A stretch of 64,000 bases of DNA, taken from assembly GCF_002903165.1 (NCBI RefSeq), contig NZ_PPSK01000012.1:1-64000 (forward strand), read 5' to 3'. Below the pieces are notes generated by a model. That model had not been told where the DNA came from. It ran no database searches and saw only the letters and a program-made list of their open reading frames with translations. The stretch comes from Halopseudomonas oceani (GTDB lineage Bacteria > Pseudomonadota > Gammaproteobacteria > Pseudomonadales > Pseudomonadaceae). A program made the position numbers and the translations under genes. Below are positions 1 to 64,000 of the stretch, piece after piece. Every line of letters starts with the position of its first letter. Position 1 is the stretch's first letter.

Positions 1-3000
1 GGCATCGGCGCTGCGACCCTGAGCGCCAATCTGGAAAACAACAACGTTACTCTGGCCACCGTCGACGACGGCACCGAGCCCGGCGATATGTACGTCAACG
101 GTGCAGTGAGCTGGAGCGCCGACCACACCCTCAGCCTAAACGCCCACAACGACATTCACATCAATGAAGCCATCACCGCGACCAACGGCGGCCTGACCCT
201 GAATGCCGGCGGCGCGATCAGCGCAGACGGCGCGGTGAACGTCGGCACCTTTAATCTGCAAAGCGGCGCCTGGAGCCAGTTGGGCGCTACGCTGGCAGAC
301 TTTTCTGCCCGGGACTTCCAGCTCAACACCACCAATGCCAGCTTCCTGCGCGCCAACGGCGGTGACGGCAGCGACGGCAACGCCTACCAGATTGTTGATC
401 TCTACGGCCTGCAGGGCATCGCCTCGCGCAACCTGTTAAGCAGCCACTTCGCGCTGAGCAACGATATCGACGCCAGCGGCACCGCCAACTGGAATGGCGG
501 GGCGGGTTTTTTGCCTATTGGGGACGATACCAATCACTACACCGGCAGCTTTGATGGCCAGGGTCACATTATCAATGGCCTGACCATCAACCGCCCCAAT
601 ACCGATAACGTGGGCCTGTTTGGGGTGATCTCCGCTAGCCAGATCAGCAATATCGGGCTAACTAACGCCACCATCACCGGACAAACCGTAGTTGGCGGGC
701 TAGTTGGTAGCGGGACTAATAACAGCCGCATCAGCCACAGCTCGGTGATGGGCGACCTGGAGGGGGCTTTTGATGTTGGCGCGCTGGCTGGAGCCTTCAA
801 CGGCACCATCGAACATAGCCACAGCGGCGGTAGCGTGGTTGGCTATGTCGAAAGAACAGGCGGCCTGGTTGGCAGCATGACTGGACAAATCAGCGATAGC
901 TACTCCACCGCCACTGTGGCAGCCGGGTCGCGAGACGTTGGCGGCCTCGTCGGTGTGATGAATGGCACCATCACCGCCAGCCATGCCGGTGGCAACGTAA
1001 GCGGTGCTACGTACATCGGCGGCCTGGTTGGGAGGAATGACAGCACAGGCACGATCAATCAGAGCTATGCCACCGGTTCAGTTAGCGGCGCCTATGCCAC
1101 TGGTGGGCTGGTTGGCATGAATTTCGGTACGATCAACCAAAGTTATGTCACTGGGCGAGTCAGCGGCTTCCAATACGCCGGTGCACTCATCGGCACCCGG
1201 GAGAGTGGCACCATCATCACCAACAGCTACTGGAACACCGAGGCCAGCGGCCAGGCCAGCCCAGTGGGTGCAGGAAGCTCCACCGGCATCACCGGCCTCA
1301 CCACCGCGCAGATGTTCGACGCCGCCAACTTCAGCGGCTTCGACTTTGCCGGCACCTGGGCCAACGCAGACGATCAAACCACCCCCTACCTGCGCGCGCT
1401 GGTCGGCAACCGGGTGTTCAACAAAAACGACCTGCCCACCGGCACCATCGACGCCATCAACCGCCCGGCGCTCTATACCGTGATCCAGAACGTCGAGCAG
1501 CTACAGGCCATGCGCGACGACGTCACGGCCAACTACCTTCTTGGCAATCATATCGACGCCACCGCTACCGTTAGCTGGAATGGCGGCGCGGGATTTGATC
1601 CAATTGCCCCGCCTTATACCGGCCATTTCGATGGTCTGGGTCATATCATCGATGGCCTCACCATCAATCGTCCTGAAAAAAATGACGTCGGTCTGTTTGC
1701 GGTGATGACCGGAGGTCAGATCCGCAATACCCACCTGCACAATGCATCGATCACGGGGCGAGAAAATGTCGGCGGTCTTGTGGGGGAACTTTTCGATCAG
1801 AGTCAGGGGGGCACCAGGGGCCGGATCATTCACAGCTCGGTGGCGGGAACCATCACCGGCAACATCGCGGTGGGTGGCTTGGTCGGTCAATCCGAAGGCT
1901 CAATTGAACAGAGCTATGCGACAGCCGACGTCTCTGGCGAGGCGGGTGTGGGCGGGCTAGTCGGCGCCTCCTATGGGGACATTACGCAAAGCTATGCCAC
2001 CGGCGATGTCAGCGGCGTTGAGGTATCAGTTGGCGGGCTGGTGGGCGCGAATTTCGGTGTTATCAACCAGAGCTACGCCAGCGGACGGGTCACCGGCGAT
2101 AGTGTCGGCGGCTTCGTTGGCTATCAGATTGGCAACGGCGTCACCGACAGCTACTGGAATGTCGACAGCAGCGGCCAGGCCAACGGGGTGGGTTTCGGCA
2201 GCAGCACAGGCGCCACTGGCCTCACCACCGCACAAATGCTGCAAGCCGACAGCTTCACTGGCTGGGATATTGATGCCCAAGGCGGCACGGGTACGGTCTG
2301 GCGTATCTACGAAGGTTATACCGCCCCGCTACTGCGTCACTTTTTGACCGCCCTTGAAGTCACCGGCGACACCATAACAACGACCTACAACGGCACTAAC
2401 CAGTCCGGCACCTGGAGCGCCGCCGGCGAGTACGATTCTGACCGTATCTTTGGCCAGGTAGGCGGCGGACGCAACTCCGGCACCTATGCGCTCGACATGA
2501 ACGGTTTGTACTCCGATCAGCAAGGCTACGACCTGATCATCACAGATGGCGGCACCCTGACCATCAACAAGGCCCAAGCCACCGTCACCGCCAACAGCGG
2601 TACAACTACCTATAATGGCACTGAGCAGAGTGTTAGCGGCTTTACTGTTGATGGGCTGGTTAACGGCGAGGATGCTAGTGTGCTCAGCGGTGTCACCACC
2701 AGCGGCGGTAAGGGCACCAATGCGGGTAGCTACACCCTGACCGCCAGCGGCACCGACGGCAACTACGAGCTGAACTTTGTCGATGGTGCACTGACCATCA
2801 ACAAGGCCAAAGCTACCGTCACCGCTCACAGCGGTACCACCACCTACAACGGTACCGAGCAGAGTGTTGATGGCTTTACCGTAGAGGGGCTGGTTAACGG
2901 CGAGGATGTCAGTGTGCTCACCGGCGTCACCACCAGCGGCGGTAAAGGCACTAACGCCGGCAGCTACACACTCACCGCCAGCGGCACCGACGGCAACTAC

Positions 3001-4134
3001 GAGCTGAGCTTTGTCAACGGCGCACTGACCATCAACAAGGCCAAAGCCACCGTCACCGCCAACAGCGGCACCACCACCTACAACGGTACCGAACAAAGCG
3101 TTGATGGCTTTACTGTCGACGGCCTGGTTAACGGCGAAGATGCCAGCGTGCTCAGCGGTGTCACCACCAGCGGCGGTAAAGGCACTAACGCCGGCAGCTA
3201 CACACTGACCGCCAGCGGCACCGACGGCAACTACGAGCTGAGCTTTGTCGACGGCACCCTCACCATCAACAAGGCCCAGGCCACCGTCACCGCCAACAGC
3301 GGCACCACTACCTACAACGGCACAGAACAGAGCGTTGATGGCTTTACCGTAGAGGGGCTGGTTAACGGCGAGGATGTCAGTGTGCTCACCGGCGTCACCA
3401 CCAGCGGCGGTAAAGGCACTAACGCCGGCAGCTACACACTCACCGCCAGCGGCACCGACGGCAACTACGAGCTGAGCTTTGTCAACGGCACCCTGACCAT
3501 CGAACGCAAGGCCATCACCGGCAACATCACTGCCGATGGCAAAACCTACGATGGCAGCACCTACGCCAACACCCACGGCACCCTGGACGGCGTAATCAGC
3601 GGCGATGATCTGCAGTTCAACACCTCTGGCGCCTTCGCTGACAAGCACGTCGGCACCGGCAAGCAGGTCACCGTCAGCGGCTCACTCGGTGGCGGTGATG
3701 CGGGCAACTATGTGCTCACCACCAACAGCAGCACCACCGCCAACATCGACCGCAAAACCATCACCGCCGACATCCGCGCCCTGGACAAGCTGTTTGACGG
3801 CTCGCTCGCGGCAACCCTCGAAGGCGTGCTCAACGGCACCATCAGCGGTGACGACGTTGCGCTGCAGCTCAGCGGTTTGTTCGCCAGCCTCACGCCGGGC
3901 GAGAACCGTGTGCTGGTCGATGCCTCACTGACCGGTGCTGACGCGGGCAACTACCAACTGGTCGCCCCGGATTCGGTAACGGCCAGCCTGCTGGGCGTTG
4001 TGCAGAACGAAGACTACCAATCGGCCAATGTGAGTCAGCCGCCTGAATCACGCCGGTTGAGTGCACCGGGCGACGCGGGCTATCAGCTCGACGTCGACGA
4101 CGATGCCCTGCATCTGCCCATGGCCAGCCGCTGA
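1..4134 (+). CDS. TPS-type giant adhesin, copy 1 (5' end outside window)
   Basis: The reading frame is open from base 1, so the gene starts upstream; 1377 C-terminal residues are visible. Its first visible residues match residue 344 onward of the next gene, so the missing part is probably the signal peptide and secretion head. Two GLUG-repeat blocks (VGGLVG followed by SYATG-type strings, about bases 640-1200 and 1740-2130) each follow a segment with the pattern NGGAGF...GLTINRP, suggesting an internal duplication. Then come a degenerate MBG-like unit, four 78-residue MBG repeats, a YDG-like domain (bases 3499-3744) and a conserved tail. I saw no cysteine. Known families: GLUG and MBG modules occur in large bacterial surface proteins. 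Inferred role: secreted or surface adhesin in biofilm or attachment. No transporter partner is in the window. Confidence 0.85.
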   Translation, partial: GIGAATLSANLENNNVTLATVDDGTEPGDMYVNGAVSWSADHTLSLNAHNDIHINEAITATNGGLTLNAGGAISADGAVNVGTFNLQSGAWSQLGATLADFSARDFQLNTTNASFLRANGGDGSDGNAYQIVDLYGLQGIASRNLLSSHFALSNDIDASGTANWNGGAGFLPIGDDTNHYTGSFDGQGHIINGLTINRPNTDNVGLFGVISASQISNIGLTNATITGQTVVGGLVGSGTNNSRISHSSVMGDLEGAFDVGALAGAFNGTIEHSHSGGSVVGYVERTGGLVGSMTGQISDSYSTATVAAGSRDVGGLVGVMNGTITASHAGGNVSGATYIGGLVGRNDSTGTINQSYATGSVSGAYATGGLVGMNFGTINQSYVTGRVSGFQYAGALIGTRESGTIITNSYWNTEASGQASPVGAGSSTGITGLTTAQMFDAANFSGFDFAGTWANADDQTTPYLRALVGNRVFNKNDLPTGTIDAINRPALYTVIQNVEQLQAMRDDVTANYLLGNHIDATATVSWNGGAGFDPIAPPYTGHFDGLGHIIDGLTINRPEKNDVGLFAVMTGGQIRNTHLHNASITGRENVGGLVGELFDQSQGGTRGRIIHSSVAGTITGNIAVGGLVGQSEGSIEQSYATADVSGEAGVGGLVGASYGDITQSYATGDVSGVEVSVGGLVGANFGVINQSYASGRVTGDSVGGFVGYQIGNGVTDSYWNVDSSGQANGVGFGSSTGATGLTTAQMLQADSFTGWDIDAQGGTGTVWRIYEGYTAPLLRHFLTALEVTGDTITTTYNGTNQSGTWSAAGEYDSDRIFGQVGGGRNSGTYALDMNGLYSDQQGYDLIITDGGTLTINKAQATVTANSGTTTYNGTEQSVSGFTVDGLVNGEDASVLSGVTTSGGKGTNAGSYTLTASGTDGNYELNFVDGALTINKAKATVTAHSGTTTYNGTEQSVDGFTVEGLVNGEDVSVLTGVTTSGGKGTNAGSYTLTASGTDGNYELSFVNGALTINKAKATVTANSGTTTYNGTEQSVDGFTVDGLVNGEDASVLSGVTTSGGKGTNAGSYTLTASGTDGNYELSFVDGTLTINKAQATVTANSGTTTYNGTEQSVDGFTVEGLVNGEDVSVLTGVTTSGGKGTNAGSYTLTASGTDGNYELSFVNGTLTIERKAITGNITADGKTYDGSTYANTHGTLDGVISGDDLQFNTSGAFADKHVGTGKQVTVSGSLGGGDAGNYVLTTNSSTTANIDRKTITADIRALDKLFDGSLAATLEGVLNGTISGDDVALQLSGLFASLTPGENRVLVDASLTGADAGNYQLVAPDSVTASLLGVVQNEDYQSANVSQPPESRRLSAPGDAGYQLDVDDDALHLPMASR
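2563..3498 (+). repeat. Four tandem 234-bp MBG repeats in adhesin copy 1
   Basis: Four in-frame units start at 2563, 2797, 3031 and 3265, each exactly 234 bp (78 residues), opening with INKA(Q/K)ATVTA and ending in a DGALT or NGTLT string. Units 2 and 4 are almost identical, including the DGFTVEGL and GEDVSVLTG variants. The exact length and near identity suggest recent expansion by unequal recombination. Confidence 0.95.
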
Positions 4135-5187
4135 GATGGCTTGATTGAAACGCCGCTGCCCTTCGCAGCGGCGTACTGAGTAATTAAGGGACCGTATATG
4201 AACCGCACAGCCAGACACCCCAACGTCGCCCCCACCGCCCTCGCGGTCGCCATCAGCCTGATCTCGGTCAGCCTGCACGCCGCCGACCTGCCCACCGGCG
4301 GCAATATCGTCGGTGGCTCCGGCAGCATCAGTCAGGATGGCAACAGCCTGAACGTGCAACAGAACAGCGACAAGCTGATCACCAACTGGGACAGCTTCGA
4401 CATTGGTGCGGGCAACACCGTCAATTTCCACCAGCCGGGCAGCGACTCGGTGGCGTTGAACCGGGTGATCGGTGAAGACGCCTCGGCGATCTACGGCAAC
4501 CTCAATGCCAACGGCAAGGTGTTTCTGGTCAACCCCAACGGCGTGTTGTTTGGTCAGGGGGCAGCGGTCAACGTGGGGTCGCTGGTGGCCTCGACCCTCA
4601 GCCTCAGTGATGAAGACTTTAACGACGGCGACTATCAGTTTCAGGGTGATGGTAACAACGCCGCCGTCATCAACCGCGGCACCCTAAATGCCGACCAGGG
4701 CGCGGTCGCCCTGCTCGGTGGGCAGGTCAGCAACCACGGCATTATTCAGGCCAATCAGGGCACGGTGGCACTAGCGGCCGGCGACAAGATCACCCTGGAC
4801 TTTGCCGGTGACGGCCTGCTCAACGTGACCGTGGATGAAGGCACCCTGAATGCACTGGCGGAGAACCACCAACTGGTTCGCGCCAACGGCGGCCAGGTGG
4901 TGATGACTGCCAACGCGACCAACGCCCTGCTGCAAACCGTAGTCAACAACACCGGGGTAATTGAAGCACACACCCTGGACAACCAGAGCGGCACCATCGT
5001 GCTCAAGGGTGGCTTTAACGGCGGCACGGTCAATGTGGCCGGCACGCTAGACGCCTCAGCGCCAAACAGCGGCGACGGCGGTTTTATCGACACTTCCGGC
5101 GCTCACGTCAAAATCGCTGGCGGCACCCAGGTCACCACCAAAGCCAACAATGGCACCACTGGCGAATGGCTGATCGACCCGACTGAT
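3745..5187 (+). repeat. Direct repeat copy A: adhesin tail, spacer and next adhesin head
   Basis: This stretch aligns without an offset change (displacement 4890 bp) to 8635-10077. It covers the conserved C-terminal tail of adhesin copy 1, the 63-bp spacer, and about the first 330 codons of copy 2. Similarity ends abruptly after the sequence encoding LIDPTDF. It is the footprint of tandem gene duplication and a substrate for homologous recombination. Confidence 0.9.
4135..4197 (+). promoter_or_regulatory. Conserved adhesin intergenic spacer with hairpin and RBS
   Basis: The spacer carries a perfect 10-bp inverted repeat (ACGCCGCTGC at 4150-4159, its complement at 4165-4174, 5-nt loop) with no T-run after it, then an AAGGGA ribosome-binding site at 4186-4191, six bases before the ATG. 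The same spacer, with one visible base change, recurs at 9025-9087. With no U-tract, it looks like an mRNA-processing or stabilising hairpin inside a three-gene transcript rather than a strong terminator; this is inference. Confidence 0.6.
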
Positions 5188-8100
5188 TTTTACATTACCG
5201 ACAGCAACGACCCGCAAACCGCCAGCGGCATCGGCGCTGCGACCCTAAGCGCCAATCTGGAAAACAACAACGTTACCCTGGCCACCGTCGACGACGGCAC
5301 CGAGCCCGGCGATATGTACGTCAACGGTGAGCTCAGCTGGGATGCAGCAACCATTCTCGAGCTGAGAGCCCATCGCAATCTGCATATCAATAAAGCAATT
5401 ACTGCCGTTAACGGCCATCTGCGCTTGAATGCAACCAGTGAGGTCACCGCCGACGGCGCGATTGATACCGCCAGCTTCGCTCTCTTGCGCGGCACTTGGA
5501 AGCAGCTCGGGCCCGAACTACCTGATTTTGATACCGGCATCTTTTACATTTCAACAGCAAACTCCACCTTTATTCGCGCTTTAGGTGGAAGTGGCGCGAC
5601 TACCGATCCTTATCAGTTGACCGATATTTATGGTGTGCAGGGCATCGCGACTCACAACCTACTCACCAAGAGTTTTGTCCTGGCCAATGACATTGATGCC
5701 AGCGGAACTATTAACTGGGCTGGCGGGGCCGGTTTTGTCCCGATTAGTGATAATTACAACTACTTCACCGGAAACTTTTCTGGCCAGGGTCACGTCATTC
5801 GCGACCTGTATATTTTTCGGCCAACCTGGACCAACGTGGGGTTATTCGGCAGAGCAGACCCAGGATCGAGCATCAGTAACGTTGGGCTGGAGAATGTAAA
5901 CATTGTCGGTGGATCTTATGTTGGCGCTCTTGCTGGGTACAACGCCGCCAACATTTCCCAGACCTATGCGACCGGCACGGTCACGGGCCGTGGCGATAGA
6001 GTGGGAGGTCTGATTGGCAGCACAGCATATGCGCCCAACATCCTCAACTCATGGACCGACGTCACCGTCAGCGCCACTGGCAGCCAAGTAGGGGGGCTTG
6101 CAGGAAGAACGAGTGGAGGCGTAGTTGCCAACTCCTTCGCCTTGGGTGACGTGACAGGCCATGACATGGTCGGCGGTCTGGTTGGTAATGCAATCAGCAA
6201 GTACTACGGAAACTATGCCTCCGGCAAAGTTACAGGATGGAGCGAAGTAGGCGGCCTACTCGGCAGTTTCGCTGGGGGCAGTCCCGGCGATTACGACCTC
6301 GCCAACTCCTACGCCACCGGTGATGTCATTGGTTCAGGCGACTCGGTTGGCGGTCTGATCGGCTGGAACTCATTGAAAGTTAGTAACGCCTACGCAACGG
6401 GCAACGTAATTGGCAGAAATTATGTTGGCGGCCTGGTCGGTCAACACAGTGCTCGCCAAGGCAACAGTTACCTCACTATCGAGTCGGCCTACGCCACCGG
6501 CACCGTCCAGGCCAACACCAGCGACGTCGGTGCTCTGGTGGGCAAGAGTGATGCGGCCATCACCGTATCCTTTTTCAATCAAGACAAAAACCCGCTATTG
6601 GCTGCCGTCGGATTGGGCTCCAGTGACGGCACGACCAGTCTGACGACTGCCCAAATGATGGATCTCGACAGCTTCAGCACCGCCTGGGGCTCAGCGATCG
6701 ACGCCGATGGCGGGACCGGCAGCGTCTGGCGCATCTACGATGGCTCCACTACCCCACTGCTGCGCAGCTTCCTGACGCCGCTTACCATTGACGGCGGCAA
6801 TACCACGGTCACCTACAACGGGTTGGTGCAGACAGGACAGTGGACGGCCAGCGCCGAGTACGACGCCAATTTGCTTCTGGGCAATGAGATCGTTGGCAAG
6901 AAAAATGTCGGTAGCTATGAGCTGGATCTAGGGGGGCTTTACTCCAGCCAGCAGGGCTATGACCTGGTTGTCAGCAATGGCACTCTGACCATCAACAAGG
7001 CTAAGGCCACCGTCACCGCCAACAGCGGTACCACCACCTATAACGGCACCGAGCAGAGCATCAGTGGCTTTACTGTTGATGGGCTGGTTAACGGTGAAGA
7101 TGAAAGCGTGGTCACCGGCGTCACCACCAGCGGCGGCAAGGGCACCAACGCCGGTAGTTATGTGCTTACGGTCAGCGGCGGCAGCGCCGATAACTACGAG
7201 CTGAGCTTTGTCAACGGCGCCCTCACCATCAACAAGGCCAAAGCCATTGTCACCGCTAACAGCGGCACCACCACCTATAACGGCACCGAGCAAAGCGTCA
7301 GTGGCTTTACTGTTGACGGCCTCGTCAACGGTGAAGATGAAAGCGTGGTCGCCGGCGTCACCACCAGCGGTGGCAAGGGCACCAACGCCGGTAGCTATGT
7401 GCTTACGGTCAGCGGCGGCAGCGCCGATAACTACGAGCTGAGCTTTGTCGACGGCACCCTGACCATCAACAAGGCCCAGGCCACCGTCACCGCCAACAGC
7501 GGTACCACCACCTACAACGGTACCGAGCAGAGCGTCAGTGGCTTTACTGTTAACGGCCTGGTCAACGGTGAAGATGAAAGCGTGGTCACCGGCGTGACCA
7601 CCAGCGGTGGCAAGGGCACCAACGCCGGTAGCTATGTGCTTACGGTCGGCGGCGGCAGCGCCGACAACTACGAGCTGAGCTTTGTCAACGGCACCCTGAC
7701 CATCAACAAGGCCCAGGCCACCGTCACTGCCAACAGCGGCACCACCACCTACAACGGCACCGAGCAAAGCGTCAGCGGCTTTACCGTCGACGGGCTGGTC
7801 AACGGCGAGGATGCCAGTGTGCTTACCGGCGTCACCACCAGCGGCGGCAAGGGCACTAACGCCGGCAGCTACGTACTGACCGCCAGTGGCAGCGACGGTA
7901 ACTACGAGCTGAGCTTTGTCGACGGTGCACTGACCATCAACAAGGCCCAGGCCACCGTGACGGCCAACAGCAGCACCACTACCTATAGCGGCACCGAGCA
8001 AAACGGCACTGGCTTTACTGTCAACGGGCTGGTTAACGGCGAAGACCAAAGCGTGCTGTCTGACGTCATCGTCAGCGGTGGCGGACGCAACGCCGGCACC

Positions 8101-9024
8101 TACGTATTGACCGCCAGCGGCACCGACGGCAACTACGAGCTTAGCTTCGTCAACGGCACCCTGACCATCAACAAGGCCCAGGCCACCGTCACCGCCAACA
8201 GCGGTACCACCACCTACAACGGTACCGAGCAGAGTGTTAGCGGCTTTACTGTCGACGGGCTGGTTAACGGCGAAGATCAAAGCGTACTGACTGGCGTGAC
8301 CACCAGCGGCGGCAAGGGCACTAACGCCGGCAGCTACGTACTGACCGCCAGTGGCAGCGACGGTAACTACGAGCTGAGCTTTGTCGACGGTGCACTGACC
8401 ATCAACAAGGCCCAGGCCACCGTGACGGCCAACAGCGGCACCACTACCTACAACGGCACCGAGCAGAGCGTCAGCGGCTTTACCGTCGATGGGTTGGTTA
8501 ACGGCGAGGATGCCAGTGTGCTCACCGGCGTCACCACCAGCGGCGGCACGGGCACCAACGCTGGCACCTACGTATTGACCGCCAGCGGCAGCGACGGCAA
8601 CTACGAGCTGACCTTTGTCGACGGTGCCCTGACCATCGACCGCAAGACCATCACCGCCGACATCCGCGCCCTAGACAAGCTGTTCGACGGCTCGCTCGCG
8701 GCAACCCTCGAAGGTGTGTTGAACGGCACCATCAGCGGTGACGACGTTGCGCTGCAGCTCAGCGGTTTGTTCGCCAGCCTCAAGCCGGGCGAGAACCGCG
8801 TGCTGATCGATGCCTCACTGACCGGTGCTGACGCAGGCAACTACCAACTGGTCGCCCCGGATTCGGTAACGGCCAGCCTGCTGGGCTTTGTGCAGAACGA
8901 AGACTACCAATCGGCCAATGTGAGTCAGCCGCCTGAATCACGCCAGTTGAGTGCACCGGGTGACACGGGCTATCAGCTCGACGTCGACGAGGATGCCCTG
9001 CATCTGCCCATGGCCAGCCGCTGA
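4198..9024 (+). CDS. TPS-type giant adhesin, copy 2
   Basis: The complete 1608-residue protein has a signal peptide (residues 1 to about 29, cleavage near HAA/D). A haemagglutination-activity (TPS secretion) domain follows at about residues 30-150, with the hallmark NPNG at 112-115 followed by VLFGQGA. A beta-helical stretch runs to about 330, then a GLUG-type region (VGGLVG, VGGLIG; about bases 5890-6540), seven MBG repeats and the conserved tail ending LHLPMASR. There is no YDG domain before the tail, unlike copies 1 and 3. I saw no cysteine and no autotransporter barrel. The start is supported by AAGGGA six bases upstream. Known family: TpsA proteins cross the outer membrane through an Omp85-type TpsB partner, which is not in the window. 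Role inferred: attachment or biofilm. Confidence 0.88.
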   Translation: MNRTARHPNVAPTALAVAISLISVSLHAADLPTGGNIVGGSGSISQDGNSLNVQQNSDKLITNWDSFDIGAGNTVNFHQPGSDSVALNRVIGEDASAIYGNLNANGKVFLVNPNGVLFGQGAAVNVGSLVASTLSLSDEDFNDGDYQFQGDGNNAAVINRGTLNADQGAVALLGGQVSNHGIIQANQGTVALAAGDKITLDFAGDGLLNVTVDEGTLNALAENHQLVRANGGQVVMTANATNALLQTVVNNTGVIEAHTLDNQSGTIVLKGGFNGGTVNVAGTLDASAPNSGDGGFIDTSGAHVKIAGGTQVTTKANNGTTGEWLIDPTDFYITDSNDPQTASGIGAATLSANLENNNVTLATVDDGTEPGDMYVNGELSWDAATILELRAHRNLHINKAITAVNGHLRLNATSEVTADGAIDTASFALLRGTWKQLGPELPDFDTGIFYISTANSTFIRALGGSGATTDPYQLTDIYGVQGIATHNLLTKSFVLANDIDASGTINWAGGAGFVPISDNYNYFTGNFSGQGHVIRDLYIFRPTWTNVGLFGRADPGSSISNVGLENVNIVGGSYVGALAGYNAANISQTYATGTVTGRGDRVGGLIGSTAYAPNILNSWTDVTVSATGSQVGGLAGRTSGGVVANSFALGDVTGHDMVGGLVGNAISKYYGNYASGKVTGWSEVGGLLGSFAGGSPGDYDLANSYATGDVIGSGDSVGGLIGWNSLKVSNAYATGNVIGRNYVGGLVGQHSARQGNSYLTIESAYATGTVQANTSDVGALVGKSDAAITVSFFNQDKNPLLAAVGLGSSDGTTSLTTAQMMDLDSFSTAWGSAIDADGGTGSVWRIYDGSTTPLLRSFLTPLTIDGGNTTVTYNGLVQTGQWTASAEYDANLLLGNEIVGKKNVGSYELDLGGLYSSQQGYDLVVSNGTLTINKAKATVTANSGTTTYNGTEQSISGFTVDGLVNGEDESVVTGVTTSGGKGTNAGSYVLTVSGGSADNYELSFVNGALTINKAKAIVTANSGTTTYNGTEQSVSGFTVDGLVNGEDESVVAGVTTSGGKGTNAGSYVLTVSGGSADNYELSFVDGTLTINKAQATVTANSGTTTYNGTEQSVSGFTVNGLVNGEDESVVTGVTTSGGKGTNAGSYVLTVGGGSADNYELSFVNGTLTINKAQATVTANSGTTTYNGTEQSVSGFTVDGLVNGEDASVLTGVTTSGGKGTNAGSYVLTASGSDGNYELSFVDGALTINKAQATVTANSSTTTYSGTEQNGTGFTVNGLVNGEDQSVLSDVIVSGGGRNAGTYVLTASGTDGNYELSFVNGTLTINKAQATVTANSGTTTYNGTEQSVSGFTVDGLVNGEDQSVLTGVTTSGGKGTNAGSYVLTASGSDGNYELSFVDGALTINKAQATVTANSGTTTYNGTEQSVSGFTVDGLVNGEDASVLTGVTTSGGTGTNAGTYVLTASGSDGNYELTFVDGALTIDRKTITADIRALDKLFDGSLAATLEGVLNGTISGDDVALQLSGLFASLKPGENRVLIDASLTGADAGNYQLVAPDSVTASLLGFVQNEDYQSANVSQPPESRQLSAPGDTGYQLDVDEDALHLPMASR
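6991..8634 (+). repeat. Seven tandem MBG repeats in adhesin copy 2
   Basis: Units start at 6991, 7228, 7465, 7702, 7936, 8167 and 8401. The first three are 237 bp (with a GGSADN insertion variant) and most of the rest are 234 bp. The unit at 7936 is 231 bp and the most diverged (SSTTTYSGTEQNGTGFTV, and GGGRNAG in place of GGKGTNAG). Length classes cluster, so duplication probably spread from neighbours. Confidence 0.95.
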
Positions 9025-10077
9025 GATGGCTTGATAGAAACGCCGCTGCCCTTCGCAGCGGCGTACTGAGTAATTAAGGGACCGTATATGAACCGCACAG
9101 CCAGACACCCCAACTTCGCCCCCACCGCCCTGGCCATCGCCATCAGCCTGAGTGCAGCCAACCTGCATGCTGCAGACCTGCCCACCGGCGGCAATATCGT
9201 CGGCGGTTCCGGCAGCATCAGCCAGGCTGGCAACAGCCTGAACGTGCAGCAGAACAGCGACAAGCTGATCACCAACTGGGACAGCTTCGACATTGGCGCG
9301 GGCCATACGGTCAACTTCTACCAGCCGGGCAGCAACTCGGTGGCGTTGAACCGGGTGATCGGCGAAGACGCCTCGGCGATCTACGGCAACCTCAACGCCA
9401 ACGGCAAGGTCTTTCTGGTCAACCCCAACGGCGTGCTGTTTGGGCAGGGTGCGGCGGTCAACGTCGGTGCACTGGTGGCCTCGACCCTCAGCCTCAGTGA
9501 TGAAGACTTCAATAACGGCGACTATCAGTTTCAGGGTGATGGTAACAACGCCGCCGTCATCAACCGCGGCACCCTCAATGCCGACCAGGGCGCGGTCGCC
9601 CTGCTCGGTGGGCAGGTCAGCAACCACGGCATTATTCAGGCCAATCAGGGCACAGTAGCGCTGGCCGCTGGCGACAAGATCACCCTGGACTTTGCCGGTG
9701 ACGGCCTGCTCAACGTGACCGTGGATGAAGGCACCCTGAATGCGCTGGTGGAAAACCACCAACTGGTTCGCGCCAACGGCGGCCAGGTGGTGATGACCGC
9801 CAACGCCACCAACGCCCTGCTGCAAACCGTAGTCAACAACACCGGGGTAATTGAAGCACACACCCTGGACAACCAGAGCGGCACCATCGTGCTCAAGGGT
9901 GGCTTTAACGGCGGCACGGTGAATGTGGCCGGCACACTGGACGCCTCAGCGCCAAACAGCGGCGACGGCGGTTTTATCGACACCTCCGGCGCCCACGTCA
10001 AAATCGCTGGCGGCACCCAGGTCACTACCAAAGCCAACAACGGCACCACTGGCGAATGGCTGATCGACCCGACCGAT
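8635..10077 (+). repeat. Direct repeat copy B: adhesin tail, spacer and head
   Basis: Partner of 3745-5187 at a displacement of 4890 bp. It covers the tail of adhesin copy 2, the spacer with the same hairpin (arms 9040-9049 and 9055-9064) and RBS, and the head of copy 3. Differences are scattered single-base changes. Recombination between the two copies would delete or duplicate exactly one adhesin gene. Confidence 0.9.
9025..9087 (+). promoter_or_regulatory. Second copy of the adhesin spacer (hairpin and RBS)
   Basis: Near-identical to 4135-4197: a 10-bp hairpin at 9040-9064 with no U-tract and an AAGGGA Shine-Dalgarno before the ATG at 9088. Its preservation in both gaps suggests the spacer was duplicated with the genes and may set translation or mRNA stability of the downstream adhesin. 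Confidence 0.6.
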
Positions 10078-13000
10078 TTCACCGTCAACGCGGGCAATGC
10101 GACCAGAACAGACAGCGGCATCGGCGCCGATACGCTATCGGCCAACCTGGCTAACAACAGCATCACTCTGCAAACAGTCGCCAGCGGTAGCGAAGCGGGC
10201 GACATCAACGTCCAGGCCGCCGTTACCTGGAGTGCCGACACCACGCTGACGCTGAGCGCTCATAATGACATCAACATCAATGCCGCCGTCACCGCCCAAG
10301 GTGCAAACGGCAAAGTCGCCTTGCAATACGGCCAAGCCACTCCTGATGGCGGCGCGGCGGACTACCACATCAACGCCCCCATCAATCTGCAAAACGGCAA
10401 CAACTTCAGCACCCAAAAAGGCTCGACCGGCAGTGTGATCAGCTACACCGTGGTCAACGATGCTGCGGCGCTGCAAGCCATGAACAGCGACTTGAACGCC
10501 AACTATGCTGTGGGCAGTAATATTGACCTGGGCAGTATCAGCAATTGGCAGCCAGTGGGTGGGAGTGATCGATTCACCGGCACGTTCAACGGCCTGGGCC
10601 ACACCCTCAGCAACATCACCATCAACCGCAGTGGTACGGATTTTGTTGGCTTGTTCGGCGCTACCGCCAGCGGCAGCGTGATCCGCGATATTGGGCTTGT
10701 GGGGGGTAACGTCTCCGGCCGTAATCATGTCGGCGGGCTGGTCGGCGTAAGCTCAGGCATCATCAGCAACGCCTATGCAACGGGCAGCATTGAGGGCACT
10801 GGAAGAGTCGGCGGGCTGGTCGGCTTTAACCAATCGGGAACCATCATCAACGCCTACGCCACCGGCAGCGTTAAGGGCAGTGATAACTACATCGGCGGGC
10901 TGGTTGGATATAACCAGGGAACCATCAACAACGCCTATGCCACCGGCGACGTTGAGGGCAGTGGTGAATTCGTCGGCGGGCTAGTCGGGGCCAGCAGCTC
11001 GGGAACCATCAATAACGCCTATGCCACCGGCAGCGTCTCGGGCCGTAAAGTCGTCGGCGGGCTAGTCGGAGAGCATAGATCGGGAACCCTCAGCAACGTC
11101 TATGCCACCGGCAGCGTTGAGGGCAGTGATAACTTTGTAGGCGGGCTAGTCGGATATAACAACTCGGGAACCATCAGCAACGCCTATGCCACCGGCAGCG
11201 TTAAGGGCGGTGATGGCTACGTCGGCGGGCTGATCGGATCCAACCACGAAACCATCAGCAACGTCTATGCTACCGGCAGCGTTGAGGGTATTTACTCCGT
11301 CGGCGGGCTAGTCGGGTCCACCAGCAGCTCGGGAAACATCAATAACGCCTATGCCACCGGCAGTGTCTCGGGCGGTGACTACGTCGGCGGGCTGGTCGGA
11401 TCCAACTTCGGAACCATAAGCAACGCCTATGCCACCGGCAGCGTTGAAGGCGAGGAAAAAGTCGGCGGGCTGGCCGGAGAACACAATATTGGCACTATCA
11501 ACAACGCCTATGCTACCGGCAGCGTCTCGGGCCTTAACGACGTCGGCGGGCTGGCCGGATCCAACTTCGGAACCATAAGCAACGCCTATGCCACCGGCAG
11601 CGTTGAGGGCAGTGGAAGAGTCGGCGGGCTGATTGGATACCTTCTAGACGTAACTAGAGCCACCAAAAGCTACTGGAACACCGAAACAAGCGGCCAAACC
11701 AGCGCAGTAGGCTATAGCTCCGGAGGTAGCGCTGGTATCACCGGCTTGACCAATGCACAAATGCTGCAAGCCGACAGCTTCACAGGCTGGGATATGGATA
11801 CGCAAGGCGGAGCGGGCACGGTCTGGCGTATCTACGAGGGTCATACCGCCCCGTTGTTGCGTCACTTTTTGACCGCCCTTGAAGTCACCGGCGACAGCTT
11901 CACCACCTACAACGGCACTGACCAGTCCGGCGCCTGGAGCGCCGCCGGCGAGTACGATGCTGATCACATCTTTGGCCAAGCCAGCGGCGGTGGACGCAAC
12001 GCAGGCAGCTACGCCGTAGATATTAGCGGTCTGTACTCCGATCAACAGGGCTACGACCTGATCACCACCAACGGCACCCTGACCATCAGCAAGGCCCAGG
12101 CCACCGTCACCGCCAACAGCGGCAGTACCACCTATAACGGCACAGAGCAAAGCGTCAGCGGCTTTACTGTCGATGGCCTGGTTAACGGCGAAGACCAAAG
12201 CGTACTCAGCAGCGTGACCACCAGCGGCGGCAAGGGCACCAACGCTGGCAGCTACACGCTGACCGCCAGTGGCACCGACGGCAACTACGAGCTGACCTTC
12301 GTAGATGGCACCCTCACCATCAACAAGGCCCAGGCCACCGTAACTGCCAACAGCGGTACCACCACTTACAACGGCACCGAGCAGAGCGTCAGCGGCTTTA
12401 CTGTCGATGGTTTGGTTAACGGCGAAGACCAAAGCGTACTGACTGGCGTGACCACCAGCGGCGGTAAAGGCACCAATGCCGGTAGCTACGTATTGACCGC
12501 CAGCGGCAGCGACGGCAACTACGAGCTGACCTTTGTCAACGGCACCCTGACCATCGAACGCAAGGCCATCACCGGCAGCATCAGCGCCGACGGCAAGACC
12601 TACGACGGCAGCACCTACGCCAACACCCACGGCACCCTGGACGGCGTAATCAGCGGCGATGATCTGCAGTTCAACACCACCGGCGCCTTCGCTGACAAGC
12701 ACGTCGGCACCGGCAAGCAGGTGACCGTCAGCGGCTCACTCGGTGGCGATGATGCGGGCAACTATGTGCTCACCACCAACAGCAGCACCACGGCCAACAT
12801 CGACCGCAAGACCATCACTGCCGACATCCACGCCCTGGACAAGCTGTTCGACGGCTCGCTCGCGGCGACCCTCGAAGGCGTGCTCAACGGCACCATCAGC
12901 GGTGATGACGTTGCGCTGCAGCTCAGCGGTGTGTTCGCCAGCCTCAAGCCGGGCGAGAACCGCGTTCTGGTGGATGCCTCACTGACCGGTGCTGACGCAG

Positions 13001-13188
13001 GCAACTACCAACTGGTTGCCCCGAACTCGGTACCCGCCAACATGCAGGGCTTTGTTCAGAGCGAAGACTACCAATCGGCCAATGTGAGTCAGCCGCCTGA
13101 ATCACGCCAGTTGAGTGCACCGGATGACACCGGCTACCTGCTCAACATTGATGATAACGCCCTGCGCCTGACAGCCTCTGGACAGTAA
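9088..13188 (+). CDS. TPS-type giant adhesin, copy 3
   Basis: The 1366-residue protein has a signal peptide (residues 1 to about 29) and a TPS head nearly identical to copy 2, including NPNGVLFGQGA, up to about residue 330. There the sequence switches abruptly to a different linker (AGNATRTDSG). A regular GLUG array follows: twelve VGGL(V/I/A)G units alternating with NAYATGSV strings (about 10728-11640). A degenerate MBG unit, two full MBG repeats, a YDG-like domain (12553-12798) and the conserved tail complete the protein. The last residues (LRLTASGQ) differ from copies 1 and 2. I saw no cysteine. The alternating strings suggest a repetitive beta-solenoid stalk. Function inferred as adhesion; the ligand is unknown. 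Confidence 0.88.
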   Translation: MNRTARHPNFAPTALAIAISLSAANLHAADLPTGGNIVGGSGSISQAGNSLNVQQNSDKLITNWDSFDIGAGHTVNFYQPGSNSVALNRVIGEDASAIYGNLNANGKVFLVNPNGVLFGQGAAVNVGALVASTLSLSDEDFNNGDYQFQGDGNNAAVINRGTLNADQGAVALLGGQVSNHGIIQANQGTVALAAGDKITLDFAGDGLLNVTVDEGTLNALVENHQLVRANGGQVVMTANATNALLQTVVNNTGVIEAHTLDNQSGTIVLKGGFNGGTVNVAGTLDASAPNSGDGGFIDTSGAHVKIAGGTQVTTKANNGTTGEWLIDPTDFTVNAGNATRTDSGIGADTLSANLANNSITLQTVASGSEAGDINVQAAVTWSADTTLTLSAHNDININAAVTAQGANGKVALQYGQATPDGGAADYHINAPINLQNGNNFSTQKGSTGSVISYTVVNDAAALQAMNSDLNANYAVGSNIDLGSISNWQPVGGSDRFTGTFNGLGHTLSNITINRSGTDFVGLFGATASGSVIRDIGLVGGNVSGRNHVGGLVGVSSGIISNAYATGSIEGTGRVGGLVGFNQSGTIINAYATGSVKGSDNYIGGLVGYNQGTINNAYATGDVEGSGEFVGGLVGASSSGTINNAYATGSVSGRKVVGGLVGEHRSGTLSNVYATGSVEGSDNFVGGLVGYNNSGTISNAYATGSVKGGDGYVGGLIGSNHETISNVYATGSVEGIYSVGGLVGSTSSSGNINNAYATGSVSGGDYVGGLVGSNFGTISNAYATGSVEGEEKVGGLAGEHNIGTINNAYATGSVSGLNDVGGLAGSNFGTISNAYATGSVEGSGRVGGLIGYLLDVTRATKSYWNTETSGQTSAVGYSSGGSAGITGLTNAQMLQADSFTGWDMDTQGGAGTVWRIYEGHTAPLLRHFLTALEVTGDSFTTYNGTDQSGAWSAAGEYDADHIFGQASGGGRNAGSYAVDISGLYSDQQGYDLITTNGTLTISKAQATVTANSGSTTYNGTEQSVSGFTVDGLVNGEDQSVLSSVTTSGGKGTNAGSYTLTASGTDGNYELTFVDGTLTINKAQATVTANSGTTTYNGTEQSVSGFTVDGLVNGEDQSVLTGVTTSGGKGTNAGSYVLTASGSDGNYELTFVNGTLTIERKAITGSISADGKTYDGSTYANTHGTLDGVISGDDLQFNTTGAFADKHVGTGKQVTVSGSLGGDDAGNYVLTTNSSTTANIDRKTITADIHALDKLFDGSLAATLEGVLNGTISGDDVALQLSGVFASLKPGENRVLVDASLTGADAGNYQLVAPNSVPANMQGFVQSEDYQSANVSQPPESRQLSAPDDTGYLLNIDDNALRLTASGQ
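10728..11640 (+). repeat. GLUG repeat array in adhesin copy 3
   Basis: Twelve units of roughly 70-80 bp encode VGGLVG-x(4-6)-G-(T/N)I-NNAYATGSV-(E/S/K)G with few changes. Neighbouring units share whole words, such as GSNFGTISNAYATGSVEG, which occurs twice. GLUG blocks in copies 1 and 2 are much more diverged, so this array is probably young. Confidence 0.9.
12085..12552 (+). repeat. Two tandem MBG repeats in adhesin copy 3
   Basis: Units start at 12085 and 12319, 234 bp each, then the frame runs into the YDG-like domain at 12553. They are the same repeat family as 2563-3498 and 6991-8634. Confidence 0.95.
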
Positions 13189-13196
13189 ACGACAAA

Positions 13197-13223
13197 GGTA
13201 TCGGCCCGCAGAGGGCCGATACC
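13197..13223 (+). terminator. Hairpin at the end of the adhesin array
   Basis: A perfect 11-bp inverted repeat (GGTATCGGCCC at 13197-13207, its complement at 13213-13223, 5-nt loop) begins 8 bases after the copy 3 stop codon. No T-run follows on the + strand, so it is a possible but atypical terminator or 3' stabiliser. Confidence 0.5.
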
Positions 13224-13415
13224 CGCAGCGTCCGATGCAGCGCAACCCATTTCGCCCCTGTTACTTTTTCAGTATCGGTTGTACCTCGACACCAATCATT
13301 TTCAGCGGGGCCGGCCGCACTCAACAACCGGGCAATAGCTGCAGCGACCGGGTAGTTGCGTGCTGCCGAAAGGATTAGTCTGTCGCTAGACAGCTAGCCA
13401 TGACAACGGGATGAG

Positions 13416-14708
13416 ATGAACGGAATCGTGAACGATTTTCTGCTGAGTAATCAGCAGGCTCTGCACTTGGGGATCGCCCTGCTGCTTGGTGCCGTGATAG
13501 GCATTCAGCGGGGCTGGCAGGCCCGGAACAGAAAGGCGGGCGAGCGCATTGCCGGCGTTCGGACCTTTGCCCTGGTGGGACTGTTTGGGGGCATCAGCGC
13601 CTTGCTGGCAGAGGAGATAACCATCTGGGTGCTGCCGGCAGCGATACTGTCACTGACTGCCATTACCTTGGTCGCGTTCAGTCATCAGGCGCGTCAGCAA
13701 AACACCTTCAGCATCACCAACCTGATCTGTCTGCTGCTGACCTTCAGTTACGGCGCGGTAACGATTGCCGTTTCGCCCGCACTGGCGGCGGCCGCTGCTG
13801 TCATCACTGCCATCATTCTCGACAATCGCGAGGAAATTCACGGCCTGCTCAACCGTCTGCAGGAAAAAGAGCTGGATGCCGGCCTGAAACTGCTGCTGAT
13901 TACCGTGGTTATGTTGCCACTGCTGCCCAACAGAGGCTTCGGGCCTGGCGAAGCGCTGAATCCGTACAACATCTGGATCATGGTGGTGCTGATCGCCATG
14001 ATCTCGTTCATAGGCTACTTTGCCGTCCGTGTTGTGGGCACTGCCAAAGGCATCCTATTCACCAGCCTGTTTGCCGGGCTCAGCTCGTCCACCGCACTGA
14101 CATTGCACTATGCCAAGGCGTCGCGTTCGGCCGATGAGCTGAGCCCACAGCTGGCTGCGGGTATTCTCATTGCCTGTGGCACCATGTTCCCGCGCATTCT
14201 GGTGTATTGCACACTGCTGAATCAGGCACTGCTGCCCGTGCTGCTGGGACCGGTACTGATCACCGTACTGTTTATTTATGTCCCTGCCCTGCTGATCTGG
14301 TATCAGCATAGAGACACACTCACCACAGAGCAGCCCACACTCAACAAGAACCCGTTGGATCTCAGTTCGGCACTGATATTTGGCGCGCTGCTGGCGGCGA
14401 TTCTGCTGCTGGCCGAGCTGCTCACGCAATGGCTGGGGGACAAGGGGGTACTGATGTTGTCGGTGGTATCCGGCCTTGTAGATGTAGACGCGATCACCCT
14501 GGCCATCGCCCGTTTGTCTCTGGGTTCATTGGATCAGGAAACCGCGGTCATCGCCATACTGCTGGCGACCCTCAGTAACAGCCTGATCAAGGCAGCGATG
14601 GCACTGATATTCGGCACCCGCAGCCTGGGGCTCAGGGTGGCCATTCCGATGGTCATCGCCGTCGGCGCAGGGGTACTGGCCGCGTGGCTGCAGGCAGTCA
14701 TGAGCTGA
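13416..14708 (+). CDS. MgtC/SapB family integral membrane protein (DUF4010)
   Basis: A 430-residue polytopic membrane protein. The N-terminal part (LGIALLLGAVIGIQRGWQ, then GVRTFALVGLFGG) is the MgtC-like pattern, in which the conserved GIER-type motif reads GIQR here. The remainder, with many hydrophobic segments, fits the DUF4010 domain usually fused to it. MgtC-like proteins are linked to magnesium limitation, ATP-synthase modulation or virulence in some bacteria, but the fused DUF4010 form has no settled function. It stands alone, with about 225-bp gaps on both sides. The chosen ATG is preceded by a GGGA-type ribosome site. Confidence 0.75.
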   Translation: MNGIVNDFLLSNQQALHLGIALLLGAVIGIQRGWQARNRKAGERIAGVRTFALVGLFGGISALLAEEITIWVLPAAILSLTAITLVAFSHQARQQNTFSITNLICLLLTFSYGAVTIAVSPALAAAAAVITAIILDNREEIHGLLNRLQEKELDAGLKLLLITVVMLPLLPNRGFGPGEALNPYNIWIMVVLIAMISFIGYFAVRVVGTAKGILFTSLFAGLSSSTALTLHYAKASRSADELSPQLAAGILIACGTMFPRILVYCTLLNQALLPVLLGPVLITVLFIYVPALLIWYQHRDTLTTEQPTLNKNPLDLSSALIFGALLAAILLLAELLTQWLGDKGVLMLSVVSGLVDVDAITLAIARLSLGSLDQETAVIAILLATLSNSLIKAAMALIFGTRSLGLRVAIPMVIAVGAGVLAAWLQAVMS

Positions 14709-14930
14709 GGCGGCGAACTGACAGCAGTCCTGGCGGGCAAGATCCACTCAACGTGCTGGATACGGCGTTATGCGCGTGCAAAAGAAAACCCCTAGCGTCG
14801 AGTGCAGAAATGACCAGCATGATCAAGCGACCTCAACGGCAGTATGGCTAGACGGTATTGAACAGGTTGATCATACTATTTTCCATTTAGGCCAAAATCC
14901 CATCTTTCGTCCGAGGCGCTACGAGACACC

Positions 14931-15782
14931 ATGTCGAGCATTGCAATCACCGATCTGACGGTGCCAAGGGACATCGACAGCGTCTCGCGACCGGTGGTGG
15001 CCCTGAGTGCCACATCGGTAGCAAATGACTGGGAAAATGCAAAGCACCAACACCGCAAGGCGCAGTTGATCTACTCCCTACGCGGCATCCTCAACTGCGA
15101 AATTGAAGACGGCGTCTGGATCGTGCCGCCGCAATGCGCCATATGGATACCGGGAGACTTGCCGCATGCGGCGCGGGGGGCAGGTGAAACGGAATGCTAT
15201 TGCCTGTTCGTCGAGCCAGACGCCGCACCGGACCTTCCGAAAACCTGTTGCACCATTTCGGTATCGCCACTGCTACGTGAGTTGCTGGTGAAGGTGGCCG
15301 GCTTTCCTGAGCTTTACGCACCGGGCGGACGGGAAGACCGACTGATTGCCACGTTGCTCGATGAGTTGGCGGCAGCGCCGGTGGAAGACCTGCATCTGCC
15401 CATGCCGCGCGACCCACGACTGCGCAACCTCGTAGAAATGATGCTGGCCGATCCCTCGGACAAGACCGCCAAGGCCGATTGGGCTATCCGCATTGGCATG
15501 AGCGAGCGAAGCATGAGCCGGCTTCTGCTGCATGAGATTGGCATGAGCTTCGGCCGCTGGCGTCGGCAGCTGCATGTGATTCTTGCGCTTCAACGTTTGA
15601 CCAAGGGTGAAAGCGTGCAAACGGTAGCTTTGGAACTGGGATACGAAAATGCCAGCGGGTTCGTCACCATGTTCCGCAAGGCGGTGGGCAAGCCTCCGGC
15701 ACGCTATCTCTCGGATCGCTTGGGCGGCGCGGAGCTTGCTTCGGTGCCTGGCATCATGCTCCCCGATAACGTCTCGCCCTGA
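14931..15782 (+). CDS. AraC-family transcriptional regulator (NimR-like architecture)
   Basis: A 283-residue protein. The N-terminal cupin-like sensor domain (HQHRKAQLIYSLRG, then VPPQCAIWIPGDLPH) is followed by a C-terminal AraC double helix-turn-helix. Helix 1 lies around GMSERSMSRLLLHEIGMSF and helix 2 around VQTVALELGYENASGFVTMFRKAVG. This layout is typical of the NimR/YdeC-like group with an H-x-H-x(n)-L sensor. The ribosome-binding site is weak. The gene lies upstream of the TonB receptor on the same strand but 389 bp away, so regulation of that receptor is possible but unproven. Confidence 0.8.
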   Translation: MSSIAITDLTVPRDIDSVSRPVVALSATSVANDWENAKHQHRKAQLIYSLRGILNCEIEDGVWIVPPQCAIWIPGDLPHAARGAGETECYCLFVEPDAAPDLPKTCCTISVSPLLRELLVKVAGFPELYAPGGREDRLIATLLDELAAAPVEDLHLPMPRDPRLRNLVEMMLADPSDKTAKADWAIRIGMSERSMSRLLLHEIGMSFGRWRRQLHVILALQRLTKGESVQTVALELGYENASGFVTMFRKAVGKPPARYLSDRLGGAELASVPGIMLPDNVSP

Positions 15783-16171
15783 TCGCACTTTGCAGTGCTG
15801 GCTCGAAAACGCAGTCCCCCTCTGGCGTTAATCATCTTTCCTTAGGCTGGCGATATCGCCGGCATGTCGCACAGCTCTGTTGATGGTAAAGGCCAACTTC
15901 GCGTCGGGAACAAAGCCCGCCTCGGCAGCCTGCAACTGCCAACATTAACGGAGCGCTTGGCCAAAGCGCAGCAAACCACCATTAGGCGGCGTGTGCTCAC
16001 GCTGAGAAAAAGCCGCTGAGCAAGACTCTACAAGCATCCTATTCACTACAGCCACGTCGGCGAACAGCGTTGCGATTGGCCTAAATGAATAACAATCTGG
16101 CCTGATTTCGCCATCACGCCTCTCTGCCTTCATTGTTAAATACGGCATTCAAATGCAAATGAGTATTATTG
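15783..16171. other. Gene-free region before the siderophore receptor
   Basis: No convincing coding sequence lies here; a 67-codon minus-strand frame at 15945-16148 has no ribosome site or recognisable features. The right end is AT-rich and carries a Fur-box-like sequence. The region probably holds the receptor promoter. Confidence 0.55.
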
Positions 16172-16172
16172 A
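16154..16172 (+). promoter_or_regulatory. Possible Fur box at the receptor start codon
   Basis: GCAAATGAGTATTATT at 16155-16170 resembles Fur boxes of pseudomonad siderophore receptors (GCAAATGAGAATNATT type), with one clear mismatch in the core. It directly abuts the ATG at 16172. An in-frame TGA at 16160 prevents an earlier start, and no Shine-Dalgarno sequence is visible. Confidence 0.45.
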
Positions 16173-18400
16173 TGCCAAAACCAACAACCACCAAGAGCGT
16201 GCCCCGCACCCTGCTCGGCTCAGCTATTGCGGCAGCAGTTTTCATTGGCGCGCAGGGCGCAAACGCCGCTGAGCCAACGCAGATCCAAACCAAGACCGGG
16301 GCAGCTCAGGGAGAAATAGCCTTGCCGGCTATTGCCGTAACCGGCCAGAGTGATAGAGCAACCACCGAAGATACCGGTTCCTACACCACGGGCGAGACGG
16401 CCGCTGCGACGCATCTGCCGCTGTCCCTGCGGGAAACCCCGCAGGCGGTAACGGTGATCACCCGCCAGCGTATGGATGATCAGCAGTTGAATTCGGTGCA
16501 GGAAGTGCTGGAGAACACCACGGGTGTCGAGTCCTACCAGTCCGACAGCGAGCGAACGAGTTTCTATTCCCGTGGTTTCCTGATCAACAACATTCAGTAC
16601 GACGGCATCCCCACCGTGGTCGGCAACATCGTCAACGGGAGCGGAATCGGCTCTCTCGATACGGCGTTCTATGACCGTGTCGAAGTAGTACGCGGCGGCT
16701 CTGGCCTGCTGACGGGTACCGGTAATCCCTCCGCCGCTATCAATCTGGTGCGCAAGCGGCCGACCCGTGACTTCTCGGCAGCGGCTTCGCTTGGTGCTGG
16801 GAGTTGGGACAACTACCGGAGCATGGGCGACATCTCGACGCCATTGACCGATGACGGCCGCATCCGTGCGCGGTTGGTGGGCACGTACCAGGACGGACAC
16901 TCGTATCTCGACGGCTACAAACCCAAGAGGCAGTCGTTCTACGGCATCATCGAAGCAGACCTAACCTCAGATACAACGGTGAGCCTCGGCTACGAGTACC
17001 AGGACATCACTCCGAAGGGCTCCACCTGGGGCGGTTTGCCGCTCTGGTTCAGCGACGGTACACAGGCGGAGTATTCACGCTCCAAGAACTATGCACAGGA
17101 CTGGAGCTATTGGGACAACACCCTCAAGACAGCGTTTGCCGAGATCGAGCACCGCTTCGCCAATGGCTGGGCGCTTCGGGCCGTGGCTAATCAGTACCGT
17201 ACCGAATACGATGCCGAACTGCTCGGTCTGGTCGGTCGTCCCGATCGCGCTACGGGACTGGGCACCTATCCCAACGGGGCCTACCCGGTCGCCCTGGCGT
17301 CTGAGGGCCATAGCCGCCAAAACACCTTCGACGTGATGGCCAGCGGCCCCTTCGAGCTACTGGGTCGACAGCACGAACTGGTGGTGGGGGCGACAAGTTC
17401 GCGCCGCAAGGCCAGCCAGGCGGATATCGCCCCGTTCTACGCAGGCTTGGTGCCGGTCAATGTCTATGATCTGAGTCCCGCCTTTCCCCGTCCTGATTTC
17501 GATGCCATGGCGCGAATACCGACCCGCACCCGGATCAAGCAGAACGGTGTCTACAGCGCAGCCCGATTCTCGCTGGCTGAGCCTCTGAAACTCATTGTCG
17601 GTGGCCGCTTCAGCAACTATGAGATCGACGACGTCAGCGGCAACTCGTCGTTGCATTACAAGAAGAGTAGTGAATTCACCCCGTATGCCGGCTTGATCTA
17701 CGACATCGACAAGTCCTATTCGGCTTACGTGAGCTACACGGGGATATTCAATCCGCAAACCGACTATCGCGACAGCAGCGGTAACGTGCTCACACCGAGC
17801 AAAGGAAAGACCACGGAAATTGGCCTCAAAGGGGCCTATATGGAGGGGCTTCTGAATGCGTCGGTTGCCTTATTCGAGACCGAACTGGACAACGCAGCAC
17901 AGATGGTTGCAGGAACCTATACACCAGCCGGTGCACAGGCTTACCAGGGCACCGATGGGACGAAATCGCGCGGCATTGAGCTTGATGTTCAGGGTGAGCT
18001 GGCGCGCGGCTGGAACATCTACGCCGGTATCGCCCATTTCACGGCACAAGATGGCGACGGCGCCCGTCTGAACACGCAGCTACCGCGCACCACCGCTCAG
18101 CTTTTCAACACCTATCAGTTGCCCGGACAGTGGAGCAAGTTGACGCTGGGCGCAGGCGTCCAATGGCAAAGCCGCTTCTACAAGGCCGCCAATACAGGCA
18201 CTAGCACCTTGGGCGGAGAACAGGATTCTTATGCCATAGCATCACTAATGGGGCGTTACGCGATCACCGATCAGACCAACGTGGCGGTCAACGTCAACAA
18301 CGTTTTCGACAAGGAGTACGCACTGCAGAAGGGCGATTACGACACCGTGGGTTACGGCGCTCCACGCAATGTGATGGTGACGCTGAACTACAGGTATTGA
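16172..18400 (+). CDS. TonB-dependent siderophore receptor
   Basis: A 742-residue outer-membrane receptor. The signal peptide covers about residues 1-33 (ANA/AEP). A TonB-box-like LPAIAVTGQ lies at 51-59. The plug domain begins near RETPQAVTVITRQRM and continues with TGVESYQSD...RGF and RVEVVRGGSGLLTGTGNPSAAINLVRKRP. A 22-strand barrel follows, ending in an aromatic residue (NYRY). There is no room for the N-terminal signalling (STN) domain of FpvA/FecA-type transducers. It imports a ferric siderophore with TonB-ExbBD energy; the ligand cannot be told from sequence alone. A TTG three bases upstream is an alternative start. Two small genes follow in the same direction. Confidence 0.92.
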   Translation: MPKPTTTKSVPRTLLGSAIAAAVFIGAQGANAAEPTQIQTKTGAAQGEIALPAIAVTGQSDRATTEDTGSYTTGETAAATHLPLSLRETPQAVTVITRQRMDDQQLNSVQEVLENTTGVESYQSDSERTSFYSRGFLINNIQYDGIPTVVGNIVNGSGIGSLDTAFYDRVEVVRGGSGLLTGTGNPSAAINLVRKRPTRDFSAAASLGAGSWDNYRSMGDISTPLTDDGRIRARLVGTYQDGHSYLDGYKPKRQSFYGIIEADLTSDTTVSLGYEYQDITPKGSTWGGLPLWFSDGTQAEYSRSKNYAQDWSYWDNTLKTAFAEIEHRFANGWALRAVANQYRTEYDAELLGLVGRPDRATGLGTYPNGAYPVALASEGHSRQNTFDVMASGPFELLGRQHELVVGATSSRRKASQADIAPFYAGLVPVNVYDLSPAFPRPDFDAMARIPTRTRIKQNGVYSAARFSLAEPLKLIVGGRFSNYEIDDVSGNSSLHYKKSSEFTPYAGLIYDIDKSYSAYVSYTGIFNPQTDYRDSSGNVLTPSKGKTTEIGLKGAYMEGLLNASVALFETELDNAAQMVAGTYTPAGAQAYQGTDGTKSRGIELDVQGELARGWNIYAGIAHFTAQDGDGARLNTQLPRTTAQLFNTYQLPGQWSKLTLGAGVQWQSRFYKAANTGTSTLGGEQDSYAIASLMGRYAITDQTNVAVNVNNVFDKEYALQKGDYDTVGYGAPRNVMVTLNYRY

Positions 18401-18473
18401 TTTGCTCTCAGGCGAACATTTCAGCACAGGGAAAACCTCTGCCATACAACCATCAACCATGGAGAAAGCGCTT

Positions 18474-18926
18474 ATGCCCCTTCAGCCCCCAGCACCAAAC
18501 CTGGCCACGAACACCTCAAGCAAGGTCGCCTTGTTCTGGCTAACGACAGCCGTAGGTGCCGTGCTGTTTGTCACCTTCCAGTTGTTCTTTTACATAAACG
18601 ATTATGTGAGAGCACAAGGCGCAACACCGGCGATTACGTTTGAACCCGGAGTACTGTGGGTTTTCCCCGCGTTCTACGGGTGCTGGATCGTCACTATGCT
18701 GCTCGCACTGATCGGAACCCAAAAGTCTCACTGGGTGACGCTCATTCTCGGCAGCCTGCTTGTGGCCCTGAATACCCTCGGGGGAATCTCCGACGGAATG
18801 CGTGACGGCTGGTACGTTGCCTTTTCGGCCGTATTCTTCATTACATTGCCGGGCGTGTTCGCCATTGCCGCCACCTGGCGTCACATCAAAGAAACAGGAA
18901 ACAACCATGACGATGAACAGCTCTGA
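18474..18926 (+). CDS. Small membrane protein of unknown function in the receptor operon
   Basis: A 150-residue protein with four hydrophobic segments (VALFWLTTAVGAVLFVTF, VLWVFPAFYGCWIVTMLLAL, VTLILGSLLVALNTLGG, VAFSAVFFITLPGVFAIAA). I chose the ATG at 18474 because GGAG lies nine bases upstream; the frame is open further upstream (ATG at 18459, TTG at 18402). It begins 73 bp after the TonB receptor stop and its end overlaps the next gene by 20 bp, so the three are probably co-transcribed. I do not recognise the family. A role linked to iron or siderophore uptake is inferred from position only. Confidence 0.65.
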   Translation: MPLQPPAPNLATNTSSKVALFWLTTAVGAVLFVTFQLFFYINDYVRAQGATPAITFEPGVLWVFPAFYGCWIVTMLLALIGTQKSHWVTLILGSLLVALNTLGGISDGMRDGWYVAFSAVFFITLPGVFAIAATWRHIKETGNNHDDEQL

Positions 18927-19308
18927 CTTCCCATTGGTCTGGATGAATCTAACGCAGGAACCCGGACATGATCACCAGAAGGACTTCGAAGAGTTCGAGG
19001 CGAATTTGCGGCGCGGCGAGCCCTTCGTCATCTTGAGCGACACCGCACCCGCTGAAGACCACGAGCACTCACCGGAAGACAAGAAGCGCACCGCACTCTG
19101 GATGAAAAAGCACAAGGCTGAATTACGAAGGCTGGTTCTGGCCATGATTCTAGTCGAACCCAGCTCGGCAAAACGTCTTGGTTTCAAGGCCTTTGCTACC
19201 GTATTTGCCAAGTTCTGGGGCTACCCGCTTATTCTTGCAAGGTCACATGAGCAGGCAATAGAGATGGCCAAAGAGCTGCTTTCACGTAATGCAACGCCAT
19301 CCCCATGA
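18907..19308 (+). CDS. Small cytoplasmic protein of unknown function, third gene of the receptor operon
   Basis: A 133-residue soluble protein rich in charged residues (GEPFVILSD, EDKKRTALWMKKHKAELRRLVLAMILVEP, LARSHEQAIEMAKELLS). The ATG at 18907 has AGGAA six bases upstream and overlaps the previous gene by 20 bp, indicating translational coupling. The pattern of a short strand, a charged helix and a final AxxMAKELL helix is reminiscent of STAS-like small proteins, but I cannot assign it. No signal peptide or membrane segment is seen. Confidence 0.65.
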   Translation: MTMNSSDFPLVWMNLTQEPGHDHQKDFEEFEANLRRGEPFVILSDTAPAEDHEHSPEDKKRTALWMKKHKAELRRLVLAMILVEPSSAKRLGFKAFATVFAKFWGYPLILARSHEQAIEMAKELLSRNATPSP

Positions 19309-19326
19309 CCGCTCACAAACGGACCT

Positions 19327-19354
19327 TCTCACGCGGCTTGTCCAGCGCGTGAGA
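19327..19354. terminator. Hairpin between convergent genes
   Basis: A perfect 9-bp inverted repeat (TCTCACGCG at 19327-19335, its complement at 19346-19354) with a 10-nt loop, lying just after the stop at 19308 and between two convergent genes. No T-run is present, so terminator function is tentative. Confidence 0.35.
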
Positions 19355-19466
19355 CCTGCCCGAACAGACGCTTCTTTAGCACTGACCCGCTTTTCACCGG
19401 CGGGCCCGCAAAGTGGCAGGACAGCCGCAGAGAACCAGCTTACCCGAGGAGACCTGCTTCGCGACA

Positions 19467-19898
19467 TCACTGCTGTAGATGCGAGAAGTAATCCTTGCTC
19501 ATCAGCACGTCCAGACGGTGCACCCGAGCAGCATCGACCAGAATGGCGTTCATCCTCTCCCGATCTCGAAAGATATCGCCCCCACCGCCTTCAACGTGCG
19601 CCTGCCTCCCAGCCAGATCGAAGAAGGCCTCAAAGATGCCGAAAACTCGCTCGGAGAAACGCACCGCAAACCAGGGTCCGGTTCCCGGTTCCTGCTCCAC
19701 GCAGAGGCGAATGTCGCGCAACATCTGCACCACCTCGTCTTCGCGCCCGGGCTTGGCTTCGAGATGAATATAAAACGCCTTGCGCCCTTCCGCGCCCTGC
19801 TCACCGATCTGTAGCACGCCAACATGCGGGGTCTGGGGGGCTTCTGGCGGCGCCACCGGGCCCGGTACTGAGCCAATGGGAATCTGCTTGTCGTTCAT
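19467..19898 (-). CDS. Antibiotic biosynthesis monooxygenase (ABM) domain protein
   Basis: A 143-residue protein. A Pro/Gly-rich N-terminal segment is followed by an ABM dimeric alpha-beta barrel: KAFYIHLEAKPGREDEVVQMLRDI, then PGTGPWFAVRF, FGIFEAFFDLAGRQAHV and ending MSKDYF. I chose the ATG at 19898 because AGGAG precedes it; a longer frame to 19967 has no support. ABM proteins include small quinol monooxygenases and haem-degrading enzymes, and many are uncharacterised. It is divergent from the AraC gene at 20030, so that regulator may control it. Confidence 0.75.
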   Translation of the reverse strand: MNDKQIPIGSVPGPVAPPEAPQTPHVGVLQIGEQGAEGRKAFYIHLEAKPGREDEVVQMLRDIRLCVEQEPGTGPWFAVRFSERVFGIFEAFFDLAGRQAHVEGGGGDIFRDRERMNAILVDAARVHRLDVLMSKDYFSHLQQ

Positions 19899-20029
19899 GG
19901 AAAATCTCCTGATTTGGAGCCTCCACTCTAGCGGTGCGGCTAAATCATCAGATGCGCAAAGCACCAAGAAACCTGCCTAAAAATCCCGCCAGCTTTACCC
20001 TCGCCCATTCTCAGGCGCAGAATGCCAAC

Positions 20030-20890
20030 ATGCACAAAGCGCTGATTGAGACCGCACGCAGCTACTGCCAAAAGCACGCTGCAGAAGGCTCCCCTATTAA
20101 AACCCCGGTACCCGGCCTGGTCCTGCTGCGGAGAGTAACGCCTGCGGAAGTGGATCACGCAATAATCCAGCCCCTTCTGTGCTTGGTGCTGGAGGGTAGC
20201 AAGGAGGTCGATATCGGCGACCGGTGCGAGCGCTTCAATGCAGGTGAAGTAATGCTGGTCAGCCGCAACGTCCCCACCAGGACACGCATAGGCGAGGCCA
20301 GTGCGGCTAAGCCGTATCTGTCCATCGCGCTGGATCTGGATGCAGGCTTGCTGCGCGAGTTGATAAACCTGCACAACGGCCTTCCTGAGCAACGGCAGAA
20401 CGTTCGGCCGGCACTATTCGACGCCGTACGCCGTCTCATCGCCGTGCTTGATCAGCCAGCGTCCTTGGCAGCTCTTCACGCTGGGCTGCTGAGGGAAATC
20501 CACCATTGGTTGCTGCTCGGCCCCGAGGGCGAACAGCTCCGAGAACTGGCGCAGGTAGATGGCCACGCGAGCCGCATCGCACGAGCGGTAAGCCTGCTGC
20601 GACGCGACTATCGCAGGGCGCTAACTATTGACGTATTGGCAGCCAAGGCGGGAATGAGCCGCTCGGCCTTTCACCTGCACTTTCGTGCACACACATCACT
20701 GACGCCGCTGCAGTTCCAGAAGCAGCTCCGGCTGATTGATGCACGCAATCAGATATTCAGCCGAGGCAAAAGCGTCAGCGCCGCGGCCTTCGCCGTCGGC
20801 TACGAAAGCGTCTCACAGTTCAGCCGCGAGTATCGCCGCCTGTTCGGACTGTCCCCGGCGCAGGACAAGCGGGCATCAACAGACGGCTGA
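20030..20890 (+). CDS. AraC-family transcriptional regulator (AraC_N type)
   Basis: About 286 residues from the ATG at 20030. The N-terminal AraC_N-like domain (TPVPGLVLLRRVTPAEVDHAIIQPLLCLVLEGSKEV) is followed by the two-helix DNA-binding domain (LAAKAGMSRSAFHLHFRAHTSLTPLQFQKQLRL and VSAAAFAVGYESVSQFSREYRRLFG). The start is uncertain: ATG at 19952 and GTG at 19934 are in frame, but the family normally begins shortly before the LIETARSYC helix. No clear ribosome site is seen. It is divergent from the ABM-domain gene and followed by a bidirectional terminator. Confidence 0.8.
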   Translation: MHKALIETARSYCQKHAAEGSPIKTPVPGLVLLRRVTPAEVDHAIIQPLLCLVLEGSKEVDIGDRCERFNAGEVMLVSRNVPTRTRIGEASAAKPYLSIALDLDAGLLRELINLHNGLPEQRQNVRPALFDAVRRLIAVLDQPASLAALHAGLLREIHHWLLLGPEGEQLRELAQVDGHASRIARAVSLLRRDYRRALTIDVLAAKAGMSRSAFHLHFRAHTSLTPLQFQKQLRLIDARNQIFSRGKSVSAAAFAVGYESVSQFSREYRRLFGLSPAQDKRASTDG

Positions 20891-20893
20891 AAC

Positions 20894-20922
20894 AAAAAAG
20901 GCGCCCGATTGGGCGCCTTCTT
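20894..20922. terminator. Bidirectional terminator between araC and guaA
   Basis: The stem GGCGCCC/GGGCGCC (20900-20906 and 20911-20917, loop GATT) is flanked by an A-run on the left and TTCTTCT on the right. It can end the AraC gene on + and guaA on -. Confidence 0.85.
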
Positions 20923-20943
20923 CTGACAACGAGCGAGGTGGAA

Positions 20944-22524
20944 TCACTCCCACTCGATGGTCGCCGGCGGCTTGCTTGAGACGTCGTAGGTGACGCGGGA
21001 GATGCCTTCGATTTCGTTGATGATGCGGTTGGAGACCTTCTCCAACAGCTCATAGGGCAGGTGCGCCCAACGCGCGGTCATGAAGTCGATGGTTTCTACC
21101 GCACGCAGGGCAACCACCCAGGCGTAACGACGGCCATCACCGACCACACCAACCGACTTGACCGGCTGGAACACGACGAAGGCCTGGCTGGTCTTGTGGT
21201 ACCAGTCGAAGTTGTGCAGCTCCTGAATAAAGATGTGATCCGCCAGACGCAGCAGGTCAGCGTACTCCTTCTTCACTTCACCGAGGATGCGCACACCCAG
21301 CCCCGGACCCGGGAACGGGTGACGGTAGACCATGTCGTAGGGCAGACCCAGTTCCAGACCGATCTTGCGGACCTCGTCCTTGAACAGTTCGCGCAACGGC
21401 TCGACCAGTTCAAAAGCCATGTCGTCCGGCAGGCCGCCGACGTTGTGGTGCGACTTGATCACGTGGGCCTTGCCGGTCTTGGCGCCAGCCGACTCGATCA
21501 CGTCCGGGTAGATGGTGCCCTGGGCGAGGAACTTCACATCCTGCAGCTTGGTCGCTTCGGTGTCGAAAACCTCGATAAAGGTGCGGCCGATGATCTTACG
21601 CTTCTCTTCCGGATCGGCGACACCGGCCAGACGGCCGAGGAACAGGTCTTCGGCATCAACACGGATGACCTTGACGCCCATGTTTTCGGCAAACATGGCC
21701 ATGACTTGATCGCCTTCCTGATGGCGCAGCAGACCGTTGTCGACAAAGACACAGGTCAGCTGATCACCAATCGCCTTGTGCAGCAGTGCTGCAACCACTG
21801 AGGAATCAACGCCGCCAGACAGGCCCAGTAGCACCTTGGAGTCGCCAACCTGTGCACGCACGGTGGCGATGGCATCTTCAACGATGTTGGCCGGCGTCCA
21901 CAGCGCTTCACAGCCGCAGATCTCGAGCACGAAGCGCGACAGAATGCGGCCGCCCTGCTTGGTGTGGGTCACTTCCGGGTGGAACTGCACACCGTAGTAG
22001 CCGCGCTCGTCGTCGGCCATTGCAGCGATCGGGCAGCTCGGGGTGCTGGCCAGTACGTGGAAGCCTTCAGGAATCGTGGTGACCTTGTCGCCGTGGCTCA
22101 TCCAGACATCCAGACCAAACACACCGTCGGCGTCGACGTGGTCTTCAATACCATCGAGCAGGCGACCCTTGCCGACCACATCGACACGGGCATAACCGAA
22201 TTCGCGAACATTCGACCCTTCGACCTTGCCGCCCAACTGCTCGGACATGGTCTGCATGCCGTAGCAGATGCCAAACAGCGGGACATTCAGGTCGAATACG
22301 GCCTGCGGCGCACGCGGGCTGTCAGCTGCGTGTACCGACTCCGGACCACCGGCAAGGATGATACCGCGCGGCGCAAAGGCGTTGATGTCCTCGGCACTCA
22401 TGTCCCAGGGGTGGATCTCGCAGTAAACACCGATCTCACGTACCCGACGGGCGATGAGCTGGGTGTACTGGGAACCGAAGTCCAGAATCAGGATGCGGTG
22501 CGCATGGATATCTTGCAGGGACAT
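20944..22524 (-). CDS. guaA: GMP synthase (glutamine-hydrolysing)
   Basis: A 526-residue enzyme that aminates XMP to GMP in the cytoplasm. The N-terminal class I glutamine amidotransferase domain carries the triad Cys87 (GICYG), His182 and Glu184 (FHPEVTH). The ATP-pyrophosphatase domain has the P-loop SGGVDSS at 236-242. The C-terminal dimerisation domain ends in the conserved TIEWE. Length is normal for the family. The start has GAGGAA upstream. It lies 112 bp downstream of guaB on the same strand, forming the usual guaBA unit, with a palindromic repeat between the two genes. Confidence 0.98.
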
Positions 22525-22544
22525 GGAATTTCCTCAGAGAAAGT

Positions 22545-22619
22545 AAGCGGCAAACCCGAAGCTGCAAGCGACAAGCGCACACCGTGCTGCTTGCAGCTTG
22601 ACGCTTTCAGCTTGCCGCT
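22545..22619. repeat. Palindromic AAGC-type intergenic repeat between guaB and guaA
   Basis: Nested inverted repeats: inner perfect 11-bp arms AAGCTGCAAGC (22559-22569) and GCTTGCAGCTT (22589-22599), and outer arms AGCGGCAA (22546-22553) and TTGCCGCT (22612-22619). The same words (CAAGCGGCAAGC, GCTTGCAGCTT) recur between suhB and secF at 43110-43340, so this looks like a dispersed REP-like family. Confidence 0.7.
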
Positions 22620-22636
22620 GATGGGTTGAGCTACGC

Positions 22637-24178
<1,542 letters not shown>

Positions 24179-24390
24179 TCAGCATGCTAAATCACCGCAC
24201 ACATCAGCTGCGGCGCGCTGCCCGGCAGATGGCTTGGCAGACGCCTGGAAACCATAGGCGAAGCAGCCCGTGCAAGGCAAAAGCAGGCGAAGAAGCAAAA
24301 TCTCCATCAAGTAAATGCGCATTCTGATACTGCGTTTAGGGTAGCAACGGCAATGCAGTTAGATGTTCAACAGCCTGCTAGAATGCCCCC

Positions 24391-25767
24391 ATGAACGATG
24401 ATCACCTGTTTCAGAAGCTCACCGCCGAGCCGGATGTGCTCAGCGTCAGCCAACTCAATGCCCGCGCCCGGCAACTGTTGGAAGACGTTTTCCCACGCAT
24501 CTGGGTCGAGGGCGAGCTGTCCAATCTGTCGCGCCCCAGTTCCGGCCACATGTACTTCACCCTGAAGGACGACCGGGCACAGATTCGCTGTGCCCTGTTC
24601 CGTCAGAACGCCGCCCGGGTGCGATTGGCGATGCGTGACGGCCAGCAGGTCCGTGCCCGTGGCCGGGTCAGCCTGTACGAGGGCCGCGGCGACTATCAGT
24701 TGATCGTCGACAGTGTCGAGGCCGCTGGTGACGGCGCACTGCGTCAGGCATTCGACGCGCTGAAAGCCAAGCTGCAGGCCGAGGGCCTGTTCGACAGCGA
24801 GCGCAAGCGCCCACTGCCGGGCCACCCCACCCGCATTGGCGTCATCACCTCGCCGAGCGGTGCCGCAGTGCGCGACATCATCAGCGTGTTCGGCCGCCGA
24901 GCACCCTTTATCGAACTGGTGATCGTCCCGGCTGCGGTACAAGGACGCGAAGCCGCACCGCAACTGGTCAAAGCGCTGGAACGCGCCGACCGGGCGGGGT
25001 TTGATGCCATCATCCTCAGCCGCGGCGGCGGGTCGCTGGAAGACCTCTGGCCGTTCAACGAGGAAAGCGTCGCCCGCGCCCTCGCCGCCTGCCAGACGCC
25101 AACCATCAGTGCGGTCGGCCACGAAACCGACTTTTCCATCAGCGACTTTGTTGCCGATGTGCGCGCACCCACCCCGTCTGCTGCGGCGGAACTGCTCAGC
25201 CCGGATCGACTGGCCCTGCTGCGCCAGATCGAGCAGCTGCAGCGTCGCCTGCAACAACGGCTGAACGAGCGCCTGAGCCGAGCACGCCTGCAGCTGGACG
25301 GGCTGCGTCGACGCCTGCGGCATCCGGGCGAACGTCTGGCCCAGCAGGCACGGCGGCTGGACGAACTGGAAATGCGCCTGCGGCGCGCGGTCGACAACCG
25401 TCTTCGTCAGCGTGCCGATCGCCTGCAGTACCTGCAAACGCGGCTCAACACTCAGCACCCGGGCCGCCGATTGCAGCGCCTGCACGAACAATGGCAACAG
25501 CTGGACCAGCGCTTGCCGCGGGCCATGCAGCAACAACTTAAGCACGCGCACACGCGCCTGCAGCAGCAGGTGCAGGCACTGCATCTGGTCAGTCCGCTGG
25601 CCACCCTTGGCCGCGGCTACAGCATCCTGCTCGACCAGCAGGGCAAGGCGGTACGCAGTGCTGGCGATACCCGCCCGGGCCAGCGCCTGAACGCCCGACT
25701 GCACGACGGCACGCTGGCGGTAGAAGTAGTGAAAGACGAACCCCACACCTTGTCATTACTGGATTGA
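24391..25767 (+). CDS. xseA: Exodeoxyribonuclease VII large subunit
   Basis: A 458-residue protein: N-terminal OB fold (SVSQLNARARQLLEDVFPRIWVEGELSNLSRPSSGHMYFTLKD), catalytic domain (RIGVITSPSGAAVRDIISVFGRR, RGGGSLEDLWPFN, AVGHETDFSISDFVAD), a long coiled-coil rich in Arg, Gln and Leu, and a C-terminal segment with LGRGYSIL. With XseB it degrades single-stranded DNA in repair. It is divergent from guaB and sits 3 bp before the peptidase gene. No strong ribosome site was seen. Confidence 0.96.
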   Translation: MNDDHLFQKLTAEPDVLSVSQLNARARQLLEDVFPRIWVEGELSNLSRPSSGHMYFTLKDDRAQIRCALFRQNAARVRLAMRDGQQVRARGRVSLYEGRGDYQLIVDSVEAAGDGALRQAFDALKAKLQAEGLFDSERKRPLPGHPTRIGVITSPSGAAVRDIISVFGRRAPFIELVIVPAAVQGREAAPQLVKALERADRAGFDAIILSRGGGSLEDLWPFNEESVARALAACQTPTISAVGHETDFSISDFVADVRAPTPSAAAELLSPDRLALLRQIEQLQRRLQQRLNERLSRARLQLDGLRRRLRHPGERLAQQARRLDELEMRLRRAVDNRLRQRADRLQYLQTRLNTQHPGRRLQRLHEQWQQLDQRLPRAMQQQLKHAHTRLQQQVQALHLVSPLATLGRGYSILLDQQGKAVRSAGDTRPGQRLNARLHDGTLAVEVVKDEPHTLSLLD

Positions 25768-25770
25768 TCC

Positions 25771-26613
25771 ATGTTCCTGAATCAACTACGCCGCCCGCTG
25801 GTAGCGTTGCTGCTGGCCGGACTCAGCCTGCCGGCGCTGGCCGACGGTTTTATCACTCGCCTGCTCAATAAACCCGTGCCCGGTGGCGTTGCCGTGGTCG
25901 CCCTGCCAGAACAAGCCGACGCACCGCGCGCAACCTTTCAGGGCAAGCCGCTGCTGACCATTCGCGAAGACGGTCAGCGCTGGATCGCCATCGTCGGGCT
26001 TGGCCTGGACGTACCAACCGGCCAACAGCACATCGAACTGGCAGACGGACGCCAACTGGGTTTCACCGTCGGCCCACGTGTGTACGCACAGCAGCACATC
26101 ACGCTGAAGAACCGCAGCCAGGTCAATCCGGATCCGGCGCAGCTGGCGCGTATCCAGCGTGAACTGCAAGAACAAACCGATGCCTACGCCCGATTCAGCC
26201 CGCGTCAGCCCAGCAACCTGCTGTTTGATCGCCCGGTGCCCGGTCGCCAGTCCAGTGCCTTCGGCCTGCGACGGTTCTTTAATGGCGAGGAACGCAACCC
26301 GCACTCCGGACTCGATTTTGCCGCCAGCACCGGCACGCCGATCAAGGCCCCAGCCGCTGGCGAAGTGATTCTGGTAGGCGACTACTTCTTCAACGGCAAG
26401 ACCGTTTTTGTTGACCACGGCCAGGGGCTGATCAGCATGTTCTGCCACCTCTCTGCCATTGATGTCGACTTGGGGCAGGAAATCCCTCGCGGTGGCGTGC
26501 TCGGCAAGGTCGGGTCGACCGGTCGCGCCACTGGGCCTCACCTGCACTGGAACGTCAGTCTGAATGGCAGCCGGGTCGACCCGGCGATTTTCATCGGCAC
26601 TTATCAACCTTGA
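25771..26613 (+). CDS. M23-family (LytM-like) peptidase
   Basis: A 280-residue periplasmic protein: signal peptide with cleavage near Ala24/Asp25, an N-terminal domain resembling the M23 N-terminal family, and a C-terminal peptidase domain with the zinc ligands His178 and Asp182 (HSGLDFA) and His259 (PHLHW). His226 (FCHLS) is also present. All metal ligands are intact, so it is probably an active cell-wall endopeptidase rather than a degenerate regulator. It follows xseA by 3 bp, an arrangement common in Pseudomonas, so co-transcription is likely. Confidence 0.9.
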   Translation: MFLNQLRRPLVALLLAGLSLPALADGFITRLLNKPVPGGVAVVALPEQADAPRATFQGKPLLTIREDGQRWIAIVGLGLDVPTGQQHIELADGRQLGFTVGPRVYAQQHITLKNRSQVNPDPAQLARIQRELQEQTDAYARFSPRQPSNLLFDRPVPGRQSSAFGLRRFFNGEERNPHSGLDFAASTGTPIKAPAAGEVILVGDYFFNGKTVFVDHGQGLISMFCHLSAIDVDLGQEIPRGGVLGKVGSTGRATGPHLHWNVSLNGSRVDPAIFIGTYQP

Positions 26614-26827
26614 TGTCGCTCTGAAACCAGTGCGCAAACATTCGGCAGAAATCGCCCAGCAGAGGCAATAAAAACCAACATTTATCACCCAAACGGTGAT
26701 TCCTGCCATTTTTTATCAACTTGTTGCAACCCAACATCGCAGCCATTACCGTTTACTGCAACGAACTCTTATCTGTTACTGCCTCAGGCCTTCACGAGAG
26801 GCCGGCCAGCCCAGGGAAATCAACACC

Positions 26828-28498
26828 ATGAGCATGCTCAAAGACCCGTCAAGCAAGTACCGCGCATTCCAGCCGATCGACATTCCTGATCGCCAGTGGC
26901 CCAGCCGCACCATCACCGAAGTACCGGTCTGGTGCAGCTCTGATCTGCGCGACGGTAACCAGTCACTGATCGAGCCAATGGACCCGGCGCGCAAGCTGCG
27001 CTTCTTCAAGACACTGGTCGCCGTGGGCCTGAAGCAGATTGAGGTGGCCTTCCCCTCTGCCTCCCAGACTGATTTCGATTTCGTGCGCACGCTGATCGAG
27101 GATGGCCATATCCCGGATGACGTCACCATTCAGGTGCTGACCCAGGCCCGTGCCGACCTGATCGAACGCACCTTCGAATCTGTCCGAGGCGCCAAAAAGG
27201 CCATCATTCACGTCTACAACGCCACCGCGCCGAGCTTCCGTCGCATTGTCTTCAAGCAAGACAAGCAGGGCGTGACCGACATTGCCGTCAACGCCGCCAA
27301 GCTGATCAAGGAGCTGGCTGCCAAGCAGCCCGAGACCGAGTGGACCTTCCAGTACTCGCCGGAAATCTTCACCTCCACCGAGCTGGACTTCGCGGTGCAA
27401 GTCTGTGATGCGGTGCTGGATGTCTGGGAACCGACGCCTGAAAACAAGGTAATCCTCAATCTGCCGGCGACCGTAGAGGTATCCACCCCGAACATTTATG
27501 CCGACCAGATCGAGTGGTTCTGCCGCCATATCAGCCGCCGCGACAGCGTGCTGGTCAGCCTGCACACTCACAACGACCGTGGCACCGGCGTTGCGGCAAC
27601 CGAGCTGGGCCTGATGGCCGGTGCAGACCGCGTCGAAGGCTGCTTGTTCGGCAACGGTGAGCGCACTGGTAACGTCGACTTGGTCAACGTGGCGCTGAAT
27701 ATGTACACCCAGGGTCTGCATCCAGGGCTGGACTTCTCCGACATCGACGCCGTGCGCAAGGTCGTAGAAGAATGCAACCAGTTACCGGTGCATCCGCGTC
27801 ACCCGTACGTCGGCGACCTGGTCCATACCGCCTTCTCCGGTTCGCATCAGGACGCAATCCGCAAGGGTTTCAGCCAGCAAGATCCGAACGGCATCTGGGA
27901 AGTCCCCTACCTGCCGATCGACCCGGCGGACATTGGCCGTAGCTACGAGGCAGTCATCCGCGTCAACAGCCAGTCAGGCAAGGGCGGCATTACGTATTTG
28001 CTGGAGCAGGAGTACGGCATCAGCCTGCCGCGTCGCATGCAGATCGAGTTCAGCCAAGTGGTTCAGGGTGAAACCGATCGCCTCGGCCTGGAACTGACCG
28101 CTGCACAGATTCACGGCTTGCTGGAGAAGGAATACCTCCAGGCGACCAGCCCGTATGCGCTGATCCGTCATCGCCTGCAGGAAGAGAACGGCACCAGCGC
28201 CGTCGATGTGGAAGTGCTCAATCAGGGCAACACCCTGCATTGGCGCGGACTGGGCAAAGGCCCGCTGGAAGCCTTGGTAGCCGGCCTGCCAGTGGGTCTG
28301 GAAATCATGGACTACCACGAGCACGCCATCGGCTCCGGCACCAATGCCAAGGCCGCAGCCTACGTTGAAGTCCGCCTGGACGGCGGTCGCCCGGTACACG
28401 GTCTGGGTATCGACGAGAACCTGACTACCGCCAGCTTCCGCGCCCTGTTCAGCGCCCTCAACCGCGCACTGCGTCAGGCGGAGGCGCAAGCCGCCTGA
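26828..28498 (+). CDS. leuA: 2-isopropylmalate synthase
   Basis: A 556-residue enzyme that condenses acetyl-CoA with 2-oxoisovalerate, the first step of leucine synthesis. The TIM barrel has [11 protein letters not shown] near residue 38, HTHNDRGTG and the NGERTGN motif, followed by the C-terminal leucine-binding regulatory domain. I chose the ATG at 26828 ([14 protein letters not shown]) because this N-terminus is typical of Pseudomonas LeuA; the frame extends upstream to a GTG at 26696 without support. The 214-bp upstream gap is AT-richer and holds small inverted repeats (ATCACC...GGTGAT) but no Leu-rich leader peptide. Confidence 0.95.
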
Positions 28499-28525
28499 GG
28501 ACCTGCGGGGCGCCCGCCCCGCAGA

Positions 28526-28906
28526 TTAGTCATTTGTACTGGCAGCGCTCTGCTGCCAGTGCTCCCTGCCCCAACTGCACATCGCCGCCAGCACCGGCTG
28601 CAAACTCGCACCGTGCTCGGTAATACGGTACTCGACCCGCGGCGGCACCTCGGCAAACACCGTGCGACTCACCACTCCGTCGCGCTCCAGCTCACGCAAC
28701 TGCTGGGTCAGCATCTTCTCGGTAATACCCGGCACCAAACGCTTTAGCTCCGAAAACCGCTGCGGCCCCTGAATGATGTGATAAGCCAACACAGCCTTCC
28801 ACTTGCCGCCGATCACATCCAGCGTGACTTCGATGGGCGTCGAGTAGGTCTTGTCGCCGCGCACCAATCGCTTGCTCTCGGCGATGCGTAACTGCTCTTC
28901 GGTCAT
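28526..28906 (-). CDS. HxlR-family transcriptional regulator
   Basis: A 126-residue winged-helix protein with the HxlR signature: TLDVIGGKWKAVLAYHIIQGPQRFSELKRLVPGITEKMLTQQLRELERDGVVSR, then VPPRVEYRITEHGASL. HxlR/YodB-like regulators often sense electrophiles or oxidants through cysteine; one Cys is present in AAMCSWGREHW near the C-terminus. The ATG at 28906 is chosen because it starts the conserved region and has AAGGT upstream. It is divergent from the Old Yellow Enzyme gene at 29023, which it probably regulates. Confidence 0.88.
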   Translation of the reverse strand: MTEEQLRIAESKRLVRGDKTYSTPIEVTLDVIGGKWKAVLAYHIIQGPQRFSELKRLVPGITEKMLTQQLRELERDGVVSRTVFAEVPPRVEYRITEHGASLQPVLAAMCSWGREHWQQSAASTND

Positions 28907-28913
28907 CTGATGA

Positions 28914-28927
28914 TTACCTTTTGGTAA
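28914..28927. promoter_or_regulatory. Candidate HxlR operator
   Basis: The inverted repeat TTACC-TTTT-GGTAA (28914-28927) lies 8 bases upstream of the regulator start. A GTACGTAC palindrome lies about 20 bases further on (near 28943-28950) in the same divergent gap. Both could be regulator sites; assignment is by position only. Confidence 0.45.
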
Positions 28928-29022
28928 GTGACTGCCAAAATCGTACGTACTTGCGAAAAAGAATGCCACCCCCATAATGACCGGCATTGGACATTCACCG
29001 ACGACTGACTCCGGGAGCCCCT

Positions 29023-30129
29023 ATGCCCAGCAATACCCTGTTCCAACCTGCTCGCCTCGGCAGCCTTGATCTGCCAAACCGCGTGGTAATGGCCCCACTG
29101 ACCCGCCAGCGCGCTGCTCAGCCCGGCAATCTACCCCACGCTCTGAACGTCGAGTACTACACCCAACGCGCCAACGCCGGTCTGATCATCAGCGAAGGAG
29201 TGCAAATCAGCCCCGAAGCACAGGGCTACGCCTGGACGCCCGGCATTCACAGCCCCGAACAGATTGAAGGCTGGAAGGCTGTCACCGAGTCCGTGCACAA
29301 CGCCGGTGGCCGCATCTTCCTGCAGCTGTGGCACGTCGGCCGCATCTCCCACACCCTGATTCAGCCCAACGGTCAGGCACCGGTCGCCCCCTCTGCCATT
29401 GCCGCCAAAGCGGACGTCTACGTGCAGGAACCCGATGGCAGCCATCACAAGGCAGCCGCCTCTACCCCCCGCGCGCTGGAAACCGCCGAGCTGCCTCAGG
29501 TGGTGGGAACCTACGCACAGGCAACCCGCAACGCACTGCAGGCCGGCTTTGACGGCGTCGAGATTCACGCTGCCAACGGCTACCTGCTCGACCAGTTCCT
29601 CTGCTCCAACAGCAACCAGCGCACCGATGCGTATGGCGGCAGCGTCGAAAACCGCGCCCGCCTGGTACTCGAAGTCGTCGATGCAGTGGTCGCCGCGGCA
29701 GGCGACGCCGGCATCGTTGGCATCCGCATTTCTCCGCTCGGCACCTTCAACGGTGTTGAGGACGCCAACCCGCTGGAAACCTTCAGCTACCTGCTGGAGC
29801 AACTGAACAGCCGTGGTTTGGCCTATGTTCACGTCAACAAGCCGGACTGGGCAGGTGGCAGCTACGAAGGCTTCGACGAACTGCTGGCCGCGCTGCGCAA
29901 AGTCTACAAAGGCGACTTCATCCTCGCTGGCGGTTTGGATGGCGAAAGCGCTTCCAGCGCGCTCGAGAGCGGTCTGGCGCAGTTTGCTGCATTCGGCCGT
30001 CCCTATATCGCCAACCCGGATCTGGTCGCACGGCTGCAGGCTGGTGCGCCGCTCAATCAGGTCAACCCGCGCACGCTGTACGGCGGCGGCGCCGAGGGCT
30101 ACACCGACTACCCGGCATTAGAAGCCTGA
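29023..30129 (+). CDS. Old Yellow Enzyme family alkene/N-ethylmaleimide reductase
   Basis: A 368-residue FMN flavoprotein (NemA/XenA class) that reduces activated C=C bonds or nitro compounds with NAD(P)H. Family motifs: VMAPLTRQRA at the N-terminus, FLQLWHVGRISH, GVEIHAANGYLLDQFL, the block YGGSVENRARLVLEVVDAV, and phosphate-binding LAGGLDGES and FGRPYIANPDLV. The ATG at 29023 is preceded by GGGAG. It is divergent from the HxlR gene and followed by a strong terminator, so it is likely monocistronic and inducible. Confidence 0.93.
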   Translation: MPSNTLFQPARLGSLDLPNRVVMAPLTRQRAAQPGNLPHALNVEYYTQRANAGLIISEGVQISPEAQGYAWTPGIHSPEQIEGWKAVTESVHNAGGRIFLQLWHVGRISHTLIQPNGQAPVAPSAIAAKADVYVQEPDGSHHKAAASTPRALETAELPQVVGTYAQATRNALQAGFDGVEIHAANGYLLDQFLCSNSNQRTDAYGGSVENRARLVLEVVDAVVAAAGDAGIVGIRISPLGTFNGVEDANPLETFSYLLEQLNSRGLAYVHVNKPDWAGGSYEGFDELLAALRKVYKGDFILAGGLDGESASSALESGLAQFAAFGRPYIANPDLVARLQAGAPLNQVNPRTLYGGGAEGYTDYPALEA

Positions 30130-30140
30130 GCAGCGGACAC

Positions 30141-30169
30141 AAAAAAGCCGGCGTGATGCCGGCTTTTTT
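30141..30169. terminator. Bidirectional terminator between the OYE gene and der
   Basis: The 12-bp stem AAAAAAGCCGGC (30141-30152) pairs with GCCGGCTTTTTT (30158-30169) around a 5-nt loop. T-runs on both strands serve the convergent genes. Confidence 0.92.
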
Positions 30170-30181
30170 GTTTGAGCAGGA

Positions 30182-31603
30182 TCAGCGTTTGTCCTTGCTC
30201 TTTTTCTTCATCTTCTTGTTGTGACTCATCAGGCGACGCTTCTTGTTCACCTGACGCTCGGTCAGCGTGTTCTTGCGATCAGCATAGGGGTTATCACTGC
30301 CCTTGTACTCAACACGGATCGGCGTGCCGGTCAGGCGTAGCACCTTGCGGAAGGTGTTCTCCAGATAACGGGTATAGGAGCGCGGCACCGAATCGACCTG
30401 ATTGCCGTGGACCACGATAATCGGCGGGTTGGACCCACCGAGGTGGGCATAGCGCAGCTTGATACGGCGACCATTAACCATAGGCGGCTGGTGTTCGCTC
30501 ACCGCGTCTTCCAGAATCTCGGTCATCCGACGGGTCGGAATTTTCGTCATCGCCGCCTGATAGGCCTGATCCACTGACTTGTAGAGCAGACCGACGCCAC
30601 TGCCATGCAGCGCAGAAATAAAGTGAATATCGGCAAACTGGGCGAAAATCAACCGGCGCTCCAGTTCCGTTTTCACATACTCCTTCTCTTCCTGCGCCAT
30701 GCCGTCCCACTTGTTGACAGCAATGACCAGCGCACGGCCGGCTTCCAGCACGAAGCCCAAAAGGTGTAGATCCTGCTCGACAATCCCCTCGCGGGCATCG
30801 ACGACAAAGATCACCACGTTAGCGTCCTGGATTGCCTGCAGGGTCTTGATCACCGAGAACTTCTCGATGGCCTCGAAAACCTTGCCGCGGCGACGCACCC
30901 CAGCGGTATCAATCAGCGTGTAGGGCTTCTCGAAACGCTCGTAGGGGATGTAGATGCTGTCGCGGGTGGTACCGGCCTGATCAAATACCACCACCCGGTC
31001 TTCACCGAGCATACGGTTGACCAGCGTGGACTTACCGACGTTCGGCCGACCGATGATCGCAATCTTGGTACCGATTGGCTCAACGACACGCCCCTCTTCG
31101 CCGCTGACTTGCAGGCTCTCGTCATTGAGCACCGCATCCAGCATCGGGTTGATATTACGACCGTGCGCGGCGGCAATCCCCAGCGGCTGACCGAGACCCA
31201 AGGTGGCAAACTCGCCAAGGATCGCATCCGGGTCAGCGCCGTCGATTTTGTTGGCGATCAGGTAGGTGTGCTTGTTGCGCTTGCGCAGGTGCTCGGCAAT
31301 CTGTTCATCACCGGCGGTGCGGCCAGCGCGCGCATCAACCAGAAACAGCACGGCGTCGGCCTCTTCGATGGCCTGCAATGACTGACCGGCCATCATCAGA
31401 TCAAGACCCTGCTCGTCGCCGGTGATACCACCGGTATCGACCACAATATAAGGCTTTCCCTGCCAGACCGCCTCACCGTACTGACGGTCACGGGTCAGGC
31501 CGGAGACATCGGCCACGATGGCGTCACGACTCTTGGTCAGACGATTGAACAGGGTGGATTTGCCGACGTTCGGCCGCCCCACCAGAGCGATGACAGGAAC
31601 CAT
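30182..31603 (-). CDS. der: Ribosome-assembly GTPase Der (EngA)
   Basis: A 473-residue tandem GTPase needed for 50S subunit maturation. Two G domains have P-loops GRPNVGKST at 9-17 and 185-193. DTGGI and DTAGV switch-II motifs, NKID and NKWD specificity motifs and a C-terminal KH-like domain with a basic tail ([20 protein letters not shown]) are present. The ATG at 31603 has GGAG upstream. It follows bamB as in E. coli and Pseudomonas, but an intrinsic terminator sits only about 25 bp before this start. Confidence 0.97.
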
Positions 31604-31629
31604 GATTACTCCGCGCACAGATGCTGTGC

Positions 31630-31671
31630 AAAAAAACAAAACGGCCGTTACACCTGACTGTGTAACGGCCG
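31630..31671 (-). terminator. Strong intrinsic terminator between bamB and der
   Basis: A perfect 12-bp stem, CGGCCGTTACAC (31642-31653) with GTGTAACGGCCG (31660-31671), is followed on the minus strand by TTTTGTTTTTT. It ends the upstream hisS-yfgM-bamB transcript just before der. Confidence 0.9.
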
Positions 31672-31694
31672 GGAAAGTATAACCGCTTTTCGGC

Positions 31695-32840
31695 TTACTT
31701 CAGCTTGTAGGCTGCCAGATCGCCGCTGTTACCGTAGACGAACAGCAGATCACCAATCACCAGCGGGCTGGCACGCAAGCCGTCGCCATCAACCTTGACG
31801 CGACCGGCCATACGGCCATCGGTCTGAGCCAGCAGGTGCAGGTAACCTGCGAAGTCACCGACGGCAACGTAGTTGCTGAACGCTACCGGCGCCGTCAGTT
31901 GACGGCGGGCCAGCGACTCATTGCTCCAGAGCTCACGGGCACTGCCAGCGTCCAGCGCCTGCACGGTGCCATCCGCCTCGCTGACGTAGACGCTACCGAA
32001 ACCAACGCCCGGACCAACATAGCTGGACGCCGGGTGCTGCCACAGCGGGCGACCGGACTGGGCGTCCAGTGCGGCGACATTACCTTGGTAGGAGACGACG
32101 TAAAGACGCTCATCATCCAGCACCAGTTGACCGTCAATATCCACCATACGCTCAAGTTCGGAGCGGCCCTTGGGTTGAGCAATACGCTGCTCCCACAGCG
32201 GGATACCGGTATCGGCTGCCAGCGCAACGACCTTGCCGCTGGCCAAGCCAGCAAACACCTGACGCACATCGACAATCGGAGTGCTGTGGCCACGCACGGT
32301 CAACACCGGCAATGACGACTCGTAAATCCAGCGGCGTTCGCCGCTGCTGATGTCCAGCGCAACCAGCTTGTCGTCCTGCGTCTGCACGACGACGACGTCA
32401 CCATTGGTCTGCGGCGGGGCCAGCACTTCGCTGGACGCCTGCGCACGCCACTTCTCGCTACCGTCGGTCTCATCCAGCGCAATTACCTGGCCGTCGAGCG
32501 TACCGACGATGACCAGACCACCGCCAGCACCAACAGCACCGGAAAGCGGCGCCTTCAGTTTGACTTCCCACTTTTCGTCGCCGTCTTCGCGGTTCAGCGC
32601 AACAACGCGCCCCTTGGCGTCAGCCGCGTAGAGCGTAAGACCATCAAGGGCGGGCGTCAGGTTGTTGAACAATTCGCCCTGACCAACACCGATGTTGCGC
32701 TTCCAGACGCGGTCCAGTTGAACTTCAGCGTCGAATTTTTCCAGCTCGGCCGGTGGCAGTTCCTTCTTGCCGGAGCTGCCACAACCAACCATCAGAGCGG
32801 CTGTAAGCCCCAGTACCAGATAACGTGACATCACTTTCAC
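31695..32840 (-). CDS. bamB: Outer membrane protein assembly factor BamB
   Basis: A 381-residue lipoprotein of the BAM complex that inserts beta-barrel proteins. The lipobox LMVGC ends at Cys20. The rest forms an eight-bladed PQQ-type beta-propeller with recurring (V/L)xALDxxxG...W words ([49 protein letters not shown]). I chose the GTG at 32840 because GGAGGA lies about 7 bases upstream; the ATG at 32831 would be too far from it. The start codon overlaps the yfgM stop, indicating translational coupling. Confidence 0.95.
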
Positions 32841-33484
32841 TAGGCTTCCTCCGCCAGATCGTCCAACTTCAATTGCAACTGCGGGCGTGAGGATGCATCC
32901 TCCAGCGCCTCGATCGCCGCCTGGTAGGCAGCACGGGCTTCGGACTTGCGACCCAGACCAAGTAACAGATCACCACGCACTTCTTCGCGGCTCGCCTTCA
33001 GCTCGGAACCTTCAACCGGCGCAGCAAACAGTGCCAAGCCTTCCTCGGCGCGCTCCTGCTGAGCCAACACGCGAGCCAGACGCTGACGCGCCACTTCCTG
33101 CAGAGCCGCATCCTTGGTGGTATCAACCAATTCTCGCAGACTCTTTTCGGCAACCGGATAATCCCGGGCCTCTACGGCCAACCGCGCCTGCATCAGCGCC
33201 GCATAGTCGGCGTAACGGGAACTGGGGTAATCCTCGCGCAGCTGCGCTGCGAGTTCCGCAGCGCGTGCGCGTGAAGCCTCGGAGTCGCTACCGAGTACCG
33301 ACTCCAGCATGGTCTGATAGAGCGTGGAGGCGCCCTGCGCCTGCCCCTGCTGGTAGTTCTGCCAGGCTTGCCAGCCGAATACCCCTGCCAGAGCGATGGC
33401 CACCCCGGTCAGCAGCGGCACACCGTGGCGCTGCCAGAGTTCCTTCAGCTTCTCTACCTGTTCTTCTTCTGTCTCGTAAGCCAC
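32840..33484 (-). CDS. yfgM: YfgM-like tetratricopeptide inner-membrane protein
   Basis: A 214-residue protein with a short cytoplasmic N-terminus (MAYETEEEQVEKLKELWQRHG), one membrane segment (VPLLTGVAIALAGVFGWQAW) and a periplasmic TPR-like helical domain. In E. coli YfgM is an ancillary SecYEG subunit working with the chaperone PpiD. It lies between hisS and bamB as in most gammaproteobacteria; the stop overlaps the bamB start. Confidence 0.9.
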   Translation of the reverse strand: MAYETEEEQVEKLKELWQRHGVPLLTGVAIALAGVFGWQAWQNYQQGQAQGASTLYQTMLESVLGSDSEASRARAAELAAQLREDYPSSRYADYAALMQARLAVEARDYPVAEKSLRELVDTTKDAALQEVARQRLARVLAQQERAEEGLALFAAPVEGSELKASREEVRGDLLLGLGRKSEARAAYQAAIEALEDASSRPQLQLKLDDLAEEA

Positions 33485-33523
33485 CCTTCACTCCTTAGCC
33501 AAACCAGAAACGGCCAGTGCCGC

Positions 33524-34801
33524 TCAGATAATCTCTGCCAGTCGAGCCGGCACATCCTGCCAGCTCAAGGTTTCCTGTTCCTCGCCACTGCGCAGCGGCT
33601 TGAAGCCAATCTGCTGCGCAGCCACTTCGTCTTCTCCCAGCACCAGCGCGTAAAGAGCACCAGATTTGTCAGCTTTCTTGAACTGACTCTTGAAGCTGCC
33701 ACCCCCGGCGTGCACGACCAACCGCAGCGACGGTAGCGCGTCACGCAGCTGTTCGGCCAAGCGCAAGCCGGCTTTTACCGCCGTCTCCCCCAGTGTGACC
33801 AGATAGACATCCACCTGACGAGCCAGTTCAGCGGGCACGCGCTCGAGCGTTTCGATCAGCAACAATAGCCGTTCAATGCCCATGGCAAAGCCAACCGCCG
33901 GGGCAGGCTTACCACCAAGCTGGGTAACCAGCCCATCGTACCGGCCACCGGCACAGACCGTACCCTGGGCACCCAACTGATCGGTGACCCATTCGAACAC
34001 CGTCAGGCCGTAGTAGTCCAGCCCGCGCACCAGCTTTGGATTGATTACATAGGGAATGCCGACTTCGTCCAGCAAGGCACGCAACCCGTCAAAGTGAGCG
34101 CGCGCTTCGTCGTTCAGATAGTCGGCCAGCTTCGGCGCGTCCGTCAGCAGCGCCTGCGTCTCCGGCACCTTACTGTCGAGGATACGCAGCGGATTACTGG
34201 CCAGGCGACGCTGGCTGTCTTCATCAAGCTGATCAAAGCGCGCCTGCAGATAGGCAACTAGGTCATCGCGATAGCGGGCACGGTCTTCCGAGCTGCCAAG
34301 GCTGTTCAGCTCCAGTTTGACCGCATCGCTGATACCCAGGCGCTGCCAGAGGCGCCAGGACAGTACGATCAGTTCAGCGTCGATATCCGGGCCAGCAAGA
34401 TTGAAGGTTTCCACGCCGATCTGATGAAATTGGCGGTAGCGGCCCTTCTGCGGGCGCTCGTGACGGAACATCGGGCCGTTGTACCAGACCTTTTGGGCAA
34501 CACCGCCGCCGAGCAGGCCATGCTGCAGCATCGCGCGCACGCAGCCTGCGGTGCCTTCCGGACGCAGGGTAAGCGAGTCACCATTGCGATCCTCGAAGGT
34601 GTACATTTCCTTTTCGACGATGTCGGTCACTTCACCGATGGAGCGTTTGAACAGCTCGGTCGGTTCGACAATCGGCATACGCACCTGCTGATAACCGTAG
34701 CTGGTCAGCAGGTCTGATACGGTGCGTTCAAAGTATTGCCACAGGGCGCTGTCTTCAGGCAGAACGTCGTTCATGCCGCGAACGGCTTGCAGGGTCTTCA
34801 A
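33524..34801 (-). CDS. hisS: Histidyl-tRNA synthetase
   Basis: Class II aminoacyl-tRNA synthetase of about 425 residues. Motifs: [12 protein letters not shown] at the N-terminus, [43 protein letters not shown] (motif 2), histidine-A [29 protein letters not shown] and motif 3 [11 protein letters not shown], then the anticodon-binding domain. I chose the TTG at 34801 because AGGAAAG lies just upstream and the protein then begins as usual for the family. An ATG at 34852 is in frame but would overlap ispG by 26 bp. Confidence 0.95.
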
Positions 34802-34826
34802 AGTCTCTTTCCTATTACCTGGCCGC

Positions 34827-35939
34827 TCAACCGCGGGCGATGGTGTTGGCATCCAGCGCTTGTTTGGCAGCCACTTTATCTCGAATCATTTTTTCCAGTC
34901 GGTCGACCAGCTCGGCATTATCTACTTTCTGATCCGGCTTGCCGTCCTGATAGATCAGGTTGTTCGGCGTACCACCCGTCAGGCCGATATCGGCCTCCTT
35001 GGCTTCGCCCGGCCCATTAACGACACAGCCAATGACCGCAACATCCATCGGCGTCAGCACGTCGTCGAGGCGCGCCTCCAGCTCGTTCATGGTCTTGACC
35101 ACATCGAAGTTCTGGCGCGAGCAGCTCGGACAGGCAATGAAGTTGATGCCGCGCGAACGCAGGCGCAGCGACTTCAGAATATCGAACCCGACACGAATCT
35201 CCTCGACCGGGTCAGCCGCCAGCGAGATACGGATGGTGTCGCCAATGCCCTCGGCCAGCAACATGCCAAGCCCTACCGCCGACTTGACGGTGCCCGAGCG
35301 CAGGCCGCCCGCCTCGGTGATACCCAGATGCAACGGCTGCTCGATCTGCTTGGCCAGCAGCCGGTAGGCGTCAACCGCCATGAAGACGTCGGACGCCTTC
35401 ACGCTGACCTTGAAATCCTGAAAGTCGAGCCGGTCAAGATGCTCAACGTGACGCAGCGCCGACTCGACCAGCGCCGCCGGGGTTGGCTCGCCGTATTTCT
35501 TCTGCAGATCCTTTTCCAGCGAACCGGCGTTGACCCCGATGCGAATCGGGATGCCGTTGTGGCGGGCTGCATCGACCACCGCTTTAACACGATCTTCACG
35601 ACCAATATTGCCGGGGTTGATGCGCAGGCAATCGACCCCAAGATCAGCAACCCGCAGGGCAATCTTGTAGTCGAAGTGAATATCGGCGACCAGTGCAATA
35701 CCAACCTGCTTGCGGATTTCACCGAAGGCCTCGGCAGCCTCCATGCTCGGCACAGAGACCCGCACGATATCGGCACCGACCGCTTCCAGCCGACGGATCT
35801 GCTCGACGGTAGCGGCAACATCACAGGTTTCGGTATTGGTCATGCTCTGTACCGATATGGGGGCATCACCACCCACCAGTACCGAACCAACCTTGATCTG
35901 CCGGGAGACACGACGTTTTACCGGCGACTCATGCTGCAT
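34827..35939 (-). CDS. ispG: 4-hydroxy-3-methylbut-2-en-1-yl diphosphate synthase
   Basis: A 370-residue MEP-pathway enzyme that converts MEcPP to HMBPP. The N-terminal TIM barrel begins after the basic start, with [14 protein letters not shown] and LRINPGNIG. The C-terminal [4Fe-4S] domain has Cys270, Cys273 (CPSCSRQ) and Cys305, and Glu312 in [10 protein letters not shown]. It depends on Fe-S assembly, notable given the reduced isc locus nearby. It sits between rodZ and hisS as in Pseudomonas. Confidence 0.97.
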
Positions 35940-35953
35940 AACTGTCTGACCTC

Positions 35954-36883
35954 TTACTCGCCCAGGCGCAGTCGGACGACACCGGACTGGCTCTGCGGCG
36001 GCAGTGTTACGGGATTGCCTTTAAATCGGATGGACGTCACCGCGCTGCGGTCGCCAATCACCAGGCTCAACGCGCCTTCATGGGGAATATCCAGTGACTG
36101 ACCTGCACGCAGTAGCCCGCTATGCAGCACCCCACCGTCAGCAGCACTGACCTGCACCCAGCAGTCCGCAGCAACGCTCAACTGCAGGCCGCCACCGACA
36201 GAAGCAGTGGGCTCAGCAACAACAGAAGCGGCCTGCGTTGCGGCCGGCGGCTCAGCGGCAGCGGCTGCGGCGTCGGCTTCACCTGCGTCTGCGTCGGGGC
36301 CCGCGTCCGCCTGCTCTTGCGGCGGCATCAGGTCTGCCGGAATGCCGTCAGTCTGGTCGGCAATGGCCTCTGGCAGCGTCATGGCATCCACCTCGACGTC
36401 ATCAAGCAGCAGTTCGGACTCCAGGCCCTCCATCGGCGTCAACGGCTCAGACTCCGGGCGGCTGGACTCGTACCACCAGAGCGCTGAAGCAACCAACGCT
36501 ACCACCATCAGCAACGTGGACCAGCGCATGACGGAGCGGCCGGACCCGCTCGGCAGATTCACCCGCGCAATTGAACTGACCGGACGCTCCCGCGCCTCGA
36601 TACCACGATAGCGATCAAACTCAAGCGCCAGCCGGTTAGCGTCGAGCCCCATCAGCCGCGCATAGCTCCGGATATAGCCGCGCGTAAAGGTGTCACCGGG
36701 CAGCCGGTCAAACTGGCCCGACTCAATGTGCTCTACCGCTTGACGCGATATCTTCAGTTCCAACCCCACCTCAGCCGTGCTCAGCTGGCGGGCTTCACGC
36801 GCCTCACGCAGGGACTCACCAGGATTACGCAGGGCACGGGGTTCTGCCATGTCTGCAGCAGCATCATGACGCTCGGAACTCAT
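35954..36883 (-). CDS. rodZ: Cytoskeleton protein RodZ
   Basis: A 309-residue bitopic protein that anchors MreB. A cytoplasmic helix-turn-helix domain lies at about 22-92 ([31 protein letters not shown]), then a basic juxtamembrane stretch, one membrane segment at about 121-138, an Ala/Asp/Glu-rich periplasmic linker and a C-terminal DUF4115 beta domain ([22 protein letters not shown]). The start overlaps the pilW stop by 4 bp. It lies between pilW and ispG as in Pseudomonas. Confidence 0.93.
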
Positions 36884-37635
36884 GACTTTTCGGACTCCAT
36901 AAGCGCTTTGGCTTCAGGACTGTTGGGATAAAGACGTTTGAGCTGCAGCGCGTAGCTGGCAGCCTTGCTGTGATCTTCGAATCGGCGTGCCAGCCGCACA
37001 CCAAGCCACAGACTGGTTGCATTCTGCTCTGACAGTTGATCAAAACGGCGGAAGTGATTCCAGGCTGGAACGAAGTCGCCACTGTTGAACTCGAGCTGAG
37101 CCAGCTCAAGCAGGGCGCGTGGCTGACGGTTGTTCAGGCGCAGCGACCGCTCCAGGTTTTCGCGGGCGGCGTCCGTGTTACCCATCCGCAAATACGCGAT
37201 CCCCATGTTTTCAAACACCCGAGAACGTTCGCTATAAAGCGTATCGGCCGCAGCCTTGTTGAAATACTCCAGCGCCTCCTGATAACGCTCACGATCAAGC
37301 AGGAAAGCGCCGTAGTTGTTAAGGAGCCTGGCGTTGTTCGGGTCACTGGACAGCGCCGAGCGGAAGTGCTGTTCGGCGGCGGAGAACTCGCCTTCCTGCT
37401 GGAATACCAGGGCCAGCACCATATGCGCCGACGCCGAGCGCGGATCCAGCTTCAGTGCTTCACTCAGCGGATGCTTGGCCCGCTCTGTCTCACCTTTTTG
37501 CAGGTAGCCGATAGCCAACTGAACATAGGCGTCGCGCGCGGCTTCGGGGTCGACTTTACGGCCGGTCTGGCCAGTACTGACACAGCCCGCCAGCAGCAGA
37601 CAAAGAATCAAAATCGCGGCGCTTGGCTTGCTCAT
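36880..37635 (-). CDS. pilF: Type IV pilus biogenesis lipoprotein PilW/PilF
   Basis: A 251-residue TPR lipoprotein with signal sequence MSKPSAAILILCLLLAGC (lipobox LLAGC). About six TPR motifs follow (e.g. AYVQLAIGYLQKGETERAKHPLSEALKLDP, ARLLNNYGAFLLDRERYQEALEYFNKA). In Pseudomonas aeruginosa this pilotin-like protein is needed for PilQ secretin assembly in the outer membrane. It overlaps rodZ by 4 bp and follows rlmN by 26 bp. Confidence 0.92.
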   Translation of the reverse strand: MSKPSAAILILCLLLAGCVSTGQTGRKVDPEAARDAYVQLAIGYLQKGETERAKHPLSEALKLDPRSASAHMVLALVFQQEGEFSAAEQHFRSALSSDPNNARLLNNYGAFLLDRERYQEALEYFNKAAADTLYSERSRVFENMGIAYLRMGNTDAARENLERSLRLNNRQPRALLELAQLEFNSGDFVPAWNHFRRFDQLSEQNATSLWLGVRLARRFEDHSKAASYALQLKRLYPNSPEAKALMESEKS

Positions 37636-37661
37636 GTCAACATCCTTTCCGGCCTGAGTGG

Positions 37662-38819
37662 TTAACCTGCGTTGTGCCGCGTTGATACTGGAGCGGCTTC
37701 CGTTGCGTCAGCGGCGAGCTGGCGTACGGCGATATAGCGTTCACTGCGGCGGGTGCGATCCATCACCTGCCCGACCAGTTGCCCGCAGGCGGCGTCAATA
37801 TCTTCACCGCGTGTCGTTCGCACCGTGACGTTATAGCCTGCCTGATGCAACATGTCCTGAAAACGACGAATCGCGTTATTGCTTGGCCGCTCGTAACCGG
37901 AGTGCGGGAACGGGTTGAACGGAATCAGGTTGATTTTGCACGGGATATCGCGCAGCAGCTCAATCATCTCGGCAGCATGCTCGGGCTGGTCGTTCACGCC
38001 CTTGAGCAAGGTGTACTCGACCGTCAGCGAGCGTTTCTCGCCGAGGCCGGCGATGTAGTTCTTGCAGGCCGGCAACAGCACCTCCAGCGGGTACTTCTTA
38101 TTCAGCGGTACCAACTGATTGCGCAGCGCGTTGTTCGGCGCGTGCAGCGATAGTGCCAGTGCAACATCCATCTGCTCGGCCAGCTTGTTGATCATCGGCA
38201 CGACGCCAGAGGTGGACAGGGTCACCTTGCGTTTGGAAATGCCGTAGCCCAGATCGTCCATCATCAACGTCATGGCATCCACAACGTTGTCGTAATTAAG
38301 CAGCGGCTCACCCATGCCCATCATCACCACGTTGGTGACGGCACGATCGGCGGTCGCAGGAACAGAACCAAAGGACTTGCTGGCGATCCACACCTGGCCA
38401 ATGATTTCGGCCACGGTCAGGTCGCTGTTGAAGCCCTGCTTGCCGGTCGAACAGAAGCTGCAGTCCAGCGCACAACCCGCCTGAGAGGAGACACACAGGG
38501 TGCCGCGCCCGTTCTGCGGAATGTACACTGTCTCAACGCAACTGCCCGAGGCAACCCGGACGACCCACTTGCGTGTGCCGTCACGGGAAATATCCTCGCT
38601 GACTACTTCGGGACCACGAATCTCGGCGGTGGCCTTGAGCTTCTCGCGCAGGGCCTTGCCGATATTGGTCATGTCATCGAAGTTGTCCACGCCATAGTGA
38701 TGCATCCATTTCATGACCTGGCCGGCACGAAAACGCTTCTCTCCCAATCCTTCGAAGAAAGCTTCCAGTTTCTGCTGTGTCAGACCCAGCAGATTGGTCT
38801 TGCTGGTGGTATCGGTCAT
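37662..38819 (-). CDS. rlmN: Dual-specificity RNA methyltransferase RlmN
   Basis: A 385-residue radical-SAM enzyme that methylates A2503 of 23S rRNA and A37 of certain tRNAs. The radical-SAM cluster cysteines are Cys116, Cys120 and Cys123 (CALDCSFC). The C-terminal ACGQL carries the methyl-transfer cysteine. [14 protein letters not shown] and [13 protein letters not shown] are conserved. The ATG at 38819 is chosen over a GTG at 38828. Fe-S dependent. It lies between ndk and pilF as in Pseudomonas. Confidence 0.96.
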
Positions 38820-38858
38820 GGCGATCACATCACTAGGTTGAGCAAACCCGACCCGGCC

Positions 38859-39284
38859 TTAGCGCGGGCAGAGTTCGGTTTCGGCGAAGAAGTAAGCCAC
38901 TTCGCGTGCAGCGGAAGTGGTGGAGTCGGAGCCGTGAACAGCGTTGGCATCGATGGACTCGGCGAAGTCTGCGCGGATAGTACCGGCATCGGCTTCTTTC
39001 GGGTTGGTAGCGCCCATCAGCTCACGGTTTTTCAGAACCGCACCTTCACCTTCCAGAACCTGAACAACAACCGGGCCGGAGGTCATGAAGCCAACCAGAT
39101 CCTTGAAGAAAGGACGCTCTTTGTGCTCGGCGTAGAAACCTTCGGCATCGGCCTGGGACAGCTGAACCATCTTGGCTGCAACAACGCGCAGACCAGCCTG
39201 CTCGAAGCGGGTCAGGATCTGACCAATGACATTTTTGGCAACGGCATCGGGCTTGATGATGGACAGGGTACGTTCAACGGCCAT
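38859..39284 (-). CDS. ndk: Nucleoside diphosphate kinase
   Basis: A 141-residue enzyme that transfers the gamma-phosphate from NTPs to NDPs. The catalytic His117 lies in NAVHGSDS. The N-terminus [15 protein letters not shown] is typical and the length is normal. An unusual palindrome enclosing a TATAAT lies 47-73 bp upstream. In other Pseudomonas the gene upstream would be iscX at the end of the isc operon; here it is iscS. Confidence 0.98.
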
Positions 39285-39330
39285 AAAACTCTCCAGAGAG
39301 GTAGTTACAGAATAAAATTACAAAAGATGG

Positions 39331-39357
39331 TTAACCTGCGGATTATACGCAGGTTAA
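39331..39357 (-). promoter_or_regulatory. Palindrome enclosing the putative ndk -10 box
   Basis: Perfect 10-bp arms TTAACCTGCG (39331-39340 on +) and CGCAGGTTAA (39348-39357) surround a 7-nt core. On the minus strand the core reads TATAATC, so a perfect -10 hexamer (39347-39342) lies inside the dyad. No good -35 is evident. It could be an operator, an iscS 3' hairpin, or both. Confidence 0.55.
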
Positions 39358-39396
39358 AGACAAATAGATAACAGCAGCGTAGCTGACGGTATACCG

Positions 39397-40548
39397 TCAG
39401 CTAGCACGCAGGCGGGTTACCACCTGACAGATGATCTCAGCCGCCCGCTGGACATCCTGTTCAGAGGTAAAACGGCCAAGCGACAGACGGATGGAGCTGT
39501 GTGCCAGTTCGTCGCTCAAGCCAATCCCGCGCAGCACATAAGAGGGCTCGACCGCGGCAGAGGTACAGGCGGAGCCCGTCGACAACGCCAGATCCTTGAG
39601 CGCGAGCAACAGCAGCTCGCCGTCAACACCGGCGAACGCCAGATTGAGGTTGTGCGGTACCCGCTGATCGGCACTGCCATTGAGACTGACGCCGTCCAGA
39701 CCGGCCAGGCCGTTGAGTAGCGCGTCACGCAACGCGGAAACCCGCGCATTCTCACCTTTCATCAGCTTGCCAGCCAACTCAAAGGCTTCACCCATACCAA
39801 CGATCTGGTGAGTCGCCAGGGTGCCGGAACGCAGGCCGCGCTCGTGCCCACCACCATGCATCTGCGCCTGCGGCTTCGGCATCAGGGTACGTCGCACAAA
39901 CAGTGCACCAACACCCTTGGGGCCGTAGGTCTTGTGTGCGCTGAATGACATCAGATCGACCGGCAATACCCTCAGGTCAATTGCCAGCTTGCCTGTCGAC
40001 TGCGCCGCGTCAACGTGGAATACCGCCCCGCCCGCGTGGGCAATCTCACCCAGGGCCTGAATATCATTGACCGTGCCAATTTCGTTATTGACGTGCATCA
40101 GCGACACCAGCACGGTGTCTTCACGCAAAGCCGCCTGCAACTGCTCGGGCGCGATGAATCCGCCCGGACCTGGCTCCAGCCAGGTCACCTCGAACCCTTC
40201 TTGCTCGAGCTGCTTGAAGCAGTCAATAACCGCCTTGTGCTCGATCTTGCAGGTGACCAGATGCCGCCCCTTATCTTGCAGGGCGTGCGCCATTCCCTTG
40301 ATCGCTAGGTTGTTCGATTCTGTGGCGCCGGAAGTCCAGACAATCTCACGCGGGTCGGCACCGACTAGGTCCGCCACCTGACGCCGGCCATGCTCAACCG
40401 CCTCCTCCGCCTTCCAGCCGTAAACATGAGAGCGCGAAGCAGGGTTGGCGAAGTTGCCGTCCATGGTCAAACAGGCAACCATCTTTTCGGCGACCTGCGG
40501 ATCAACCGGCGTGGTAGCGGCGTAATCCAGGTAAATCGGCTGATTCAT
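39397..40548 (-). CDS. iscS: Cysteine desulfurase, IscS type, without its usual operon
   Basis: A 383-residue PLP enzyme that releases sulfur from cysteine. It has His104, Asp180, the PLP lysine Lys206 ([12 protein letters not shown]) and the active-site Cys328 in STGSACTSA. The protein ends at RLRAS, about 20 residues short of E. coli IscS, lacking the C-terminal tail that contacts IscU. The ATG at 40548 has GGAG upstream. It starts 11 bp after cysE and is followed by ndk; iscR, iscU, iscA, hscB, hscA, fdx and iscX, expected here in Pseudomonas, are absent. It may serve tRNA thiolation or a scaffold encoded elsewhere. Confidence 0.92.
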
Positions 40549-40559
40549 CAACAACTCCA

Positions 40560-41375
40560 TCAAGGCTTTTCAGCTGCAGCATCAGTAGCCACCGCGTCAG
40601 TTTCATCATCCTTGAGCAATTCAAAATCCTCACCACCGAGCGCGGGCAGCTCTTTGGCGCAATAGTCACTACCCAACTCGCTCAACGCCTTGCACATACC
40701 CTCAAGACGACTATCCACGGCGTGCATGTGGTCCAGCATCTGCCCAATCGCACGCGCCACCGGGTCCGGCATATCGCGGCTGACACCATAGGCATCAAAG
40801 CCGAGTTTTTCCGCCATGGCCTGACGGTTAGCCTGCTGCTCGCTTTCAGCCGACGGCTCCGGATCCTTCGGAATGATTCGCCCCGGAATACCGACCGCAG
40901 TGGCGCCGGCAGGCACTGCCTTGGTCACCACAGCATTGGAGCCGATTTTTGCTCCGGCGCCCACAGTAAACGGCCCCAGCACCTTGGCGCCGGCACCGAC
41001 CACAACGCCGTCTTCCAGCGTCGGATGGCGCTTACCCTGATCCCAACTGGTACCACCCAGCGTCACGCCCTGATACAGCGTCACGTCGTTGCCAATCTCG
41101 GTGGTTTCACCAATCACCACACCGAAACCGTGATCAATAAAGAACCGACGCCCAATCTTCGCACCTGGGTGAATCTCGATCCCCGTCAGCCAGCGCGCAA
41201 AATGCGACAACATACGGGCCAGCAGAAAAGCCCGCCGAACCCACAACGCATGCGAAGCGCGATGCAACCAGACCGCATGCAAGCCGGGATAACAGGTCAG
41301 CACTTCCAGCGTGTTGCGCGCGGCAGGATCACGGTGGAATACACTGGCGATATCTTCTTTCATGCGATCAAACAT
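40560..41375 (-). CDS. cysE: Serine O-acetyltransferase
   Basis: A 271-residue enzyme making O-acetylserine for cysteine synthesis. The N-terminal helical domain ([32 protein letters not shown]) is followed by a left-handed beta-helix with hexapeptides ([42 protein letters not shown]). The acidic C-terminal extension ([16 protein letters not shown]) is longer than in enteric CysE. It is coupled to trmJ (2-bp gap) and iscS (11-bp gap), placing cysteine synthesis and use together. Confidence 0.95.
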
Positions 41376-41377
41376 GG

Positions 41378-42157
41378 TTAGGTTCTCCGCTCGCCGGCTG
41401 CTTTGACGCCGACGGCCTTCTGGGTTTCGGTCAGGATCCCGCGCAGGATGTTCATTTCCATCCGGTTGAGGTGCACCCGCCCGTAAAGGCGACGCAAACG
41501 CGGCATCAACTGCCGTGGTTTCTGAGGGTCATGGAAGCCAATTTCAACCAGCACCTGCTCCAGATGCTGATAAAACTGCTCCAGCTCCCCCGCCGTCGCC
41601 GGAATCTCGTTAAACACTGCCGTGGTTTCGACCTTGTGCATTTTGGTCGGCGCACCTTCGCGCTGCAGACTCTGCATACGCAGCTCATAGGCCAGCACCT
41701 GCACCGCAGCAGCCAGGTTCAGCGAGCTGAAGTCCGGCATAGAAGGGATGTGTACGTGATACTGGCAGCGCTGCAGCTCGTCGGTGGTCAGACCCGAGTC
41801 CTCGCGCCCGAACACCAGCGCGACCTGCGCGTCCGGCAGCTGTGCCAGTTGATCCAGCACCTTGTCAGCGGACTCGCGCGGATCCAGCACCGGCCAGGGA
41901 ATACGGCGATCCCGGGCGCTGGTGCCGAGCACCAGCGAGCAGTCAGCGATAGCCTCTTCCAGGGTCGCGACAATTCGAGCGCCGGTCAGCACATCATCAG
42001 CACCGGATGCGCGCGAGACGGCATCCGGGTCGGGGAAGCGCTCGGGGTCGACCAACACTAACTGGGTCAGCCCCATGTTTTTCATGGCCCGCGCCGCGCC
42101 GCCGATGTTGCCAGGATGACTGGTGTTGACCAACACCACACGCACGTTCTTCAACAC
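41378..42157 (-). CDS. trmJ: tRNA (cytidine/uridine-2'-O)-methyltransferase TrmJ
   Basis: A 259-residue SPOUT-class methyltransferase modifying position 32 of tRNAs. The start [26 protein letters not shown], the [12 protein letters not shown] motif and [23 protein letters not shown] define the family. It is first gene of trmJ-cysE-iscS and divergent from suhB. Confidence 0.95.
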
Positions 42158-42249
42158 AGCGACACCTTCAAGCCAAAAATGGGACCCTGCATCTTACAAA
42201 AGCTAAGACGCGATAGCCATGATGCATTTCTGTTCATTTTTAACTCTGC

Positions 42250-42255
42250 TACAAT
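42250..42255 (+). promoter_or_regulatory. Possible -10 box of suhB
   Basis: TACAAT at 42250-42255 lies 38 bases before the suhB ATG in an AT-rich stretch. No convincing -35 is seen; TTTCTG at 42227 is a weak match. Confidence 0.4.
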
Positions 42256-42292
42256 GTCCGGCTTTTCATCTTCCGACAGAGACATACCCCAT

Positions 42293-43108
42293 ATGCAGCC
42301 TATGCTGAACATTGCCCTGCGTGCCGCGCGCAGCGCAGGAGAGCTCATTTACCGTTCCATGGAACGCCTCGATGTGCTCGCCGTGGACGAAAAGGACGCG
42401 CGCGATTATGTTTCGGAAGTCGACCGCGCCGCCGAGCAGGCGATCATCAGCCAACTGCGCAAGGCCTATCCCGATCACAGCATCCAGGCCGAAGAAAGCG
42501 GCTTCCAGCCGGGCCACGGCGACGGAGCCGACACTGTCTGGATCATTGACCCGCTGGACGGCACCACCAACTTCGTTCGTGGTGTGCCGCACTTTGCAGT
42601 CAGCATCGCCTGCCGCGTCAAGGGACGCATCGAGCACGCCGTCGTCCTCGACCCGATTCGCCAGGAAGAATTCACCGCCAGCCGCGGCCGTGGCGCAGCC
42701 CTGAACGGCCGCCGCCTGCGCGTCAGCACCCGCAAGTCGCTGGATGGCGCCCTGCTCGGTACCGGCTTCCCATTCCGGGCAAATCAGATCGACTCACTGG
42801 ACAACTATCTGGGCATGTTCCGCAGCCTGGTCGGCCAGACCGCAGGCATCCGCCGCGCCGGCGCAGCCAGCCTGGATCTGGCTTATGTTGCCGCAGGCCG
42901 CTTCGATGCCTTCTGGGAGTTCGGCCTGGCCGAATGGGACATGGCGGCAGGTGCCCTACTGATTCAGGAAGCCGGCGGCCTGGTCAGCGACTTCAGCGGC
43001 GGCCACCACTTCCTCGATAAGGGCCATATCGTCGCGGGCAACCCGAAATGCTTCAAGGCTGTACTGACTGCCATTCAGCCGCATTTGACACCCGCAATGA
43101 AGATGTAA
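42293..43108 (+). CDS. suhB: Inositol-1-monophosphatase SuhB
   Basis: A 271-residue magnesium-dependent phosphatase. Metal-binding motifs: Glu in QAEESG, IDPLDGTTNFVRG and the C-terminal EWDMAAGALLIQEAGG. In enteric bacteria SuhB is also part of the rRNA antitermination complex; in Pseudomonas aeruginosa it affects virulence gene expression. The ATG at 42293 gives the family N-terminus MQPMLNIALRAARSAGE; an upstream in-frame extension to 42116 is not supported. It is divergent from trmJ and followed by a terminator. Confidence 0.95.
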   Translation: MQPMLNIALRAARSAGELIYRSMERLDVLAVDEKDARDYVSEVDRAAEQAIISQLRKAYPDHSIQAEESGFQPGHGDGADTVWIIDPLDGTTNFVRGVPHFAVSIACRVKGRIEHAVVLDPIRQEEFTASRGRGAALNGRRLRVSTRKSLDGALLGTGFPFRANQIDSLDNYLGMFRSLVGQTAGIRRAGAASLDLAYVAAGRFDAFWEFGLAEWDMAAGALLIQEAGGLVSDFSGGHHFLDKGHIVAGNPKCFKAVLTAIQPHLTPAMKM

Positions 43109-43165
43109 GCAGCAAGCGACAAGGCTGTAAGCCTCAAGCGGCAAGCTGGCCGTGTAGGGCAAACC

Positions 43166-43205
43166 AAAGAGGCCCACATCCTGACCGGTGTGGGCCTCTT
43201 TTTTT
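43166..43205 (+). terminator. suhB terminator
   Basis: A 13-bp stem (AAAGAGGCCCACA at 43166-43178 with TGTGGGCCTCTTT at 43189-43201) is followed by T residues to 43205. Confidence 0.92.
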
Positions 43206-43250
43206 ACGTTTCAAGCTCCAAGCCATAAGCTTCAAGCCAACCCAAAACCA

Positions 43251-43290
43251 AAAAACCCGCGCCGGATTCAGTTCCGACGCGGGTTTTCTT
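43251..43290. terminator. secDF terminator
   Basis: Stem AAAACCCGCG (43252-43261) with CGCGGGTTTT (43278-43287), with further imperfect pairing in the loop. On the minus strand it gives a T-rich exit, ending the yajC-secD-secF transcript. Confidence 0.85.
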
Positions 43291-43357
43291 GCAGCTTGTA
43301 GCTTGCGGCTTGAAGCTTACCTCTTGAGGCTTGCCGCTGCGCCGGCGAAGCCGACGC

Positions 43358-44272
43358 CTAGGGCCGATCGTCGACCGCTTCTTCCACCTGCGGCGGGATC
43401 AGGTCATCCCGAGTGAGCTTCATGGTCACCAGCAGACCACCCGCGATATAGATCGAAGAGTAGGTGCCCACGCCGACGCCGATCAGCAGCGCCGTGGCAA
43501 AGCCGTGAATGTTCTCCCCCCCAAACCAGAACAGCGCCAGCAGCACCAGAATGGTCGAGAACGAAGTAGCGAGGGTCCGGCCCAGCGTCTGAGTGGTAGA
43601 AATGTTGATGATGTCGGTCAGCTCAGTCTGCCGCATCAGCCGCATGTTCTCCCGAATCCGGTCGAACACGACGATTGTGTCGTTCAACGAGTAGCCAATG
43701 ACCGCCAACACGGCCGCCAGCACCGTCAGATCGAAGGAAATCTTGAAGAACGAGAAGACCCCGAGCGTAAAGATAACGTCGTGCACCAGCGCCAGGATCG
43801 CCGCCACCGCAAACTTCATCTGGAACCGCAGCGAAACGTAGAGCAGGATGCCGCCAATGGCGACCAGCATGCCCAGGCCGCCCTGATCGCGCAGTTCTTC
43901 GCCGACCTGCGGGCCGATAAACTCAACCCGCTTGACCGAGACATCGCTGCCATCGGCCGTCTTGATCATCTGCGCAACCTGGTTACCCAGGTTCGGATCA
44001 TCGCTGGGCAAGCGAATCAGCACGTCGGTCGAGGCGCCGAAGTTCTGCACCACCGCATCACCCCAGCCGTTCTCGCGCAGCGTGGCGCGAATGGCCTCCA
44101 GATCAGCTGCCTCGCTGTAGTTCAGCTCCACCAGTGCACCACCGGTGAAATCGAGACCAAGGTTCAACTGCTTGACCGCGAGACTGCCGATCGACGCCAG
44201 CATCAGCGCAACAGCAACAACAAAGAACATTTTGCGCAGGCGGAGGAAATTAATGGTTTTACGAATATTCAT
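43358..44272 (-). CDS. secF: Protein translocase subunit SecF
   Basis: A 304-residue inner-membrane subunit of the SecDF complex, which uses proton motive force to pull proteins through SecYEG. The first membrane helix is followed by LGLDFTGGALVEL and a periplasmic domain. The conserved membrane block VIGYSLNDTIVVFDRIREN and later GGENIHGFATALLIGVGVGTYSSIYIA form the RND-like core. The ATG at 44272 has GAGGA upstream and lies 10 bp after secD. Confidence 0.96.
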   Translation of the reverse strand: MNIRKTINFLRLRKMFFVVAVALMLASIGSLAVKQLNLGLDFTGGALVELNYSEAADLEAIRATLRENGWGDAVVQNFGASTDVLIRLPSDDPNLGNQVAQMIKTADGSDVSVKRVEFIGPQVGEELRDQGGLGMLVAIGGILLYVSLRFQMKFAVAAILALVHDVIFTLGVFSFFKISFDLTVLAAVLAVIGYSLNDTIVVFDRIRENMRLMRQTELTDIINISTTQTLGRTLATSFSTILVLLALFWFGGENIHGFATALLIGVGVGTYSSIYIAGGLLVTMKLTRDDLIPPQVEEAVDDRP

Positions 44273-44282
44273 CGGTGATTCC

Positions 44283-46151
44283 TCACAGCCACAGCTTTTT
44301 GATGTCGCGACCGCCAACGGCCAAATTGACCATTGCGCGAGTCACCATGATCGCACTGAACATGGAGGTCAGAATCCCCAGCGACAGCGTGACAGCGAAG
44401 CCCTTGATCGGGCCTGAACCCATGGCAAACAGAATCACACCCACCAGCAAGGTTGTCAGGTTACCGTCAACGATCGCCGAGAAGGCCTTATCAAAACCTT
44501 CGTGCACCGCGCGCTGGGGCGATATGCCATTGGCGACCTCTTCCTTGATGCGGGAGAAAATCAGCACGTTGGCGTCCACCGCCATACCGAGCGTCAGTAC
44601 AATACCGGCGATGCCGGGCAGGGTCAGCGTCGCACCCAGCAATGACATCAGCGCCAGCAACAGCACCAGGTTGAAGCTGAGAGCAATACCGGCAAAGACA
44701 CCAAAGGCACGGTAGACCAGCACCATAAACACCAGCACCAGGGCAAAGCCGACCTGAGTCGCGGTCACACCCTTGGCGATATTTTCTGCCCCCAGGCTCG
44801 GACCGATGGTGCGCTCTTCAACGAAGTGCATCGGCGCGGCCAGACCACCGGCGCGCAGCAGCAGCGCCAGCTCGGAAGCCTCAGCCGGCGAGTCCAGACC
44901 GGTGATGCGGAACTGGTTGCCCAGTGCACTCTGGATGGTAGCCAGGCTGATGATCGACTTTTCTTCGACAAAGGCCGGAATCTCGACTTCCTGCATCACC
45001 CCGTCGACTTCCTGCATAACCTTGCGGTTGACCTGCCGCTGCTCGATAAAGAGCACTGCCATACCGCGACCGATGTTGCTGCGGGTCGCACGGTTCATCA
45101 GCTCGCCGCCATGGCTGTCGAGATTGATATTGACCTGCGGGCGGCCGTTCTCGTCATAGTTGGAACGGGCGTCGGTGACTTGGTCACCGGTAATGATGAT
45201 GCTGCGCTCGACGTCGGCGGTGCGCCCTTCGGCACTGCGGAAGGCGAACGTCTCAGTGGTCGCACGCGGGGCGTCCGGTTCTGCCGCCAGACGAAACTCA
45301 AGGTTGGCAGTCTTGCCCAAAACCCGCTTGGCCTCTGCGGTATCCTGCACACCCGGCAGCTCAACCACAATGCGATTGGCACCCTGGCGCTGGACCAGCG
45401 GCTCGGCAACACCCAGCTCATTGACCCGGTTACGCACCGTAGTCAGGTTCTGCTGTACCGCATAGTCACGGATCGCCGCAATCTCGGCATCAGACAGTGT
45501 CAGTTGCAGTACGGCCTGATCCTTGAGCTCAGCGTTGGTAGTCACAAACTGGTTATACTTGCCGACGATCAGGCGACGGGCTTCGCTGCGCTGCTCCTCG
45601 TCAGCAAAGCCGAACTGCAGCATATTGCCCTGCGTCGGCAAACTGCGATAACGAATCCCCTCACTGCGCATCAGGCCACGAAGCTCACTCTGGTAGACAT
45701 TGACGCGCGACTCGATCGCCTTGTCCATGTCGACCTGCAGCAGAAAGTGCACGCCGCCCGACAGATCCAGACCCAACGTCATGGGGCCAGCACCGATAGC
45801 CGACAACCAGTCCGGCGTGGTCTGCGCCAGGTTCTGCGCGACAACGTAGCGCGTACCTAGCGCATCACGGACGACATCCTGCGCCTTCAGTTGATCGCTG
45901 CGATTAACCAGACGCACCAGACCAGAGCGACCATTGGCGCCCAACTCAGTGCCCTTGGTCGGCAGATTGGCCGCAGCCAGCGCCTGTTCAATGCGATCAA
46001 GGTCAGACTGTTCGATAACCAGGGTGGAACTGGCGCCGGAGATCTGAATAGCAGGATCATCCGGGTATAGGTTAGGCATTGCATAGATCAGGCCCAGTGC
46101 AAGCACGGTCACGATCAGCAGGTATTTCCAGAGGGGGTAACGATTGAGCAT
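44283..46151 (-). CDS. secD: Protein translocase subunit SecD
   Basis: A 622-residue partner of SecF. The N-terminal membrane helix (YPLWKYLLIVTVLALGLIYAMPNLYPDDPA), a large periplasmic domain with LGLDLSGGVHFLLQVD, and five further membrane helices including LTLPGIAGIVLTLGMAVDANVLIFSRIKEE. This last block holds the conserved Asp of the proton path. Second gene of yajC-secD-secF. Confidence 0.97.
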   Translation of the reverse strand: MLNRYPLWKYLLIVTVLALGLIYAMPNLYPDDPAIQISGASSTLVIEQSDLDRIEQALAAANLPTKGTELGANGRSGLVRLVNRSDQLKAQDVVRDALGTRYVVAQNLAQTTPDWLSAIGAGPMTLGLDLSGGVHFLLQVDMDKAIESRVNVYQSELRGLMRSEGIRYRSLPTQGNMLQFGFADEEQRSEARRLIVGKYNQFVTTNAELKDQAVLQLTLSDAEIAAIRDYAVQQNLTTVRNRVNELGVAEPLVQRQGANRIVVELPGVQDTAEAKRVLGKTANLEFRLAAEPDAPRATTETFAFRSAEGRTADVERSIIITGDQVTDARSNYDENGRPQVNINLDSHGGELMNRATRSNIGRGMAVLFIEQRQVNRKVMQEVDGVMQEVEIPAFVEEKSIISLATIQSALGNQFRITGLDSPAEASELALLLRAGGLAAPMHFVEERTIGPSLGAENIAKGVTATQVGFALVLVFMVLVYRAFGVFAGIALSFNLVLLLALMSLLGATLTLPGIAGIVLTLGMAVDANVLIFSRIKEEVANGISPQRAVHEGFDKAFSAIVDGNLTTLLVGVILFAMGSGPIKGFAVTLSLGILTSMFSAIMVTRAMVNLAVGGRDIKKLWL

Positions 46152-46212
46152 ATCAGGGCCTGATAGCAGTCCGGGCGCCTGATGGGCGCCCGGAACGGGG
46201 TCTGCGAGGAGT

Positions 46213-46545
46213 TTAGATGGCTTTCAGTGTGCCCTTGGGCAGCACTGCGACGATAGAGCCTTTCTGGAATTTCAGCTCCTGGCTATCGCCAACTTCCAGA
46301 ACAACGAACTCGTCAGTCACTTTCTTGACCTTGCCCAGAATGCCGCCGCCGGTAACCACTTCATCACCGGTAGACAGACCCGCCAGCAGATTCTTGTGCT
46401 CTTTGGCACGTTTGGCCTGTGGACGCCAGATCATCAGATAGAAGATGACCACGAACCCGACCAGAAAGATCCACTCAAAACCGGTACCCGCCGGTGCGGC
46501 TCCGCCTGCAGACTGTGCCATGGCGGCGGGAATGAAAAAGCTCAT
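46213..46545 (-). CDS. yajC: Preprotein translocase subunit YajC
   Basis: A 110-residue single-pass membrane protein of the Sec holo-translocon. One membrane helix (FEWIFLVGFVVIFYLMIWRPQAKRAKEHKNLLAGLSTGDEVVTGGGILGKV) is followed by a small beta domain. It is placed between tgt and secD as usual. Confidence 0.95.
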   Translation of the reverse strand: MSFFIPAAMAQSAGGAAPAGTGFEWIFLVGFVVIFYLMIWRPQAKRAKEHKNLLAGLSTGDEVVTGGGILGKVKKVTDEFVVLEVGDSQELKFQKGSIVAVLPKGTLKAI

Positions 46546-46680
46546 GTGACGCTCCTGTTATTGAACTGCGAAAAATCGGTTATGGGGGCGCTTCGGCCAT
46601 CGTTCAAGACTGAAGGGGCATGCCGATCAGTACTTCATGCCCTCTGCTTGTACAGCCAGCGAGAGCGATCAATAAACCGG

Positions 46681-48857
<2,177 letters not shown>

Positions 48858-48946
48858 GCAGGAAGGAAGTCCGGAGTTGCAGGGGAAAGGCCGCTATAGT
48901 AGCCGAAATCCGCCGCTGCCGCGATCCACAACAACCGTCTGCAGGA

Positions 48947-48976
48947 TTGACCTCGACCACCTGTGCTCCGTATACT
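48947..48976 (+). promoter_or_regulatory. tRNA-Leu promoter
   Basis: TTGACC (48947-48952) and TATACT (48971-48976) are spaced by 18 bp and followed by a GC-rich discriminator CCGCGCC, typical of stable-RNA promoters. The start of transcription is about 48983, 30 bases before the tRNA. Confidence 0.8.
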
Positions 48977-49013
48977 CCGCGCCAGCCAGCGTACGCTCGT
49001 ACGCACCTGCATT

Positions 49014-49100
49014 GCCCCGATGGCGGAATTGGTAGACGCGGCGGATTCAAAATCCGTTTCTGGTGACAGAGTGGGAGTTCGATTCTCCCTCGGGGCACCA
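49014..49100 (+). tRNA. tRNA-Leu (anticodon CAA)
   Basis: An 87-nt gene with encoded CCA. The acceptor stem GCCCCGA pairs with TCGGGGC; the D-arm holds AATTGGTAGACGC; the anticodon stem GCGGA/TCCGT surrounds loop TTCAAAA with CAA at 49048-49050; a long class II variable arm and the T-loop GTTCGATTC follow. It reads UUG codons. Position after queA is the same as in Pseudomonas aeruginosa. Confidence 0.97.
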
Positions 49101-49270
49101 TCTTTTTCTTCAGCCCACTGCCAGGCTGACCCCTCCCCTCCTGTTAGACAAAAGCAAAATATTAGCGATCTGATATCAAAGTGCTTTACGCCGCCAAGGT
49201 GATTTCAATATATTCATTCAGCCTGCTTATACGCACGCGCTATAAAAATTGAAATCAGGATGATTTGATA

Positions 49271-49771
49271 ATGAAAAGAAAAGCTCTGGCTGCAATCGCC
49301 CTGCTCGCTCTCTGCGGCGCCACCACTCCGTCCATGGCCCAAAACAAAGCCCCGGGTTCTGGCCCTAATCCCTTCGTCGACTGCGGCATTGGCGCTGCAC
49401 TATTCCCCGAAACCCATTGGGCCGCCGTCACCTCCAACGTGATCTGGGATATTGGTACCACAGCAGTAACCTCAGCAACGATGAGCCCGGAAACCTGTTC
49501 AGGCAAGAACATGAAAGCTGCGCTGTTCATCAATGACACCTATGAAACCCTGGCAGAAGAAACCGCCAAGGGCTCAGGTGAGCACCTGACAGCCCTGATG
49601 GGCATCATGGAGTGCGACTCCAGCCGTCAGGCCGCCGCCATCCAACGCACCCGTGCAAACATGGCAGGCCAGGTCGCCACCGAGGGCTTCGAGTCCCTCA
49701 GCCACACCGAGAAGGCCGCCGGCTTCTACGAAGCAATGGACTCCGCGGTCAGCATGAGCTGCTCGGCCTAA
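49271..49771 (+). CDS. DUF3015 family periplasmic protein
   Basis: A 166-residue secreted protein: signal peptide MKRKALAAIALLALCGATTPSMA (cleavage before QNK), then the DUF3015 pattern (CGIGAALFPETHWAAVTSNVIWDIGTTAVTSATMSPETC, GSGEHLTALMGIMEC, ending in a C near the terminus). Four cysteines in the mature protein suggest two disulfides. The ATG at 49271 has AGGA ten bases upstream. Function unknown; it directly precedes the DUF4105 gene, often seen together in Pseudomonas. Confidence 0.85.
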   Translation: MKRKALAAIALLALCGATTPSMAQNKAPGSGPNPFVDCGIGAALFPETHWAAVTSNVIWDIGTTAVTSATMSPETCSGKNMKAALFINDTYETLAEETAKGSGEHLTALMGIMECDSSRQAAAIQRTRANMAGQVATEGFESLSHTEKAAGFYEAMDSAVSMSCSA

Positions 49772-49857
49772 CACGAGTCACCTGCTGCCGTAACCCCAAA
49801 GGAACGGCAGCACCCTGTTTCCCCCTCCCCGAAATCTGCTTCCTCAACGAGGTCCGC

Positions 49858-51732
49858 GTGATATCAGTGCGGCTAGCGCTCATCGCCATGAGCCTTGGAT
49901 GGTGTGTGCAACTTCTTGCCGGCACCGAAGACCGGAACGCCTCGCTACAGAGCCTGGCCAACGACCCCCAATGGTTGAAGCTGCTTCACTATGAAACGGG
50001 CAACCTGCCGGGAGCAAGCGCACGCAGCGCAATAAAAAGCCCTGAGTTTTTTCTGTCGCCCAGTGGCCACGACTCGCCACTGGCCGAACTGACTGCCACC
50101 GTTACCGCCCTGCAGATGCAGCCGAAGGGCCCTGACACACATGCCAGCTGTCGATTTCCAGCCCGTACTCGGTGGCTACAACAGCGCCTTGGGTCGGCCT
50201 TGACCGTACCGTCCGGGGTACAGTGCCCGGCACTGGAACAATGGACGCGCGATAATACCGTCGAGTCGGTAAGTATCATCTACGCCACCGGTTACCTGGC
50301 CAACCCGGCCTCCTACTACGGCCACACGCTACTCAAGTTCAACTTCAAGGACAGTGAAGCCCACAGCGATCTGATGGATGAAAGCGTCAACTACGGCGCC
50401 ATCGTCGGCGACGGGGACGATCCCGTCAGTTACATATTCAAAGGCATCTTTGGCGGCTACGATGGTGGCTTCAGCCACATCAACTTCTACTTCCACAACC
50501 ACAATTATGGCGAAAACGAACTTCGCGATCTCTGGGAGTACCAACTGACGTTGTCCGAGGATGCCACCCAAATGGTGGTTGAGCACGCCTGGGAAGTGCT
50601 TGGAAAACGTTATACCTACTACTTCTTCAGACGAAACTGCGCATTCAGGATGGCGGAGCTGGTCGACATATCCAGCGACACGCCGCTGCTGCAGCAGTGG
50701 CGTCCCTGGACAATCCCGCAAAGTCTGGTGCAATCATTGTCAACGGCTGAAATCGATGGCCAGCCGGTACTCACCGACGTCAGATACCTGCCGTCCCGGC
50801 AGTCTCGTTTGTATGATCGCTATCAGCAGCTCAGCCCGAGCGAGCAGCAGCTGTTCGAGGGCATCGCCGTCGAGACTGTGTCACTTGAGGACCCGCGGTT
50901 TACCGGCCAACCGATTGATGTCCAGCATCGCGTCCTCGACACACTCCTTGACTACTATCAGTACATTCGTGATGCGGAAGCTGGCGCCGAAGACCCGGCG
51001 AACGCGGCGCATCGCCGGGCTCTGGCGATGCGCTACCAATTGCCGCCCGGGAACGCAGAGTTCAAACCCTCCGACCACACCCCACCCCACCTAGGCCGTC
51101 CACCGGGCTGGTTCCAGTTGAGCCTGCAGCACAGCACCCGGCAGGACGCCCAAGCAGGCATCCGCGTTCGTCCCGCTTACTACGACCCACTGGATAACGA
51201 AGCGGGCCACGTGCGCGGTGGCGGACTGAGCATGTTCGACTTGCAGCTCACAGCAAGCAATGGACAGGTGCGGCTGCAACAATTGGACGCCATCAGCATT
51301 GAGAGCATCAGCCCCGGACTCACCGGTTTACCCGGAGACAAGGGGGTCGCGTGGAACCTGAAATTCGGCTGGGAACAGAATCGACTGGACTGCAATAGCT
51401 GCCTGACGACACGGCTGCAGGCCGACCGTGGCCTGAACTTCCCGCTTGGCAATAACACCGCCGCCACCTTTTACGCAGGGGGCGCACTGCAGGAAAGCGT
51501 GCAAGGGGAAGGCCCCGCGTTCGCCAGGTTGGCTGGCAGACTGACCTACCACCGCGCCAGCTTTTCGGCGCTGCTGCGACTGGAACAGCGATACCTCGTG
51601 AACGGCAGTGGAGATTACACCACCGGACGGCTGGAGCTGAGGAATCGACTGTCAGCAACCCAGGATGTGCGCGTAAGCTACGCACGTAATCGCGGCGAGG
51701 AACTGAGCATTGGCCTTGGCTGGTACTGGTAG
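49858..51732 (+). CDS. DUF4105 / Lnb N-terminal periplasmic domain protein
   Basis: About 624 residues from the GTG at 49858, preceded by GAGG. The signal sequence (SVRLALIAMSLGWCVQLLAG) leads to an exported protein. The domain core has NPASYYGHTLLKFN and the His/Cys block KRYTYYFFRRNCAFRMAEL, the family's putative cysteine-peptidase-like site. The C-terminal third is rich in short amphipathic strands ending LGWYW, suggestive of an outer-membrane barrel. Lnb, in the same broad family, acylates lipoproteins in some Gram-positives; the activity of the proteobacterial type is unknown. Longer upstream starts run into the DUF3015 gene and lack a signal peptide. Confidence 0.8.
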   Translation: MISVRLALIAMSLGWCVQLLAGTEDRNASLQSLANDPQWLKLLHYETGNLPGASARSAIKSPEFFLSPSGHDSPLAELTATVTALQMQPKGPDTHASCRFPARTRWLQQRLGSALTVPSGVQCPALEQWTRDNTVESVSIIYATGYLANPASYYGHTLLKFNFKDSEAHSDLMDESVNYGAIVGDGDDPVSYIFKGIFGGYDGGFSHINFYFHNHNYGENELRDLWEYQLTLSEDATQMVVEHAWEVLGKRYTYYFFRRNCAFRMAELVDISSDTPLLQQWRPWTIPQSLVQSLSTAEIDGQPVLTDVRYLPSRQSRLYDRYQQLSPSEQQLFEGIAVETVSLEDPRFTGQPIDVQHRVLDTLLDYYQYIRDAEAGAEDPANAAHRRALAMRYQLPPGNAEFKPSDHTPPHLGRPPGWFQLSLQHSTRQDAQAGIRVRPAYYDPLDNEAGHVRGGGLSMFDLQLTASNGQVRLQQLDAISIESISPGLTGLPGDKGVAWNLKFGWEQNRLDCNSCLTTRLQADRGLNFPLGNNTAATFYAGGALQESVQGEGPAFARLAGRLTYHRASFSALLRLEQRYLVNGSGDYTTGRLELRNRLSATQDVRVSYARNRGEELSIGLGWYW

Positions 51733-51738
51733 TCGGTC

Positions 51739-52455
51739 TTAACCCATCGTCAGTTGGTGCCCGATCATGCCCAATACAAACCCAAGCACCGCGCCCATCG
51801 GCGGCCCCCAACGGCGTTCCAGCTTCGCCTGCGGGGCGATATCCTGAAACACCGAATAGCATATCCCTCCAGCGGCAAACAGCATCACCACTGCCACGGC
51901 TTCAGGATAAGCCGACAGCCAGCCAAAACCGAGCAGGCCACATAACGGCCCCAGCAACGCCACCAGAGCGAAGCCCTTGGCAATGCGCAGGGTACGGTAG
52001 TCAGTACTAGCCTGCAGCTCCCGGCTGGCATTGAAGCCTTCGGGCAGATTCTGCAGCGCCATCAGGCAGGCCAGCAGCACCCCACCATTACCGCCAGCGG
52101 CAAAGGCCGCGCCCAAGGCAATGGACTCAGGCACAAAGTCGGAGAGCATCGCTGCCATCTGGCTGGCTGGCGTCTTGTTGCGATAAAGGGTGATATCCAA
52201 CCACATAAAGGCGAGCCCGCCGGCGACAAAACAGCTGGCCGAGACCAGGGTATTCACCTTCGCGATCCCCTCCGGCACCAGCACCAGCGCTACTGCCGAT
52301 AGCAGCGCGCCACCACCAAAGGCAATAATGCCGTGACGCAGCTCCCGATCCAGCCAGTTGGGCCGCACCCGCTCCAACCCCGCCAGCAACGCCCCTGCAG
52401 GCATTGCCATACCAGCCAGCAAGGTCAACCCGATTACCATCAGCCAATCTGTCAA
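51739..52455 (-). CDS. ZIP-family divalent metal transporter
   Basis: A 238-residue membrane protein with about seven to eight helices. Two membrane metal-binding motifs are present: LSDFVPESIALGAAFAAGG and ALQNLPEGFNASREL. ZIP proteins import zinc, iron or manganese; substrate unknown. Convergent with the DUF4105 gene (6-bp gap). Confidence 0.85.
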   Translation of the reverse strand: MTDWLMVIGLTLLAGMAMPAGALLAGLERVRPNWLDRELRHGIIAFGGGALLSAVALVLVPEGIAKVNTLVSASCFVAGGLAFMWLDITLYRNKTPASQMAAMLSDFVPESIALGAAFAAGGNGGVLLACLMALQNLPEGFNASRELQASTDYRTLRIAKGFALVALLGPLCGLLGFGWLSAYPEAVAVVMLFAAGGICYSVFQDIAPQAKLERRWGPPMGAVLGFVLGMIGHQLTMG

Positions 52456-52491
52456 ACGTGCCTCCCTGCCGAATACCTGACACTCAATAAA

Positions 52492-52513
52492 AAACCCCGC
52501 CGAAGCGGGGTTT
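52492..52513 (-). terminator. trxB terminator
   Basis: Stem AACCCCGC/GCGGGGTT with a CGAA loop, followed on the minus strand by TTTTTTATTG. It ends trxB and lies before the ZIP gene. Confidence 0.85.
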
Positions 52514-52530
52514 CCATAGTGCCGGAGTCG

Positions 52531-53583
<1,053 letters not shown>

Positions 53584-54183
53584 TCAAAGCTCGGCGGCGT
53601 GCTCGGCCAGGTAACGGGCAACACCTTCGGCGCTTTCCTGCATGCCTTTCTGGCCCTTGCGCCAACCCGCCGGGCAGACTTCACCGTGCTCTTCGGTGAA
53701 CTGCAGCGCTTCGATCAAACGAATCATTTCATCAACTTCGCGGCCTAGCGCCAGGTTGTTCACCACCTGATGCTGGACAACGCCATCGCGATCAATCAGG
53801 AAGGAGGAGCGCAGTGCGACACCCTCATCGTGCTCGACGCCGTAGGCCCGGGTAATCTCGTGTTTGACGTCTGCCACCATGGTGAACTCGACGGGACCAA
53901 TCCCGCCCTTCTCAACCGGCGTGTTGCGCCAAGCGTAGTGGGTATACTGCGAATCCACCGAAACGCCGACAACCTCGACGCCCAGCGCCCGGAACTTGTC
54001 CATGCGATTATTATGGGCAATGATCTCCGAGGGGCAGACGAAGGTGAAATCCAGCGGCCAGAAAAACACCACTACGTATTTGCCGCGCAGCGTTGAGAAA
54101 TCAAAGTGATCAACAATGCTGCCATCAGCCAATACCGCCGGGGCAACGAAATCCGGCGCGGAACGATTGACCAGAACGCTCAT
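53584..54183 (-). CDS. 2-Cys peroxiredoxin (AhpC/PrxA type)
   Basis: A 199-residue thiol peroxidase that reduces H2O2 and organic peroxides. The peroxidatic Cys50 lies in DFTFVCPSEI and the resolving Cys170 in EVCPAGW. WPLDFTF and VEFTMVADVKHEI are typical. The C-terminal helix (YLAEHAAEL) gives the sensitive typical 2-Cys form. TrxB next door probably recycles it through thioredoxin. An OxyR-like dyad lies upstream. Confidence 0.95.
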   Translation of the reverse strand: MSVLVNRSAPDFVAPAVLADGSIVDHFDFSTLRGKYVVVFFWPLDFTFVCPSEIIAHNNRMDKFRALGVEVVGVSVDSQYTHYAWRNTPVEKGGIGPVEFTMVADVKHEITRAYGVEHDEGVALRSSFLIDRDGVVQHQVVNNLALGREVDEMIRLIEALQFTEEHGEVCPAGWRKGQKGMQESAEGVARYLAEHAAEL

Positions 54184-54261
54184 CCAACCCTCCAGAGCAA
54201 TACAGGCCGCAGCTTATAGCGACCTGAAACAAGTGGAAATTGCAAAGACTGTATCAGCCAA

Positions 54262-54276
54262 ATAGTTTACCTCTAT
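54262..54276. promoter_or_regulatory. Possible OxyR half-site upstream of the peroxiredoxin gene
   Basis: ATAG-N7-CTAT (54262-54276) fits one ATAGnTnnnAnCTAT element of the OxyR consensus apart from one base. The second element expected 7 bp away is only hinted at by GTAT at 54251-54254. The site is 79-93 bp upstream of the peroxiredoxin start. Confidence 0.35.
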
Positions 54277-54335
54277 AGTACCCGCCGAAGCACTGCACAT
54301 TTCTGCAAGAAACTCCTCCATCAGGACCAGCAACA

Positions 54336-55076
54336 ATGAAGCAAGTAACGGATGTACTGCGCGGCCCCGACTACCTCAAGGAGGGCTGGCAGGCAATCAA
54401 GCGGCCAGGGCTGCGGCGCTTTGTGGTCATTCCGCTGATCGCCAACCTGCTGCTGTTCGCCGCGCTGATTGGCTGGGGTATCCAGCAGTTCAGCCTGTTG
54501 ATGGCAAGACTCATGCCGCAGCTGCCCGACTGGGCTGCCTTCGTCGAGTGGTTGCTGTGGCCGATGTTCGCTCTGGTGGTGCTGCTGATCCTGTTTTTCG
54601 GCTTCAGCGTTCTGGCCAATATCATCGCCTCCCCGTTCTACGGCTTTCTGGCAGAGAAAGTCGCTGAGCAGGAGCGCGGTGAAGTCAGTCCATCGACCGG
54701 CTGGAAGGACATCATCGCTGTCGTTCCGCACAGTGTCGGCCGCGAGCTGCGCAAACTCGCCTATTACCTGCCGCGCATGGCCGCATTGCTGCTACTGTCA
54801 CTGATCCCGGTGGTCAACCTGGTTGCATCGCCGCTGCTGCTCGCCTTTGGCGTCTGGATGATGGCCGTCCAGTATGTCGACTACCAGGCCGACAATGACA
54901 AGGTTGGCTTCCGCGACATGCTGCGCTGGATGCAGACCCGCCGCAGCCTGTCGCTCGGCTTCGGCCTGCCGGTCTACGTCGGCATGCTGATACCGCTGCT
55001 GAATCTGCTGGTGATGCCGGCGGCGGTTGCCGGCTCAACCCTGCTGTGGGTGCGCGAACGCCAGCAGCGCAGTTAA
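54336..55076 (+). CDS. cysZ: Sulfate transporter CysZ
   Basis: A 246-residue membrane protein with the CysZ pattern: N-terminal DVLRGPDYLKEGWQAIKRPGLRRFVVIPLIANLLLF, FFGFSVLANIIASPFYGFLAEKVAE and a VQYVDYQADNDKVGFRDM segment. It mediates high-affinity sulfate uptake for cysteine synthesis in E. coli. Divergent from the peroxiredoxin gene. Confidence 0.93.
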   Translation: MKQVTDVLRGPDYLKEGWQAIKRPGLRRFVVIPLIANLLLFAALIGWGIQQFSLLMARLMPQLPDWAAFVEWLLWPMFALVVLLILFFGFSVLANIIASPFYGFLAEKVAEQERGEVSPSTGWKDIIAVVPHSVGRELRKLAYYLPRMAALLLLSLIPVVNLVASPLLLAFGVWMMAVQYVDYQADNDKVGFRDMLRWMQTRRSLSLGFGLPVYVGMLIPLLNLLVMPAAVAGSTLLWVRERQQRS

Positions 55077-55132
55077 CAAAAGCGTCACAACGATGTAACA
55101 CGCCGATCATGCCCGAGCCCCATACTCGGAAC

Positions 55133-56329
55133 ATGATCACTCTTCCTTCCCCTGGCCGCCGCTTCGCGCTGGTCACCGAAACCTACCCGCCACAGATCAA
55201 CGGCGTCGCCAACACCCTGGGCCAACTGTGCCGAGGCCTGTTGGCACGCCAGCACCAGCTGCAGCTGATCCGCCCGGCGATGGGGGACGAGCAACCCGGC
55301 AGCAACCGCCAGGACAACCTGCACGAACGCCGGGTTCGCGGCTTGCCGATTCCAGGTTATAGCAATCTGCAGTGGGGGCTCCCCGCAGGCCGGGCGCTGG
55401 CTCGTCTGTGGCGCAAGGAGCGCCCGGACGCGGTCTATCTGGCGACGGAGGGCCCGCTCGGCTGGTCTGCTCTGCGCACTGCCCGGCGCATGGGCATTCC
55501 CGTTATCAGCGGCTTCCACACCAACTTTCAGCAGTACAGCGACCACTTTCATCTCGGCCTGTTGCACGAGCCCGCCATGCGCTACCTGCGCTGGTTTCAC
55601 AATCAGACGCTGACAACGCTGGTAGCCAGCAATACCCAGCAGCGAGAGCTAAGCCGACTTGGCTTGCACAACCTCGGCCTGCTCGGTCGAGGGGTGGACT
55701 GTGAGCGCTTTCACCCAACCCACCGCGACTGCGAGCTACGCGCTGAATGGGGAGCGGGCAAGGATGATCTGGTGCTGCTGCACGTTGGCCGACTGTCACC
55801 TGAGAAGAACCCGGACCTGCTGGTAGCGGCCTGGGAACAGCTCAAGGCCAGCAGCGGTTCACCACAGCTGCATCTGGTCATTGTCGGTGACGGCCCAGCC
55901 CAGGATGACCTGCGCAAGCGGCTACCCGACGCCATTTTCACCGGGCCACTTACTGGCGCCCCACTGGCGCGCGCCTATGCCAGCGCCGATATTTTTGTCT
56001 TCCCCAGCCTGACCGAGACCTTCGGCAATGTCGTCACCGAGGCAATGGCATCGGGGTTGGCGGTATGTGCCTTCGATACTGCCGCGGCGCATCAGCATAT
56101 TCAGGACCGATACAGCGGCAGCCTTGCGCCGCCCGCGCACGACCGGGTGTTTATCGAGAACCTGCGCTGGTTGACGGCGGATCAGGAAGGTCGCCGCAGC
56201 ATTCGTCTGCATGCCCGTCATCGGGCCTGCCAGCTGGACTGGAGTAGTGTGGTAGCGCGTTTCGAGCGTTACCTAGTGCAGGCCGCCGGACGGCAGCCTG
56301 CGCTGGCACAAGCGGTCCCGAGCAAGTAG
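55133..56329 (+). CDS. GT4-family glycosyltransferase
   Basis: About 398 residues. N-terminal domain: RFALVTETYPPQINGVANTL and ISGFHTNFQQYSDHFHLG. C-terminal GT-B nucleotide-sugar domain: LLHVGRLSPEKNPDLLV, IVGDGP and SLTETFGNVVTEAMASGLAVCAFDT with the EX7E signature. It resembles bacterial alpha-mannosyltransferases acting on lipids (MgtA/PimB-like), but donor and acceptor are unproven. The ATG at 55133 is chosen at the conserved start; an ATG at 55109 is possible. It follows cysZ by about 55 bp on the same strand. Confidence 0.85.
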   Translation: MITLPSPGRRFALVTETYPPQINGVANTLGQLCRGLLARQHQLQLIRPAMGDEQPGSNRQDNLHERRVRGLPIPGYSNLQWGLPAGRALARLWRKERPDAVYLATEGPLGWSALRTARRMGIPVISGFHTNFQQYSDHFHLGLLHEPAMRYLRWFHNQTLTTLVASNTQQRELSRLGLHNLGLLGRGVDCERFHPTHRDCELRAEWGAGKDDLVLLHVGRLSPEKNPDLLVAAWEQLKASSGSPQLHLVIVGDGPAQDDLRKRLPDAIFTGPLTGAPLARAYASADIFVFPSLTETFGNVVTEAMASGLAVCAFDTAAAHQHIQDRYSGSLAPPAHDRVFIENLRWLTADQEGRRSIRLHARHRACQLDWSSVVARFERYLVQAAGRQPALAQAVPSK

Positions 56330-56343
56330 CCGGGCGCCCGGGA

Positions 56344-56372
56344 TCAGGTGCCGCTTCGAGTGCGACACCTGA
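56344..56372. terminator. Hairpin between convergent genes
   Basis: Stem TCAGGTG (56344-56350) with CACCTGA (56366-56372), plus an inner CGC/GCG pairing. There is no T-run. It lies between the glycosyltransferase and the Old Yellow Enzyme gene, so it may act as a weak bidirectional terminator. Confidence 0.35.
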
Positions 56373-56383
56373 CCCTATGCGAC

Positions 56384-57493
56384 TCAGACCAGCGTCTTGA
56401 GCGCGTCGCGGCTGAACGGGGCAATGTCTTCAAAGCGACCTTCGCGCACCTTGTCAGCCCACTGCGGGTCTACCAGCAGCGCACGACCAACAGCAACCAA
56501 GTCAAACTCATCCGCATCCAGACGCTCCAGCAGGCCGTCGATGTTGGCGGTCTGAGCAACCTTGTCGGTGTTGACCATGAATTGCAGGAACTCGCCGTCC
56601 AGACCCACGCTGCCAACGGTAATGCAGGGCTTGCCAGTAATCTTGCGGGTCCAGCCAGCCAGATTCAGCTCGGAGCTTTCGAACTCCGGCTCCCAGAAGC
56701 GGCGTTGCGAACAATGGAAGATGTCCACGCCAGCGTCAGACAGCGGTGTCAGGAACTGCTCCAGCAATTCAGGGGTCGGCGCCAGACGTGCGGTGTAGTC
56801 CTGCTGCTTCCACTGGGAGAAGCGGAAGATGATCGGGTAGTCGGCACCAACAGCGGCACGCACGGCCTTGATGATCTCAACAGCGAAGCGACCACGGTTC
56901 TCCATGCTGCCGCCGTACTGATCTTCGCGCTGGTTGGTGCCTTCCCAGAAGAACTGATCGATCAGATAACCGTGGGCACCGTGCAGTTCAATGGCGTCAA
57001 AGCCAACGCCCTTGGCATCCTTGGCTGCCTTCGCAAAGGCCGCAACCACGTCATCGATATCCTGCTGAGTCATACCCTTGACCAGCACCTTGCCATCTTT
57101 CTGCTTTTCCATCGGGCCGTAGCCGGGCACATCACCGTTCGGCTCGGTGCCGAGGCGACGGACGTTGCCGACGTGCCACAGCTGCGGTGCAATCTTGCCA
57201 CCGGCGGCGTGTACTGCATCAACAACCTGCTTCCAGCCCGCCAGCGCGTCTTCACCATAGAAGTGGGGCACGTTCGGATAGCCGTTGGCCGCCACGTGAT
57301 CAACCACGGTGCCTTCGGTAATGATCAGGCCCACACCGGATTCGGCGCGGCGACGGTAGTAATCGACCACTGCCTGATTCGGCACGCCCTTGGGCGAGAA
57401 GTTACGGGTCATCGGCGCCATCACGATGCGGTTGGACAGTGCCAAGTTGCCCAGCGTGAAGGGCTTGAACAGCGGGGTTACGGCTGTGGACAT
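56384..57493 (-). CDS. Old Yellow Enzyme family NADH:flavin oxidoreductase (second copy)
   Basis: A 369-residue FMN enzyme with IVMAPMTRNFSPKGVP, PQLWHVGNVR, FDAIELHGAHGYLIDQFFWEGTNQREDQYGGSMENRGRFAVEII and VAVGRALLVDPQWADKVREG. The active site uses HGAH, unlike the HAAN of the copy at 29023, so the two belong to different OYE subgroups. The ATG at 57493 has AGGAG upstream. It lies 83 bp after the tetR gene on the same strand; a TetR-like site lies in that gap. Confidence 0.92.
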   Translation of the reverse strand: MSTAVTPLFKPFTLGNLALSNRIVMAPMTRNFSPKGVPNQAVVDYYRRRAESGVGLIITEGTVVDHVAANGYPNVPHFYGEDALAGWKQVVDAVHAAGGKIAPQLWHVGNVRRLGTEPNGDVPGYGPMEKQKDGKVLVKGMTQQDIDDVVAAFAKAAKDAKGVGFDAIELHGAHGYLIDQFFWEGTNQREDQYGGSMENRGRFAVEIIKAVRAAVGADYPIIFRFSQWKQQDYTARLAPTPELLEQFLTPLSDAGVDIFHCSQRRFWEPEFESSELNLAGWTRKITGKPCITVGSVGLDGEFLQFMVNTDKVAQTANIDGLLERLDADEFDLVAVGRALLVDPQWADKVREGRFEDIAPFSRDALKTLV

Positions 57494-57544
57494 ACATAAT
57501 CTCCTGAACGGGGGACTGACCAGAACGACTGCCAACCTGCAAGC

Positions 57545-57556
57545 TGACCAGTCGTC
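57545..57556. promoter_or_regulatory. Candidate TetR operator before the OYE gene
   Basis: TGACCAGTCGTC, an imperfect version of the GACCGGTC palindrome near the tetR start. It lies in the 83-bp gap between tetR and the flavoprotein gene, where a second promoter may sit. Confidence 0.45.
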
Positions 57557-57576
57557 TTGTCGTTATTGAATGGTTT

Positions 57577-58164
57577 TCAAGGCTGCAGCAAACGCTCCAG
57601 CTGCTGAATGAACACGCGCAAGGGACCGATCTGACGATCCGCCTTCATGCGCAACAGAGCACCTTCCCAGGCGGCACTGATAAATCCGGCCAGTTCTGCC
57701 GGATTCTGATCAGACGCAATCTCACTCGCCGCCTGCGCTTCAGCCAGGCAGTCGGCCAGAACCTGGTTCGAGCGCTGCAAAATGGCACTGGCAGCGTAGC
57801 CGATAGGCTGGCTTTCCTCCGCCATCTCATGACAGAGACTGCCAATGAAACACTGATGGCTTGGCTGCTCCTGATTGGCGAAATACCCCACCAGATCTCG
57901 GTAGCAACGCAAAACCCGCTCGCGCGGCGACAGCTGAGGCGTGCTCAACGCATCGGCGAAGCGCTCAATGCGCGGGGTGTAGTAGTAGTGCAGCGCCTGG
58001 ATTGCAAAGTCTTCCTTACTCTCAAAGTAGTGATAGAAAGACCCCTTGGGTACACCAGCGCCCTGGGTGATTTCCTGCACGCCGGTACCGTTATAGCCTT
58101 TACGCAACATCACACTGGTGCCAGAGGCGAGAATACGGGCGCGCTTGTCTTGAATAGTGTTCAT
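57577..58164 (-). CDS. TetR-family transcriptional regulator
   Basis: A 195-residue repressor. The N-terminal helix-turn-helix domain spans about residues 8-55 (ARILASGTSVMLRKGYNGTGVQEITQGAGVPKGSFYHYFESKEDFAIQAL); the ligand domain has CFIGSLCHEMAEES and ends in the TetR_C-like FIQQLERLLQP. Cysteines in CFIGSLC could sense electrophiles, as NemR does, but this is inference. The ATG at 58164 starts the conserved region. It is upstream of the flavoprotein gene on the same strand and probably controls it. Confidence 0.9.
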   Translation of the reverse strand: MNTIQDKRARILASGTSVMLRKGYNGTGVQEITQGAGVPKGSFYHYFESKEDFAIQALHYYYTPRIERFADALSTPQLSPRERVLRCYRDLVGYFANQEQPSHQCFIGSLCHEMAEESQPIGYAASAILQRSNQVLADCLAEAQAASEIASDQNPAELAGFISAAWEGALLRMKADRQIGPLRVFIQQLERLLQP

Positions 58165-58174
58165 GGCGAGCACT

Positions 58175-58188
58175 ATACGACCGGTCAA
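58175..58188 (-). promoter_or_regulatory. Candidate TetR operator at tetR
   Basis: On the minus strand, TTGACCGGTCGTAT with a perfect 8-bp palindrome GACCGGTC (58179-58186) lies 11 bases upstream of the tetR start. It shares TGACCRGTCGT with the site at 57545-57556. Confidence 0.55.
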
Positions 58189-58432
58189 CTTTGCCTGATA
58201 GACAAAAATCACCACTATAGATAATGCTGATAATGGCCGATCAGACGCGAACAGATCCGCGCCGCGACTTTTCGCCTTCTCTCTTTCAAGGGAGCCTGGA
58301 TACGGCCAGGCTGTATTCGCGATCAACCTGATGTGGGTCTCGCTCAAGCGCCGGGGCTGGCCGGTGGCAATCTCAGCTAACCGAACCGACTGCGGCTACC
58401 CTGACGCGCACCGCCGAATAGTGCAAAGGCCA
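58189..58432. other. Gene-free part of the gap between the FKBP gene and tetR
   Basis: No coding sequence is supported. The full gene-free gap runs 58165-58478 and also holds the tetR operator candidate and the FKBP terminator. This stretch probably carries the tetR promoter on the left. A 7-bp hairpin (AGCCTGG at 58293-58299 with CCAGGCT at 58306-58312) was seen, function unknown. Confidence 0.5.
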
Positions 58433-58458
58433 TAAAAAAACCGGGCCAAGGCCCGGTT
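58433..58458 (-). terminator. FKBP gene terminator
   Basis: Stem AACCGGGCC (58439-58447) with GGCCCGGTT (58450-58458). On the minus strand the exit is a run of seven T residues. Confidence 0.88.
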
Positions 58459-58478
58459 CTTCCAGCGCTGCCAACCAC

Positions 58479-58964
58479 TTAGTGGTCGTGACCGCCTTCG
58501 CCATGGACATGACCATGGGCGATTTCTTCTTCGTTGGCGTCACGTACCGCAACAACCTTCACTTCGAAGGTCAGGCGCTCGCCAGCCAGCGGGTGGTTGC
58601 CGTCGACGGTGACTTCATCACCTTCCAGCGCCTTGATGGTCACAATCTGCATGCTGCCATCCGGGCCGGAGGCGTGGAACTGCATGCCCACTTCCAGCTC
58701 ATCGACACCTTCGAACATGTTGCGGCCCAGCACGGCGATCAGCTCGGCGTTGAACTCGCCATAGGCTTCTTCCGGATCGACAGTCACTTTGACATCGTCG
58801 CCAGCGGCTTTACCTTCCAGCGCCTTTTCCAGACCCGGAATGATATTGCCGGCACCGTGCAGGTAGACCAGCGGCGCGCCACCGACGGACGAATCCAGCA
58901 CTTCGCCATCGTCATTGGTCAGGGTGTAGTCGATGGACACGGCCTTGTTGGCGGCAATCTGCAT
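58479..58964 (-). CDS. SlyD-type FKBP peptidyl-prolyl isomerase
   Basis: A 161-residue protein with an FKBP domain interrupted by the chaperone insert-in-flap. Start MQIAANKAVSIDYTLTNDDGEVLDSS, then PLVYLHGAGNIIPGLEKALEGK, the insert around EEAYGEFNAELIAVL and the His-rich tail HGHVHGEGGHDH, which can bind nickel or zinc. Its place near ackA-pta is shared with Pseudomonas aeruginosa. Confidence 0.92.
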   Translation of the reverse strand: MQIAANKAVSIDYTLTNDDGEVLDSSVGGAPLVYLHGAGNIIPGLEKALEGKAAGDDVKVTVDPEEAYGEFNAELIAVLGRNMFEGVDELEVGMQFHASGPDGSMQIVTIKALEGDEVTVDGNHPLAGERLTFEVKVVAVRDANEEEIAHGHVHGEGGHDH

Positions 58965-59128
58965 AATCTCTTTCCTGTGATTGAGGGTATAAGAGGCTCA
59001 AGTGTACGCGTTATAGCCACGAAACGCACGGCTTGACCCGACCAGTGGGTCACCGGAAGATAGCAGAACGCAATCGATATCCGGCGGTCCATAGAGGACA
59101 TCCGGCTGAAAGGAACTCGCACAATCCC

Positions 59129-60328
59129 ATGACAAACCGACTGGTCCTGGTCATCAATGGAGGCAGCTCCTCCATCAAACTGGCACTGCGCCGTGAAAAC
59201 ACATCAGGCGCGCTGTTCGACGCCATCGCCGAGCGGCTGAACACCTCCCAGGCCTGCTACTCCACCTCTGACGGTCAGTGCGGTGAGCTGCCAAACGCAA
59301 CCCACCTGGATGCCCTTAACGCGCTACTACCAATGCTCGAGCGCCACCTGGACCATCCCCTGAGCGCGATCGGTCACCGCGTGGTCCATGGCGGCGAGCG
59401 CTTCACCTCTGCGCAGCTGCTGAATGACGAGATTATCGCCGGTATTGAAGCCAATGCCCCACTGGCACCGCTGCATAACCCGGCCAACCTGACCGGTATC
59501 CGTGCCGCCATGCAACTGCGGCCGCAGACCCCGCAGGTTGCCGTATTTGATACCGCGTTTCATCAGAGCATGCCGCCGCATGCCTTCCGCTATGCCTTGC
59601 CCGATGAGCTGTATGCCGTGCATGGCGTGCGCCGTTACGGCTTCCACGGCACCAGCCACAAATATGTCAGTGATCAGGCCGGTCTGTTGACCGGTCTCGG
59701 CAAAGGCAACGGAGCCTGGCTGACCGCTCACCTCGGCAATGGCTGCTCCAGCTGCGCTGTGCTGGATGGACGCAGCATGGACACGAGCATGGGCCTGACC
59801 CCCCTTGAAGGTCTGGTCATGGGGACCCGCAGCGGCGACGTTGACCCCAATCTGCACGCGCACCTGGCCCGTACCCTCGGCTGGGACCTGAGCCGCATTG
59901 AGCGGTTGCTCAACCGCGAGAGCGGACTGCTGGGCCTGTCCGGGCTGTCGAACGACATGCGCGAACTGGAGCAGGCGCGCGCCGACGGTCATAGCGGCGC
60001 CCAGCTGGCGATCGAAGTCTTTTGCTACCGCCTCGCACGGTCGCTGGCCGGCCTGTCGGTCGCTCTGCCGCGTATCGACGGGCTGATCTTTACCGGCGGC
60101 ATTGGCGAGAACTCCGCGCTGACCCGCGCCCTGACCCTCAAACACCTTGCTGTTCTCGGCCTGCAGATCGACCCGGATCGCAACAGCAGTCTGCCGCGCG
60201 GCGAAGCTGGCCGCATCGAGGCGGCAGGCTCTGCAGCAGTAATGGTGATACCCACCGATGAGGAGCGCCAGATCGCCGACGAGAGCCTCGCCCTGCTGGA
60301 AACACAGCCAAGGAGCCAAACGGCATGA
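59129..60328 (+). CDS. ackA: Acetate kinase
   Basis: A 399-residue enzyme that interconverts acetate and acetyl-phosphate with ATP. Motifs: [80 protein letters not shown] and [11 protein letters not shown] at 59129 begins the conserved N-terminus; the nearest AGGA lies about 14 bases upstream, so the ribosome site is weak. It overlaps pta by 4 bp (ATGA), indicating coupled translation. Confidence 0.97.
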
Positions 60329-62466
60329 GCCTGCATACCTTTTTTGTCGCCCCGACCGGCTTCGGCGTCGGCCTGACCTCAACCAGCCTGGGCCTGATTC
60401 GCGCGCTTGAGCGCACCGGCCTGAAGGTGCACTTTCTCAAGCCTATTGCCCAGCCGCATCCGGGCGACGAAGGCCCCGAGCGCTCGACCGAGCTAATCAG
60501 TCGCACCCTCGGCCTCGCGCCGCCGCCCGCCATCTCGTTGACGCAGGTCGAGCACCAGTTGGCCATGGGCGAGTTCGATGAAGTGCTGGAGGAAATAGTC
60601 AGTCGATATCAGCAGGCCGCCGAAGGTGCCGATGTGGTCGTGGTCGAGGGCATGGTGCCGACCCGCCAAAGCAGCTACGCCACGCAGATCAATCAGCAAC
60701 TGGCTAAGAGCCTCGACGCCGACGTCATTCTGGTCACGGCCCCCGACGGCGACGACTTCACCGCACTGGCCGACCGTATCGAGATCAATGCCCAGACCTT
60801 CGGTGGCCCAAAACACCCGAAAGTGCTTGGCGTGATCATCAACAAGGTCAAGGCGCTGGCGCCAGAGACGACTGCGGACATCCCAGATCGACCTACACTG
60901 AAGAGCACGCTGAAGGACTTCGCCCAAAGCCTGCGCGATGCTTCCAGCCGACTGGATACCGACGACTTCCGCCTGATTGGCTGTGTGCCCTGGCAGGATG
61001 AACTGAACGCGCCACGCACTGCCGACATCGCCGACCTGCTCAAGGCCACTACTTTCCACGCCGGCGAGATGCAGCAACGCCGAGTGATGGAGATGGCGCT
61101 ATGCTCCCGCACCGTACCCAACATCATTCATCTGCTGCGCCCCGGCGCCCTGATCGTCACCCCCGGCGACCGCGACGACATCATCATCGCCAGCTCACTG
61201 GCGGCGCTGTCTGGCACGCCACTGGCAGGCCTGCTGCTGACCGGTGGCTTTGAACCCAACCCGCGCGTCATCCAGCTGTGCCAGCCGGCGCTGGATCAGG
61301 GCCTGCCGATTCTGGGCGTACCGACCGATACCTTCGCCACCGCGACCCAACTCGACCGCATGAACCGCGAGATCCCGATTGATGACCGCGAGCGCGCCGA
61401 CAAGGTGACCGATTTTGTTGCCAGCCACATCGACCACCTGTGGCTGGCCAAACGCTGTGATACCCCGCGTGAGAAGCGCATGTCGCCGCCAGCCTTCCGC
61501 TACGAACTGGTGCGTCAGGCCCAGCACGCAGCCAAGACCATCGTCTTGCCCGAAGGCGACGAGCCCCGCACCGTGCAGGCGGCCGCCATCTGTCAACGCC
61601 GCGGAATCGCCAACTGCATCCTGCTCGCCAAGCGCGAGGCGGTTGAAGCCGTCGCCCGCGCCCAGCACATCAGCCTGCCGGAAGGCCTGCAGATCATCGA
61701 CCCGGACGAGGCGCGCGAGCGTTACGTCGCGCCCATGGTCAAACTGCGCGAAGGCAAGGGCCTGAACGAGCCGATGGCGCTGCAGCAGTTGGAGGACAAC
61801 GTCGTGCTCGGCACCATGATGCTGGCACTGGATGAAGTGGACGGACTGGTTTCCGGCGCCATCCACACCACCGCCAATACAATTCGTCCGGCGTTCCAGT
61901 TGATCAAGACCGCGCCCGGCTACAACCTGGTGTCGTCGGTCTTCTTCATGCTGCTGCCCGAGCAGGTGTTGGTCTACGGCGACTGCGCAGTCAACCCGGA
62001 GCCCAGCGCTGAGGATCTGGCTGAGATCGCTATCCAGAGTGCTCGCTCGGCAGAGGCCTTCGGCATCCCGGCGCGGGTGGCAATGATCAGCTACTCGACC
62101 GGCCGCTCCGGCAGTGGCAGCGAGGTGGAAAAGGTTCGCGAAGCCACCCGACTGGCCCGCGAGCGCGAGCCCGGGCTGTTGCTTGACGGCCCGCTCCAGT
62201 ATGATGCGGCCGCCATCGCCAGCGTCGGTCGCCAGAAAGCGCCAGACAGCCCGGTGGCCGGTCAGGCAACGGTCTTTGTGTTCCCTGACCTGAACACCGG
62301 CAACACCACCTACAAGGCGGTGCAGCGCAGTGCCAACGTGGTCAGCGTCGGCCCTATGCTGCAAGGCCTGCGCAAGCCGGTGAACGACCTGTCACGCGGC
62401 GCGCTGGTCGACGATATCGTCTATACCATTGCGTTAACCGCGATCCAGGCCTACAACAACGAATAA
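60325..62466 (+). CDS. pta: Phosphate acetyltransferase
   Basis: A 713-residue long-form Pta making acetyl-phosphate and CoA from acetyl-CoA. The N-terminal P-loop-like domain ([25 protein letters not shown]) is followed by a DRTGG-type domain and the C-terminal catalytic domain ([74 protein letters not shown]). The long form is usual in gammaproteobacteria. Coupled to ackA by ATGA. Confidence 0.97.
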
Positions 62467-62512
62467 CCAATAATACTGCCGCCTGCAAGCGGCCCCTGGA
62501 TGAGCCAACCCC

Positions 62513-63433
62513 ATGCTGTCGTTTCTGCCTGCTTCCGTGCGCGGTATCATTGCTACCCTGCTGCTGGTGCTGAACACCCTGATCCACGCGCCGATTCTGT
62601 TCGTCTTCGCCCTGATCAAGCTGCTGCCGATACCCGCGCTGCGCACCTTCTGCACCCGGGTGATGATCCGCGTCGCCGAATTCTGGATCACCTGTAACAG
62701 CGGCTGGATGGCGCTCAGTGGGCGCACCCGCTGGGATATCGAGGGGCTGGAGCGGCTCGACTACAACGGCTGGTACCTGGTCACCAGCAACCACCAGAGC
62801 TGGGTCGACATTCTGGCCCTGCAGCACGTACTCAACCGCCACATGCCAATGCTCAAGTTCTTCCTCAAGCAGGAGCTGATCTGGGTACCCGTCATTGGCC
62901 TGTGCTGGTGGGCGCTCGACTTCCCGTTCATGAAACGCTACAGCAAGGCCTATCTGGCCAAGCACCCGGAGAAAGCCGGACAGGATCTGGCAACCACCCG
63001 TAAGGCTTGCGAAAAGTTCAAATCCACCCCGGTGGCGGTCTTCAACTTCCTCGAAGGCACCCGCCTGACGCCGGCCAAGCACCAGCAACAGCAGTCACCG
63101 TTCAAGTACCTGCTCAAACCCAAGTCCGGTGGCATCGCATTCGTTCTGGATGCCATGGGTGAGCACCTGCGCTCACTGCTGGATATCACCATTCACTATC
63201 CCGATGGCAACCCGAGCTTCTGGGACCTGCTGTGCGGAAAGGTCAGGCACGTGGTCATGCATCTTGAACTCAAGCCGATTCCGGCGGCATTCCTCGGCCG
63301 CAATTACCAGGAGGACGAAGCGTTCCGCGGCGAGTTCCAGGCTTGGGTCAATCAGCTGTGGCTCGACAAGGATGCCCACTTGGCGCGCCTGCACCAGCAG
63401 TACCCGACGCCGATGGATCGCTCGAGCCGCTGA
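62513..63433 (+). CDS. PlsC-like acyltransferase (YihG type)
   Basis: A 306-residue membrane acyltransferase with hydrophobic N-terminal helices (GIIATLLLVLNTLIHAPILFVFALIKLL). It has the catalytic NHQSWVD and the FLEGTR motif. Length and pattern fit YihG, a 1-acylglycerol-3-phosphate acyltransferase paralogue of PlsC. It lies 46 bp after pta on the same strand. Confidence 0.88.
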   Translation: MLSFLPASVRGIIATLLLVLNTLIHAPILFVFALIKLLPIPALRTFCTRVMIRVAEFWITCNSGWMALSGRTRWDIEGLERLDYNGWYLVTSNHQSWVDILALQHVLNRHMPMLKFFLKQELIWVPVIGLCWWALDFPFMKRYSKAYLAKHPEKAGQDLATTRKACEKFKSTPVAVFNFLEGTRLTPAKHQQQQSPFKYLLKPKSGGIAFVLDAMGEHLRSLLDITIHYPDGNPSFWDLLCGKVRHVVMHLELKPIPAAFLGRNYQEDEAFRGEFQAWVNQLWLDKDAHLARLHQQYPTPMDRSSR

Positions 63434-63655
63434 GCTGTAAGGGTAATTAGTTGGTTCATTAAAGATTGCTGGGGTAGACATTCAGCCATTGCGCTGGCGC
63501 CGAATCAGCTTTTCGCCTCCACGGCGAGCCAAGGGGGGCTGCTTGCCCGCGTAAACGGGACGAACCGCAAGTGCACACTTCACCGCCTGATCATCAGGCA
63601 GACCTTCTTGGCGCAACAACCAAGCACCTCCATTCCTGCCGGATCAGAATCACAA
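63434..63655. other. Gene-free gap before the OmpA-domain gene
   Basis: I see no coding sequence, RNA or clear promoter here; the gap to the next gene continues to 63703 and ends in that gene's terminator. Confidence 0.5.
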
Positions 63656-63687
63656 AAAAGGCCAACCGGTTACCCGGTTGGCCTTTT
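63656..63687 (-). terminator. Terminator of the OmpA-domain gene
   Basis: A 14-bp stem, AAAAGGCCAACCGG (63656-63669) with CCGGTTGGCCTTTT (63674-63687), loop TTAC. On the minus strand it exits into T residues. Confidence 0.92.
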
Positions 63688-63703
63688 GGCTCGCCTGCAG
63701 TGA

Positions 63704-64000
63704 TCAAAGCTGACGCAGGGTGATCTCGACGCGGCGGTTCTGAGCACGACCGGCTTCAGTCTCGTTGCTGGCGATCGGCTGGCTCGGGCCAACACCGGCG
63801 CTGCTGATGCGTGCGCCACTGACGCCTTGGCCGGCAAGATAGGACGCGACACTGGCTGCGCGCTCACGCGACAGGCGCATGTTCAGCTCCATGGAGCCGG
63901 TGCTGTCGGTATGACCAACGATGTTGATACCGTTCTGGTCGAACTCCTTGAACACCTTGACCAGCGAATTCAACGTCGGATAGAAGCTGCTGGAGATGTC
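63704..64000 (-). CDS. OmpA-domain outer-membrane protein (5' end outside window)
   Basis: The C-terminal 98 residues of an OmpA-like peptidoglycan-binding domain. Conserved INIVGHTDSTGSMELNMRLSRERAASVASYLAGQGV, then GVGPSQPIASNETEAGRAQNRRVEI, with the Asp and Arg that bind diaminopimelate. The frame stays open to base 64000, so the N-terminus (probably a lipoprotein or Gly-zipper region as in YiaD) is missing. Confidence 0.9.
   Translation of the reverse strand, partial: DISSSFYPTLNSLVKVFKEFDQNGINIVGHTDSTGSMELNMRLSRERAASVASYLAGQGVSGARISSAGVGPSQPIASNETEAGRAQNRRVEITLRQL

Follow-up and report, generated by a model that had tools for sequence, protein, structure and literature searches.

A tail-less IscS at the trmJ-ndk locus of Halopseudomonas, a genus carrying SUF in place of ISC, is a candidate sulfur donor for tRNA thiolation

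The iscS locus

The window, a stretch of 64,000 nucleotides analysed as a whole, is contig C12 of the 4,155,021-base genome of Halopseudomonas oceani, labelled 100% complete. Open reading frames, named by NCBIfam models, follow each other on the minus strand in the order trmJ-cysE-iscS-ndk-rlmN. The features of the region are as follows.

41378-42157, minus strand: trmJ, conserved flanking gene upstream of the isc locus (NCBIfam NF011694, 287.5 bits, cut-off 280)
40560-41375, minus strand: cysE, serine O-acetyltransferase, adjoining iscS upstream (TIGR01172, 250.1 bits, cut-off 210.65)
39397-40563, minus strand: iscS, encoding a cysteine desulfurase that lacks the C-terminal tail for IscU docking (NCBIfam, alignment to E. 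coli IscS)
39565-39567, minus strand: codon TGT of the iscS active-site Cys, E. coli IscS Cys328 (alignment to E. coli IscS, codon checked)
39397-39408, minus strand: 3' end of iscS, Arg-Ala-Ser-stop; in IscS of ISC loci the same Arg is followed by 23 residues including SPLW
39285-39396, minus strand: iscS-ndk intergenic stretch of 112 bases, site of iscU-iscA-hscB-hscA-fdx-iscX in the ISC Pseudomonas locus L042
39333-39355, minus strand: AACCTGCGTATAATCCGCAGGTT, promoter-like inverted repeat around TATAAT upstream of ndk, putative function
38859-39284, minus strand: ndk, nucleoside-diphosphate kinase, downstream flank (NF001908, 219.7 bits, cut-off 155)
37662-38828, minus strand: rlmN, downstream flank (TIGR00048, 473.6 bits, cut-off 290)

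In the window iscR is missing between cysE and iscS, and the 112 bases separating iscS from ndk host no isc gene. At the same place the Pseudomonas relative carries the whole set iscR-iscS-iscU-iscA-hscB-hscA-fdx-iscX-ndk. The cysE stop codon TGA occupies 40562-40560, and the listed TTG start of iscS at 40563 overlaps cysE by 4 bases. Further ATG codons are found at 40560 and 40548. The latter coincides in the alignment with the start of E. coli IscS, and is the probable true start (the former being the alternative); depending on the codon chosen, iscS begins inside cysE or 11 bases past its end. RlmN is a radical-SAM Fe-S enzyme, and the cell therefore still requires Fe-S clusters.

The inverted repeat at 39333-39355 may represent the ndk promoter plus an operator. 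It is visible in 8 of 10 printed Halopseudomonas stretches, being hidden in the other two by an ndk frame called overlong. Repeats judged similar by eye precede ndk in several of the 13 ISC Pseudomonadaceae loci compared, none of which matches the exact pattern. A plasmid search carried out with the locus returned one partial match, to an Aeromonas record.

Absence of the ISC system in the genus

The trmJ-cysE-iscS order was found in all the 30 Halopseudomonas loci first read (L122-L151). In 29 of them ndk comes next, while L149 stops short of ndk, and loci from two additional genomes (L158, L160) show the same junction. Orthologues of IscS occur in 36 of 37 Halopseudomonas genomes, the G193 copy being divided over two contig ends; the sole genome devoid of an orthologue, G196, is 83% complete. 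A profile search (PF01592) found no IscU in the whole window genome. The family sample comprises 198 genomes, 33 from Halopseudomonas and 165 from other genera. IscU is present in 164 of the latter and in none of the former; the exception, G104, belongs to another genus and is 83% complete.

A composite query, joining seven proteins of a single Pseudomonas operon (IscU, IscA, HscB, Fdx, IscX, HscA and IscR), was run against 15 Halopseudomonas genomes and the ISC control G008. In the control every one of the seven parts was strongly matched, Fdx and IscX within a single joined stretch. None of the 15 genomes matched IscU or IscX, and the HscB part was hit only by the overhang of A-type matches. 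Weak Fdx matches (E 3e-8 or worse) were seen in five genomes, and chaperones at 40-42% identity to HscA in all 15. The IscA part retrieved the suf-linked A-type gene and one further A-type gene, and strong IscR matches lay solely beside suf. The IscU scaffold accompanied by HscB, HscA and IscX, which defines membership of the ISC system, is thus not found in Halopseudomonas. The sequence-only reading had described cysE, iscS and ndk as adjacent, with the other isc genes gone and the flanks conserved. The open reading frames, the 30 genus loci and the missing IscU agree with it on each point, as does the comparison of the junction in related species that it had advised.

Two trivial explanations were considered. 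An assembly error is ruled out by a cysE-iscS junction shared by 30 of 30 loci, several from single-contig genomes. Similarly, the view that iscS is a paralogue accompanying a complete isc operon located elsewhere is ruled out by the absence of IscU from the own genome and from all 33 Halopseudomonas members of the family sample. The probability left to either is practically nil.

SUF as the replacement

SufB/D proteins (PF01458) were identified in all the 33 Halopseudomonas genomes and in none of the 165 others, a restriction to one genus that holds for the 198-genome family sample. The genome-wide search for isc and suf genes, suggested along with the idea that a Suf system had replaced Isc, located on contig C9 (L121) of the own genome the array iscR-sufB-sufC-sufD-sufS-sufA-sufT-sufE. 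The same order was read in 14 further Halopseudomonas genomes (15 of 15 loci), and the replacement is thereby supported. Curated models are passed in the own genome by SufB, SufD and SufS (TIGR01980, TIGR01981, TIGR01979), SufT (TIGR03406) and IscR (TIGR02010). SufA passes TIGR00049 only, SufA and SufE fall below equivalog cut-offs, and SufC was named from its sequence, without a model scan. The genes make up a SUF system of the SufABCDSET type in a single locus. The top model for SufS (L121:11599-12846) is the family 2A encapsulin cargo cysteine desulfurase, at 643.9 bits of the 800-bit cut-off. The match spans only positions 221-622 of the profile, hence the likeness is to a cargo desulfurase minus its N-terminal part.

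In a quick tree Halopseudomonas SUF proteins group with genomes of the families f136, f145 and f162, and Halopseudomonas IscR groups with one f136 IscR (support 90/67). The suf genes and iscR were probably gained from a relative akin to these families. That Halopseudomonas relies on SUF only has already been published, and the presence/absence pattern is not new. According to passages of a survey (PMC11559095), early-branching Pseudomonadaceae (P. phragmitis and Halopseudomonas) carry SufABCDSET instead of ISC, as found here, and P. cavernae and P. frederiksbergensis a different, added SUF. The mutual exclusion of ISC and SUF in Gammaproteobacteria is noted in a passage of PMC10631705. The retained iscS, its missing tail and its locus go unmentioned in those passages of the survey.

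IscS lacks the IscU-docking tail

The window IscS aligns to residues 1-381 of the 404 of E. coli IscS, and then ends. It terminates 20-22 residues early, and is devoid of most of the C-terminal helix on which IscU docks. It reaches the IscS model NF010611 (591.1 bits, cut-off 548) and misses TIGR02006 (576.2 bits, cut-off 643.2). Residues past column 381 number 1-3 in 31 of 31 Halopseudomonas sequences (one of them, L041, probably duplicates the organism of L143), and 23, SPLW among them, in 116 of 116 IscS from ISC loci, a set that may contain duplicate species. The tail is present as well in all the 79 ISC loci returned by the relatives search.

Passages of Shi et al. 2010 (PMC2854127) place the contact of IscU with the C-terminal helix of E. 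coli IscS at Arg379-Lys391. IscS deprived of residues 376-404 is described in the text as not binding IscU, and Table 3 gives the deletion as 374-404 and the binding as 'Low'; in the single tail mutants L386R and M389R binding persists. The laboratory-made deletion and Halopseudomonas IscS share the loss of the docking segment. Unlike the former, the latter is natural, ends at about residue 383 and carries more surface changes.

Surface changes were evaluated in the 31 genus sequences at 209 columns conserved at 95% or more across the 116 ISC IscS. Regions were picked from residues listed in PMC2854127, plus an approximate 365-381 range for the end of the helix preceding the tail. The genus retains the ISC residue in 87% of all cells; in region tests which are not blind, as the genus sequences were seen before regions were chosen, the figure is 57% in the IscU region (12 columns; 3 of 208 rotations as low), 62% in a 216-230 patch including CyaY/IscX residues (9 columns; 9 of 208 rotations as low) and 98.6% in the TusA region (9 columns). 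In 78 other tail-less IscS, retention is 61% in the IscU region, 58% in the patch and 94% in the TusA region, versus 80% overall.

The residues H104, D180, Q183, K206 and C328 are kept in 31 of 31 Halopseudomonas IscS, K206 being the PLP lysine and C328 the active-site Cys. Equally invariant are Arg220 and the TusA-contact residues Trp45, Glu49, Glu52, Arg55, Asp65 and Arg237. Certain changes are just as uniform, being found in 31 of 31 sequences: Glu309, Ser312 and Met315, on an IscU-facing helix, are altered, Leu333 is replaced by Val, Phe89, of minor importance to ThiI in E. coli, by Ala, and Arg223 (CyaY/IscX, weakly ThiI) is lost. Ser326 is kept in all. In E. coli, according to the parts of PMC2854127 concerned, L333A lowers IscU-dependent s2C to 20% and spares TusA and ThiI products (Table 3), and the change of Ser326 to Ala affects mainly the IscU product. 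Halopseudomonas IscS thus shares catalytic and TusA-region residues with the E. coli sulfur hub, which additionally serves IscU, CyaY and IscX (passages of PMC2854127 and PMC11302665).

Sulfur-transfer partners

TusA matches occur in all 37 Halopseudomonas genomes, 35 of which host two copies. In the own genome one copy passes the TusA model (113.7 bits, cut-off 78) and the other does not (56.8 bits), and MnmA scores 490.1 bits (cut-off 284). TusA, MnmA and the TusA-contact residues expected of a donor for tRNA thiolation are all present. ThiI is encoded in the own genome, and has a strong match in 31 of the 37. The six genomes in which such a match is missing include G046, G058 and G165, all 99-100% complete, which may have lost 4-thiouridine synthesis.

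CyaY was found, with weak matches (E 8e-18 to 4e-14), in 26 of 32 Halopseudomonas genomes. It was not found in G066, G125, G139, G153, G187 and G190, four of which are 99-100% complete. In the same sample 161 of 164 genomes of other genera have CyaY at E 3e-22 or better. Halopseudomonas frataxin therefore looks diverged, and partly lost. In E. coli CyaY binds SufS too (PMC11446229).

The IscS tail and IscU across the order

An order-wide sample of 145 genomes, each at least 95% complete, was analysed; all have an IscS match. Canonical IscU was defined here as a match of at least 95 bits in a frame of at most 200 residues. Sixty-four genomes have it, and in 64 of 64 the IscS tail is present (ends were read from open reading frames in 17 and from the match range in the other 47). 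The remaining 81 lack canonical IscU, and 79 of them lack the tail, one has a decayed tail (G450) and one is unreadable (G434). BLAST ranges had hinted at a tail in three of the 81, but in G382 and G453 the apparent tail came from reading through a stop codon; the remaining genome is G450. Tail-less IscS of the order extend 1-13 residues past position 381. Another PF01592 match occurs in 11 of the 81, four being long and NifU-like and seven weak and SufU-like, according to labels given in this analysis. G434, in which the iscS frame is broken, was left out of trees and residue counts, and G450 of residue counts.

G450 has no IscU match, and its IscS, with a decayed tail (SPQWKQYQ..., L312), falls in the tailed clade next to that of G405 (100/99), a genome of the same genus in which iscR-iscS-iscU-iscA-hscB persists. 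In G378 (L220), counted as tail-less and likewise devoid of an IscU match, a short remnant, SPQWKRAQKSL, is left. Read from their sequences, the two tails are possible intermediates of tail loss.

Both tail states occur within eight families of the order. A sample of 140 genomes of the class agrees by eye, as about 60 genomes in which IscS is at least 60% identical and reaches the tail all have strong PF01592. There is one contrary row, G280 (53% identity), in which the tail is reached and PF01592 is not matched. On the TrmJ tree the tail state changes 12 times. Well-supported independent pairs, all agreeing with IscU, number five on the TrmJ tree (p 0.0625) and three on the RlmN tree (p 0.25), too few for significance in both cases. 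Titles and abstract openings among the literature matches listed, at most 20 per search and largely without subscription papers, hold no account of a missing IscS tail or of an order-wide tie to IscU.

Phylogeny of IscS and gene order at tail-less loci

Quick trees place Halopseudomonas with the other Pseudomonadaceae on TrmJ (SH-aLRT 92) and on RlmN (SH-aLRT 98; other parts of the RlmN tree drew long-branch warnings). On IscS trees, Halopseudomonas does not sit beside Pseudomonas, and the tail state needs only 2 or 3 changes; in the second of these trees long or distant rows (L233-L238, L257, L275, L314) were omitted. Unlike IscS, IscR requires 15 changes to account for the tail labels, a figure near that of TrmJ. 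Forcing Halopseudomonas with Pseudomonas on IscS lowers the log-likelihood by 71 units (AU p 0.049; 0.081 in another AU test). Under the simpler LG+F+G4 model the cost is 92 log units (AU p 0.028).

What follows iscS was catalogued in 77 tail-less loci of other genera. Eight families include genomes with iscR ahead of iscS and sufB after it. In genomes of ten families iscR is likewise ahead of iscS and ndk comes after, and in three families ndk follows with no iscR recognised. Arrangements seen in single families are sufE-iscS-ndk, iscS-iscR-suf, and iscS followed by an A-type gene. Loci in which suf lies directly behind iscR-iscS, at the place of iscU, are L221-L228, L233, L239-L241, L248, L269, L270, L272 and L292-L295.

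Discussion

Gene content, locus order, the missing tail and the retained residues, all read directly from the genomes, make it likely that Halopseudomonas exchanged its Fe-S cluster factory from ISC to SUF, and kept iscS at the old isc locus as a sulfur donor oriented towards tRNA, having lost the parts on which IscU docks. The window IscS is best read as an enzyme reduced to this function. According to this view, and to the known SUF pathway applied to the gene content, SufS-SufE would supply SufBCD, alongside SufA and SufT. The one strong match to IscR sits next to suf. iscS would have been retained because cysteine sulfur is still required for other ends. IscS would form a persulfide on the conserved Cys, and pass sulfur to TusA, from which it would reach MnmA and 2-thiouridine at position 34 of tRNA; in most species sulfur would be delivered to ThiI as well, for 4-thiouridine at position 8 and for thiamine. 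In the absence of an IscU partner, the enzyme would have shed most of the docking helix together with portions of its IscU and CyaY/IscX surfaces, but kept the surface for TusA and its catalytic core. Enzymatic activity, the flow of sulfur, the loss of the tail after that of IscU, and a native origin of iscS are what we infer.

Not all data go in the same direction. Residues related to IscU did not all change one way, as Ser326 is kept throughout, and E. coli L386R and M389R still bind IscU in the passages quoted above. The changes at Phe89 and Arg223, the lack of a strong ThiI match in three essentially complete genomes, and the survival of CyaY, which binds also SufS in E. coli, all weigh against a simple donor. 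The sequence-only reading had Fe-S assembly moved or replaced, "leaving" iscS for tRNA thiolation or as a sulfur donor. The thiolation part of this claim fits the kept catalytic and TusA-contact residues, the missing docking helix and the TusA, MnmA and ThiI genes. Less secure is the word leaving, since IscS trees part the genus from Pseudomonas though TrmJ and RlmN join them, and iscS is perhaps not native.

The pattern of the IscS trees can be read either as convergence under a shared loss or as an exchange of iscS between SUF-type lineages. According to the latter view, iscS is no relic, and a tail-less iscS of SUF type recombined into the trmJ-ndk locus, with or before suf, replacing the whole isc operon, suf and iscR being placed elsewhere. 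The layout iscR-iscS-sufB, known from at least one tail-less genome in each of eight families, and that of f154, in which suf lies directly upstream of iscS, speak for this view. So do the f136, f145 and f162 genomes grouping with Halopseudomonas SUF, which have this layout, and the f136 IscR that groups with that of the genus. The low number of tail changes on IscS trees compared to the TrmJ tree points in the same direction. Yet, the genomes grouping with Halopseudomonas on SUF are not its neighbours on IscS, even if a constraint that unites them there is not rejected (AU p 0.060). In addition, masking 94 partner-contact columns reduces the likelihood gap to Pseudomonas from 71 to 10 log units (AU p 0.37), as functional convergence predicts; against expectation, however, the masked columns carry no significant excess of per-site likelihood (64 of 377 shifts are as high). 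An incoming iscS is on balance a possible but doubtful origin.

The other alternative, which we regard as unlikely, concerns function, and holds that the solitary IscS remains involved in Fe-S metabolism, handing sulfur straight to apoproteins or to SUF, by analogy with what has been proposed for the IscS of Mycobacterium tuberculosis. The window IscS is closer to E. coli IscS (526 bits) than to PDB 4isy (251 bits), which we take to be the M. tuberculosis enzyme; an earlier crystal-structure paper on the latter (2014) reportedly describes adaptation to the absence of IscU. In passages of PMC10848736 M. tuberculosis, like Halopseudomonas, has a complete SUF and an isc operon cut to iscS (Rv3025c), but there iscS shares an operon with trmU, unlike Halopseudomonas iscS. 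According to the same passages, an iscS mutant suffers from defects in bioenergetics and under oxidative stress, and both IscS and Suf add to the activities of Fe-S enzymes. The CyaY genes retained in 26 of 32 Halopseudomonas genomes would suit such a role. Against it, Halopseudomonas has SufS and a SufE-like gene, and its IscS has lost the helix on which IscU docks.

The order-wide data allow a broader proposal, to which we give slightly better than an even chance. In many separate lineages of the order the exchange of ISC for SUF would make IscS shed the IscU-docking helix and the matching surface, and turn into a dedicated donor for tRNA thiolation. The IscS C-terminus alone would then predict which Fe-S machine a genome uses, and G450 and G378 would show the process under way.

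The loss of tail and surface in a retained IscS, and the order-wide tie of this loss to IscU, go beyond the known substitution of ISC by SUF, though a specialist would expect such changes. They provide a mark of the substitution at the sequence level, inside the sulfur hub itself, and help to tell which IscS surfaces serve IscU and which are needed for tRNA. Tail-less proteins are natural candidates for separation-of-function variants of IscS, and the tail is a genome marker for loss of an Fe-S system. As a close relative of Pseudomonas, Halopseudomonas lends itself to testing why the swap occurred and what it costs.
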